Origin: a virus
DNA: 42,118 nucleotides
Virus record (IMG/VR): IMGVR_UViG_3300008952_000105
Location: 1-42,118 of that record
Reading direction: 5' to 3' (one strand)
Below the pieces are notes generated by a model. The model was not told the DNA's origin, ran no database searches, and was given only the letters and a program-made list of their open reading frames with translations. The translations under genes and the position numbers were made by a program. Below are positions 1 to 42,118 of the stretch, piece after piece; within the stretch, counting starts at the first letter, position 1, and every line of letters begins with the position of its first letter.

Positions 1-2
1 TA

Positions 3-869
3 GATGTGGTGGAGGACAACGGATCGTTCAAGACGATAACTGGAAACAAGAAGTACATAAATTCTTTGAAGCATTCGTTCGATAAGTATGCGCACATCAG
101 CAAACACTATGCATTTAACAGTGCGTCCACAAACATGCCAGGTATCCAGTGGGATAAGAGCCTCCAAGAGATGTCGCTGATAGAGATACCATCCATATTT
201 TATGGATCTTCCATAAAAAAGGGATCTGTGGCATTACAGTTTTATATAACTGGAACTTTGGCAGCGGAATTGAGAGACACAAAGAGGAACGGAGAGTTGA
301 TACAGGTCTCTGGTACATACAATGCTGCCACCGACGACGGAAAGGTCGGCGGCGTGGTCCTGTATAATGAAGGTTTCTTGGCATTGACTGGAGCCTGGGA
401 TATTAACGATGCGTTTACCGACAAATACATTGGCAATGATACATATACTCCAAAGTGGAAATATTTTGGACGCGGCGCGAACGACGGCACCGCTGCTGGA
501 GTACTCACGGGTTCGACATTTGTTGTTAGTTTCGAGGGGATCAACTATGTTCCAACCGTGACTATGCTGGCTCACGCCCGTAAGGGAGAGGTCAACAACT
601 CAACAAACCCGACTTTTCTAGAAAAAGGGCAATTATCTTTGCCTCACACTTCGAGTTTTACGTTCAAAGAGCATAAAGGTTTGAAGGTAAAGAATCTGCA
701 ATATACTCCATATTCTGATCCTACGGGATCCTTTAGTAAGCAAACATACATATCGAAAATAGGCATATATGATAAAAATAGAAATCTTATAGCAATCGCG
801 AAACTCGCAAATCCGGTAAGGAAAACAGAGGACAGGGACTATACATTCAAGATAAAGTTGGATTTCTAG
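3..869 (+). CDS. Virion structural protein (5'-truncated by window edge)
   Basis: The frame is open from the window edge, with a possible GTG at 6 and a stop at 867-869, so the true start is probably upstream. The visible 287 residues are rich in beta-prone stretches. A middle part (about residues 70-130) carries an ALQFYITGTLAAEL-type stretch followed by a VGGVVLYNEGFLALTG-type stretch. The C-terminus (about residues 245-287) has an IGIYDKNRNLIAIAKLA-type strand pair ending in KIKLDF. From memory, similar segments occur in large virion structural proteins of marine myoviruses; that is recollection, not a search. A baseplate or fibre-associated role is inference. The J-domain gene starts 3 bases downstream, so the two are probably co-transcribed. 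Confidence 0.55.
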   Translation, partial: DVVEDNGSFKTITGNKKYINSLKHSFDKYAHISKHYAFNSASTNMPGIQWDKSLQEMSLIEIPSIFYGSSIKKGSVALQFYITGTLAAELRDTKRNGELIQVSGTYNAATDDGKVGGVVLYNEGFLALTGAWDINDAFTDKYIGNDTYTPKWKYFGRGANDGTAAGVLTGSTFVVSFEGINYVPTVTMLAHARKGEVNNSTNPTFLEKGQLSLPHTSSFTFKEHKGLKVKNLQYTPYSDPTGSFSKQTYISKIGIYDKNRNLIAIAKLANPVRKTEDRDYTFKIKLDF

Positions 870-872
870 ATC

Positions 873-1550
873 ATGTTAGTCAGTAGAGATAAAAAGCTTT
901 ACAACATGCTTGTCTTGGAGGCGAAATTCCTTAAAGCGGAACTCATTATGGATGAAGAGATCTTCGAAGACGCGCAGCTAGATTTTGCTGAAGCCTACAA
1001 CAAAGTTTGCGAGACTTGTCCAATTGATGAACAAGAAGTTCTCCAGGGAGCCATGAATAAGACTAAAAAAGAGGACGAGCCAAAAAAGAAATCAAACCTG
1101 AGTAAAGCCGGCAAAAGAGCAAAACAAAAAAATAAAAAAGAAAAGGAAGAAGAGCTACCCACAAAGAAGATAAAGAAGAAGAATCCCGACTCTAAGAGTG
1201 TTAAGAAGCTATACAGGGCTATAGCAAGAGAGTCCCACCCAGATGCGCTTATAGGGGTATCTAGTGAAGAGGCACAAAAGAAGGAGGAGTTGTTCAGGAG
1301 AGCACAACAGGCTTCAGAGAATGCAGACTTGTCAGATTTGTTGGAAATAGCAGAAGACTTGAACATCAGCCCACCGGACCCAGAAAAAGAACACATACAA
1401 ATATTAAAAAAAAATATAAAAAATCTCAAACAAGCGATTAAAATGGTAAAAGATACTACCGCCTGGCAGTGGTATCACACAGAAAATGAGGAACGAAAAG
1501 AGGCAATTTTGATAAGATATATGCAATACGTTTACCAGACTTTTAAATGA
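873..1550 (+). CDS. J-domain (DnaJ-like) phage protein
   Basis: A 225-residue protein. Residues about 65-107 form a Lys/Glu-rich, probably disordered linker. Residues about 108-165 look like a J-domain: helix II (KKLYRAIARESHPD) ends in the invariant HPD tripeptide at 122-124, followed by an acidic helix (EEAQKKEELFRRAQQASENA). In the J-protein family the HPD loop stimulates Hsp70/DnaK ATPase. There is no Gly/Phe region or zinc-finger domain, so it would be a minimal class C J-protein. It sits 3 bases after a structural gene and its stop overlaps the next start (ATGA, 1547-1550), which implies translational coupling. A role in folding or assembling virion parts with host DnaK, or in remodelling replication complexes, is inference. 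The domain call is fairly firm; the function is not. Confidence 0.75.
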   Translation: MLVSRDKKLYNMLVLEAKFLKAELIMDEEIFEDAQLDFAEAYNKVCETCPIDEQEVLQGAMNKTKKEDEPKKKSNLSKAGKRAKQKNKKEKEEELPTKKIKKKNPDSKSVKKLYRAIARESHPDALIGVSSEEAQKKEELFRRAQQASENADLSDLLEIAEDLNISPPDPEKEHIQILKKNIKNLKQAIKMVKDTTAWQWYHTENEERKEAILIRYMQYVYQTFK

Positions 1551-2086
1551 TTTTAGGACTAGACATTTCAACAAGTATTACAGGAGCGACCATTCTCGAC
1601 ATGGATGGTAATATTGTCGCGTGTGAATCGTGGGACATGAGGAACAAAAAGCATTTCAAAGACTTATTTGACAAGGCCGAAGGCGTCCGACTTTGGCTTT
1701 TGGGGATAGCCCTAAAACACAAGATACAAGAGATCTACATAGAAGAGCCATTTAAATTTTTTAATTCCGGAGGATCATCTGCGAAGACGATGTCAATATT
1801 ACAAAGCTTTAATGGCATGGTTTCGTGGACAGCGTTCAGAATGCTTGGAAAGAAGCCGAATTATATATCCGCATCCGAAGCGAGAAAGACCTGCGGCATC
1901 ACTGTTCCACGAGGAACAAAGGCAAAGGAAGTTGTTTTGGATTTTGTTCTTGACAAGAACCCGTCTTTCGAGGTAGAATATACAAAGTTTGGCAATCCTA
2001 AACCCGGTGTAACAGATCGTGCGGATAGCTGGGTTATAGCAAAGGCAGGGTTGATTAAATGGCAGGAGAAAAACTTGAAATCCTAG
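1547..2086 (+). CDS. RuvC-like Holliday junction resolvase
   Basis: A 179-residue protein with the RNase H-like fold signature of RuvC endonucleases. It opens with the strand ILGLDIS (D6), has an acidic motif IYIEEPF (E66/E67), and a late DRADSWVIAKAG motif (D157, D160), giving the expected set of metal-binding acids. RuvC-family enzymes cut branched DNA. In T4 the equivalent job before packaging is done by the unrelated gp49 endonuclease VII, and no endonuclease VII candidate is visible here. The start overlaps the J-domain gene stop (ATGA) and the end overlaps the primase start by 28 bases, so this is a tightly coupled DNA-processing operon. Length is typical of the RuvC family. Confidence 0.82.
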   Translation: MILGLDISTSITGATILDMDGNIVACESWDMRNKKHFKDLFDKAEGVRLWLLGIALKHKIQEIYIEEPFKFFNSGGSSAKTMSILQSFNGMVSWTAFRMLGKKPNYISASEARKTCGITVPRGTKAKEVVLDFVLDKNPSFEVEYTKFGNPKPGVTDRADSWVIAKAGLIKWQEKNLKS

Positions 2087-2985
2087 AAGGGGTCCTCGGC
2101 AGATCTTACCAGTCGGGAGAAGAATATCTATTTAAGTGCCCCAAATGCGACCACGACAAAAGAAAACTATCTATAAATATCGAAAAAGGAGTGTTCAAAT
2201 GTTGGGTTTGCGGATATTCCGGATTAAAGATTGTAAAACTCTTAAAGAGATATGCTCCATATTCTGAACACAAGAGATGGTCTGACCTAGATGGAACAGT
2301 AGATATAACTACTTTCGACGACCTTTTCAAGACAAAGGAACCAAAGGTTCCAGAAGTTGTTAACTTGCCAGAGTCTTTCAAGACTTTGACGGGAAATTCA
2401 GGACCCCTAAGTGCTCGCCATGCTAGGTCGTACTTGAGGAAGAGGGGCGTAACGAAGGAAGATATCCTGAGATGGAAGATAGGGTTTTGCGACGAAGGTG
2501 AATATGCTGGAAGAATATGTGTACCTTCTTTTGATAATCATGGAGACTTAAACTATTTCATAGCAAGATCGTATGGTAATCAATTTCCAAAATATAAGAA
2601 TCCTCCATCAAGTAGGGACATAGTATTTAATGATTTATATACTGACTGGGACAAGCCCGTAGTTTTGGTCGAGGGCGTGTTCGACGCCATCGTCGCAGGC
2701 AACGCGGTTCCTATTTTGGGGTCTTTCCTTAGAGAGGGTTCTGAATTATTTCAAAAAATTATTAAAGAAAAAGCAACCATATACATGGCTTTGGACCCAG
2801 ACGCATTCGAAAAAGAGAAAAGAATAATAAATTTGCTTCTAGAATATGATATAACTGTATATAAGGTAGACGTCTCACCGTATGAGGATGTGGGCAGTAT
2901 GTCCAGGTCTGAATTTGAGACAAGAAAGAAAGAAGCGACCATTATTGATTCGACAGACTACTTATATCAGTGTTTGAGGTTTTAG
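2059..2985 (+). CDS. DNA primase, DnaG-type with zinc-binding domain and TOPRIM
   Basis: A 308-residue protein. A CHC2-type zinc-binding domain lies at the N-terminus: C27-x2-C30 and C48-x2-C51. A TOPRIM core follows at about residues 198-270, with the VEG motif glutamate E205 (VVLVEGVFDAI) and the DxD acids D246/D248 (MALDPDA). This arrangement matches DnaG-type primases that make RNA primers for lagging-strand synthesis. The protein is shorter than bacterial DnaG and has no recognisable helicase-binding C-domain, as is common in phage primases such as T4 gp61. It overlaps the resolvase gene by 28 bases. A separate replicative helicase is expected elsewhere in the genome. Confidence 0.85.
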   Translation: MAGEKLEILEGVLGRSYQSGEEYLFKCPKCDHDKRKLSINIEKGVFKCWVCGYSGLKIVKLLKRYAPYSEHKRWSDLDGTVDITTFDDLFKTKEPKVPEVVNLPESFKTLTGNSGPLSARHARSYLRKRGVTKEDILRWKIGFCDEGEYAGRICVPSFDNHGDLNYFIARSYGNQFPKYKNPPSSRDIVFNDLYTDWDKPVVLVEGVFDAIVAGNAVPILGSFLREGSELFQKIIKEKATIYMALDPDAFEKEKRIINLLLEYDITVYKVDVSPYEDVGSMSRSEFETRKKEATIIDSTDYLYQCLRF

Positions 2986-2998
2986 GGAGATCATCCAC

Positions 2999-3190
2999 AT
3001 GGAAATCACTAGAAAGAAGATAAAGCAAATTATTCGCGAAGAAGTAGAGAGAATGACTGTAGCAGATTCTTCTACTTTGGGTAACGACATAGCAGAAAAA
3101 CTAATCCTAGAGTTCAAGGACTTGTCCATAAACGACAGACAAGCTTTTTTGACAAAATTCGTAAAGTTCTTAAACGAAGAAAGTACTTGA
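2999..3190 (+). CDS. Small helical hypothetical protein
   Basis: A 63-residue protein with ATG preceded by AGGGAGA. The N-terminal segment EITRKKIKQIIREEVERM is a basic amphipathic helix. I recall this kind of helix at the start of many otherwise unrelated small phage proteins, but its function is unknown to me. The rest (about residues 25-63) is predicted helical and ends in a Glu-rich tail. It lies between primase and the nuclease/ATPase fusion, and the -35 element of the downstream promoter overlaps its stop codon. No function is assigned. Confidence 0.6.
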   Translation: MEITRKKIKQIIREEVERMTVADSSTLGNDIAEKLILEFKDLSINDRQAFLTKFVKFLNEEST

Positions 3191-3215
3191 CTCCTTTATC
3201 AGATTGTAATATAAT
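3187..3215 (+). promoter_or_regulatory. Sigma70-type promoter upstream of the Mre11-Rad50 fusion
   Basis: TTGACT (3187-3192) and TATAAT (3210-3215) are separated by exactly 17 bases, a near-consensus bacterial housekeeping promoter. Further TATAAT copies follow at 3218-3223 and 3223-3228 in an AT-rich tract. Transcription would begin around 3222, about 25 bases before the ATG at 3248. The -35 element overlaps the stop of the preceding gene. This implies expression by host RNA polymerase early in infection, independent of the late system. Confidence 0.65.
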
Positions 3216-3247
3216 ACTATAATATAATCTAGATAAATGGAGGATAC

Positions 3248-6200
3248 ATGAGATTCGCGCATATTGCGGACACCCACATTAGAAATCTTAAATATCATTT
3301 TGAATATAGAGAGGTTTTTGATCAGCTCTATCGATCACTGATTGATAGTAACGTGGATTATATTATTCACTGCGGGGACATCGCACACACTAAGACACAA
3401 ATTTCACCAGAGTTTGTAGACATGGCACGAGATTTTTTCGAAAATCTTAGCAATATTGCCCCAACATATATAATTTTAGGAAATCATGATGGCAATTTGC
3501 GTAACCACAACCGCCAAGACGCCCTGAGTCCAATTGTTAAAGCAATTGGTTCCCCTAACTTACATTTAATTAAGAACGCAGGAGAGGTGCATCTTGACGA
3601 CAAGTTTTGCCTTAATGTGTTATCTGTGTTTGACGAAGAGAACTGGGTCGACCCAACAGATCCAGACAAGATAAATATAGCCCTCTATCATGGAGCCATC
3701 GATAAATCTAAGACCGACTTAAACTGGACCCTCGGCGGCGACCACGACATTGAGATCTTCAGTGAGTTTGATTTTGCCTTTTTGGGAGATATACATAAGA
3801 CTCAACCTCTCGACAAGGACGGCCGTATCTGGTATGCGGGCTCAACTGTTCAGCAGAACTTCGGAGAATCACTAGATAAGGGTTATTTACTGTGGGATAT
3901 TGAGAGCAAAGATGAGTTTACCAATAAGTTAATCACTTTCGATAATCCAAAACCATTTATCACAATCCCCCTCACCAACAAGGGAGACCTACCAGACGAT
4001 ATAAGTGTTCCGAAGGGTGCGAGGTTGAGGCTTGTATCTGATAGTAGTATTTCTCTAGATAAGATGCGCCATGCAGTAGAGATAATCAAGTACAGGCACG
4101 ATCCAGAGTCTGTTACCTATTTGAATCGCGCAGCTACAAAAAAGATAACCTTAGATTCTGGGGATGGGTTCGAACAAAAAGATCTAAGAGACCTAAAGAC
4201 ACAAGAGGATTTAATAAAAGGCTATTTAAAGGATTTTCAAGTATCTGACGATGTAATGAAGCGCGTATTGGACCTGAACTCAAGGTACAATAAGGCTATT
4301 GAGCAAAAAGAGGACACATATAGGAATATAAGTTGGAGCCTCAAATCTCTAGAGTGGGACAATATGTTCAATTACGGAGAGGGAAATAGAATTGATTTTG
4401 CCAAACTAGAAGGCATCGTAGGTATTTTCGGAAAGAATTTCTCCGGCAAGTCCTCTGTCGTGGACTCTTTGTTATTTTCTTTGTATAACTCTACGTCAAA
4501 ATCCGTAAGAAGGAACTTGAACGTCATCAACCAAAACGAGGATAAGTGTTCGGTAAGGGCGATTGTTGGCGTTGATGATAAGACATATTTGATTGATAGA
4601 CGTGCTGAAAAGTATGTAAAGAAGCTAAAGGGAGAAGAGACACTTGAGGCAAAAACAGACCTAGATTTTGAAACTGTAGATTTGCTTGGGAACAGGACAA
4701 GTCTAAACGGAACCTCAAGACAAGACACTGACAGAAACATCAGAAAGTACTTTGGCACACTAGATGATTTTCTATCAACTTCTATGGCAAGTCAGCTTGA
4801 TTCTCTGTCTTTCGTAAATGAGGGATCTACAAAGAGAAAAGAAATATTGGCAAAGTTTCTAGATCTAGAGATTTTTGACAAAAAGTTCAAGATGGCAAAA
4901 GAGGATAGTTCTCTAACTAAGGGCGCATTAAAGAAGCTTGAAGATGTGGACTACGATTCCATGATAGAGGAAGCGAAGAAGAAGATCACAGAAAGTGAAA
5001 TAGCTATTGTGAGGAACAAAGCCATTTGCGAAACTCTAAAAGAGGATATTCAAGAAATCTCCCTGGAGATGAGCGAGGTGCAAGAAAAGATAGACTCTGT
5101 TCCGACAGAAATCATTGACATAAAATCGCTAAGAAAAAAGATTTCCAGAGAGGAAAATAAAGTCGAGCACCTCTCGGATAAAAATGATTCTACGCAAAAT
5201 GAATTGCGAGAGAGCCAGGCGCTCTATTCCAAAATAGAGGATTTTTTGGGAGAATTTGACATTGGCTCTTATCAAGAAAAGAGAGAAAAGATCATAGAAA
5301 ACAAGGATCGGTTAGAGTTTCTCTTATCTCAGATGAAATGGATCTCCGAAGAGAAGACAAAATTAGTCAGAAAAGGAGATATGATGTGCAGTGGTTGTTC
5401 CGAGATTTTGGGCTCCGTAATCAAAGAAAAAGAAGCGAACATGTCTGCCATCAGCACAGAGATAAACAATGTAGGAAGCGGTCTCAAATCTGAAGAGCAG
5501 CAGAAAATTGATGAATACATTGAAAAATATAATAGACTTCTGGACAAGAAGAACACAGTAGCCAATTCCATGGCAGAGATGCAGATATCTCTAGAGAAGA
5601 ACAAGACGGAGATTCTTAGATCTAAGCACGTACTGAAGGATTTGTCGGCAAAAGAACAAGAGTACGAGAGCAACAGAGAGGCGATTGAAAACCTAGAGTC
5701 TCTGTTGGGTCACAGGAGAGAGTGTGAAAAGATCCACCAAATAAAACAAAAGGAGTATGATCAGTGTCACGAAGACATGTTGTCTTTTCACAAGTCATAC
5801 GGATCCATGGAAGAAAAGCTTAAGTCCCTGAAGGAGCAGCAGGGGGAATACAAGACTTTAGCAACGGACTTCGCAGCATATGACTTATTGATGTCTTGTG
5901 CTCACCCTAACGGCATTTCCTATAATATCATAAAGGAGAGATTGCCAATAATTAACCAGGAGATTGCGAAGATCCTTACCAACATAGTGGACTTTGAAAT
6001 CTTTATTCAGAACAGTGATAAAAAATTGGATATCTTTATTAAGCATCCAAAGCACGACCCTAGACCCCTGGAGATGGGATCTGGAGCAGAGAAGACGATA
6101 GCCTCGATGGCTCTTCGATTGGCCTTTTTGACAGTATCAAGCCTGCCGAAGTCGGACTTGTTCATTTTGGATGAGCCCGGAACTGCCTTGGATGAGGAAA

Positions 6201-6349
6201 ATATGGAAGGATTTGTTAGAATCCTGGACATGGTTAAGGGATATTTTAAGACGGTAATTCTTATTTCACATCTAGATACTTTAAAGGATTGCGTGGATAT
6301 GCAGATCAGCATTGAGAGGAAGTCTGGCTTTGCACACGTTAATATATAG
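3248..6349 (+). CDS. SbcD/Mre11 nuclease - SbcC/Rad50 ATPase single-chain fusion (T4 gp47-gp46 equivalents)
   Basis: One open frame of 1033 residues. Residues 1-about 340 are an Mre11/SbcD calcineurin-like phosphoesterase: DTH (D8, H10), GD (D44), GNHD (79-81), H148 and GDIH (to H183). Residues about 365-1033 are a Rad50/SbcC-type ABC ATPase: Walker A GKNFSGKS (395-402), a long coiled coil with a zinc hook C714-S-G-C717 at its centre, a signature region at MGSGAEKT (943-950), Walker B FILDEPG (D975/E976) and an ISH H-loop near 1009. In known Mre11-Rad50 systems, including T4 gp47/gp46, the two are separate proteins that form an exonuclease for end resection and host DNA degradation. Here both are intact in one chain, so the fusion should enforce 1:1 stoichiometry. 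No stop or frame change occurs at the junction. A near-consensus sigma70 promoter precedes it. Confidence 0.93.
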   Translation: MRFAHIADTHIRNLKYHFEYREVFDQLYRSLIDSNVDYIIHCGDIAHTKTQISPEFVDMARDFFENLSNIAPTYIILGNHDGNLRNHNRQDALSPIVKAIGSPNLHLIKNAGEVHLDDKFCLNVLSVFDEENWVDPTDPDKINIALYHGAIDKSKTDLNWTLGGDHDIEIFSEFDFAFLGDIHKTQPLDKDGRIWYAGSTVQQNFGESLDKGYLLWDIESKDEFTNKLITFDNPKPFITIPLTNKGDLPDDISVPKGARLRLVSDSSISLDKMRHAVEIIKYRHDPESVTYLNRAATKKITLDSGDGFEQKDLRDLKTQEDLIKGYLKDFQVSDDVMKRVLDLNSRYNKAIEQKEDTYRNISWSLKSLEWDNMFNYGEGNRIDFAKLEGIVGIFGKNFSGKSSVVDSLLFSLYNSTSKSVRRNLNVINQNEDKCSVRAIVGVDDKTYLIDRRAEKYVKKLKGEETLEAKTDLDFETVDLLGNRTSLNGTSRQDTDRNIRKYFGTLDDFLSTSMASQLDSLSFVNEGSTKRKEILAKFLDLEIFDKKFKMAKEDSSLTKGALKKLEDVDYDSMIEEAKKKITESEIAIVRNKAICETLKEDIQEISLEMSEVQEKIDSVPTEIIDIKSLRKKISREENKVEHLSDKNDSTQNELRESQALYSKIEDFLGEFDIGSYQEKREKIIENKDRLEFLLSQMKWISEEKTKLVRKGDMMCSGCSEILGSVIKEKEANMSAISTEINNVGSGLKSEEQQKIDEYIEKYNRLLDKKNTVANSMAEMQISLEKNKTEILRSKHVLKDLSAKEQEYESNREAIENLESLLGHRRECEKIHQIKQKEYDQCHEDMLSFHKSYGSMEEKLKSLKEQQGEYKTLATDFAAYDLLMSCAHPNGISYNIIKERLPIINQEIAKILTNIVDFEIFIQNSDKKLDIFIKHPKHDPRPLEMGSGAEKTIASMALRLAFLTVSSLPKSDLFILDEPGTALDEENMEGFVRILDMVKGYFKTVILISHLDTLKDCVDMQISIERKSGFAHVNI

Positions 6350-6358
6350 GGGGGTTTC

Positions 6359-6565
6359 ATGGTGGCGAGATTCAAGGCATTTGCAGACAAATATGTAGAA
6401 AGGTTTATATCAAGAAAGTTTTTAGCGTGGGTAACCGCCACGGCTTTGTGTTGGTTCGGGATGGTCACAAGCGATAACTGGACAGCTATCACTTTGGCAT
6501 ATATCGGCACACAAGCTCTTGTGGATATGGCTGTGCAATGGAAGCACGGGGAGAAAAGCTCTTGA
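6359..6565 (+). CDS. Small two-helix membrane protein, holin candidate
   Basis: A 68-residue protein, ATG preceded by a G-rich AGGGGGG. It has a basic amphipathic N-terminus and two hydrophobic segments (about residues 23-37 and 42-58) with a charged C-terminal tail. Size, topology and position before two coiled-coil membrane proteins suit a phage holin, which sets lysis timing by making inner-membrane holes. No endolysin is visible in the window, so the lysis role is inference. The stop overlaps the next ATG (TGATG, 6563-6567), indicating coupling. Confidence 0.5.
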   Translation: MVARFKAFADKYVERFISRKFLAWVTATALCWFGMVTSDNWTAITLAYIGTQALVDMAVQWKHGEKSS

Positions 6566-6957
6566 TGTGGGTCGTCACGTTAAAGAAGGCGTGGGTTTGG
6601 TTGAAGAATCATTGGCAGATACCTTTTTTGGTAGTGTGGTCAATACTCATTTGGATATTGTCCAGAAGGAATACGGACGCAATGAGTGAAGTTATTGCGG
6701 CAAAGAGAGAATCTTATGAAAAGCAAATACAGGTGTTAAAAGAAACTCACAACGATGAGATACTAAAGAGAGATGACTTAATCGAGGAATATGAAAAATC
6801 TCTGCAAAGAGTAGAGAAGGATTTCAAGGAAAAGGAAAAAGAGCTTTCTGAAATTCAAAAAAATGAAATAAAAGAATTAATTATAAAGTCGAAAGGAAAC
6901 CCTGATGAAATTAGGAAAAGAATTGAGAAGGAATTTGGATTCAAATTTGTGGACTAG
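6565..6957 (+). CDS. N-terminally anchored coiled-coil protein, i-spanin-like candidate
   Basis: The chosen start is the ATG at 6565, which overlaps the previous stop; an in-frame ATG at 6538 would add 9 residues. The product is 130 residues. One hydrophobic segment (about residues 17-33, PFLVVWSILIWIL core) is followed by about 90 residues of highly charged Lys/Glu-rich coiled coil (about 40-125). This is the architecture of inner-membrane spanins (Rz type): an N-terminal anchor and a periplasmic coiled coil that bridges to an outer-membrane partner. No sequence-level homology is recognised, so the call rests on topology and context. The next gene starts inside it (6905). Confidence 0.45.
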   Translation: MWVVTLKKAWVWLKNHWQIPFLVVWSILIWILSRRNTDAMSEVIAAKRESYEKQIQVLKETHNDEILKRDDLIEEYEKSLQRVEKDFKEKEKELSEIQKNEIKELIIKSKGNPDEIRKRIEKEFGFKFVD

Positions 6958-7423
6958 GCTTCTCATATTGTGTGCAACTCTCAGTTTGCCCCTACCCGCC
7001 GCTGCGGACCCTATCATAAACGACATACAACTCCCTCCTGTATCATTTTCTCGTATTGATGATAATGTTTTACTAGAACAGATTGGACTTGGGGGTGCTC
7101 TCGCCGCCTGGTGTTATGACGACGGTGCAAACGCCGTCCTTATTACTGCGCCAGCTAGAGAGAGGGCTAAGTGCGAACTCAAATTGATGTATGAGATCGA
7201 GAAGCTGAAGGTCAAGCACAAGTTTGAGATCGACAAACTGAAGCTAAGGGTGGATACATTGATAACTCAGCACAACGAAATAAACACCATAAAGGACAGG
7301 GAAATAGAGAAGCTAACCCAGGCAGCTCTTGACCGACCCAACGACTACAGCGTCTGGTGGGCAACTGGAGGGGTCATAACTGGAGTCGCCACCACGTTGT
7401 TGATTGTGACTTTGGTAAAGTGA
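6905..7423 (+). CDS. Secreted coiled-coil protein with C-terminal membrane anchor (lysis-block protein)
   Basis: A 172-residue protein whose start overlaps the previous gene by 53 bases, with AAGGA about 7 bases before the ATG. The N-terminus looks like a signal peptide: a basic n-region, a hydrophobic core (about residues 17-30) and an AAA/D cleavage site near 34. A cysteine lies in the core but lacks a proper lipobox, so a lipoprotein is not supported. A coiled coil spans about residues 90-145, and a C-terminal transmembrane segment about 152-171. This resembles the plan of a unimolecular spanin apart from the missing lipobox; alternatively it partners with the preceding protein. Function is inferred from topology and neighbourhood. 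Confidence 0.45.
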   Translation: MKLGKELRRNLDSNLWTRLLILCATLSLPLPAAADPIINDIQLPPVSFSRIDDNVLLEQIGLGGALAAWCYDDGANAVLITAPARERAKCELKLMYEIEKLKVKHKFEIDKLKLRVDTLITQHNEINTIKDREIEKLTQAALDRPNDYSVWWATGGVITGVATTLLIVTLVK

Positions 7424-7436
7424 GGGGAGTAATTTG

Positions 7437-7841
7437 GTGAGTAAAGATAACAAGGACTACAATTATATTGCAAAACTGGAGAAAGCTATAGCCGAAAAGT
7501 ATGGTGCCGAGGCAATAAAGAATCCAAAGAGCTTGTGGACAAAAGAAAAAGAACAGAAATATCTACAGGACTTGAAAGACTTCTACAAGAGAGAAAACGA
7601 AAACAGGAACGACGAAAAGGAAATGATAGGAGACATGTTCGTTTCTAAGAAATTCTTAGAAAGAAAAGTTGACCGTGACTGTCCAGTATGTGACGTATAT
7701 TCCTTTGATAGGAAAGACGACCTCTACATGAACAAGTTTCAGTGTTGCTTTGGTTGTTACATCCAGTATGTAGAGGGCAGAGAAGAACGGTGGAAGTCTG
7801 GGTGGCGTCCTGATGAGAATACTATGGCAATTATAAAATGA
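7437..7841 (+). CDS. Zinc-ribbon hypothetical protein
   Basis: The GTG start at 7437 sits 8 bases after GGGGAG; a TTG one codon earlier is possible. The product is 134 residues. The N-terminal 65 residues are charged and helical. A zinc-ribbon-like cysteine set follows: C82-x2-C85 and C104-x2-C107, with an extra C103. The C-terminus is aromatic and basic (GREERWKSGWRP). I have an impression of similar proteins near terminase in marine myoviruses but cannot name a function. It might be a structural or nucleic-acid-binding protein; nothing here decides. Confidence 0.55.
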   Translation: MSKDNKDYNYIAKLEKAIAEKYGAEAIKNPKSLWTKEKEQKYLQDLKDFYKRENENRNDEKEMIGDMFVSKKFLERKVDRDCPVCDVYSFDRKDDLYMNKFQCCFGCYIQYVEGREERWKSGWRPDENTMAIIK

Positions 7842-7846
7842 AACTA

Positions 7847-7853
7847 CTATTTA
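7847..7853 (+). promoter_or_regulatory. Late-promoter-like motif CTATTTA (before terminase operon)
   Basis: CTATTTA lies 21 bases before the ATG of the 191-residue gene at 7875, in one of the few gaps of this region. It matches the CTA[A/T]TTA motif seen before most late genes here. It would drive the packaging and head operon. The promoter role is inferred from recurrence. Confidence 0.45.
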
Positions 7854-7874
7854 ATATAAAGCGAGGTTTTTTAA

Positions 7875-8450
7875 ATGGCGACTACACTTGAAATAATTAA
7901 TGGCATTTCACAAGTGCTGGCTAACTCTCACGACGGAGCATTGGATTCTGAAGGTGAACCAGTAAAGACAGGACTGAAGAGGGAAGAAGGAAACCCATTG
8001 GTGGACTCTAGGGTAATGGATGGTTTTTCCGTCCGTTTTAACGGAGATAGGTTGATAGTATCTTACCAGTGTGATTGCAAGCTCAAAGACATTCACAACA
8101 AAGACTTTGAATCTGATATCGAGTCGATGGTCAATGATGTTGTCAAATTTCTTAAAAAGGAGTTTAAAAAACTAACAGGAAATACTCTTTCTTTGTCAGA
8201 AGAAGGAGAGATTGAGGTCTTAGCGCAAAACATATCCAGAATAAGAACTACGGTTACTGCCAACAAAGTTTATAAGTTGTCCGGCGACTCCGATACTAAC
8301 GCGGAAGAGAGCAAGGACAGGTTAGACGACACCTTTAAGAAGTTTTTAGATCTAGGTAAGGCTGGTAGTAACAAATCAAAGTCAGATAATTATAAGCATT
8401 TTGATCCATTTAATCTGGAAGCTGGACAAAGAAACTCGAATCTAAAGTAA
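7875..8450 (+). CDS. Hypothetical protein upstream of TerL
   Basis: A 191-residue protein, GCGAGG 8 bases before the ATG. The first 65 residues read as alternating strands (SVRFNGDRLIVSYQC), followed by a helical part (SDIESMVNDVVKFLKKEFKK) and a polar, probably flexible C-terminus from about residue 150. No family is recognised. The position directly before large terminase is where a small terminase could sit. However, the usual helix-turn-helix N-terminus and oligomerisation coiled coil are not apparent, so I do not make that call. Confidence 0.5.
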   Translation: MATTLEIINGISQVLANSHDGALDSEGEPVKTGLKREEGNPLVDSRVMDGFSVRFNGDRLIVSYQCDCKLKDIHNKDFESDIESMVNDVVKFLKKEFKKLTGNTLSLSEEGEIEVLAQNISRIRTTVTANKVYKLSGDSDTNAEESKDRLDDTFKKFLDLGKAGSNKSKSDNYKHFDPFNLEAGQRNSNLK

Positions 8451-8454
8451 GTCT

Positions 8455-10041
8455 ATGACCTTCAAATTAACCAAGAAGGAAGTAATGAAAGAAATTGTCC
8501 GTTGCGGCAAGGATCCGAACTACTTTATAAATAATTATGCAAAAATAACTCACCCACAAAAGGGACTAATCCCCTTTAAGCTTTACGACTTTCAGGAAGA
8601 CTTAGTCAAAGACTATCTGGATCACCGATTTAACGTTATTTTAAAAGCTAGACAGTTGGGCATCTCCACTATCACTGCAGCCTATGTTGTGTGGTTGATG
8701 TTGTTCCACAGAGAAAAGAATGTCCTGGTAATCGCGACGAAGTTTGGAACAGCGTCAAACCTAGTAAAAAAAGTTAAGAACATACTGAAGAACGTGCCAG
8801 ATTTCTTAACAATAGCAACGGTCAGTGTTGACAATAGGACTTCGTTCGAACTTACGAACGGGTCTCAGATAAAAGCGTCATCCACCAGTGGGGACGCCGG
8901 CCGTTCAGAAGCTCTTTCTCTTCTTGTTATTGATGAGGCAGCCCACGTCGACGGACTAGACGACTTGTGGATGGGCTTGTACCCTACTTTGTCAACTGGT
9001 GGACGCTGTATCGCCCTATCCACTCCAAACGGTGTGGGTAATTGGTTTCACAAGACGTACATCGAAGCAGACCAAAGGCTAAATGATTTTTATGCAACTG
9101 TTCTACCCTGGGACCGTCACCCCGACAGAGACAAGGATTGGTTCGAAAAAGAAACAAAAAATATGTCCAGGAGAGAAATCGCACAAGAACTTGAGTGCAA
9201 TTTTAATATGTCGGGCGAGACTGTTTTCCACGGAGATGATATCGCTTGGATAGAAAATTTAATTAGAGAGCCAAAATACAGAACAGGTTTTGACAGAAAT
9301 TATTGGATATGGGAAGAGTTCGCCCCCGGCGAGGATTACCTAATATCTGCTGATGTTGCGAGAGGCGACGGTAGAGACTATTCAGTCTTTCATACGATAA
9401 AACTATCGACAATGGAGGTCATAGCGGAATATCAAGGAAAAGTAACGCCAGATGTATTTTCCGACATACTATATAATTCAGGGAGAGAGTACGGAAACTG
9501 TATGGTAGTTGTTGAAAATAATTCTGTCGGGTATGCTGTTCTTGAAAAGCTCCGAGAAAAAGGATATCCAAACGTTTATCACTCAATAAAATCAACTCAT
9601 GAGTACATCGACCAGATTAGAGCAGAAAATTTATCAAATGCGATTGCCGGATTTACAACTTCTTCCAAAACTAGACCATTAGTTATCGCTAAGATGGAGG
9701 AATTCATAAGAAATAAACTAATTAAAGTATATTCCACACGACTCTTGAACGAGATGAAGACTTTTGTGTGGAATAACGGAAAACCAGAAGCAATGAGGAG
9801 TTATAACGATGACCTCGTTATGGCTTGCGCGATAGGCTGCTGGATAAGGGACACAGCATTGGTAGAAAACCAGAGAAATACAGAATATAAGAGGGCGTGT
9901 TTGGATTCTATGATTGTCACGAATAATAGACTGGATACCACCATACCTGGTCAAAATACCTATAAAAACAAGAGTATTTTTGATAAAATACAGAAGACGA
10001 AGAGTCAACATGAGCAGTTCCCGTGGCTGTTTAAGGGATAA
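8455..10041 (+). CDS. terL: Terminase large subunit (gp17-like)
   Basis: A 528-residue protein. The ATPase domain has a Walker A variant KARQLGIST (64-72), like the SRQLGKTT form of T4 gp17, and Walker B LLVIDEAAH (D160/E161). The C-terminal RNase H-type nuclease has ISADVARGDGRDYS (D300), VVVENNSVG (E354) and YNDDLVMA (D452/D453), completing the metal-binding set. It powers headful-type DNA packaging through the portal and cuts the concatemer. Portal follows after 5 bases, the standard packaging arrangement. Length is slightly below T4 gp17 (610), mainly at the N-terminus. Confidence 0.95.
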   Translation: MTFKLTKKEVMKEIVRCGKDPNYFINNYAKITHPQKGLIPFKLYDFQEDLVKDYLDHRFNVILKARQLGISTITAAYVVWLMLFHREKNVLVIATKFGTASNLVKKVKNILKNVPDFLTIATVSVDNRTSFELTNGSQIKASSTSGDAGRSEALSLLVIDEAAHVDGLDDLWMGLYPTLSTGGRCIALSTPNGVGNWFHKTYIEADQRLNDFYATVLPWDRHPDRDKDWFEKETKNMSRREIAQELECNFNMSGETVFHGDDIAWIENLIREPKYRTGFDRNYWIWEEFAPGEDYLISADVARGDGRDYSVFHTIKLSTMEVIAEYQGKVTPDVFSDILYNSGREYGNCMVVVENNSVGYAVLEKLREKGYPNVYHSIKSTHEYIDQIRAENLSNAIAGFTTSSKTRPLVIAKMEEFIRNKLIKVYSTRLLNEMKTFVWNNGKPEAMRSYNDDLVMACAIGCWIRDTALVENQRNTEYKRACLDSMIVTNNRLDTTIPGQNTYKNKSIFDKIQKTKSQHEQFPWLFKG

Positions 10042-10046
10042 AACAC

Positions 10047-12020
10047 ATGGCAAGAAATAGAAATAGAAATAAAAACAATAAGAACCCGGTAAATCAAGAG
10101 CACACGCTTTTCAAAAAGTTAACAAAGCTCCTTTCAGGACCGATTGTTACGCATAGAACCCAGACAGCCAGAAGGCTAAGAAGAAGACAACTGGACAAGT
10201 ATGCGCGAAGATTTAGATCTGCCAGTGGTCAGCAATTTAAAAAGATTGAATACAATCCATTTGATAACCTTATGGCTTCTGCGATGCAGAACCAGAATAG
10301 GCTCGAAAGGTATGTGGACTTCGACCAGATGGAATACACGCCGGAAATAGCTTCAGCCTTGGACATCTATGCAGATGAGATGACAACATCCAGCAACTTA
10401 CAGCCACTACTGACAATAGATTGTCAAAACGACGAGATAAAGAATATTTTGGATTCGCTTTACTATAAAGTATTGAATTTAGAATTCAATCTGTTCGGCT
10501 GGTGTCGAACAATGTGTAAGTACGGCGACTTTTTCCTTTACATGGACTTAGACGAGATCATCGGAGTGAAAAGTGTTATAGGCTTACCCACCCAGGAAGT
10601 GGAAAGACTGGAAGGTGAAGACAAAACAAATCCAGACTACGTCCAATTTCAGTGGAACTCTGCAGGAATGACCTTTGAAAATTGGCAAATGGCTCACTTT
10701 AGGATTCTAGGCAATGACAAATATGCGCCCTACGGTACGTCCGCCTTAGAACCGGCAAGAAGAATCTGGAGACAGTTAACCCTTTTGGAAGATGCTATGA
10801 TGGCATACAGGATTGTTCGTTCGCCAGAGCGCAGAGTGTTTTATATTGACGTCGGCGCAATTCCTCCACAGGATGTTGAACAGTACATGCAAAAGGTCAT
10901 GACACAAATGAAGAGAAACCAGGTGGTTGATCCTTCAACCGGCCGCGTCGACCTTCGATATAATCCGATGTCAATAGACGAAGATTATTTCATCCCAGTC
11001 CGAGGAGAGGTATCTTCCAAGGTGGAGAATCTGCCAGGGGGTACTTACACTGGCGACATTGATGACGTAAAGTATCTTAGAGACAAATTATTTTCAGCGT
11101 TGAAGATCCCGCCTTCGTATCTTTCTCAGATTGAGGGCGCAGAGGAAGACAAGACGACGCTGGCACAAAAAGATATCAGATTTGCCAGGACAATACAAAG
11201 ACTTCAGAGGTCCGTAATTACAGAGCTGGAGAAAATTGGTGTTGTTCACCTTTATGTCTTGGGTTTTCGCGGAGAGGATCTTACCTCGTTTAAATTAAAA
11301 TTATCAAATCCTTCAAAGATAGCTGAATTGCAAGAACTGGAGCACTGGAAGGTGAAGTTCGACACAGCATCAGCAGCAACTGAGGGATTCTTCAGTAAGC
11401 GTTGGATAGCGACAAGGTTGTTTAATATGTCCGAGCAGGAGTTCTTGAGAAACCAGAGAGAAATGTTCTATGATAGGAAGCTTGACGCAGCCCTTGAGGT
11501 CGCCGGAGAAGCAGAGCAGGCAGAATTGATGCCCGCCGACGCAGGAGGCTTTGGGGAAGAGGAGCTTGGAGGAGAGGGAGATCTAGGCACGCCAGACATC
11601 GGAGGGGATGAAGAAGACCTCGGCGGCGATACCGGCGAAGCAGACACGGGCGAAGACGACGTTCTATTAGCTGCACCAGGCAAAAGAGATGATGATGTTG
11701 TAGGATCTAGGGGACGCACCAGGGCAGATAGAAAGAAGGAATATACCCCAGTCAAGAGAGACAAGAGGCAAAGCGGAGCGAGAAAGAGATCCTTAAACTC
11801 CAAATATTCCAGGGAAACAGCTTCATCCACAAGTAGAAATATCTTTAAAGGCTATGGTTTTGACGATCTTGCAGGTATGCAATCGATATCAAAGGGCATT
11901 TATGAGAACGAGGGCTCTAATTATGATAAGGAAGAACAGTTGATTACAGAGATAAATTCTGACATAAAGAGATTGATTGAAAATCTTGAGAAGAGGAAAA
12001 ATAATGAGACTAAAACATAA
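10047..12020 (+). CDS. gp20: Portal protein (gp20-like) with long charged C-terminal extension
   Basis: A 657-residue protein, against 524 in T4 gp20. A very basic N-terminus (about 1-55) precedes the portal body, with the T4-type segments MEYTPEIASALDIYADE (about residues 96-112) and IWRQLTLLEDAMMAYRIVRSPERRVFYIDVG (split around 235-270), and later KIPPSYLSQIEGAEEDK. After about residue 490 comes an acidic Gly/Glu/Asp-rich tract (about 495-545), then a basic Arg/Lys stretch and a helical end. The protein forms the dodecameric vertex for packaging and neck attachment. The extension is unusual; its role is unknown, and internal head or scaffold interaction is a guess. The 3' end overlaps the next gene by 17 bases. 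Confidence 0.93.
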   Translation: MARNRNRNKNNKNPVNQEHTLFKKLTKLLSGPIVTHRTQTARRLRRRQLDKYARRFRSASGQQFKKIEYNPFDNLMASAMQNQNRLERYVDFDQMEYTPEIASALDIYADEMTTSSNLQPLLTIDCQNDEIKNILDSLYYKVLNLEFNLFGWCRTMCKYGDFFLYMDLDEIIGVKSVIGLPTQEVERLEGEDKTNPDYVQFQWNSAGMTFENWQMAHFRILGNDKYAPYGTSALEPARRIWRQLTLLEDAMMAYRIVRSPERRVFYIDVGAIPPQDVEQYMQKVMTQMKRNQVVDPSTGRVDLRYNPMSIDEDYFIPVRGEVSSKVENLPGGTYTGDIDDVKYLRDKLFSALKIPPSYLSQIEGAEEDKTTLAQKDIRFARTIQRLQRSVITELEKIGVVHLYVLGFRGEDLTSFKLKLSNPSKIAELQELEHWKVKFDTASAATEGFFSKRWIATRLFNMSEQEFLRNQREMFYDRKLDAALEVAGEAEQAELMPADAGGFGEEELGGEGDLGTPDIGGDEEDLGGDTGEADTGEDDVLLAAPGKRDDDVVGSRGRTRADRKKEYTPVKRDKRQSGARKRSLNSKYSRETASSTSRNIFKGYGFDDLAGMQSISKGIYENEGSNYDKEEQLITEINSDIKRLIENLEKRKNNETKT

Positions 12021-12831
12021 TAAAAAGAGAAATACAGCGTTTGTTTACGAGGCACTTGTTAGAGAGTTAACGAAGAGTGCCGTCAAGAATGACAAAAATA
12101 AAATGAATAAGATTAAAGTAATAATCAAAGATCATTTTTCAAAAGATTCTGTTCTCAAGGAAGAGTTGGGAATTTACAAGTCTCTATATGAAACGTCCGG
12201 ATTGGATAGGGATCTAGCTGAGAGGGTTATGATGGAGGCAAAGATCGCATACTCTAGATTGGATAAGAAAAACATATTTAGAGAACAGAGTAATCTCATC
12301 AAAGTCATCAATAGATCTCTTGGCACCTCTGTGTATACGAATTTTGTCCCGAATTACAAAAATCTTGCAAGTATATACTCCATCTTTAGCGATTCTGCCG
12401 ATGTGAAGCAGAGAGTGCTGTTGGAGCAGAAGCTGGTAGAGTCATTATCAAGAGAAGAGAAGAAGCCAGAAGATAAGAGTCCTATCGATAATTTAATATA
12501 CAAGTCATTTGTGAAGAGATTCAACGAAAAGTATAAAAATCAATTAAATGAAAGCCAAAAGAATCTTTTAACCAGGTATGTAACTTCTTTTGTGGACGGA
12601 GGATTAGAACTCAAGGTCGCAATGAATGAAGAAATCGGAGCACTAAAAGAAAAGATATCCACAGCTACTGCTCACCCTCTAATATCTAAGGACAATAGCA
12701 TGAAAAAGAAGACAGAAAAGGTCCTTGAGCTTCTAGAGAGTTATAAGAACAAGGAAATCGACCTTGGGATGATAGAGGAGGTTTTGAAAATCCAAAGCCT
12801 AGTCGAAGAGTTGGAAGAAAATGACAGTTAA
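12004..12831 (+). CDS. Conserved hypothetical protein of the portal-protease interval
   Basis: The chosen start is the ATG at 12004 (MRLKHNKKRNTAFVYEAL), which follows GAGG by about 7 bases and overlaps the portal end. An in-frame ATG at 11977 would add 9 residues. The product is 275 residues, Lys/Glu-rich and almost entirely helical, ending in Glu/Asp. I recall the motif NTAFVYEALVRELTK next to portal genes of marine T4-type phages but know no function. The position equals the T4 interval holding prohead core genes 67/68, so an internal head or core role is plausible but unproven. The stop overlaps the next start. Confidence 0.6.
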   Translation: MRLKHNKKRNTAFVYEALVRELTKSAVKNDKNKMNKIKVIIKDHFSKDSVLKEELGIYKSLYETSGLDRDLAERVMMEAKIAYSRLDKKNIFREQSNLIKVINRSLGTSVYTNFVPNYKNLASIYSIFSDSADVKQRVLLEQKLVESLSREEKKPEDKSPIDNLIYKSFVKRFNEKYKNQLNESQKNLLTRYVTSFVDGGLELKVAMNEEIGALKEKISTATAHPLISKDNSMKKKTEKVLELLESYKNKEIDLGMIEEVLKIQSLVEELEENDS

Positions 12832-13429
12832 GATAAACATAACACCCTCAGAAGGTGTATCGGAGACGCTTCCGTCTGGGAATATAAAAATAAAGATTAT
12901 AGCTGAAGAGCCCGACCCGGTCACAGTTGAACTAGTAGCTCGTCGAGCCCTCAACGGTGATATAATGATAATGGACCACGACCTTGTCGATATAGTTATA
13001 TCACCCTCTAGGAAGAAGGTAACGACCTTTCCAAAAAAGCTAATGGAAAGAGAAATATACCCAGCTCAAGATCGATTCTATAAATTCATGAGAAAAAAGG
13101 GAGTAATTGACCCGTCAACCATCCAGGGGGGCAATGTTTTTTCATCCATGGAAGCAAAGATATATGATTCCGTACTCGAAGGTGTGGACTCTGTTCAGAG
13201 TGCAATTTTCGTGACGAGTCTTTTTTTAGAAGAAGAGAAGCCAGATATAATGGCTAGAAAACACTTGGATCACGATCTGATGACCCACATGCTTGATCCA
13301 GACGAAGAAGATAGTACAGAGTTAGGCGAGGTTCCACACTCTGACAGAAAGGGTTCGATGGATCACAGAACCAGACCGTATGGGTACCAATACATGTACT
13401 CGGTCCTAAGAGAAAGCGAGGAAAAGTGA
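12821..13429 (+). CDS. Hypothetical protein, head-assembly operon
   Basis: A 202-residue protein starting inside the previous gene (11-base overlap). The N-terminal half is beta-rich (VKINITPSEGVSET; GNIKIKIIAEE), with a central KKVTTFPKKL segment. Then comes a helical region (about residues 105-150) and an acidic/His-rich C-terminus (HLDHDLMTHMLDPDEED). No family is recognised. Its stop overlaps the next start as GTGA (13426-13429), so it is translated as part of the coupled head operon. Confidence 0.5.
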   Translation: MTVKINITPSEGVSETLPSGNIKIKIIAEEPDPVTVELVARRALNGDIMIMDHDLVDIVISPSRKKVTTFPKKLMEREIYPAQDRFYKFMRKKGVIDPSTIQGGNVFSSMEAKIYDSVLEGVDSVQSAIFVTSLFLEEEKPDIMARKHLDHDLMTHMLDPDEEDSTELGEVPHSDRKGSMDHRTRPYGYQYMYSVLRESEEK

Positions 13430-13776
13430 GCTTATTGTATTTTGCTTTATCTGCCTACGGTCTGACACAAATTTTAGTATACGGAAAAATATTTGAGAAA
13501 ATCCGCCCCTCCACAGGTTGGATCGGAGAACTCTTATCTTGTCCAATGTGCACAGGCTTTTGGGTGGGTATTCTTTTATGGGTTCTAAACGGAGAGACAA
13601 CACTATTTAGTTTTGACTATTCTCTTGTGACAGGGGTGCTCTTGGGATGCGTCAGCTCTGGTACTAGCTATGTCTTGAACATGCTTTTCGGAGATGACGG
13701 CATCAGGGTGTCTCACAAGGGTTTAGCAGTTTCAATGACTCGCAACAGAAGTAATGTTGTGAGAGTTAGGAGATAA
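13426..13776 (+). CDS. DUF1360-like small membrane protein
   Basis: A 116-residue protein beginning with GTG that overlaps the previous stop. It has hydrophobic segments at about residues 2-18, 42-57 and 66-86. The motif GELLSCPMCTGFWVGILL, centred on CPMC at about 38-41, resembles the CPxCxGFW signature of the DUF1360 family, a small membrane family of unknown function. A basic C-terminal tail (about 90-116) would be cytoplasmic. Its place between portal and prohead protease is unexpected for a membrane protein; it might link prohead assembly to the membrane, where T4 proheads form, but that is speculation. Confidence 0.6.
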   Translation: MSLLYFALSAYGLTQILVYGKIFEKIRPSTGWIGELLSCPMCTGFWVGILLWVLNGETTLFSFDYSLVTGVLLGCVSSGTSYVLNMLFGDDGIRVSHKGLAVSMTRNRSNVVRVRR

Positions 13777-13778
13777 AC

Positions 13779-13880
13779 ATGACACCTTTTGCTACCATTA
13801 GATGGTATATACGCCCAGTGGCTAACTGTTGTAAAGGATCAAGTATGATGCGGGTGGTCCCCGCACTAGGAGAATTATGA
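13779..13880 (+). CDS. 33-codon leader-like small ORF coupled to the prohead protease
   Basis: ATG at 13779 lies 6 bases after an AGGAG Shine-Dalgarno (13768-13772) and 2 bases after the previous stop. The frame runs 33 codons and ends in TGA that overlaps the protease ATG (ATGA, 13877-13880). The product starts MTPFATIRWYIRPV and has a Cys-Cys pair in the middle. The reading frame contains two perfect 6-bp hairpins (13793-13807 and 13849-13865). The strong ribosome site plus coupling argue that it is translated, as a tiny protein or as a leader controlling protease synthesis. No homolog is recognised. Confidence 0.45.
   Translation: MTPFATIRWYIRPVANCCKGSSMMRVVPALGEL
13849..13865 (+). promoter_or_regulatory. 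RNA hairpin directly upstream of the protease ribosome-binding site
   Basis: TGCGGG and CCCGCA form a perfect 6-bp GC-rich stem with a 5-base loop, ending 2 bases before the AGGAG (13868-13872) of the prohead protease gene. No T-run follows, so it is not a terminator. A second stem, TACCAT/ATGGTA with a 3-base loop, lies at 13793-13807. Both lie inside the 33-codon ORF and would be opened by translating ribosomes. Confidence 0.4.
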
Positions 13881-14473
13881 AGCTTTTAAGAGAATATTAT
13901 GAATTATGTGAAGGTGGTATATGCCAAGACCTCCTAACTGAAGACGAAAAGCGTCGAATCAGGGAAGAGGGAGCCATTTATCTTACGGGGGTTATGCAGT
14001 GCGCAAACGTCCAGAACGGTAATGGCAGGGTGTACCCCAGCAATGTTCTTATGAGAGAAGTAAAGAACTACAAGAAATTGGTGGAAGAGAGAAGGGCTCT
14101 AGGAGAGCTAGATCACCCTGACACTTCAGTAATTAATTTGGCAAATGCCTCGCACCTAGTGACGGAAGTCTGGGCCGACGGCGATAAGGTTATGGGAAAA
14201 ATTGAAGTTCTCAACACTCCATCAGGAAAAGTCTTGAAGGAACTCGTTAACGCAGGAGTCAAGCTGGGGATATCCTCCAGAGGAATGGGGTCAATAAGGG
14301 AAGAAAACGGACGCACGATAGTGGAAGACGATTTTCAATTGATTTGTTTCGATATGGTTTCCGATCCATCCACTCCAGGCGCTTTTATGATGACCGAGGC
14401 AAAGCAGCGGTCAAATATTTTCACGAAAGCAGATAAACTTAACAGAATTTTAAACGACATCATTAAAGAGTAA
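13877..14473 (+). CDS. gp21: Prohead maturation protease (gp21-like)
   Basis: A 198-residue protein. Features of the herpesvirus-assemblin-like phage proteases are visible: QNGNGRVYP near residue 50, the catalytic histidine in GELDHPD (H80) and the catalytic serine in GISSRGMGS (S133/S134). T4 gp21 cleaves scaffold, core and capsid proteins after [L/I]xE motifs during head expansion. It lies upstream of the scaffold and capsid genes. The ATG overlaps the stop of the 33-codon ORF, suggesting its level is set by coupling. The length is close to T4 gp21 (212). Confidence 0.92.
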   Translation: MKLLREYYELCEGGICQDLLTEDEKRRIREEGAIYLTGVMQCANVQNGNGRVYPSNVLMREVKNYKKLVEERRALGELDHPDTSVINLANASHLVTEVWADGDKVMGKIEVLNTPSGKVLKELVNAGVKLGISSRGMGSIREENGRTIVEDDFQLICFDMVSDPSTPGAFMMTEAKQRSNIFTKADKLNRILNDIIKE

Positions 14474-14476
14474 ATT

Positions 14477-14887
14477 ATGAAAAACGAAGATTTAAAAAAG
14501 GTACTAAAACCGCTGATCAAACAATGTATAAAAGAAGTGATCTTTGAAGAGGGCGTTCTTTCTGGCATAATTGCAGAGGTGGCTACCGGGCTTACCGCAA
14601 CAGCGGAACCACTGGTGGAAAAGAAGTCAGCACCCTCGACGAAAGCCCCTCGTCGATCAAAAACCAGAACAGAAGAAACGAAGAAGAAATTGTTTGAAGC
14701 TATTTCGAAGGACGCTTATAACGGAGTTAATCTTTTCGAAAACACAGAACCCTTAACTAGGGGTGGTACGCCCGGTCAAGATTCAACTCCGTCAAATCCG
14801 CTAGCATCGTATGCCCCAGACGATGCTGGAGTGAACATAGACGGAATTATGGATATAGCCGGTACCAACTGGTCTAAACTAATATGA
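14477..14887 (+). CDS. Hypothetical protein, possible prohead core component
   Basis: A 136-residue protein starting 3 bases after the protease stop. The N-terminus is an amphipathic helix (LKKVLKPLIKQCIKEVIFEE), the middle (about 45-75) is basic and probably disordered, and the C-terminus is Pro/Gly/Asp-rich, ending GTNWSKLI. No family is recognised. Small proteins between protease and scaffold in T4-type phages are often internal core proteins, which is the basis of the suggestion. Confidence 0.5.
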   Translation: MKNEDLKKVLKPLIKQCIKEVIFEEGVLSGIIAEVATGLTATAEPLVEKKSAPSTKAPRRSKTRTEETKKKLFEAISKDAYNGVNLFENTEPLTRGGTPGQDSTPSNPLASYAPDDAGVNIDGIMDIAGTNWSKLI

Positions 14888-14901
14888 AAGAGAGTTTATA
14901 A

Positions 14902-15135
14902 ATGTCTAAAAAGTCAGTAAATGTAGAAGTCTGGTCACAAACTAGGGGAAAAGAAGAGAACGAAAGGCTAATTAAGAAGTTCTGTAGAAAAGTCAAGAAA
15001 AACGGAGTACTGGACGTAATTAAGAAAAGGAGGTTTTTTGAAAAGCCTTCGGTTAAGAGAAAAAGAAAGCGGGAAAGGAAATTAAAAATAACCCGTGAAA
15101 TAACAGAGAAGCACAATGCCAAATTTAAAGATTAA
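14902..15135 (+). CDS. rpsU: Ribosomal protein bS21 homolog
   Basis: A 77-residue very basic protein. The core ERLIKKFCRKVKKNGVLDVI followed by KKRRFFEKPSVKRKRK aligns well with bacterial bS21, whose E. coli form reads [21 protein letters not shown] then RRREFYEKPTTERKR. bS21 sits on the 30S subunit near the anti-Shine-Dalgarno end of 16S rRNA and takes part in initiation. Phage-encoded bS21 is known from marine viruses and is thought to replace the host copy and bias translation. It is placed within the head-assembly operon, 11 bases before the next gene. The N-terminus (VNVEVW) is longer than in the bacterial protein. Confidence 0.88.
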   Translation: MSKKSVNVEVWSQTRGKEENERLIKKFCRKVKKNGVLDVIKKRRFFEKPSVKRKRKRERKLKITREITEKHNAKFKD

Positions 15136-15146
15136 GGAGACCCAAG

Positions 15147-15590
15147 ATGGCACATGACAGCACAGTTTACAAGCATACAAGTTGGGGCAGAACAAGAGGT
15201 CCCAAGAATTTAGCGGGCGCTAATGGAACTGCAGTGACGGTTTTAGCTCACGATGCACTCCCCGTTACTACGAATATTTCAACGGGTGCCGGAGCTAGAG
15301 ATGGCACTACCGGGTACGCAACACAAAATCAAAGATACTTATTTGTAACGGTTTCTGCCACCGCCAATGGAACACCTGGTCGAGATGTGGAAGTTTGGTG
15401 GTACATGCACGCCGCAGGCGTTTGGGCTTACAAAGAGACTCTGGACTGCGACAGCTTGACAGCAAGTACGTCAAAGACTTTTCAGGTTGATATTAATGGC
15501 GTTGATAGAGTTGCTTTTGTGAGAGACGCCGGCGCTTGGGGTGCCGAAAACCGCGCTCCAACAGTTGTTGCTGCTTGTTCGACTTTTTAA
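15147..15590 (+). CDS. Beta-rich putative virion protein
   Basis: A 147-residue protein with AAGGAG (15134-15139) 7 bases before the ATG, a strong ribosome site. The sequence is Ala/Thr/Gly-rich with alternating beta strands (RYLFVTVSATANG, VEVWWYMHAAGVWAYKET, KTFQVDINGVDRVAFV), few charges and no helix-forming stretches. This composition is typical of capsid decoration or fibre-tip domains. Its place in the head block suggests a capsid-associated protein, but I do not recognise the family. The stop overlaps the ribosome site of the next gene. Confidence 0.5.
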   Translation: MAHDSTVYKHTSWGRTRGPKNLAGANGTAVTVLAHDALPVTTNISTGAGARDGTTGYATQNQRYLFVTVSATANGTPGRDVEVWWYMHAAGVWAYKETLDCDSLTASTSKTFQVDINGVDRVAFVRDAGAWGAENRAPTVVAACSTF

Positions 15591-15601
15591 GGAGTGTTGT
15601 C

Positions 15602-15784
15602 ATGGCTAGGTCAAATATAAAGAAATCGGCGGACTACATAATAAAAACAAATGATGTCAAGCGCCAATATACTCCGATTGCTACAAAGCAAGGAGAAGAC
15701 ACAAAAGAAGTCTTGCAACCGCCCCCGTTTATTCTAGGCTTCAGGGGCGTACCTACCATAAGAATACGCACGAAAGCGGAGTAA
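15602..15784 (+). CDS. Small hypothetical protein
   Basis: The chosen start is the ATG at 15602, 7-8 bases after AAGGAG that overlaps the preceding stop; the open frame extends upstream to 15536 without support. The product is 60 residues, begins MARSNIKKSADYIIK, and has a Pro-rich centre (LQPPPFILGFRG) and a basic end. Unknown function; it is the last gene before a late-motif gap, so it probably closes the portal-protease operon. Confidence 0.55.
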   Translation: MARSNIKKSADYIIKTNDVKRQYTPIATKQGEDTKEVLQPPPFILGFRGVPTIRIRTKAE

Positions 15785-15815
15785 ATAATTTCCTGTCATT
15801 TAGAAAAATCTGTAA

Positions 15816-15822
15816 CTAATTA
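15816..15822 (+). promoter_or_regulatory. Late-promoter-like motif CTAATTA (before scaffold)
   Basis: CTAATTA within AACTAATTACTTTGAGA, 34 bases before the scaffold ATG at 15857. The flanking TTACTTTGAGA is close to the sequence before the gene at 23227. It would drive scaffold plus major capsid protein, ending at the terminator near 18722. The role is inferred from recurrence of the motif. Confidence 0.55.
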
Positions 15823-15856
15823 CTTTGAGATAAATTTCCATTTAAGGGGTTAGTAT

Positions 15857-16936
15857 ATGTCAACATCTATGTTAGAACAAGCTATAATCGACGCAAAGGC
15901 TCTAAAAGAGTCGGCAATAAAGAACGCTGAAGCGATGATTATTGAAAAGTATTCAGATCAAATAAAAGAAGCAGTAGACACTCTTCTGGAACAGGAGGAC
16001 GAGTTTGGGCTCGAATCCGAGGAGGATCCATTTGCGACTCCTTCTTCCGACGAAGCAACTGCAGATCCAACATCCGATCCGGCACTAAATCAAGTACCAA
16101 CTGCACTGGAGGAAGATATCCCTGGCGCAGATGCACCGGCAGATGATAGCGGTACCGTCACAATAGACCTGGAGGGGCTTCTTCAGCAAATGGAGAAGTA
16201 TGAAGAAGAAGAGGGAGTAGAGCCCGAGGCTTCTGAGACTCATGAAGAGTTGGCAACATCCCCAGAAATAGAGCAAGCAGTAGATGCAGCACCAGAAGCA
16301 GGCAGCACCCTAGCGGAAGACGTCGACCTGGGCATAGATGATGCTCTTGTCGAGGAAATATTGGAAAGATTAAAAGTTGACATTGATCCCCAATCTAGTG
16401 GGTGGGCAGGTACTCCCGAGTCCCAGATGGAAGATTTAGAGGATCAAGCACTCGCCCGCGAGAACGACGACGAGGTTCGTGAAGAGAATGAGTCTCTACG
16501 TGCAAGAGTGGAAGAACTCAGCGAGTCACTTAAAAATATTAAAAATTCAAAAGAAGAGGCTTTGAAGCTTGTCGAAGAAAATGACCAGCTAAAAGAAGTC
16601 CTAATAGAACTGAAAGAAAAGATTGAAAGTGTAAATGTTTCCAATGCGAAGCTTTTATACATCAATAAGGCACTTGAAAATTCCTCCCTGAATGAGCGAC
16701 AAAAGAGAAAAATTGTCGAAGCAATTTCTAAGGCCAGTACAACCAAGGAAGCGAAGGTTATATATGAAACACTTCAGAGCACAGTGGGCAGCACAGAAAA
16801 ACGATCTATGCCAAAATCACTTAGCGAAGCAGTAAGCCGACCTTCTCTACTAATAAACTCGCAAAGAAATAGGGAACAAAAACAAGCAGACCCCCTTTCT
16901 GAGCGGCTTCAGCGTTTGGCTGGAATTAAAAAATAA
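15857..16936 (+). CDS. gp22: Prohead core scaffolding protein (gp22-like)
   Basis: A 359-residue protein. Residues 1-50 are helical. A highly acidic, low-complexity region rich in Glu/Asp/Ala/Pro covers about 48-160, and a long coiled coil covers about 195-275 (ENESLRARVEELSESLKN). A C-terminal segment of the T4 gp22 type follows (about 285-359, with NERQKRKIVEAISKA and SLSEAVSRPSLL). The gene lies directly before the major capsid protein, as in T4. The protein forms the inner core on which the prohead assembles and is then destroyed by the gp21-like protease. It is longer than T4 gp22 (269) because of the acidic region. Confidence 0.85.
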   Translation: MSTSMLEQAIIDAKALKESAIKNAEAMIIEKYSDQIKEAVDTLLEQEDEFGLESEEDPFATPSSDEATADPTSDPALNQVPTALEEDIPGADAPADDSGTVTIDLEGLLQQMEKYEEEEGVEPEASETHEELATSPEIEQAVDAAPEAGSTLAEDVDLGIDDALVEEILERLKVDIDPQSSGWAGTPESQMEDLEDQALARENDDEVREENESLRARVEELSESLKNIKNSKEEALKLVEENDQLKEVLIELKEKIESVNVSNAKLLYINKALENSSLNERQKRKIVEAISKASTTKEAKVIYETLQSTVGSTEKRSMPKSLSEAVSRPSLLINSQRNREQKQADPLSERLQRLAGIKK

Positions 16937-16954
16937 CATAGGAGGTTACTAAAT

Positions 16955-18694
16955 ATGTCTGTTTTACAAAAACTAACTGAAGGCATTCAGCGCCGTGACG
17001 TCTCGAAAGAAGGAGCAGCACTTCTCAACAAGTGGGAAAAGACTGGTCTTCTAGAGGGTCTAGGCAACGATAATGCTAAGAATAACATGGCCGTTCTCCT
17101 TGAGAATCAGGCTAAGGAGCTTCTCCGTGAGGCTTCCTCAATGGCAGCAGGCGATGTCGAAGGTTTCGCATCTGTTGCTTTCCCAATTGTTCGTCGTGTA
17201 TTCGGCGGATTGATTGCTAACGATTTGGTCTCGGTACAGCCAATGAGTCTACCAAGTGGTCTCATTTTCTTCCTGGACTTTACACACACTCACACCAGAT
17301 CCGGTATGAACAAAAGCGATTCCGTATATGGCGGTAACGTAGTTGGTCGTCAGATCACTGGTGGTGTTGACCTTGATGGTGACATGAGCAGTGGTGGCCC
17401 TGGCGGTTTTTACAACTTGGGAACTGGTTACAGTTCTCCAACAGCAAGTGCTTCACGTCACTTCGCTGCAGCTTCAACTGCTTGTGACGAAGTCGCGCCT
17501 AGCGCAATGACTGAGGCTCAAAAGCACCTGATCAAGTGGGACCCAGATGTTCTGGCTGGATCAAATGACGTAACTGTCTTGGAGCTTTCCGGCGCAGGTA
17601 TCCCAGCGGATCTAAACAGGAATGCCCTGTCTGCAATCTGCGAAGTTACAGGTGCATCGGCAAACAACCGACTTGTCAGAAGACTCACTCAGATTACCAG
17701 TGCTGGTAAGCTAAGAATTGTTTTCTTGGGCAATGGTGTTCCTAACTCTGGTGACGCCGCCGACGGCATTCTGTTGTCTTACCCACTCAACGATAAGTTC
17801 CAGGCTGGCGGCGCAGGCGCAGGTCAGGCTGATGCCCTCGGATCTGTTGTTGGTGCTGACACCTGGGGTCTTGAAGAGCCATCACCCGCTACCGGCGAGG
17901 TTGGTTCTTCCACTGGTAAGCAACGCATACCAGAAATTGATATTAAGGTTGACAGCATTGCTGTTACCGCAGTCACTAAGAAGCTCAAGGCTAAGTGGAC
18001 ACCTGAATTGGGACAAGATCTCAATGCATACCACAACCTTGACGCAGAGGTCGAATTGACCGGGATCCTTTCGGAGCAGATTGCTCTCGAAATTGATCAG
18101 GAAATTCTTGGTGACCTTGTTAATGGCGCTAAGGCTGGAACTCGATACTGGAGCCGTGCTCCTGGATTGTTTGTCGACAGCAGTGGTAACGAGTTAGGTG
18201 CTACTTCAGCATCGCCTGACTTTACTGGTACAGTCAGTGAGTGGTATGAGACCCTCATTGAGACTATCAATGACGTTAGTGCTCAGATCCACAGAAAGAC
18301 GCTTCGCGGCGGCGCAAACTTTGTTGTTTGCTCTCCAGAAGTTGCCAATATTCTTGAATTCACTAGTGGTTTCCGCGCAAGCGTAACTGCTGATGCTGAT
18401 AGAGGTGACATCGGTGCTGTGAAGACTGGCTCGCTTTCTAAGAAGTTTGAGGTCTATGTTGATCCTTACTTCCCAAGAAACGTGGTTCTCGTAGGACGTA
18501 AGGGTAGTTCATTCCTTGAGAGTGGCTATGTCTACGCTCCTTATGTACCATTGCAGGTCACACCTACTATCTTCGGTACGGAAGACTTCGTACCTCGTAA
18601 GGGCGTCATGACGCGCTATGCGAAGAAGATGGTACGTCCTGATATGTACGGTCTAGTTATTGTTCGTGGTCTCCTAGGTGAGGCAGGTGCTTAA
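16955..18694 (+). CDS. gp23: Major capsid protein (gp23-like)
   Basis: A 579-residue protein with the strongest ribosome site of the head block (AGGAGG, about 9 bases before the ATG). The N-terminus has the T4-type layout: NNMAVLLENQAKELLREASS (44-62 region), then FASVAFPIVRRVFGGLIANDLVSVQPM (split near 71-97) and LPSGLIFFLDF. The C-terminus ends RYAKKMVRPDMYGLVIVRGL, typical of gp23. A processing site of [L/I]xE type for the gp21-like protease is present at LRE|A (59/60); LLE at 48-50 and 32-34 are alternatives. It builds the HK97-fold shell. A terminator follows 28 bases after the stop. T4 gp23 has 521 residues. Confidence 0.95.
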   Translation: MSVLQKLTEGIQRRDVSKEGAALLNKWEKTGLLEGLGNDNAKNNMAVLLENQAKELLREASSMAAGDVEGFASVAFPIVRRVFGGLIANDLVSVQPMSLPSGLIFFLDFTHTHTRSGMNKSDSVYGGNVVGRQITGGVDLDGDMSSGGPGGFYNLGTGYSSPTASASRHFAAASTACDEVAPSAMTEAQKHLIKWDPDVLAGSNDVTVLELSGAGIPADLNRNALSAICEVTGASANNRLVRRLTQITSAGKLRIVFLGNGVPNSGDAADGILLSYPLNDKFQAGGAGAGQADALGSVVGADTWGLEEPSPATGEVGSSTGKQRIPEIDIKVDSIAVTAVTKKLKAKWTPELGQDLNAYHNLDAEVELTGILSEQIALEIDQEILGDLVNGAKAGTRYWSRAPGLFVDSSGNELGATSASPDFTGTVSEWYETLIETINDVSAQIHRKTLRGGANFVVCSPEVANILEFTSGFRASVTADADRGDIGAVKTGSLSKKFEVYVDPYFPRNVVLVGRKGSSFLESGYVYAPYVPLQVTPTIFGTEDFVPRKGVMTRYAKKMVRPDMYGLVIVRGLLGEAGA

Positions 18695-18721
18695 GTAAGC
18701 ATCCGATAGCTAAAAGAATTT

Positions 18722-18748
18722 GCCCCCCATTGATTTGGGGGGCTTTTT
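18722..18748 (+). terminator. Rho-independent terminator after major capsid gene
   Basis: GCCCCCC (18722-18728) pairs with GGGGGGC (18737-18743), with an extra A-T pair inside and a 6-base loop, followed by TTTTT (18744-18748). A textbook terminator 28 bases after the capsid stop. Confidence 0.93.
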
Positions 18749-18761
18749 CTAAACTGATAAA

Positions 18762-18768
18762 CTATTTA
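18762..18768 (+). promoter_or_regulatory. Late-promoter-like motif CTATTTA
   Basis: CTATTTA within AAACTATTTACTAC, 14 bases after the terminator T-run and 51 bases before the ATG at 18820. The terminator-then-motif order supports a promoter that restarts transcription. Confidence 0.55.
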
Positions 18769-18819
18769 CTACAAGTGATAAGGCGAAATGCTTTTATATA
18801 TTAAAAGGAGATTTATAAA

Positions 18820-19260
18820 ATGGCAAAAGTAGGAAGAGCAGCATACTCAGCAAGCAGAGCGAGATTAGAGGTGGTAACTGCTGACAAGACAATTTCAAAG
18901 AATGAGAGTGGGGAGCTTTACGCAGTCGACGCAGGCGGCGCAGTGGCCATCACCCTGCCAACTGATCCGGAGAACGGGACTAGATATTCGTTTTGGATTA
19001 TTGACGATGCCGCAGGCGCTATTACTATAACCGCAGCAGCGGCTGATGCCTTTCAGGGTGCGGTCACATGGGACGACGACGACGCAGCAGGGGACACAGA
19101 TCAGATAAAAGCTGATGGCGTCACCACTGACGATGACGTATTGACTCTCGCAGCGGACACAGAACAGGGCTCCTGGGTAGATGTAGTTTACGATAAGGAC
19201 AATACTAGGTGGCTCGTTCAGGGATTTATCTCTGCAGCGACTACGCCAGCGTTCGCTTAA
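18820..19260 (+). CDS. Putative capsid decoration or accessory virion protein
   Basis: A 146-residue protein with AAAGGAG before its ATG and its own promoter-like motif and terminator, so it forms a single-gene unit right after the capsid gene. The sequence is beta-rich and acidic: SGELYAVDAGGAVAITLP, TRYSFWIIDDAAGAITITAA, a DDDDAAGD turn and VDVVYDKDNTRWLVQGF. Similar repeats of strand plus GTxYxFxI are common in phage surface-exposed virion domains. Independent, strong expression next to the capsid gene suggests an abundant head protein such as a decoration protein. No specific family is recognised. Confidence 0.55.
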   Translation: MAKVGRAAYSASRARLEVVTADKTISKNESGELYAVDAGGAVAITLPTDPENGTRYSFWIIDDAAGAITITAAAADAFQGAVTWDDDDAAGDTDQIKADGVTTDDDVLTLAADTEQGSWVDVVYDKDNTRWLVQGFISAATTPAFA

Positions 19261-19298
19261 TAAATAATCAACTCGACTTATCATCGAAATAGAATCAG

Positions 19299-19332
19299 CC
19301 CCAAGTCTTATGGCTTGGGGTTTTCTATTTTT
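19299..19332 (+). terminator. Rho-independent terminator
   Basis: CCCCAAGTC (19299-19307) pairs with GGCTTGGGG (19312-19320), including one T-G pair, over a 4-base loop. It is followed by TTTT, CTA and TTTTTT. It lies 38 bases after the stop of the gene ending at 19260 and immediately before the next late-motif. Confidence 0.9.
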
Positions 19333-19336
19333 TGGA

Positions 19337-19343
19337 CTAATTA
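19337..19343 (+). promoter_or_regulatory. Late-promoter-like motif CTAATTA
   Basis: CTAATTA within GGACTAATTACTATAC, immediately after a terminator and 30 bases before the ATG at 19374. Confidence 0.55.
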
Positions 19344-19373
19344 CTATACAAGCCTAATAAGAAGGAGTTTACA

Positions 19374-19769
19374 ATGGGCAAAACAAGAAAAAGATTAACA
19401 ATGGTGAAGTATGCTAAAAAGTATGCAAGAAAAAGAGAGGCGATAAGGCTTGCTAGGGCTCAAGCGGAACCTGCAAACAAAGAAGCACAGCCTACGCCCC
19501 TGGTTGAAGAAGAGAGACCAGTTAACGCTTTAAAACAAATGGAGCCAGAACAGCCAACTGTTGAACAGTGCGAGATCCCAGCCACGCCCGCACCGGCGAA
19601 CCCGGTCATTGCCCCAAAGCAGGCGAAAACTAGCACAACAAAGAGAAGTCGCAAAAGTAAAAGACAGAGTCCTGCAAATACAAAAGCAAGCACTACTAAT
19701 CCTACTACAACTACCAAAACTACCAAAACTAGATCGACAAGAAAGAGAAGAACCAAGTCTTCTGTGTAA
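19374..19769 (+). CDS. Basic low-complexity protein, possible internal head protein
   Basis: A 131-residue protein with AAGGAG before the ATG. The N-terminus is strongly basic and helical (KKYARKREAIRLARAQ), the middle is Pro/Glu-rich, and the last 50 residues are almost entirely Lys, Arg, Thr, Ser and Asn (TTTTKTTKTRSTRKRRTKSS), suggesting a disordered nucleic-acid-binding tail. It has its own promoter-like motif. Internal, DNA-associated head proteins of T4-type phages have this composition, but no homolog is recognised, so this is inference. Confidence 0.5.
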   Translation: MGKTRKRLTMVKYAKKYARKREAIRLARAQAEPANKEAQPTPLVEEERPVNALKQMEPEQPTVEQCEIPATPAPANPVIAPKQAKTSTTKRSRKSKRQSPANTKASTTNPTTTTKTTKTRSTRKRRTKSSV

Positions 19770-19796
19770 CAGACCGGATTTTCTTTGTTTGTGTAA

Positions 19797-19803
19797 CTAA
19801 TTA
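19797..19803 (+). promoter_or_regulatory. Late-promoter-like motif CTAATTA (before neck genes)
   Basis: CTAATTA within GTAACTAATTAAAAGAG, 28 bases before the ATG at 19832. It would drive the three-gene neck and tail-completion unit. Confidence 0.5.
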
Positions 19804-19831
19804 AAAGAGAATGCACTGGAGGATCCCTTGA

Positions 19832-21130
19832 ATGCCAACAAATCTAACACCAGCTAGTACAATGAGTAAATCAGTTCTGCCAGTTACTGGAGCAGTCAAC
19901 GATGTTAACGGGTCTGTGCCTTATAAAGTATATTCGAGCACTTCATCCGATTTTTATGATTTTAATTTTTTGTCTGGAGCGGCAGATCAGGTTACTTATG
20001 TTTATAGAAAATTAGGCGGCGATGTTCTTGATGTAGAATTGACAACAGCAAACGTTTATACTGCTTATGAAGAGGCAGTCTTGGAATATTCATATATTGT
20101 AAACATTCATCAAGCAAATAATTCCCTGTCCTCGTTCTTGGGGCACACGACTGCATCGTTCGACCACTTGGGAAACATGAAGTCATCTGGGGATACCACC
20201 CTGTCGTCTTCGCTGGCTGGAACTCAAGCTTCTTTGAAGTTTCCTCGTTTTGATTTTGGGTACGCAAGAAGGGCAACTGAGGCAGCGGCAGCAGAGATAG
20301 GAATGGGCAGAGGACAGAGAGAATACTCTGCATCATTTGATATCACAAAAGGTCAGCAAGATTACGACCTCCAGACAATAGTATCCGCCTCCGCTGCGGG
20401 ATCGTCAAACGTTGACTATTTTCGTAAGATTGGAAACAAGAAGATACTTATAAAGAAGGTCTTCTATAAGACTCCTCATGCAATGTGGAGATTCTATGGA
20501 TACTACGGCGGACTGAACGTTGTGGGAAATCTACACAATTATGGACAGTTCTCCGACTCGTCAACCTTTGAATTAATTCCAGCTTGGCAAAACAAGCTCC
20601 AGGCGAGAGCGTTTGAGGACGCAATGTATACTAGAATGTCTCACTTTTCATATGAGTTGAAGGATAATCGCCTGAGAATACACCCGATTCCATATACCGG
20701 CGGTCCATCGGCAATGTGGATTCAGTTTTCTATCCCCTCGGATCCTTTTATGGAAGAAGATTCCGCCATTGACACTGGTGTGGATGGCATCAATAACATG
20801 AATACTTTGCCTTTCGCCAATTTGCCATACAAGAGTATTAATAGTATTGGAAAGCAGTGGATAAGAAGGTTCTCCCTCTCTCTGTGCAAGGAGATGCTGG
20901 GGCAAATAAGAAGTAAATTTCAAACAATACCAATTCCAGGCGAGTCAGTAACGCTGAACGGAACAGACTTGATTTCTCAGGCGAGAGAAGAGCAAGAAAA
21001 ACTAAGGGAGGAGTTAAAGGCCACGTTATCAGAAATGACTTATTCAAAGTTGGCTGTGGTCGATGCAGAAACTTTAGAAGCAGCATCAAACCTGCAAAAG
21101 AAAGTCCCCAACCCGGTGTTTGTGGGGTGA
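19832..21130 (+). CDS. Head-tail connector / neck protein candidate (gp13 position)
   Basis: A 432-residue protein, GGAGG about 9 bases before the ATG. An early helix pair carries LDVELTTANVYTAYEEAVLEYS (split around residues 65-88), the kind of N-terminal helical segment seen in head-tail adaptor proteins. Strand-rich middle and C-terminal parts follow, with a helical RKKVFYKTPHAMWRFYGYYGG-like stretch and a final coiled coil (SQAREEQEKLREELKAT). By position, after capsid accessory genes and before tail completion, it matches T4 gp13, though it is larger (T4: 309). I am fairly sure it is a neck or connector protein, less sure which one. Confidence 0.6.
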   Translation: MPTNLTPASTMSKSVLPVTGAVNDVNGSVPYKVYSSTSSDFYDFNFLSGAADQVTYVYRKLGGDVLDVELTTANVYTAYEEAVLEYSYIVNIHQANNSLSSFLGHTTASFDHLGNMKSSGDTTLSSSLAGTQASLKFPRFDFGYARRATEAAAAEIGMGRGQREYSASFDITKGQQDYDLQTIVSASAAGSSNVDYFRKIGNKKILIKKVFYKTPHAMWRFYGYYGGLNVVGNLHNYGQFSDSSTFELIPAWQNKLQARAFEDAMYTRMSHFSYELKDNRLRIHPIPYTGGPSAMWIQFSIPSDPFMEEDSAIDTGVDGINNMNTLPFANLPYKSINSIGKQWIRRFSLSLCKEMLGQIRSKFQTIPIPGESVTLNGTDLISQAREEQEKLREELKATLSEMTYSKLAVVDAETLEAASNLQKKVPNPVFVG

Positions 21131-21136
21131 TGACCT

Positions 21137-21625
21137 ATGTCTGATAATAAATGGAAACAACCACAACAGCCCCCACCTCCGCTTTTTCTTGGCAAGAAGG
21201 AGCGGGACCTTGTAAAGCAAGTAAACGATGAGTTGGTGGAAAGGGTAATAGGGCAACAAATCTTGTACTACCCCATTAGCATTGAAAATACGGATTTCCA
21301 CCCAGTTTATGGAGAAGCTATACAGAAAAACTTCTTAAATCCGATAAGAATTCATGCCCTGGTCGAGTGGAAGGGGTATGAAACCGAGTCAACCAATCTA
21401 GGAATTGATAGAAAGTCAAAAATTACGGTTCATTTTCACAAGAGGAGACTTGTGGAAGATCAGAACTTATTTGTTAGAGAGGGGGATTTTGTTTCATACG
21501 GGGATGAATATTACGAGATAGTGTCTTTAAACGAACCGAAACAAATATTCGGACAGGTCCAGCATAAAATGGAAATAACCGCAGAATGCATAAAGGCTAG
21601 AGAGGGATTGTTTGATGCCAAGTGA
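21137..21625 (+). CDS. Neck / head-closure protein candidate (gp14 position)
   Basis: A 162-residue protein starting 6 bases after the previous stop. After a Pro-rich N-terminus (QPQQPPPPLF) comes a compact strand-rich core with QQILYYPISIENTDFHPVYGEA (split near 40-62), RIHALVEWKGYE and VREGDFVSYGDEYYEIVSL. I recall the YYPI..TDFHPVYGEA stretch from head-closure or neck proteins of marine myoviruses; this is memory, not a search. Its place between connector and tail-completion genes agrees. The end overlaps the next start by 11 bases. Confidence 0.6.
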   Translation: MSDNKWKQPQQPPPPLFLGKKERDLVKQVNDELVERVIGQQILYYPISIENTDFHPVYGEAIQKNFLNPIRIHALVEWKGYETESTNLGIDRKSKITVHFHKRRLVEDQNLFVREGDFVSYGDEYYEIVSLNEPKQIFGQVQHKMEITAECIKAREGLFDAK

Positions 21626-22514
21626 TAAAGATATATATGAACAATTTTTAGGATTCCCATTCGCTCCTTCTAGGTTGGAAAACATAGATAAGGCAATGTT
21701 GATGTACCTACAAGAACAGAAGTTTCATGTTGATACAGCGAAAGGTTCTAGTCCTGTGCCAATAGTGTGGACAACATCCGAACGCTCATTTCAGTCCAAG
21801 GCGGATTCAAGGATAAGAGACAAAGAGGGTTCTTTGATTCTCCCCATTATAACCGCAGAGAGGACTTCCGTAAAAAAGGACCTGGGCAAAAAAGGTGCAA
21901 TTCAGGCTCCCCATCATACAATTTTCCCCGACGGCAAGGGCGGAGTCTTGCCCGTTGCTAGAAGAATAAAACAAGACAAGAGTGCCAATTTTGCAAACGC
22001 AGAAGCTCAGAAAAAACGGGGTCAGCCTAACTTTCCTAGGAAAAATGGCAAGGTAGTTTATGAGACATTGTATATTCCAATGCCAGTTTATGTAACGGTA
22101 AGTTATGAAGTAACTTTAAGAACGGAATACCAACAACAAATGAATAATTTAATGGACTTCTTTATGACCAGTCCCGGTGGCGTCCACTATATTTTAATAA
22201 ATGACGATGAGTATCACAGGTATGAAGGGTTTATACAACAAGACTTTAATCACAGAAATAACCTAAGCTCTCTTTCTACTGATGAAAAGAAATATGAAAC
22301 GAAAATAAGCATTGAAGTCCTGGGGCACCTTTACGGTGGCTCTGGAGACACACCGAATGTCTCGATAAGGGAAAATGCAGTAGACTTAAAGATGCCAAGA
22401 GAGAGAATTTTGACAGGTGACCAAGTAGAAAGGGAAATAGGCGAATACAGGGGCTCACTTACCTTGCCCGACTTGCCAATTAGTATAACGGATTTAACCG
22501 ACACTGAAGAGTGA
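21615..22514 (+). CDS. Tail completion / sheath stabiliser candidate (gp15-like)
   Basis: The start is the ATG at 21615; an in-frame TTG one codon earlier is ignored. The product is 299 residues, against 272 for T4 gp15. The centre has ETLYIPMPVYVTVSYEVTLRT followed by EYQQQMNNLMDFFM (about residues 155-190), a strand-helix unit of the kind seen in tail terminator and completion proteins, and an acidic end. T4 gp15 caps the sheath and tube and joins tail to neck. The order connector, neck, tail completion supports the assignment. It overlaps the previous gene by 11 bases. Confidence 0.6.
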   Translation: MPSDKDIYEQFLGFPFAPSRLENIDKAMLMYLQEQKFHVDTAKGSSPVPIVWTTSERSFQSKADSRIRDKEGSLILPIITAERTSVKKDLGKKGAIQAPHHTIFPDGKGGVLPVARRIKQDKSANFANAEAQKKRGQPNFPRKNGKVVYETLYIPMPVYVTVSYEVTLRTEYQQQMNNLMDFFMTSPGGVHYILINDDEYHRYEGFIQQDFNHRNNLSSLSTDEKKYETKISIEVLGHLYGGSGDTPNVSIRENAVDLKMPRERILTGDQVEREIGEYRGSLTLPDLPISITDLTDTEE

Positions 22515-22550
22515 AAAAAAGAAATTTGTAGTAATAATCCATCAAAAAAA

Positions 22551-22557
22551 CTATTTA
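22551..22557 (+). promoter_or_regulatory. Late-promoter-like motif CTATTTA
   Basis: CTATTTA within AAAACTATTTATACTAG, 30 bases before the ATG at 22588. It lies in a short AT-rich gap following the tail-completion gene. Confidence 0.5.
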
Positions 22558-22587
22558 TACTAGTAAAAGAAGAAGGAGCCCGAATCA

Positions 22588-23181
22588 ATGTCCGCGCTAG
22601 ATAAACTAATAAACCTGCTAGAACAAATAAAGCAAAACGACCCAGACTTTAAAGATAGGGCTGAAAAGGCACTGGAAACTATCTTGTCAGAAGATGAAGA
22701 AATTCCGAAAGAAGACGCCCAGACCGAACCTGAACCAACCCCTGAACCAACCCCTGAACCAGCCCCTGAACCAGCCCCTGAGCCAGCCCCTGAGCCAGCC
22801 CCTGAGCCCCCAGAAGAAGAGAGAGTTTCTATTCTGAGTAAGGCTGGTCAGATAGCCAAGAACCAGGTTCAAGAGCCTGAGCCACCCCCACCTCCACCAA
22901 AGCCTCAATTCAATGATCGAGCAGAGATCTCCGATCATCACTGGCAAGACGTTCAATCAATGAGGGAAGCCCTGCCACGCTTAGTGTCTCGGTTGGGGCT
23001 CCTACAGCAGAACTATGAGGCAGAAAAAGAAGGCATTATGGAAGATATTGAGCAAATTCACCTGGGATTGAAAAAGTATGTGGCAAGTTTGCACGAACAC
23101 TATAATCTTGATCCTAATTCAGAGTATCAACTTAAGTTTCCAGAGAAACCTGAAGAAAAGGCTACTTTTATTAAGAATTAG
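22588..23181 (+). CDS. Pro-Glu repeat protein
   Basis: A 197-residue protein with AAGGAG before the ATG. A helical acidic N-terminus (1-45) is followed by a PEPT/PEPA repeat (about residues 46-76) with a four-residue period, a short linker with a second Pro run (EPPPPPPKPQF), and a helical C-domain (about 115-175). Long X-Pro repeats are stiff extended spacers, so this protein probably holds two helical domains apart. It lies between tail completion and fibre genes. No family is recognised, and a structural role is inference. Confidence 0.55.
   Translation: MSALDKLINLLEQIKQNDPDFKDRAEKALETILSEDEEIPKEDAQTEPEPTPEPTPEPAPEPAPEPAPEPAPEPPEEERVSILSKAGQIAKNQVQEPEPPPPPPKPQFNDRAEISDHHWQDVQSMREALPRLVSRLGLLQQNYEAEKEGIMEDIEQIHLGLKKYVASLHEHYNLDPNSEYQLKFPEKPEEKATFIKN
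22729..22809 (+). repeat. 12-bp tandem repeat encoding PEPT/PEPA
   Basis: Six copies of a 12-base unit, CCTGAACCAACC and near variants, plus a partial seventh. The first two copies read CCAACC, the next two CCAGCC, and the last two have GAG for GAA, so the changes arrive stepwise along the array. This is the pattern expected of slippage with duplication of adjacent variant units. Confidence 0.92.
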
Positions 23182-23226
23182 GCATAGTTACTTTTGAGAC
23201 AAAATATTTAAATGGAGAACCTGGAC

Positions 23227-23445
23227 ATGAAAACGACGTATACAACGTCAGACATAGGTATTGCAGCATATTTGCAAATTTTTAACATAAAATTGCTTCA
23301 ATGTCATCGCCTTGAGGGAGGCAAATTCTTTTTTGAATTTGAGGAACCCGCCGAGTGCAAGAAAAGAGCAATAGAGTTTCTAAGTTCAGATTTTTGTAGA
23401 TTTGATAATAATATAAGAAATTTGAAAAAGATATTGTTTTCTTAA
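23227..23445 (+). CDS. DUF5659-like small protein
   Basis: The chosen start is the ATG at 23227, 9 bases after GGAG; an in-frame ATG at 23212 would add 5 residues but lacks a clear ribosome site. The product is 72 residues. The pattern YTTSDIGIAAYLQIFNIKL, then GGKFFFEFEEP and a C-terminal FDNNIRNLKKILFS, resembles the small DUF5659 family (TSDIxLAAYL..., F.F....IR.LK). No function is known to me for that family. A motif variant ATAGTTACTTTTGAGA upstream may be its promoter. Confidence 0.55.
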   Translation: MKTTYTTSDIGIAAYLQIFNIKLLQCHRLEGGKFFFEFEEPAECKKRAIEFLSSDFCRFDNNIRNLKKILFS

Positions 23446-23604
23446 ATTTGCGTTTTTTTAATTAGTTTCTTCTGGTTTTCTACAGTTTCCTGCCTAATCC
23501 CTTTCCTTACGGTTTTCTAACTATAATTTACAATTTATTCACCCTTTATGTTTAACGGAAAAGTTTGTTTTATTCAACAATAAAACATAAGGAGAAAAAA
23601 GAAC
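23446..23604 (+). other. 159-bp AT-rich intergenic leader of the fibre gene
   Basis: No open frame of note. It contains T-rich tracts, a degenerate motif-like CTATAATTTAC at 23521-23531 and, just before the ribosome site, a perfect 9-bp inverted repeat. I see no clear terminator for the preceding gene. Confidence 0.5.
23566..23587 (+). promoter_or_regulatory. Perfect 9-bp hairpin before fibre-gene ribosome site
   Basis: TGTTTTATT pairs with AATAAAACA around a CAAC loop and ends at the AAGGAG preceding the ATG at 23605. There is no T-run in the right place for a terminator. It is AT-rich, so moderately stable; it may shield or space the ribosome site or stabilise the mRNA 5' end. Confidence 0.4.
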
Positions 23605-26600
23605 ATGGCAAAAGCTACAGGAACTATAGCCGTCAAGAATGAGGTGCCACCAAAGTTTGCTTTGGTGAAACTGGATGACGGTCAAGGCAGTGACTATAGC
23701 CAGGTTACATTTATTGTTCAGGCATCCGCAAACACGGTTACTCACACCGCAATATCTGGTACAGCAGCAGAAGGAACAGGTTCAAGTACCTTTTACAGCA
23801 CTGCTGACATCGCCGGAGAAGGTGGTGCGAATAAGTACGTGACTCTCTACAGAGAGGGTAGGACTAAGTCAGGTTACATCTACTTTACTTCGATGTATGG
23901 GGATTATACCAAGGACAACACTAAGGGAGACTGGGAAAGTCTATGGTGTACCACGGGTTCTCAGCCGATAAAGCTTGAGATTCGTGATGGTCGTTCTGGT
24001 TCGATTGAAATTGATTTCAATTACAACATTACTTCCAACTATACCTTGGTGCAAGGTGGAACGACGAACAAAATGTATCGTGATGGTTATGGTTATCATA
24101 TTAATGTATCAAAGGCGCATTCGAACGCAAGCATAGTTCAGGATTATATTGCACATCCTCTATATTTTGTTCTGGATGAGGCGCGTCGTAGAGGTGAGCT
24201 TGAAATCGACCCGCCAACTCTAGCCAACAGCAATGCATACGTGAAGGTTCAGTGTCGACCTGATACCTCTTCTGCCGGTACACCAATAAGTTTTAGATTG
24301 TTTCCTAGTGGTGCGTCAGGAGCCGACACAACGTGGCAGACTGCAGCAGGAGCCAACACTCCAAGCTCCGGAAAGCTCTTGAACAAACCACCGTTTATTT
24401 TCGCTACTACTAATAATACGAACGCTTCTCAGATGAAGTATTATACAACTACTGCGCCGATCAAATCAGGCTCAGTTACATATACTCAGTTTCATGGCGA
24501 TGGTGGCAGCACCAGGGCTCTGAATCCATCTGAATTTGCTCAACATTGGGCAAGATTGATTAACAATCTGCCAATTCAGATTTCAGCTTCGTTTTCTACT
24601 AGTAATGGCACAGGTTCAATCGCGTTAGAGAACGCCGTCGACGGTACAGACGGCAACGTTGCAATTTCGTCCAGTTTTCAGCACTCTGTCGACATCGACA
24701 GGGCAGATGATTTAACACTATCAGGAATGACAGGGGGCGCGGCCCTCGGAGGAGGATTTTCAATCATGGCAAGGACAAGAATAGGGAACAAGCTACTTGC
24801 AGTTGGTGGCGTCACCAGAGACAACGTTGCTTCCGGTTCTATAGAAATTGGTCACTTAAATTTTGTGGCTGCAGAAGGTGCTGCCAGCTGGGGCGGAGCC
24901 CTTGCAGACGGAGACCTTGTACCAGTTCACGATACCAGTGCAGATGAAGTACGTGGTGTCGAATTGGCAGATCTCAAGGCTTATATGTCAGCATCAGTTA
25001 TTACAAATCTCACCGCTTCAGGTGATGTTTTGATTGGTGACGCAACAGGAGACACTGTTAACGTCACAGGTCGGTTTATTTCAAGTTTGGTTCCAAAGAC
25101 AGACGGTCTAAATGACTTGGGTACAAATGCACTAGCATGGAATACCGTGTTTGCAGAGTCAGGTTCTTTCAGTGACAATGTTGGTATTGGAAACAATCTA
25201 ACAGTTTCCGACACTATTTCAGGCTCGACTGTGAGTGCTGCAACCCTCAATGTTGGTACAAAGGCGACAATGGTACATGTTGACGTCAATGACTCACTAG
25301 AAGTTGCAGGCTATGCAGGTTTCGCAGGTACGGTCGCGATCTCTGGTGCTTTGTCACTAGCGGGCACAGCCGTTACTTCGACGGCTGCAGAGATTAACTT
25401 GCTTGACGGCTCTGCCGCAAACACCGTCGTTGGTAGCGTTGCAGCAATTTATGGTACTACAGGTCAGTTGACTGCATCGGCGTTAACGGTTGGTGGAACC
25501 ATTTCTGGTTCTGCAACGACAGCGCATACCACAACTGCCGATAAGGTTGTGGCAAAGCAAATCACCACCACTTCATTAACCGCTTCTGGCGGCATGACAA
25601 TTGGTGATAACAATAATGACGATTTGTCAATTATTGCAGGTCTAATTACTGACCTTGTTCCGCAGAATGATAGTAAGGTTGATCTGGGTTCTTCTTCAAA
25701 GCAATTTGCGGAAGCACACATTGACACTGGATATATAGATGTAATCACCGCTTCTTATGCGAGGATCACATCTTTGGATGTCGACACTATCGTATCCAGA
25801 ACGGTTACCAAGGACTCCCTGGAAATCAAGGATAACTTGATTATTGCAGGTGTTTCTGGTTCGGTTGCCGGTGATTTTGTAGGCGCTGGTTTTCAGCTTG
25901 GTGGCAAGGTCGGCGTTCAAGGAACTGGTTCGTCTCCTTTGATGTCTTTGACATTGGGGTCCAGAGTTGTCACCGGAGATGCTCTGATTGTCAATGTTGA
26001 TGGACAAGCAGGAGCGAGTTTTGCATCAGGATCTGATACCATGGCAGTCTTAGGAACTCCAGGTATGCGTTTTGGTGTTACCGGATCTATTTCTGGTTCT
26101 TTGGTCCAGGCTAAGAGAATCGAAGCAGGTCACCTTGCACTAAGAGGTGCATTCACGGCAACAAACGTTTCAGGTACTACAGTGAACGCCCACGATTTTA
26201 CCGCAGACGATGCGACGATCGGTGGTTTGCAACTCAGTAGCTTGACAGCGTCCAACGGCGTTATCCTTGGTTCATCTAATGCTGATGACCTATCTTTCTA
26301 TGGTGGTCAAATTACTGATTTAATCCCGCAGAACGATAACAAGGTTGCTCTTGGTTCTGCAACAAAGAGATACACCCTTCTGAGTGCAATGTCTGCATCT
26401 ATTGCTGGTGCAGTTGGCGTTGTTGGTACTGTAACTGCGGGCGGTGTTACTTCCGGTGGAACCATTTCTGGCTCTATTGTAAGTGCAGCAACCCTTAACG
26501 TTGGTACGAAAGCAACAATGGTCCACGCTGATATTAACGACTCGTTGGAAGTCGCAGGTTATGCAGGATTTGCAGGCACGGTCGCGATCTCTGGTGCTTT

Positions 26601-27375
26601 GTCACTAGCAGGTACGGCGGTTACTTCAACTGCTGCAGAAATTAACTTACTTGACGGTTCCGCCGCAAATACTGTCGTTGGCAGTGTTGCAGCAATTTAT
26701 GGCACCACGGGTCAGTTGACTGCATCTGCGATAACAGTAGGCGGAACCATTTCTGGCTCTGCAGTCACTGCACACGAAGTGACCGTAAACAAGTTGCACG
26801 GTCTTGGCATAGTGACACAGGATAATTTGCAGACTGGCTCAGTCCTATCCGCAGCCATTCTTGATTCGGCAGTAATAACTGCAAAGATCAACGATGGAGC
26901 AGTTACGGCTGGAAAGATTGGCGCATTAGCTGTTACCAAGGCTAAGATAAACAAGGACGTTATTCAGAATAACGCTGATGCACATGGTGGCTTGGTATAC
27001 ACTTCTGGTCGACTTAGTGTTGGCTGGAGAAAGAATATTTTTGTCCGCGCAGACGGCTCTAATATTTCTGGCTCTGTACCAACTAAGGGCATGTTTGCAA
27101 CCCATGCGAAGGGAACACCATATACGACTGCGTCCTTGGCGGCGATCCCACAGTCAGGTACGCTGATGGTCTACCTAAATGGTATCCTATTACACGGCGA
27201 GCATGACTTGGGAGATTCCAATAAGACTGGCAGTAGTGCGCCACATGCTGACTATCGTGTCAACAGTGGCAGTGGTACTGGATCACAATGGAAGATCTTC
27301 ATGAATGAAGGACTTGCTTTGGATTCAGATGATATCCTTACTGTTACATTCCTATCTGGCTCAGGAGTCGCCTAA
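23605..27375 (+). CDS. Large repeat-bearing fibre-like virion protein
   Basis: A 1256-residue protein. The N-terminal about 450 residues are beta-rich and unlike the rest. From about residue 469 the chain consists of repeated modules. One type (about 52 residues, starting at L469, L658 and L880) has LTASxG..IG......DL and DLVPQND.KVxLGS cores. The other is a 99-residue module present twice (543-641 and 959-1057), containing VTSTAAEINLLDGS, a motif common in phage fibre-like shafts. The C-terminal 150 residues contain an IT.KINDGAVTAGKIGA.. segment and a final GSQWKIFMNEGLALDSDD..TVTF domain that looks like a host-contact or surface tip. A tail or baseplate fibre role is inferred from composition, repeats and position before the sheath gene. 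Confidence 0.65.
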   Translation: MAKATGTIAVKNEVPPKFALVKLDDGQGSDYSQVTFIVQASANTVTHTAISGTAAEGTGSSTFYSTADIAGEGGANKYVTLYREGRTKSGYIYFTSMYGDYTKDNTKGDWESLWCTTGSQPIKLEIRDGRSGSIEIDFNYNITSNYTLVQGGTTNKMYRDGYGYHINVSKAHSNASIVQDYIAHPLYFVLDEARRRGELEIDPPTLANSNAYVKVQCRPDTSSAGTPISFRLFPSGASGADTTWQTAAGANTPSSGKLLNKPPFIFATTNNTNASQMKYYTTTAPIKSGSVTYTQFHGDGGSTRALNPSEFAQHWARLINNLPIQISASFSTSNGTGSIALENAVDGTDGNVAISSSFQHSVDIDRADDLTLSGMTGGAALGGGFSIMARTRIGNKLLAVGGVTRDNVASGSIEIGHLNFVAAEGAASWGGALADGDLVPVHDTSADEVRGVELADLKAYMSASVITNLTASGDVLIGDATGDTVNVTGRFISSLVPKTDGLNDLGTNALAWNTVFAESGSFSDNVGIGNNLTVSDTISGSTVSAATLNVGTKATMVHVDVNDSLEVAGYAGFAGTVAISGALSLAGTAVTSTAAEINLLDGSAANTVVGSVAAIYGTTGQLTASALTVGGTISGSATTAHTTTADKVVAKQITTTSLTASGGMTIGDNNNDDLSIIAGLITDLVPQNDSKVDLGSSSKQFAEAHIDTGYIDVITASYARITSLDVDTIVSRTVTKDSLEIKDNLIIAGVSGSVAGDFVGAGFQLGGKVGVQGTGSSPLMSLTLGSRVVTGDALIVNVDGQAGASFASGSDTMAVLGTPGMRFGVTGSISGSLVQAKRIEAGHLALRGAFTATNVSGTTVNAHDFTADDATIGGLQLSSLTASNGVILGSSNADDLSFYGGQITDLIPQNDNKVALGSATKRYTLLSAMSASIAGAVGVVGTVTAGGVTSGGTISGSIVSAATLNVGTKATMVHADINDSLEVAGYAGFAGTVAISGALSLAGTAVTSTAAEINLLDGSAANTVVGSVAAIYGTTGQLTASAITVGGTISGSAVTAHEVTVNKLHGLGIVTQDNLQTGSVLSAAILDSAVITAKINDGAVTAGKIGALAVTKAKINKDVIQNNADAHGGLVYTSGRLSVGWRKNIFVRADGSNISGSVPTKGMFATHAKGTPYTTASLAAIPQSGTLMVYLNGILLHGEHDLGDSNKTGSSAPHADYRVNSGSGTGSQWKIFMNEGLALDSDDILTVTFLSGSGVA
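25231..25527 (+). repeat. Fibre module A, copy 1 (99 residues)
   Basis: Encodes residues 543-641 of the fibre-like protein. It matches copy 2, 1248 bases downstream, with only 4 amino-acid changes but about 43 silent codon changes. A 32-base exact tract (25330-25361) is shared with copy 2. Confidence 0.9.
26479..26775 (+). repeat. Fibre module A, copy 2 (99 residues)
   Basis: Encodes residues 959-1057. It is 95 of 99 residues identical to copy 1, while nearly half of the codons differ silently. The 32-base exact match lies at 26578-26609. Confidence 0.9.
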
Positions 27376-27406
27376 GCCGTTAGTCTCTGGTTTCAAAATC
27401 AGGACT

Positions 27407-27431
27407 GGGGGGGCTATGCCCCCCCTTTTTA
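27407..27431 (+). terminator. Rho-independent terminator after fibre gene
   Basis: GGGGGGGC (27407-27414) pairs with GCCCCCCC (27418-27425) around a TAT loop, followed by C and TTTTT. A very strong terminator 32 bases after the fibre stop. Confidence 0.93.
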
Positions 27432-27472
27432 ATATCACTTCTTATTTACGATACCTTTTGGTTTATTAAAGA

Positions 27473-27479
27473 CTATTTA
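27473..27479 (+). promoter_or_regulatory. Late-promoter-like motif CTATTTA (before sheath)
   Basis: CTATTTA within AAGACTATTTATTTAAG, 68 bases before the sheath ATG at 27548, in the longest gap of the window (172 bp). A second candidate, a T4-type TATAAATA, lies 14 bases further on. Confidence 0.5.
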
Positions 27480-27492
27480 TTTAAGAAAGAAT

Positions 27493-27500
27493 TATAAATA
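27493..27500 (+). promoter_or_regulatory. T4-type late promoter box TATAAATA (before sheath)
   Basis: An exact TATAAATA, the -10 consensus of T4 late promoters, 47 bases before the sheath ATG. It is the only exact + strand copy I noticed in an intergenic gap. It may be chance in AT-rich DNA, or a second promoter for the most abundant tail protein. Confidence 0.35.
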
Positions 27501-27547
27501 ATAGCCGATTCTTATCGCAAAATCGTCATTTTTAAGGAGAAATAAGC

Positions 27548-30500
27548 ATGTCCGTTGATAGATTTAAGTTCGTCTCACCCGGAGTACAAATAAACGAAAT
27601 TGATAATAGCCAATTTGGACCGGAGCCAAACAGACCTGGCCCGGCAATAATAGGTAGATTTGAGAGGGGTCCAAGTAACCGCCCCATCCGTGTAGAATCT
27701 GTATCAGATTTTATACGAATTTTTGGCAACCCTATCCCAGGAGGTAGAGGTGGTGATGCCTGGAGAGAGGGTAACAAGATGGGTCCCACATACGCTGGTT
27801 ACGCTGCGTTGGCTTACCTTAGAAACGCCGCTCCAGCTACTATAGTAAGAGTTTTGGGAGAGGCTCACGATGATGCAACATCAACATCAAACGGTCCTGC
27901 CGGCTGGGCTCTAGATAACGCCCACGTAGCGGCAACCAGTACGACCCCAGCCTCCGGAGGCGGCGCATACGGTCTATTCTTATTTTCCAGTGGTTCTGGT
28001 CAGAGAGATCATGTTGGGGCTTTCTTAGGAGCACCTTCTGCTACGGCTTCCGCCGGCGCTAATTCTGTCGACGCATGGTTGAACGTGAACAGTGGTAATC
28101 GTGCTTCCAGTGCAACAACTGGATCACTTGCGGCAGTATGGTATTTCGACGCTGGAGCCATCGAACTTTCGGGTACGCTTCTTCCAGGCTTCAACATTGG
28201 TTTTGCAACGTCCTCAACCCATCTCCCACCCGGATCACCGTCGGGAGGAGGACACACCAGGACTTTTGGACAAGCAGCAGGAAATTCCTTGGCATTAAGA
28301 AGTAGCAATACTGCCAATATGGAGTTCACGGCGGTTCTTTTTGACAATGCTAATGTTGGTAAGAAGGTCACATTTAATTTCGATAGAAACAGTGACAACT
28401 ATATTAGAAAAGTATTTAACACAAATCCAGCTTTGGCTGGTGCTCAAGTCAGCTCTGGAAAGAAGTACTGGCTAGGAGAATCCTTTGATCGACACGCTAG
28501 GGATATGCATGGCTCGACGCTCCACGAAGGTGCACTGACTGCCGACTCTTCCCTCTATGGCGTCATCGTAGGACTCAAGGGTACTTCCGGAACAGCAGAT
28601 TGGGGATCCAATCAGAAGAGCACACAACCTGCAAAGACCGGCTGGTTTATCTCCCAGGACGTGACCAGCAACAGTACTCAATTCGACGCTGGCAAGCAAC
28701 AAAAGCTATTTAGGCTTGTAGCTCTAGATGACGGAGCTTGGGCAGGAAGAAATATAAAGGTTTCTATCTCTGACCACAAACTAGGCACAGAAGTCAGTCC
28801 TTACGGAACCTTTACCGTCACTCTACGTCACGCAAAGGACACCGATGGCAGCCCAAGAGTACTAGAGAGATTTTCTCAGTGTACCCTAGATCCACAATCT
28901 CCGAATTACATTGCAGCAAAGATTGGTAACCAATACCAAGAATGGGATAGTTACGAACAGAGATATAGATCATACAACTCTTACCCAAATCGTTCAGCAT
29001 TTGTGAGAGTGGAAATGGACTCGGACGTACATGAGGGTATGACCGACGCAGCAATGTTGCCATTTGGCTTTTTTGGTCCGCCAAGATACAAGGCAGTTAG
29101 CCTTGCTCACAATGGCATTGGCGATGGTCAGTACTCGATATTAACGGTACACTCGGCTTCTAGTGATGTTGAGGGCACTCTCGCCGCGTCGACCCTCGCT
29201 CACACAGCGGTATTTGGTAGTGGTAGTTTGATGCTCGCAAGCGCAGTATCAACGTCTCCTTTTAAGAGTTCGGCTGTCTTCGCTGCAGCACTCACCGCCT
29301 CGGTCCCAGGCATTACAGGCATCACGGGCGAGCTAGTTGGGAATCACAATCCAGCAGCAAGGGTTCTTTTCCCAAGTCTGCCTTTGAGAATGTCTGCTTC
29401 TGCAGAGGGTCTAAGAAATAATAAGCAAGCTCACTTTGGTGTCTTCACTGGACGTGCTCCTGGAGACCCAACATTCGACGAATCTTACTGGGACATCACC
29501 AGGGGTGGACAGGGCGTCCCTGCCGACGCGTGGGACTCTGCCACCAGCGGAGATGGATCTACTCTAGAAACATCGTTCATATTCTCTCTGGATGACCTCG
29601 TTGGAACAAATGCGGTAGGCACAAGCCTAACTGACATGTTCTATATGTCTGGTTCCCGAAAGATGGGCAACAGCTACACGGTAAAGCAGAGCGTTAAGGA
29701 GCTTGTTAAGTCTGGGTTTACCAACTTCACCTCGCCTATGTATGGCGGATTTGACGGACTTACTGTAAAGGAGAGGGCACCATTGGGTAACCATATAGTA
29801 GGTGCTGACAACCAGACTTTCCAGAGTAACGCAGCAGCTAACTCGATCAAGAGGGCAATCGACTCAGTCGGAGACCCAGAGGTTGCAGACATTAACATGA
29901 TTTGCGTCCCAGGCGTCCGTGCTCCTTTAGTCACCGACCACATAATCAGAGTCGCTGAAGACAGAGGAGACTGCTTGGCTATTATAGACGTCGAAAACAA
30001 CGGCTATCAACCATCTAGTGAGACTACTAGCAACTTTAAGACAAGAATCACCAACAACAGTGTTAAGACTTGTGTTGAGAATCTTGAAAAGAGAAATATA
30101 AATTCAAGCTATGCTTGCACGTACTTTCCATGGGTCAAGATCAGGGATGACATTTCCAACAAGGATCTTTGGGTACCGCCATCAGTAGTGGCACTTGGAA
30201 CGTTCGCGTCCACTGAGAGAAATTCTGATCTATGGTTTGCACCAGCAGGATTCACCAGAGGTGGCTTGAGTGACGGCTTGGCAGGTGTACCTGTCTTGTC
30301 AACATCACAAAGACTCTCTTCTCGTGACAGAGACGACCTATATGAGGCAAACATTAATCCGATAGCTACTTTCCCAGCAGAGGGAATTGTAATCTTTGGA
30401 CAAAAGACGCTACAGGTAACGCCTTCTGCACTTGACAGAATCAATGTTAGAAGACTTGTGGTGTTCTTGAAGAAGGAAATTTCTAGGATGGCTTCAGGGC

Positions 30501-30751
30501 TCTTGTTTGAGCCTAATGTGAACGCCACCTGGAACAGATTCAGAGGTCAAGTAGAGCCATTCTTGAGTTCTGTGAAAGCCAACTTTGGTCTTGAGCAGTA
30601 CAGGGTCGTATTGGACGAAACTACTACTACTCCTGATTTGGTAGACAGAAACATCATGTATGCAAAGATATTCATAAAGCCAGCTAAGGCTTTGGAGTTC
30701 ATCGCAATTGACTTTATCATAACAAATAATGGTGCAGCATTCGATGATTAA
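27548..30751 (+). CDS. gp18: Tail sheath protein (gp18-like), enlarged
   Basis: A 1067-residue protein, against 659 in T4 gp18. The N-terminus (FVSPGVQINEIDNSQFGPEP, then GPAIIGRFERGPSNRP) is the typical sheath start. The C-terminal third carries the conserved core: DPEVADINMICVPGVRAPLV, DCLAIIDVEN, YACTYFPWVKIRD, LDRINVRRLVVFLKKEI and FIAIDFIITNNG at the end. The extra about 400 residues lie mainly between about 110 and 700 and are Gly/Ser/Ala/Thr-rich, as expected for domains displayed on the outside of the sheath. The sheath surrounds the tube and contracts during infection. It is preceded by AAGGAG and the gap with two promoter candidates. Confidence 0.93.
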   Translation: MSVDRFKFVSPGVQINEIDNSQFGPEPNRPGPAIIGRFERGPSNRPIRVESVSDFIRIFGNPIPGGRGGDAWREGNKMGPTYAGYAALAYLRNAAPATIVRVLGEAHDDATSTSNGPAGWALDNAHVAATSTTPASGGGAYGLFLFSSGSGQRDHVGAFLGAPSATASAGANSVDAWLNVNSGNRASSATTGSLAAVWYFDAGAIELSGTLLPGFNIGFATSSTHLPPGSPSGGGHTRTFGQAAGNSLALRSSNTANMEFTAVLFDNANVGKKVTFNFDRNSDNYIRKVFNTNPALAGAQVSSGKKYWLGESFDRHARDMHGSTLHEGALTADSSLYGVIVGLKGTSGTADWGSNQKSTQPAKTGWFISQDVTSNSTQFDAGKQQKLFRLVALDDGAWAGRNIKVSISDHKLGTEVSPYGTFTVTLRHAKDTDGSPRVLERFSQCTLDPQSPNYIAAKIGNQYQEWDSYEQRYRSYNSYPNRSAFVRVEMDSDVHEGMTDAAMLPFGFFGPPRYKAVSLAHNGIGDGQYSILTVHSASSDVEGTLAASTLAHTAVFGSGSLMLASAVSTSPFKSSAVFAAALTASVPGITGITGELVGNHNPAARVLFPSLPLRMSASAEGLRNNKQAHFGVFTGRAPGDPTFDESYWDITRGGQGVPADAWDSATSGDGSTLETSFIFSLDDLVGTNAVGTSLTDMFYMSGSRKMGNSYTVKQSVKELVKSGFTNFTSPMYGGFDGLTVKERAPLGNHIVGADNQTFQSNAAANSIKRAIDSVGDPEVADINMICVPGVRAPLVTDHIIRVAEDRGDCLAIIDVENNGYQPSSETTSNFKTRITNNSVKTCVENLEKRNINSSYACTYFPWVKIRDDISNKDLWVPPSVVALGTFASTERNSDLWFAPAGFTRGGLSDGLAGVPVLSTSQRLSSRDRDDLYEANINPIATFPAEGIVIFGQKTLQVTPSALDRINVRRLVVFLKKEISRMASGLLFEPNVNATWNRFRGQVEPFLSSVKANFGLEQYRVVLDETTTTPDLVDRNIMYAKIFIKPAKALEFIAIDFIITNNGAAFDD

Positions 30752-30776
30752 TTCGGAGAGAAATAGCAACCAACCA

Positions 30777-30783
30777 CTAATTA
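30777..30783 (+). promoter_or_regulatory. Late-promoter-like motif CTAATTA (before tube)
   Basis: CTAATTA within ACCACTAATTAAAGTTG, 34 bases before the tail tube ATG at 30818. Confidence 0.5.
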
Positions 30784-30817
30784 AAGTTGTGGACATAATT
30801 TTAGGAGGATTTAACTA

Positions 30818-31426
30818 ATGGGATCAAGAAAATTTTGGAGCGATCATGCCATCGAGCCAAAGAGAAAGTTTAGATGGATGATGGGTTTTAATGGAATACC
30901 TTATTGGCTTCTAAAGAAGGCAAGTAGACCAACAATAAACTTGTCAGAAGCAGAACATACTTTTATGAATTATAAGTTTTATTTTCCAGGCAGAGTAGAT
31001 TACGATGAAATGAGCGTTACAATTGCAGATCCACTCCATCCGGATTCGTCTGCTGTTATGATGAAACTCTTAGAATTATCAGGCTATGAAACACCAGACA
31101 AGATAAATGTAAACATGCCCAAGACTCTAACAAAGAGGGCTGCAGTAGAAGCAGTGGGCGGAAAGATGTTTATGTCGATGGTCGATTCCACGGGAAAGGT
31201 CATTGAAGAGTGGCACTTCTGGAATCCTTGGATCAAGTCAATAAACTTTGACGAAGGCGATTACGAGTCTGATGATCTTATCAATCTAGAGTGTACTTTC
31301 CGGTATGATTGGGCAAGCCTTGCGCCAATGTCACATCATGACACTGGGCAGATAAAACGCGCCACTGGATTGGCATCTCGGAACGTCGGTGCTATGGGTG
31401 TCGACGGCAGACCAAAAAAGAAATAA
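30818..31426 (+). CDS. gp19: Tail tube protein (gp19-like)
   Basis: A 202-residue protein, T4 gp19 being 163. AGGAGG precedes the ATG. The sequence shows the tube fold pattern: FRWMMGFNGIPYWLLKKASRP, then an NYKFYFPGRVDYDEMSVTI strand, EWHFWNPWIKSINFDEGDYES and a final strand ECTFRYDWASL. It follows the sheath gene, as in T4. It forms the inner tube through which DNA passes; a C-terminal extension from about residue 170 is charged and probably flexible. Confidence 0.9.
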   Translation: MGSRKFWSDHAIEPKRKFRWMMGFNGIPYWLLKKASRPTINLSEAEHTFMNYKFYFPGRVDYDEMSVTIADPLHPDSSAVMMKLLELSGYETPDKINVNMPKTLTKRAAVEAVGGKMFMSMVDSTGKVIEEWHFWNPWIKSINFDEGDYESDDLINLECTFRYDWASLAPMSHHDTGQIKRATGLASRNVGAMGVDGRPKKK

Positions 31427-31427
31427 T

Positions 31428-31457
31428 TTTAAACGTGAACAAGTTTCATGATATAAT
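31428..31457 (+). promoter_or_regulatory. Extended -10 promoter candidate before the gp26-like gene
   Basis: TGATATAAT (31449-31457) is an exact extended -10 element, with TTTAAA (31428-31433) as a 4/6 match to a -35 at 18-base spacing. It would start transcription about 31464, 16 bases before the TTG start. This gap lacks the CTA[A/T]TTA motif, so the gene may be driven by host-type RNA polymerase holoenzyme. Confidence 0.45.
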
Positions 31458-31479
31458 ACGATGAGAAAGAGAGGTAAAA

Positions 31480-32337
31480 TTGTCAAATCGTAGAAATGAA
31501 TCAAGAAGAAAAAACACATCAGCGATTCCCGAGCCTCTGCTGGCTGGTAACTCCAGCGGAGGCTCTGTTCTTAACTTTTCCACCCCGACAGAAATAGTAG
31601 ATCTACCATCCAAGGGTTTACTTTATCCATCTGATCACCCCCTATATGGAAAAGACACTGTGGAAATAAGACACATGACTGCAAAGGAAGAAGATATCCT
31701 GTCTTCTCAATCTTTGCTTAGAAAGGGAGTAGCGATAGACAGAATGTTACAGAGCATCTTGATAGATGACGTGAACGTCGAAGAATTAACAATCGGAGAC
31801 AGGAACGCCCTACTTTATGCTGCAAGAGTCACTGGATATGGCTCTGATTATGAGGTTGAGATAGAGTGTGATAATTGTGATAGAGATTATGATTTCACGT
31901 TCGATCTGTCAACTTATTCGGACTCCTACACAACTATGGAGACAAAGAAGGGAGATGCCCATCGTTTTACAGAGAATGGAACGGTGGAATTAGAACTTCC
32001 GAAGTCAAAATTTTTGGTAGAGATTCGAGCCCTGACTGGCGAGGATGAAACCAAGCTAGAAAAGGCAAGAGAGATGAAGGAGACAAACAACCTTCAGGAG
32101 TCATCTTTGACAGATATGATTAAGATGATGCTCCACTCTGCAAACGGAGTAACAGACCGCGAGCAGCTTAATAATTTTGCAGACGTAATGCCTGCATTGG
32201 ATTCCAGGCTAATAAGGGAGACCTATAGAAAGGTCATGCCAAACGTTGCTTTCAAGCAACAAACAGAATGCACTCACTGTGGCTATACGGTGGAAATGGA
32301 GGTGCCCATTACGGGTGACTTCTTTTGGCCTGGGTAA
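31480..32337 (+). CDS. T4 gp26-type baseplate/tail-assembly protein with four-cysteine site
   Basis: A 285-residue protein from a TTG start at 31480, 5 bases after GAGG. The segment TEIVDLPSKGLLYPSDHPLYG, with EIRHMTAKEEDILSS and IDRMLQSILID, is characteristic of the T4_baseplate family (T4 gp26; Pfam name from memory). C130-x2-C133 and C264-x2-C267 bracket the C-terminal half and could bind one zinc. In this gene order, between tube and tape measure, the family takes the place where other tailed phages encode tail assembly chaperones. The next gene overlaps its 3' end in the +1 frame. Whether it is a hub subunit or an assembly chaperone is open. Confidence 0.75.
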   Translation: MSNRRNESRRKNTSAIPEPLLAGNSSGGSVLNFSTPTEIVDLPSKGLLYPSDHPLYGKDTVEIRHMTAKEEDILSSQSLLRKGVAIDRMLQSILIDDVNVEELTIGDRNALLYAARVTGYGSDYEVEIECDNCDRDYDFTFDLSTYSDSYTTMETKKGDAHRFTENGTVELELPKSKFLVEIRALTGEDETKLEKAREMKETNNLQESSLTDMIKMMLHSANGVTDREQLNNFADVMPALDSRLIRETYRKVMPNVAFKQQTECTHCGYTVEMEVPITGDFFWPG

Positions 32338-32512
32338 CGAATATATACAAGGTGTTTATGAAGAAATATTTGCCATGAAACATCACGGAGGTTGGAGCTT
32401 CATAGAAGCGTATAACCTGCCAATTCAAATTAGGAGATGGTTTCTGAGAAGAATCCAGCAACAATTTGAGGAGGAGGCAGATGAGTTGGAAAAAGCATCT
32501 AAGAAAAGATAG
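32315..32512 (+). CDS. Small overlapping protein, tail-assembly chaperone-like partner
   Basis: The frame is +1 relative to the gp26-like gene. The likely start is GTG at 32315, 12 bases after GGAGG, giving 65 residues and a 23-base overlap; the frame is open back to 32246. The sequence YEEIFAMKHHGGWSFIEAYN followed by LPIQIRRWFLRRIQQQFEEE is a pattern I recall from short proteins that follow gp26-type genes in T4-type phages. The C-terminus is a charged helix. Alternatively it is reached by a +1 shift at GGG-TAA at the end of the upstream gene. A partner role with the gp26-like protein is inferred from coupling. Confidence 0.65.
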   Translation: MTSFGLGNEYIQGVYEEIFAMKHHGGWSFIEAYNLPIQIRRWFLRRIQQQFEEEADELEKASKKR

Positions 32513-32546
32513 CAATTTTGGGGTCTTTGTGGACCCCATTTGCTAT
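32509..32546 (+). terminator. Long hairpin, weak terminator or processing site
   Basis: The inner stem TGGGGTC/GACCCCA has a 6-base loop. The outer stem ATAGCAA/TTGCTAT pairs the two flanks, with a small asymmetric bulge. Only TTTAAAG follows, so termination would be partial. It overlaps the stop of the gene ending at 32512 and runs into the next late-motif. Confidence 0.5.
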
Positions 32547-32560
32547 TTAAAGACTAATTA
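32543..32560 (+). promoter_or_regulatory. Paired late-promoter-like motifs CTATTTA and CTAATTA
   Basis: CTATTTA (32543-32549) and CTAATTA (32554-32560) lie in tandem, the second 37 bases before the GTG start at 32598. Both spellings of the motif in one gap is unusual. The first overlaps the 3' arm of the preceding hairpin. Confidence 0.5.
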
Positions 32561-32597
32561 ATATGATGAGTCTATATTTTTTTACAGGAGAGTAATT

Positions 32598-32915
32598 GTG
32601 TCTGAAAACAATACAGAAGAAATCGTGGTAGATTTTACTAATTTGAACGAAGAGTTGGGTATGAATCAGCTCGCGGCACAAATACAAAGACTAATGAATA
32701 TAGTGATGACAGGTACTTATTATCCCGCAACGATAAAGGGTAACCCTATGCAAATAGATAGGTTTAGTCGCGCAATGGCTGCAGAAAGAGATTACGTGGT
32801 AGCCTACAACAAGTATGGGCTAAACAATCCTAGAACCTACAGAAACCGATACAAGCTCGATTCGGCAGTCCGAAAGTTTGAAAAGGACACAGGTATAGTT
32901 TGGCCTTTCAAATAG
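32598..32915 (+). CDS. Hypothetical protein before the tape measures
   Basis: A 105-residue protein from GTG at 32598, 7 bases after GGAG. Helical: NEELGMNQLAAQIQRLMNIV and RFSRAMAAERDYVVAYNKYG, followed by a basic helix and the end FEKDTGIVWPFK. I recall similar short proteins with a terminal WPFK from marine myoviruses, function unknown. It shares a transcription unit with the first tape-measure-like gene, so a role in tail assembly is likely but not shown. Confidence 0.55.
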   Translation: MSENNTEEIVVDFTNLNEELGMNQLAAQIQRLMNIVMTGTYYPATIKGNPMQIDRFSRAMAAERDYVVAYNKYGLNNPRTYRNRYKLDSAVRKFEKDTGIVWPFK

Positions 32916-32935
32916 ACCTGGGGAGGACCGATTGA

Positions 32936-35900
32936 GTGGCTAGCAAGAGGGAAATTAAAGAATTATTAAGAAAAGCGTTAGGCTCTACAATGAGCGAGGC
33001 AGAGCTGAAATCTCTTGCCGACGCTCTTAGTAGTGGTGGCTCTTCTGCCCCCGATGCCGAAATCACCGAAGAATTTTTACAAGCACAAATAAAGTTAAAT
33101 GAAGAGCTGGGTAGGACGAAAGAAGCTCTAGAAGCGTTAGAAAGACTAAGAGCCAGAGAAGTAAATCAGCAGCAAGATATCGCATCCCAATTGGACGAAA
33201 ACGGACAATTAAATAAAGAAGAGGTCGAGAGGTTAAAGGAGAGAGAACAAGCCCTGAAGGATGTCGGGGCAGAGATTGATGGATATAATAGAAGAAAGCA
33301 GGAATCGGCAGAACAAGACAGGTCTCTAGGATCTTTGGCTCAAAATGTTGCACTAAGTTACTATAACATGGCAGACGCCGGTGTAACAGTCACGGGTGTT
33401 TTTGGCAAACTAAAGGGCTCATACAAGGCAGTATCTAAGTCCTTTCAAGATATATCAAAGGCTAATGATAAGTTTACAGCTTCCATGGATGTCGCCAAGG
33501 GCGCGATGCAAGCAGCTTTTAACAGTAGGGCAGCACAGTCAATAAGGAAGCAGGGTGACATCCTTAATCAAGTCACCATGCAAGCCCAGCGATGGTCGGA
33601 TATTTCCAAGACCATGCAGATTACTAATCAGCAGATATATAAGCAAACAGGTCAAATAACAAAAAATAACATAGAGCTTTCAATGAGGTTGGGAAAGATC
33701 GGGGATTCGACAAAGTCTCTCTTGATGGAAGATAAGGCTCTCGTTTCCGCGCAAGTTGAATTAAGAAACGCTTACGCATTTTTTGGACAGGAGAATAGAA
33801 AAACTCAAGACCAAATAGTAAAGACAACAGCCTTGATGGAAAAGGCGGGAGTTTCTGCAGCAACAACAGCGGAAAATTATGAGCTTTTCAGGAAGTCTTT
33901 TGGTCTTTCTGGAGAGCAGGCAGAAGAGGCAAGTCGCAGTTTGTTGGACCTATCCAGAGAACTGGGTCAATCGCCACAAAAGGTTGCTCAAGACTTTTCT
34001 AAGGCAAAAAACTTTATAGCGACTTACGGCAGGGATGGCAAGAAGCAGTTTACTAAAATGGCTGCCATTTCCGGTAAGCTGGGAATCTCAGTAGATGCGA
34101 TAATGAAGAGTATGGATAGTATGGATACGCTTACAGGAGCAGCAAAGGCATCAGCTGCGCTAAATGCTGTATTAGACTTGAATCCTCAAGATAGAATATC
34201 TCAGGTAATGCTAAATCAGGCTCGTGGAGCAGAGAAATTTAGGATAATTTCCGACGCTATAGTGAAAAGCAAGCATGATCTGTCAGACTCACATCAGAGG
34301 GGCAGACTGAGGGAGGCGGCAACAGCAACAGGTCTCAAAGAGTCTGAAATACTTAAAATTCAAAAATTAGGTAAAAAGGGCACGCAAGACTTAGAAAAAT
34401 ATATTAGTGGTCTTGTTGCCAAGCAGGAAAAGGGGGCAACGTCAACTAAGGAGATTGACAAGCAGAACGCTAGAGCAATGACTGCGGACGAAAAGGCTAA
34501 CAAAGGACTGCAGGAGAGCCAAACACAAGCAGTGGAAATGGTTGCAAGTCTCCAGACCACCATGGCTGAGAACGTTTGGGCAGTTAAAGCTTTTTCGGCA
34601 GTCTTTAGTGCTCTGGGGATGATTGGTCCTGCAATTCAAGGCATCCGTGGCGCAAGGACCGGCGCTGCAGCGGCTAAAGCAGCAGGTAAGAGTGGTCTCA
34701 AGGGAGGTCTCGCAGGAGCCGTAGGTGGCGCAGCCCGAGCCGCAGGTGCAATGAGGGTTTATGTTGTAAACACTTCTGACTTCGGCGGCGGCATGGGTGG
34801 CGGCGGAGGCGGAGGCGCAGGCGGACTCCCCGGCGGTGGCGGAGGAGGAGGCGGTGGTGGTCTTGTAGACACGGCTATTACCACAGCTTTTCTGGCCGAC
34901 GACGCGATAGACACGGTTAGGGCGGCTCATAGTGTTATGCCTCAGAGTGTAAAAACCAAGCTGGCAGTAGAGGGCGCTAAGGTTTCTACAAAGGCTAGTC
35001 AAGTCGGCTCCAAGGCAATCTCAGAAATTGTTAAAAAGGCTCCAAAAACAGCGTCATGGCTTCAGCGCATCGGTAGCAAGATTGGTAGTTTTGCTCCTAA
35101 GATGGGATCCTGGGCTTCCGCAATCGCTAAACGCATACCTGGAGTAGCGTCGATTTTTCAAGGAGCTGATGCCTATGACAGATATAAGAGGGGTGATTAC
35201 TCTGGCGCGATTATGCAAGGTGTCGGCGCAGCTACTGGTATTTTTACTGGTGGACTCACAAATTTACTTTTTGAAGGCTTGACAATGGCTAAAGATGAGG
35301 GAGCTGGGGATTGGGCAGCGCGACAATTTGGCACAGATCCATTTAATCCCTTTGCCGGCACGCCCATGGACGCAGAAAGACATAGGTCTATGGAAGAAAA
35401 ATATAAAGCAAAGGGAATGGACAAGGAAGGACACGGTCAATTTGGCCCAATTATTAAGCTATTGGAAGCAACAGGTCAAGGAGAGATGGCGCACACAAAA
35501 TGGATGCGTGATTATCAAAAAAAGGTCTCTACACCCATGGTTAAAGCAACCATGGAAAGGTCAAAGGCTGGAAAAGATGACCCATACGGAACTAAGGATA
35601 TGTGGAAATTTGTCACGTCCGGATTCGATGGTCAAAAGCTAAGAGAATCTGATTACGCGAAGGACTTAAAGCCACACTTGACCGCAGCGAGGAAACCTGC
35701 GAAAACAAGTAAAGTTAAAACGAAGGACGAAGCAGCTTCCTCTTCCCAATCGTCGGCTCTAGACGCAGCCAGTTCTGCATCGGAACAAGCCGTGCGAGTC
35801 AAAACCATGTCGGCAGATCTTGCCACTCCGAAAGCACTAGATGACTTTGAATTCGGCGGCCGCGCAATAAAGGATGTGAAGGAAGGTGGGCTCCTGGCTG

Positions 35901-36022
35901 ATAAGCTGGAGAGACTTATACAGTTGGCAGATATGGTGGATGAAGAGATCGTGATTCAGGTTGGGAGCAAGACAATAGCGAAAGCCACGTTGTCAGCAAT
36001 GAATAACAATATTTATAATTAA
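32936..36022 (+). CDS. Tape measure-like protein 1 (Gly-rich hinge)
   Basis: A 1028-residue protein from GTG at 32936, 9 bases after GGGGAGG. Residues 1-about 130 are an amphipathic helix (KREIKELLRKALGSTMSEAE) and coiled coil. About 130-600 are long helices, typical of tape measures. About 620-645 is a poly-Gly hinge. About 720-800 has hydrophobic Gly/Ala-rich segments, and the C-terminus ends GLLADKLERLI and a final MNNNIYN. The position after the tail tube and gp26-like genes, the length and the helical nature indicate the ruler protein that sets tail length. It is a full-length paralog of the next gene. T4 gp29 has 590 residues, so a longer tail would be expected. Confidence 0.75.
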   Translation: MASKREIKELLRKALGSTMSEAELKSLADALSSGGSSAPDAEITEEFLQAQIKLNEELGRTKEALEALERLRAREVNQQQDIASQLDENGQLNKEEVERLKEREQALKDVGAEIDGYNRRKQESAEQDRSLGSLAQNVALSYYNMADAGVTVTGVFGKLKGSYKAVSKSFQDISKANDKFTASMDVAKGAMQAAFNSRAAQSIRKQGDILNQVTMQAQRWSDISKTMQITNQQIYKQTGQITKNNIELSMRLGKIGDSTKSLLMEDKALVSAQVELRNAYAFFGQENRKTQDQIVKTTALMEKAGVSAATTAENYELFRKSFGLSGEQAEEASRSLLDLSRELGQSPQKVAQDFSKAKNFIATYGRDGKKQFTKMAAISGKLGISVDAIMKSMDSMDTLTGAAKASAALNAVLDLNPQDRISQVMLNQARGAEKFRIISDAIVKSKHDLSDSHQRGRLREAATATGLKESEILKIQKLGKKGTQDLEKYISGLVAKQEKGATSTKEIDKQNARAMTADEKANKGLQESQTQAVEMVASLQTTMAENVWAVKAFSAVFSALGMIGPAIQGIRGARTGAAAAKAAGKSGLKGGLAGAVGGAARAAGAMRVYVVNTSDFGGGMGGGGGGGAGGLPGGGGGGGGGGLVDTAITTAFLADDAIDTVRAAHSVMPQSVKTKLAVEGAKVSTKASQVGSKAISEIVKKAPKTASWLQRIGSKIGSFAPKMGSWASAIAKRIPGVASIFQGADAYDRYKRGDYSGAIMQGVGAATGIFTGGLTNLLFEGLTMAKDEGAGDWAARQFGTDPFNPFAGTPMDAERHRSMEEKYKAKGMDKEGHGQFGPIIKLLEATGQGEMAHTKWMRDYQKKVSTPMVKATMERSKAGKDDPYGTKDMWKFVTSGFDGQKLRESDYAKDLKPHLTAARKPAKTSKVKTKDEAASSSQSSALDAASSASEQAVRVKTMSADLATPKALDDFEFGGRAIKDVKEGGLLADKLERLIQLADMVDEEIVIQVGSKTIAKATLSAMNNNIYN
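34783..34861 (+). repeat. Poly-glycine coding tract
   Basis: A GGN-rich stretch encoding an almost pure glycine run of about 26 residues (broken by Met, Ala and Leu-Pro) within tape-measure-like protein 1. It is absent from the paralog, which has a Lys/Arg-rich region at the same place. Its local GC content is far above the surrounding sequence. Confidence 0.85.
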
Positions 36023-36024
36023 AG

Positions 36025-36031
36025 CTAATTA
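36025..36031 (+). promoter_or_regulatory. Late-promoter-like motif CTAATTA (before tape measure 2)
   Basis: CTAATTA within AAAGCTAATTACTTAG in the 41-base gap between the paralogs, 32 bases before the TTG start at 36064. It gives the second copy its own promoter candidate. Confidence 0.55.
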
Positions 36032-36063
36032 CTTAGTGAGGGAATCATCGGGAGAAGATCAGG

Positions 36064-39000
36064 TTGGCAAGCATTAATGAAATTAAGGCACTACTAAGAA
36101 AGGCTCTGGGCACCAGGGTCACAGAGAAAGAATTAGACACTCTGGCAGCCACTATTAGTGCCAAGAGTGAGACGTCCGCTAAAGCGGGAGGTTCTCAAGA
36201 ACTCCTTGAAGGGCAAATAGCTTTAAATAAGGAGTTGGGTAGGACGAAAGAGGCTTTAGAGGCACTCCTCGCTCTCAGGTCGGAAGAGGCAGCCCAGCAG
36301 GCTGAAGTCGCATCACAATTAGATGAAAACGGAAACCTAGATAGAGAGCAGATAGATCTGTTGAAACAGAAGGAGGCTGCCTACAAAGAAGTCCAGCAAG
36401 AACTGGACAATCTTAATCGCCAAAAAGAAGAATCGGCAGAATTAGATAGAGCCCTGGGATCTTTGGCTCAGAATGTTGCACTAAGTTACTATAATATGGC
36501 AGACGCCGGTGTAACAACACAGGCTGTGTTTGGGAAGATAAAAAGCGGCGCTTCAAGCGTTGGAAAATCTTTAAAGGAAATTGCAAAATCTAACAACAAA
36601 TTAGCGGCATCGATGCAGGCCGCTGGCGGCGCAATGAAGTCAGTTTTCAATAGTGAAATGGCTCAAAGTGTAAGAAAGCAAGGAGATGTCTTAAATCAAG
36701 TAACCATGCAAGCCCAGAGGTGGTCAGACATCTCCAAGACACTTCAAACACAGAATCAGCAGATATATCAGCAAACCGGACTACTCACTAAAGACAATAT
36801 GCAGTTGGCAGCTAGTCTTTCAGAGATAGCAGATAGCACAAAGTCTCTTCAATTAGCCGACGAGTCCCTGGTTGCAGCTAAAATAGAATTACAAAATCAG
36901 TTTGCCTTTTTTAACAAGGAATCCATACAGTCTCAAACGGAAATATTGAAAACCACCGCACTCCTAGAAAAGGCGGGCGTTTCAGCAGGCACAACAGCGG
37001 AAAACTACGATTTCTTCAGAAAGTCTTTGGGACTTTCAAGTGCCGAGGCAGCAGAAAACAGTAGAAAACTTCTAGATGTGGCAAGGAATCTGGGACAATC
37101 ACCTGAGAAGATCGCCCAGTCTTTCTCGCAAGGAAGAAAATATATTTCCAGATTCGGCAGAGACTATATGAAGACATTTACGAAAATGGTCGGCGTCTCC
37201 GGTAAATTGGGAATCGAGGTTGACAAGCTACTAGGATCACTGGATTCGATGGAGACCATTTCAGGCGCAGCAGAGGCTGCTGGTCGACTTAGCAGTCTTT
37301 TGAAGGTGAACATCAAGGGTGGCGCAGCCAACCTCCTCACGGGCGACTATGAGAGTAAATTAAGAACAATTGCTGACGCGTTTCAAAGGACGGAAGTGGA
37401 CCTCACTGATGCAAGAAATAGAGGTGCACTCAGGCAAACGGCAGAACAACTAGCACTTGATGAGTCTGAAATTCTTAAAATATACAGAGCTGCCAAAGAA
37501 GGAACAATAGAAAAAACAATAAACAATATGGCAAAGGTCCAAGACAAGTCTACCACTACTGCCGCAGAGTTAGACAAGCAGAACAGAAAAGCCATGACTG
37601 CAGACCAGCTGGCGAAAAAGGAGCTAGAGAAGGGTCAACTGGGTATGGTGAAGGCAATGGGCAAGCTTCAAACAGTGATGGCAGAAAATGTTATGCTAAT
37701 AAAGGGATTGGCAGCAGCATTTAGTGCAGCCACCACTATAGGTACAGCAGTTTCTGCTGGAAAGTCTGCACTTGACAGGTTTAGACAAGCGAGAAAATCA
37801 GGAATGAGCCCAGGCAAAGCTCTCTTGTCTGCCGGTGCTAGTGGTATCTCATCGGCAGCCAACACGGCTGGCGCTTTAAGGGTCTTCGTGGTGAACGCTG
37901 ATGAGTTCCCTAGTGGTGGAGGCATGGGCGGCGATGACTTTGGTCTAGATGACCTCGACGGTCCTGAACCAGCACTAGAAAACTGCAGTGGATTGAAGGG
38001 AAAGGCTAAAAAGAGATGCAAAAAGAGGCGAAGAAGGCAGAAGAAGAAGAGGGACAAAAGACGTAAAAAGAATAAAAAGTCAAGATCTAAGTCCTCTCGT
38101 CGCTCGAAAAAACCCCGATCCAAAATAAGGGGAGGGGGGAAAGGAAGAGGCATCGGCAGGCTTCTTACAGGACTTGGCTCTACGACTTCATTGATGGGTG
38201 ATATGGGTGGTGTTACAAGCCTGGTAGATAATGTGTCATTCGGCAAGGGCGGCTCAACACCACCACAGGAAATAGGAAAAAAGGCAGCCAAGAAAAAAGT
38301 AACAAAAGATGTAGCGAAGGCAACCTCCCAGAGCGCTGCCAAGGGATTGGGGGTAAGAGGCGCGATGATGGGAGCCGGAAAGTTTGCCGGCAAGTTGATC
38401 CCAGGAGTGGGAGCCGGCTTATTCGCATATGATGCACAACGTCGGTGGACCGGCGGCGATAAACTCGGAGCCTCTCTTGCAGCAGTCGGAGGAGTCGCCT
38501 CGCTGGTTCCAGGAATTGGTACAGCAATCGCCGGCGGTATCGAAGCTATAAATCTAAGCAGAGATGCTCTAGAGGCATATAGACCAGAATGGCTAGACAA
38601 GGCAGACAGTTTTACGAGGTCCATACCTGTCTTGGGCAGCTTGTATTCTGGAGTCATGGGTCTTTTTGGTGATGACAAGAAGAAAAGTCGACGCAAGAAA
38701 AGTTACAAAGTCCCAACCGGACTGCCTCCATCAAAGGACCCTGCGCACTCAGCCGCCCGCTCCGATTGGAAGAGCAAATCGAAGACAGAAAAGCAAAGCT
38801 ATTGCGATAAGAACACAAACCCACCTTACGGCGTTGACCCTTTCGCTTGCGGAGACTTAAATCTTGCACGAAGGAAGCAGTTTGACAAACTAGTAAGTGA
38901 GGGCGGCTCCGACGACAAAATTAGGGCCCTTGGCAAGGGCATGGGAATGTCAGATATTAAGATCGGCAAAGCAATTAGGCAGTCCTGGAGCAACAAAGAA

Positions 39001-39252
39001 GCAAGAACAAAAAAGCAAAAGAATGACTTCAGGGGTATATCTGGGGCAGGGTTTAAAAATGAGATTAACGCAAATAGCTCAGATCAGTTGTTGGGTGTCA
39101 AAGAGGGCGGACTGATAGATAGAAAGCTGGAGAGGCTGATTGTTGCTATGACTAAGCTTGCCGAAAGAAAGAGAGTTTCCTTAAACATTGATAAGAAACA
39201 GTTGGCAAAGGTAAATCTGGCAGCAATCAATGACAATATTTACAGGAGTTAG
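36064..39252 (+). CDS. Tape measure-like protein 2 (Lys/Arg-rich insert)
   Basis: A 1062-residue protein. The start is TTG at 36064, fixed by alignment with the first paralog (MASxxEIKxLLRKALG in both) and by GGGAG 9 bases upstream. The two align along the whole length, with shared blocks such as LDRALGSLAQNVALSYYNMAD and QVTMQAQRWSDISKT. At residues about 645-695 it has an extremely basic segment (KKRCKKRRRRQKKKRDKRRK core) where copy 1 has poly-Gly. Hydrophobic Gly-rich segments follow (LIPGVGAGLFAYDAQRRWTG). The end, GLIDRKLERLI and INDNIYRS, matches copy 1. It could be a second ruler, a partner inside the tube, or a diverged copy with a DNA-contacting role; the sequence does not decide. 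Confidence 0.72.
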   Translation: MASINEIKALLRKALGTRVTEKELDTLAATISAKSETSAKAGGSQELLEGQIALNKELGRTKEALEALLALRSEEAAQQAEVASQLDENGNLDREQIDLLKQKEAAYKEVQQELDNLNRQKEESAELDRALGSLAQNVALSYYNMADAGVTTQAVFGKIKSGASSVGKSLKEIAKSNNKLAASMQAAGGAMKSVFNSEMAQSVRKQGDVLNQVTMQAQRWSDISKTLQTQNQQIYQQTGLLTKDNMQLAASLSEIADSTKSLQLADESLVAAKIELQNQFAFFNKESIQSQTEILKTTALLEKAGVSAGTTAENYDFFRKSLGLSSAEAAENSRKLLDVARNLGQSPEKIAQSFSQGRKYISRFGRDYMKTFTKMVGVSGKLGIEVDKLLGSLDSMETISGAAEAAGRLSSLLKVNIKGGAANLLTGDYESKLRTIADAFQRTEVDLTDARNRGALRQTAEQLALDESEILKIYRAAKEGTIEKTINNMAKVQDKSTTTAAELDKQNRKAMTADQLAKKELEKGQLGMVKAMGKLQTVMAENVMLIKGLAAAFSAATTIGTAVSAGKSALDRFRQARKSGMSPGKALLSAGASGISSAANTAGALRVFVVNADEFPSGGGMGGDDFGLDDLDGPEPALENCSGLKGKAKKRCKKRRRRQKKKRDKRRKKNKKSRSKSSRRSKKPRSKIRGGGKGRGIGRLLTGLGSTTSLMGDMGGVTSLVDNVSFGKGGSTPPQEIGKKAAKKKVTKDVAKATSQSAAKGLGVRGAMMGAGKFAGKLIPGVGAGLFAYDAQRRWTGGDKLGASLAAVGGVASLVPGIGTAIAGGIEAINLSRDALEAYRPEWLDKADSFTRSIPVLGSLYSGVMGLFGDDKKKSRRKKSYKVPTGLPPSKDPAHSAARSDWKSKSKTEKQSYCDKNTNPPYGVDPFACGDLNLARRKQFDKLVSEGGSDDKIRALGKGMGMSDIKIGKAIRQSWSNKEARTKKQKNDFRGISGAGFKNEINANSSDQLLGVKEGGLIDRKLERLIVAMTKLAERKRVSLNIDKKQLAKVNLAAINDNIYRS

Positions 39253-39259
39253 CTAGTTA
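39253..39259 (+). promoter_or_regulatory. Variant late-promoter-like motif CTAGTTA
   Basis: CTAGTTA, one base off the common motif, 22 bases before the ATG at 39282 and directly after the tape measure 2 stop. A weaker candidate for the baseplate operon. Confidence 0.3.
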
Positions 39260-39281
39260 GAATATGGAGGAAAGTTAAGCC

Positions 39282-40217
39282 ATGACAGGATTTGCCAGAA
39301 AGAATATCGAGAAAAAGCTAGGATGGTCGATTGAATTTCAACATATTTTAACAGGTCGAAGAGTCGGATTCCAGGCGTTTGTAACAGACTACTCTGATAC
39401 ATACACTCAAGAGTGGAGTACGCAAAACGTATACGGAAGAATGGATCCTCTGTTAAACTTTGGCGGAACACAAAGAAAGATCACGTTTGCTTGGGACGTC
39501 GTTTCTGGGGACTACAAAGAGGCAAAAGCCAATTTAGCAAAGATGGAGTTATTGGCTAAGATGATGTACCCGACTTATACTGTGAACAGACAAGGCAAGG
39601 CGACCCAAACGGCTGGCGCGGATATCGAAACAAAGGGTGCCGCCATTCATACAATTAACGGTGCCCCGCTCATGAGAGTTAGATTTACAAACTTGTTAAA
39701 AGATGCGAACACTGGAAAGATCGGTTTATTGGGTGCCCTTCAAGAAGGAATAAGTTTTAAGCCAGTCCTCGACGCCGGATTTGTAACAAAAGGTCCGGGA
39801 GAAGCAATTCCTAAAATATATTCCTTGAATGCTTCTCTGACTGTTTTGCACGAACATGAATTAGGCTGGGCCGGCGGCGACGGTGCAGGCGAATGGCTGG
39901 GCGCTGACACTTTTCCTTATGGCTTGGGAGCAGGCACCACGCCAGACCGCAGCGGAGAATATAACATGGAGTGGGAGGCACAATATGCTCAATATAAATC
40001 ATACTTTGATCAAACCCCCGCCGCCGGCGGTACCTCCGCGCAAGCACCTATGTCTGTTACTTCCGAAGATGTGAATTCTCTCCCTGGCGAAGGCGGAGTA
40101 ACCACTGCCCCGAATGCGAGCACAGAAGTGGAAGGAGTGAATCAGTCAAGCGAGGCAAACCGACAAGCAGCCATTCAGGTGAATAACCTTCTCGGTGGCT
40201 TTGGATTTACGGAGTAA
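39282..40217 (+). CDS. Baseplate / tail-tube cap or initiator candidate
   Basis: A 311-residue protein with GGAGG before the ATG. A strand-rich body contains WSIEFQHILTGRRVGFQAFV, then DPLLNFGGTQRKITFAWDVV, and a helix AKANLAKMELLAKMMYPTY that ends the conserved part. The C-terminal 100 residues are Gly/Ser/Ala-rich and probably flexible. In T4-type genomes the genes after the tape measure are gp48 (tube cap) and gp54 (tube initiator), which share a tube-like fold. The strand layout is compatible, but the assignment rests mainly on position. Confidence 0.5.
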   Translation: MTGFARKNIEKKLGWSIEFQHILTGRRVGFQAFVTDYSDTYTQEWSTQNVYGRMDPLLNFGGTQRKITFAWDVVSGDYKEAKANLAKMELLAKMMYPTYTVNRQGKATQTAGADIETKGAAIHTINGAPLMRVRFTNLLKDANTGKIGLLGALQEGISFKPVLDAGFVTKGPGEAIPKIYSLNASLTVLHEHELGWAGGDGAGEWLGADTFPYGLGAGTTPDRSGEYNMEWEAQYAQYKSYFDQTPAAGGTSAQAPMSVTSEDVNSLPGEGGVTTAPNASTEVEGVNQSSEANRQAAIQVNNLLGGFGFTE

Positions 40218-40227
40218 GGATAGGCTT

Positions 40228-40560
40228 ATGAGATACAAAGGCAGAATAGTAAGACCGTCATTCCACCTGGGAAGAGAAAAGAAATTATTAGAAAATCGTG
40301 GGGCAAAAGTGATAGACATGTATGAGACGCCCATAATGCATCACTTGACAAACGACCAGATAGCCCAACTCAATCCCACTCCCCACATATGGAAGCTTGG
40401 AGATAAGTTTTATAAATTGGCTTTTGAGCATTACGGGGACGCTTCTATGTGGTATGTTATAGCATGGTTTAATAAGAAACCAACAGATGGTAATGTAGTA
40501 GTGGGGGAAGTGGTGTATGTGCCTCACCCACTAGAAGATATTATGGCTTATTATAGGTAA
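40228..40560 (+). CDS. Baseplate wedge protein, gp53-like with LysM-type domain
   Basis: The start is the ATG at 40228, 10 bases after the previous stop; an in-frame ATG at 40195 lies inside the previous gene. The product is 110 residues. After a basic N-terminus (MRYKGRIVRPSFHLGREKK), residues about 60-110 read HIWKLGDKFYKLAFEHYGDA followed by MWYVIAWFNKKPTD, then VGEVVYVPHPLE, the helix-strand layout of LysM-like domains found in baseplate gp53. T4 gp53 has 196 residues, so this is a short version. It would clamp wedge subunits around the hub. Confidence 0.75.
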   Translation: MRYKGRIVRPSFHLGREKKLLENRGAKVIDMYETPIMHHLTNDQIAQLNPTPHIWKLGDKFYKLAFEHYGDASMWYVIAWFNKKPTDGNVVVGEVVYVPHPLEDIMAYYR

Positions 40561-40565
40561 ACAGC

Positions 40566-42118
40566 ATGGCAAAAAAGATTTTATCACCCCTATCTCACAA
40601 CTACGGAAGAAACGATTGGCTTAAACTAGGAACCGACTTTAGCGATCCAGATCGTCCAAAGGTCTCCGGCGTTGGGACGGCTGTTGAGTGGTCTTCCAGA
40701 TCGAGTCAGGGACATCACTGGTCTCACAGGCATCCGTTCAAAAGTAACAAGGCACCTGATTCGGAGATGGATCTAGCTACCCTAGCGGCAGAGTGGCGGA
40801 CCAGGTGTAGCATTTACCCACTCCAAGCAGGGATAAAACCAAGTAATATCGAGACCATAATAAGAGAGGGGCTCATGTGGGACCACTATGTCGGTCGCCT
40901 TACTACCATCAAAGGCGAAGAACCTCAATACGGCTCCAGATCGGCGAAATCCGAAAAGGTTATTTTAATCAAACAGCATGGAACGGACATACCATGGGGA
41001 TTAGGGGATCAAAATAATAGGGTCAAATTTACGGTTTTCGACGGCATCGTCAGAGACGGAGGAACCTGGTATGTAGCAGATTTTATGGGAAGAGAGTATG
41101 CAGGATCTAGATCATGGTACAATCCCAGGAACGACATGACTGTAGCCAGAGAGGACCTCCCGAAAAAATGGCTTGAGAGTCTCCAGAAGCCTGCAAGGAC
41201 TCAGGAAGAACTAGAATTAAAGTACTTCTTGAGTTTGAGTCGCTACTCAATCCGTGTACCTGCTGGCGATAAAGAATGGGATATGACAAGGTCAGGCACA
41301 AGCATGTTCCCGGTGGGAGCCACCCACGCCCGATTTGAAATAAACGACAAATCCGGATTGTGGTATTGGCAGGAAAAACTACCAGACTGGGAGCTTCTCT
41401 CGGTAGACGAGAAAGATGAACTTCTACAAAATTTGGTCATCGCGGGTATGCATAAACAAGAAGCCGATACTGCCGGTGCCGACCAAATTAAATCACGAGA
41501 ATTCCTGAATACATTTTTCGACGACGCAGCAGTCGAGTTTCGAAAAGAACAAAGAAGCGCAATAGAGTCGGGCGAGCTTGACCGCGACGATAGCTGCCTT
41601 CTTGCTACTGCTGGAAAGCGCCAGGACAAAGATTGTTTCGAAGGAAGACTGGACAAGGCACTATCCGCAGATTATGCCCAAGTTTGGATCGAACAGGGAA
41701 AGGCTCCACCCATCATAACAAGGACGATAAATGAAAAGAAGCCACTCTCTCAGACGGAAAAGGATCAAATCGCTGGCAAGGCTGCCATAGCATGTGCCCC
41801 CTCGCAAGACAATCCCCAGTGGGTCCAGCATGTGAGAGACTTAGCCGTATCAAAAATATATGGAGGCTCAGGTGGTAATGCAAATTGGTATATAAAGGAA
41901 TATCCGTACCTTGAATACGACGAAGGCCACGCCGGTATGTTTGGAGGCGGACAGGCATACACTGAGAAAGGTTTCCGCGACAAGATAACTGGAGTTATTG
42001 CCGGCTCAACCACCGAAGCCGCCCGCGACTGGGAATCAAGGAATGTTGGTTTTTTTGAGACAAATATATCAAACTATATTAGAGTGAATGGACTTCTGGG
42101 TACCACAATAGAATACAA
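40566..42118 (+). CDS. Large baseplate-region protein (3'-truncated by window edge)
   Basis: An open frame from ATG at 40566 continues without a stop to the window end, at least 517 residues. It begins MAKKILSPLSHNYGRNDWLK, then GVGTAVEWSSRSSQGHHWSH. The middle holds FDGIVRDGGTWYVADFMGREYAGSRSW (split near 155-185), a SMFPVGATHARFEIND segment, and helical acidic parts. Late parts have GGSGGNANWYIKEYPYLEYDEG and GLLGTTIEY. No enzyme motif or T4 protein is recognised. Position right after the gp53-like gene, 5 bases apart, suggests a large baseplate or hub component. It is weakly supported beyond being a real gene: codon use and spacing match its neighbours. Confidence 0.6.
   Translation, partial: MAKKILSPLSHNYGRNDWLKLGTDFSDPDRPKVSGVGTAVEWSSRSSQGHHWSHRHPFKSNKAPDSEMDLATLAAEWRTRCSIYPLQAGIKPSNIETIIREGLMWDHYVGRLTTIKGEEPQYGSRSAKSEKVILIKQHGTDIPWGLGDQNNRVKFTVFDGIVRDGGTWYVADFMGREYAGSRSWYNPRNDMTVAREDLPKKWLESLQKPARTQEELELKYFLSLSRYSIRVPAGDKEWDMTRSGTSMFPVGATHARFEINDKSGLWYWQEKLPDWELLSVDEKDELLQNLVIAGMHKQEADTAGADQIKSREFLNTFFDDAAVEFRKEQRSAIESGELDRDDSCLLATAGKRQDKDCFEGRLDKALSADYAQVWIEQGKAPPIITRTINEKKPLSQTEKDQIAGKAAIACAPSQDNPQWVQHVRDLAVSKIYGGSGGNANWYIKEYPYLEYDEGHAGMFGGGQAYTEKGFRDKITGVIAGSTTEAARDWESRNVGFFETNISNYIRVNGLLGTTIEY

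Follow-up and report, generated by a model that had tools for sequence, protein, structure and literature searches.

Known Mre11-Rad50 fusions

Fusions of Mre11 and Rad50 in one chain were brought together in 2011 by Yoshida, Claverie and Ogata, who name Mimivirus R555 and 12 others, spanning Bacillus phage 0305phi8-36, plasmids, bacteria and eukaryotes (PMC3175470). The same paper reports plentiful homologues in marine metagenomes, where they lie on phage-like scaffolds, some with primase genes, and the domain order, the compatibility with the known complex and the abundance of fusions in aquatic viruses were thus already published. In the wider set of that paper the fusions form no single group. 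Beyond these, no phage Mre11-Rad50 fusion was found among later literature titles, and a paper on jumbo phages (PMC7824862) makes no mention of one in its passages on SbcC/SbcD or 'fused'. E. coli SbcCD and the archaeal and eukaryotic Mre11-Rad50 complexes have the same folds and nearly all of the same motifs as the protein described here, but are two proteins. The parts of T4 gp47/gp46 and their cyanophage homologues also correspond to those of this protein, and their role is likely the same.

We describe a fused gene of a marine phage in the window, by which we mean the whole stretch of viral DNA that was analysed (42,118 nucleotides, IMG/VR record IMGVR_UViG_3300008952_000105), together with 80 related IMG/VR loci whose identity extends down to ~51%. 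The first-pass annotation of this DNA had implied that a fusion in a phage was new, which fails, as the class has been in print since 2011 (PMC3175470). The newer observation is that the relatives differ at the dimerising tip, and that some appear to have swapped it.

One gene for nuclease and ATPase

Positions 3248-6349 (+) form a single open frame from ATG to TAG with no internal stops. Its product of 1033 residues (P0001, an estimated ~118 kDa) consists of an Mre11/SbcD-type nuclease (residues 1 to ~354) followed by a Rad50/SbcC-type ATPase (363-1033), whereas T4 and S-CAM9 encode the two parts separately, their genes being set apart by one or two small ORFs. Of the 49 relatives that begin with ATG, 44 have a Shine-Dalgarno-like stretch ahead of it. 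The uninterrupted frame with Mre11 first and Rad50 second, as first annotated, is borne out by motifs and by matches to Pfam (Metallophos over residues 1-183, E 2.7e-12; AAA_23 and SMC_N from 365; all over cut-off) and PHROG (SbcD-like PHROG_100 over 1-356, 1e-32; SbcC-like PHROG_77 over 326-1030, 5e-51). The protein fell far below the canonical NCBIfam cut-offs for SbcD (TIGR00619, 36.8 vs 77.65 bits) or SbcC (TIGR00618, 33.8 vs 478.5).

Table 1. Features of the fused gene and its upstream neighbours (positions in the window)
Feature	Position	Strand	Basis
RuvC-like resolvase gene, upstream	1547..2086	+	PHROG_159, E 2.5e-8
DNA primase gene, upstream conserved neighbour	2059..2985	+	PHROG_47, E 2e-45
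Shine-Dalgarno-like GGAGG	3239..3243	+	4 bases 5' of ATG
Fused mre11-rad50 (sbcD-sbcC) gene	3248..6349	+	1033 codons plus TAG
Mre11-type phosphoesterase core, residues 1 to ~220 (putative end)	3248..3907	+	Pfam Metallophos 1-183; SbcD/Mre11 structure matches
Putative Mre11 capping domain, residues ~224-293	3917..4126	+	strand/helix order in model
Helix-loop-helix (Rad50-binding element of Mre11), helices 316-330 and 334-354	4193..4309	+	predicted secondary structure; 3tho_B
8-residue linker, 355-362	4310..4333	+	predicted secondary structure; conservation in the 36-row alignment
Rad50 ATPase lobe I, residues 363 to ~560	4334..4927	+	Pfam; 3qku_A match
Walker A GKNFSGKS, residues 395-402	4430..4453	+	motif
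Coiled-coil arm, residues ~561-885	4928..5902	+	predicted helices
Zinc hook CSGC, residues 714-717	5387..5398	+	loop between helices 672-712 and 718-744
Rad50 ATPase lobe II, residues 890-1033	5915..6346	+	model and structure match
ABC signature SGAEK, residues 945-949	6080..6094	+	motif
Walker B LFILDE, residues 971-976	6158..6175	+	motif

The Mre11 side has the blocks of its phosphoesterase superfamily (DxH, GD, GNH, H and GxxH) as D8xH10, GD 43-44, GNHD 78-81, H148 and GDIH 180-183. The Rad50 side is an ABC/SMC-type ATPase with Walker A, signature, Walker B and H-loop, including LDEP 974-977 (D975/E976) and H1008, and is interrupted by a coiled coil whose predicted tip loop carries the two-cysteine CxxC. 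On re-checking, the motif positions first given were the same or very near. We aligned the window protein with 35 relatives. They were chosen among those 49 loci, of the 80, that have their ATG where it was expected, followed by thinning at 90% identity; the other 31 loci did not enter this alignment. The superfamily blocks are invariant in all 36 rows, the residues concerned being D8, H10, D44, N79, H80, H148, D181 and H183 on the Mre11 side, with K401, Q516, S945, G946, E948, D975, E976 and H1008 equally invariant on the Rad50 side. The arm is the fastest-diverging of ten segments compared.

The predicted folds of both halves agree with this assignment. The model is matched by 7dog_B (SbcD/Mre11; Z 24.5, rmsd 5.4, 268 residues), its residues 1-354 by 3tho_B (Z 23.8, rmsd 12.2, 322 residues) and its residues 363-1033 by 3qku_A (Z 23.0, rmsd 4.0, 340 residues), with a pTM of 0.45 and weak stretches at 294-308 and 392-400. 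SMC heads also match at Z 19-20, so the fold alone cannot tell Rad50 from SMC. In the T. maritima complex the termini lie ~28 A apart, to be bridged by 9-12 residues (PMC3175470); in the window protein, predicted secondary structure places 8 residues between the end of the helix-loop-helix and the first Rad50 strand, which is one short but within the uncertainty of the helix end.

The Mre11 motif set had been called complete, and its blocks are indeed all present, but one canonical residue is replaced: D181 of GDIH occupies the position held by His (GHxH) in 9 of the 10 split proteins aligned, E. coli SbcD included. By alignment with E. coli GHIH, the replaced residue corresponds to P. furiosus His206. 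An equivalent Asp occurs in 27 of 28 fused rows (the exception, PAU, has His) as against one of 10 split rows, a Vibrio phage PG07 protein. R555 is reported to have Asp for His206 and GDxxH for GDxxD (PMC3175470), and the window protein has both substitutions, as D181 and H47, the latter not being specific to fusions (His in 19/28 fused and 3/10 split rows). Since the canonical active-site His is Asp, the nuclease activity of the fused protein may differ from that of canonical Mre11, and this slightly lowers our confidence in the end-resection reading given below.

Fusion, artefact or two products

The possibility that an assembly or sequencing error fused two neighbouring genes can be given practically no weight. 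Such errors may occur, and the 1009-aa recombination exonuclease of Listeria phage LMTA-57 in the predicted-structure library is likely an example of one, as the DNA that encodes it is 100.0% identical to the split genes of LMTA-34 but one base shorter (3200 vs 3201). For the window gene, however, we rejected an assembly error because the junction is crossed in one frame in 80/80 IMG/VR relatives, as it also is in 20/20 relatives of the Microcystis phage Mel-JY01 protein and 10/10 of the LR756501 protein. Divergence over residues 331-375 is moreover of the coding type (0.33-0.38, 0.24-0.28 and 0.59-0.68 at codon positions 1, 2 and 3). Neither of the findings that the first-pass annotation had named as fatal to a single chain in a phage, a stop or frameshift at the junction or relatives with two separate genes, was seen among the 80 relatives, all of which are fused, and the proposal is supported.

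It is also quite improbable that, although the long frame is translated, an internal start or proteolysis makes two proteins of the working product. In-frame starts are present near the junction, yet none is conserved and few have a Shine-Dalgarno-like stretch. Residue 337 is the site of the commonest, an ATG shared by 37 of 77 rows, 6 of which have such a stretch. We therefore rejected a hidden internal start for Rad50 alone. Against two products there is also the linker, which is gap-free in the alignment, its R359 and N360 and the next residue W363 being invariant in 36/36 rows.

Relatives of the fused protein

The fused gene is widespread in aquatic viruses. The window protein shares with the R555 class both domains in one chain with Mre11 first, the helix-loop-helix, a short linker and Asp for His206, and its clade is seen here at full length, for which the scaffolds described in 2011 were too short (PMC3175470). 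The same one-chain order is found in Microcystis phage Mel-JY01 (WWT39521.1), uncultured LR756501, Sphingomonas phage PAU gp288, Tenacibaculum phages PTm1 and pT24, and Chryseobacterium phage MA9V-1, the long GenBank proteins being 1066-1326 aa. Identity to the window protein is 29.5% over the whole length for Mel-JY01 and 27.7% over residues 3-565 for LR756501, through which the PAU, Tenacibaculum and Chryseobacterium proteins were reached at 23-24%. Directly compared with the window protein, PAU aligns in two patches (28% over 116 columns and 24% over 242 columns) and PTm1 weakly (E 0.001). At E 0.01 Pfam finds the ATPase side only in PTm1 and Metallophos only in pT24; the ATPase match of PAU is under the cut-off and both parts of MA9V-1 are over it. 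PAU, PTm1, pT24 and MA9V-1 differ from the window protein in having Gln at the position of His10.

Among predicted viral proteins, the top matches of the window model include Tupanvirus, Harvfovirus, Catovirus, Tetraselmis virus and Tenacibaculum phages (1209-1422 alignment columns), with A7KV18, the protein of Bacillus phage 0305phi8-36 that PMC3175470 names, as a lower match. The long viral proteins in this comparison show 14-21% identity, TM-scores of no more than 0.22-0.46 and high rmsd, the last being usual for proteins with long, bending arms.

In a tree of 38 rows, the 10 split pairs (nine from phages and E. coli SbcCD, the only cellular pair, on a long branch) and the 28 fused rows fall on opposite sides of one branch with support of 100/99. 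This result is biased, since three fused queries had served to collect the fused rows by similarity, and we do not claim a single origin of phage fusions. The linker motif RNxxW was rejected as specific to fusions: it is missing in PAU, PTm1, pT24 and MA9V-1 and altered in six others, and so marks a subclade.

Eight relatives were present among 156 pattern stretches of the genome-contig collection, all in MAGs and five of them on contigs <12 kb, and these were not counted as cellular fusions. The contig of L087 equals the IMG/VR contig behind L053 in length and match. L089 lies in a 'WOR-3 chromosome'; it is a truncated copy, and farther along the ORFs are on the opposite strand. We tentatively regard both as viral contigs that ended up in MAGs by binning or joining. 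In L093, on a 286-kb Bacteroidales contig, only the Mre11 part is matched.

Variation of the zinc hook

The hook first placed at C714/C717 is confirmed as CSGC 714-717, but CxxC is the minority form, present in 19 of the 80 relatives as against 61 with Cx6C; the forms encountered are Cx6C, CxxC and YDPxCxxC. Hook type requires 9 changes on a tree built from the heads only, and near-identical heads with unrelated arm tips occur among the relatives, which suggests that the hook is a partly exchangeable module. In two cases the hook and the adjoining arm changed together while the heads remained almost unchanged. Fifteen pairs with different hooks have heads at least 90% identical, although these draw on L027, an 11-kb contig (nine pairs), L024 (four) and L060 (two) and are thus not independent. 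The flanks of L060, at 0.55-0.56, are no worse than those of a same-hook pair (L072 vs L079, 0.55), so in this case a change of the loop alone would suffice.

The hook motif is termed CXXC in the passages concerned of PMC6969161 and PMC9569753, and 'cx6c' was not found in the hook-variant literature searched. No match at E 1 was obtained among 50,697 phage records for a fragment of 90 aa from the tip of one Cx6C relative. Switching itself is observed. As a conjecture, and a doubtful one, the hook end may be an exchangeable cassette that serves as a dimer-compatibility tag, so that swapping it would stop the machine of one phage from pairing with that of the host or of another phage in the same cell.

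A putative end-resection machine in one polypeptide

We consider it very probable that the gene encodes the Mre11-Rad50 (SbcCD, T4 gp47-gp46) end-resection machine in one polypeptide, as a member of the Mre11/Rad50 fusion class. This reading rests on the invariance of active-site and ATP-site residues in 36/36 rows and the match of each half to solved Mre11 and Rad50 structures; on the retention of the helix-loop-helix and an 8-residue linker with no conserved internal Rad50 start; and on a single SbcD/SbcC match per record, RecA in 11/12 records, and primase and RuvC-like neighbours. Of the 80 IMG/VR loci, 59 have 1.5 kb or more of upstream sequence (21 have less), and 56 of these 59 show a same-strand primase match 37 to 3417 bases upstream. 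A RuvC-like match lies upstream at 54 of 87 loci searched, either strand counted.

An unlikely alternative is that the fused protein does not carry out general resection but has a dedicated task, for instance attacking host DNA or cleaving hairpins. The active-site change from His to Asp is in its favour, as is the record note for T4 gp46/47, which gives them as required for recombination and host-DNA degradation. It is opposed by the lack of any further SbcCD-like match: a second SbcD-like copy was sought in the records behind 13 loci and a second SbcC-like copy in those behind 12, and each record held one match, the fused protein, which is thus the sole resection candidate in those 12-13 records. 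Also against it, the RecA family (PF00154, over cut-off) is present in 11 of 12 records behind relatives. No RecA match was found in G001, whose protein is identical to that of the window, but this record is a 104-kb fragment and the missing match is no proof of absence.

For general end resection, we infer the stoichiometry, biochemistry and role of the fused protein by analogy with the known complexes. A 2:2 dimer with the nuclease tethered to the ATPase is a reasonable inference. Two chains would most likely pair through the ATP-bound Rad50 heads, the Mre11 parts and the zinc hook, giving a homodimer with two nucleases and two ATPases at a fixed ratio of 1:1. ATP-gated opening would give the metal-dependent nuclease access to hairpins or DNA ends. 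The nuclease would then make 3' single-stranded tails, and a phage RecA/UvsX-like recombinase would then take up these tails for recombination-dependent replication, as in T4.

The window protein and its relatives are full-length phage members of the fusion class, and one of them, Mel-JY01, comes from a named host. A one-gene Mre11-Rad50 system could be expressed, with mutations introduced in cis into either half. Should the pattern of hook cassettes prove real, these phages would also offer natural chimaeras, with nearly the same heads and different hooks, for testing how the hook controls dimer pairing.

Integrity of the fused gene

The first-pass annotation had described an uninterrupted fusion of an Mre11-type nuclease to a Rad50-type ATPase, and its coordinates and motif positions for the gene were correct. 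The N-terminal third of the window protein is an Mre11/SbcD-type phosphoesterase and the remainder a Rad50/SbcC-type ATPase, and the active-site and ATP-site residues that we checked are invariant in all 36 rows of an alignment with 35 relatives at 51-73% identity to the window protein. One part of the annotated motif set did not stand, namely GDIH as a canonical motif, as its Asp is His in nine of ten split proteins. This Asp (residue 181) is present in 27 of the 28 fused rows aligned and in one of the ten split rows; the protein of phage PAU is the sole fused row retaining His. Replacement by Asp of the equivalent Pyrococcus furiosus residue, His206, is reported for Mimivirus R555 in PMC3175470. 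At another position, the proteins of PAU, PTm1, pT24 and MA9V-1 have Gln where the window protein has His10.

Coordinates of features in the window
Feature	Position	Strand	Remark
Fused mre11-rad50 gene	3248-6349	+	One open frame, 1033 codons then TAG
GGAGG	4 bases 5' of the ATG of the fused gene	+	Sequence
Codon of residue 181	3788-3790		Asp in place of canonical active-site His
CxxC hook	5387-5398		Cysteine motif at the tip of the coiled-coil arm
ORF	873-1550		Weak, below-cut-off DnaJ match
Tail sheath gene	27548-30751		Sheath domains confined to the final 300 residues

A scan of IMG/VR gave 347 candidate stretches, of which 343 were true relatives and the best 80 were retained. A single open frame, with no stop or frameshift, spans the Mre11/Rad50 junction in all of these best 80, as had been claimed for the window, and also in 20/20 relatives of the Mel-JY01 protein and 10/10 relatives of the LR756501 protein; on these counts we reject an artefact in which two genes were falsely joined. 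Across residues 331-375, divergence by codon position follows the pattern of translated sequence, and no conserved internal start codon was found among the fused relatives. The frame is open at full length in 75 of the best 80. Four others (L008, L021, L032 and L040) lose its 5' end where the contig or the examined stretch stops, and the fifth, L029, on a 159-kb contig, has an in-frame TGA at residue 199 (L029:8595-8597), distant from the junction, with the rest open; this TGA may be either a sequencing error or genuine. The single-chain Mre11-Rad50 is real and widespread.

Two relatives carry a fused gene broken inside the Mre11 part, 3' of the GDIH motif: L083:2944-7169 (LR756508) and L114:2983-6223, the latter one of the 20 Mel-JY01-protein relatives, with its break preceding the junction. 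In L083 the pieces are separated by an ORF of 305 aa that encodes a TnsA-like endonuclease domain, and a search of intron families there at E up to 1 gave no match; L114 has two overlapping ORFs with none intervening. Both first pieces have acidic C-terminal tails. This arrangement resembles phage genes-in-pieces produced by homing endonucleases. In Listeria phage LMTA-57 (KJ591605 / NC_047871), a 1009-aa recombination exonuclease entry may be a sequencing error, because its DNA has one base fewer than that of the split genes in LMTA-34.

Genome setting

Downstream of the fused gene lie genes for terminase, portal, maturation protease, major head protein, head-tail adaptor and tail sheath, and the terminase matches a T4-type model; because of these, we take the window to be part of a T4-like tailed phage. 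At 1067 aa, the sheath protein is long for its kind. A primase gene lies directly 5' of the fused gene. Of the 59 IMG/VR loci with at least 1.5 kb of upstream sequence, 56 have a primase match there on the same strand (21 of the best 80 had less and fall outside this count). Contigs of the best 80 range up to 203 kb. SbcD-like matches number one per record in the records behind 13 loci, and SbcC-like matches one per record behind 12. A RecA-family gene is present in 11 of 12 records behind relatives, the same 11 that match PHROG_97, which we take to be UvsX; no RecA-family match was found in the remaining record, a fragment of 104 kb that encodes the same protein as the window. Four other loci (L087, L088, L089 and L090, from genome_contigs) place the phage gene in MAGs named Acidiferrobacteraceae, Flavobacteriales, WOR-3 and Nitrosopelagicus; these are probably viral contigs that were joined to host sequence or assigned to the same bin as the host.

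Relation to known fusions

The window protein is a further member of a fusion class known since 2011, whose description in PMC3175470 it fits. Besides Mimivirus R555, that paper lists twelve fusions, which come from Bacillus phage 0305phi8-36, plasmids, bacteria, a moss, slime moulds and algae, and it argues that fusion order and linker suit the known Mre11-Rad50 complex. It also argues that marine-metagenome homologues of R555 are viral, many probably phage, with viral-like genes, including primases, on 40 of 68 scaffolds.

Among predicted viral proteins, those that the model of the window protein matches best are long ones from giant viruses and phages, annotated as DNA repair exonucleases or similar. 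Phages Mel-JY01, PAU, PTm1, pT24 and MA9V-1 encode comparably long proteins annotated under other names; Pfam detects just one of the two domains in those of PTm1 and pT24, and the PTm1 protein matches the window protein weakly in direct comparison. A tree built from 28 fused and ten split rows has a branch (100/99) that separates all the fused rows from all the split ones; this does not establish a single origin because the fused rows were collected by similarity.

Predicted structure

We assessed AlphaFold models of the window protein (36 rows, mean pLDDT 77.8, pTM 0.45) and of the Cx6C relative L013 (34 rows, 77.5, 0.44) by secondary structure, confidence and structure matches. Window residues 1 to 234-354 match Mre11/SbcD structures (7dog_B: Z 24.5, rmsd 5.4, 268 residues; 3tho_B: Z 23.8, rmsd 12.2, 322 residues), and residues 363-1033 match Rad50 (3qku_A: Z 23.0, rmsd 4.0, 340 residues); the model likewise matches SMC heads (Z 19-20). 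The Mre11 helix-loop-helix is retained (helices 316-330 and 334-354), followed by eight residues and then the first Rad50 strand (363-371). The hook of the window protein, CSGC, sits within a predicted loop joining helices 672-712 and 718-744; in L013, cysteines 717 and 724 lie in a predicted loop joining helices 671-714 and 725-760.

Hook variation

Among the best 80 of 343 IMG/VR relatives, the hook is Cx6C (CGxxxxxC) in 61 and CxxC in 19, with YDPxCxxC in 6 of 77 full rows. Hook type requires nine changes on a tree of the catalytic heads, with starred branches forcing nine for Cx6C; this tree, of 81 rows, was built by a quick method with SH-aLRT support only and carries a long-branch warning, chiefly for the outgroup.

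We compared pairs among 71 distinct proteins whose heads are at least 90% identical. Same-hook pairs (n=62) have a flanking-arm identity of at least 0.49 (median 0.66), whereas the 15 different-hook pairs, really three cases (L027, L024 and L060), span 0.26-0.56. The heads of L027 and L024 are 90-96% identical to those of relatives, yet the hook and neighbouring arm differ. DNA identity between L027 and L007 is 98% over the first 60 codons, 40% over codons 721-780 and 83-90% from codon 901; in the same-hook control, L007 versus L017, it never falls below 66%. From these sequence comparisons, we read L027 and L024 as putative replacements of the arm tip through recombination, and L060 as an apparently more local change. 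The window protein has CxxC, whereas L003, the relative closest to it in the head (83%), has Cx6C, and flank identity between the two is 0.35. No donor for the window tip was identified among the relatives compared, because the closest flanks reach only 0.40-0.43; three of the best four have CxxC.

The boldest reading, that the hook switch has a role in dimer compatibility, we regard as improbable. The fusion itself is a modest finding, and the variation in the hook is the more interesting of the two.
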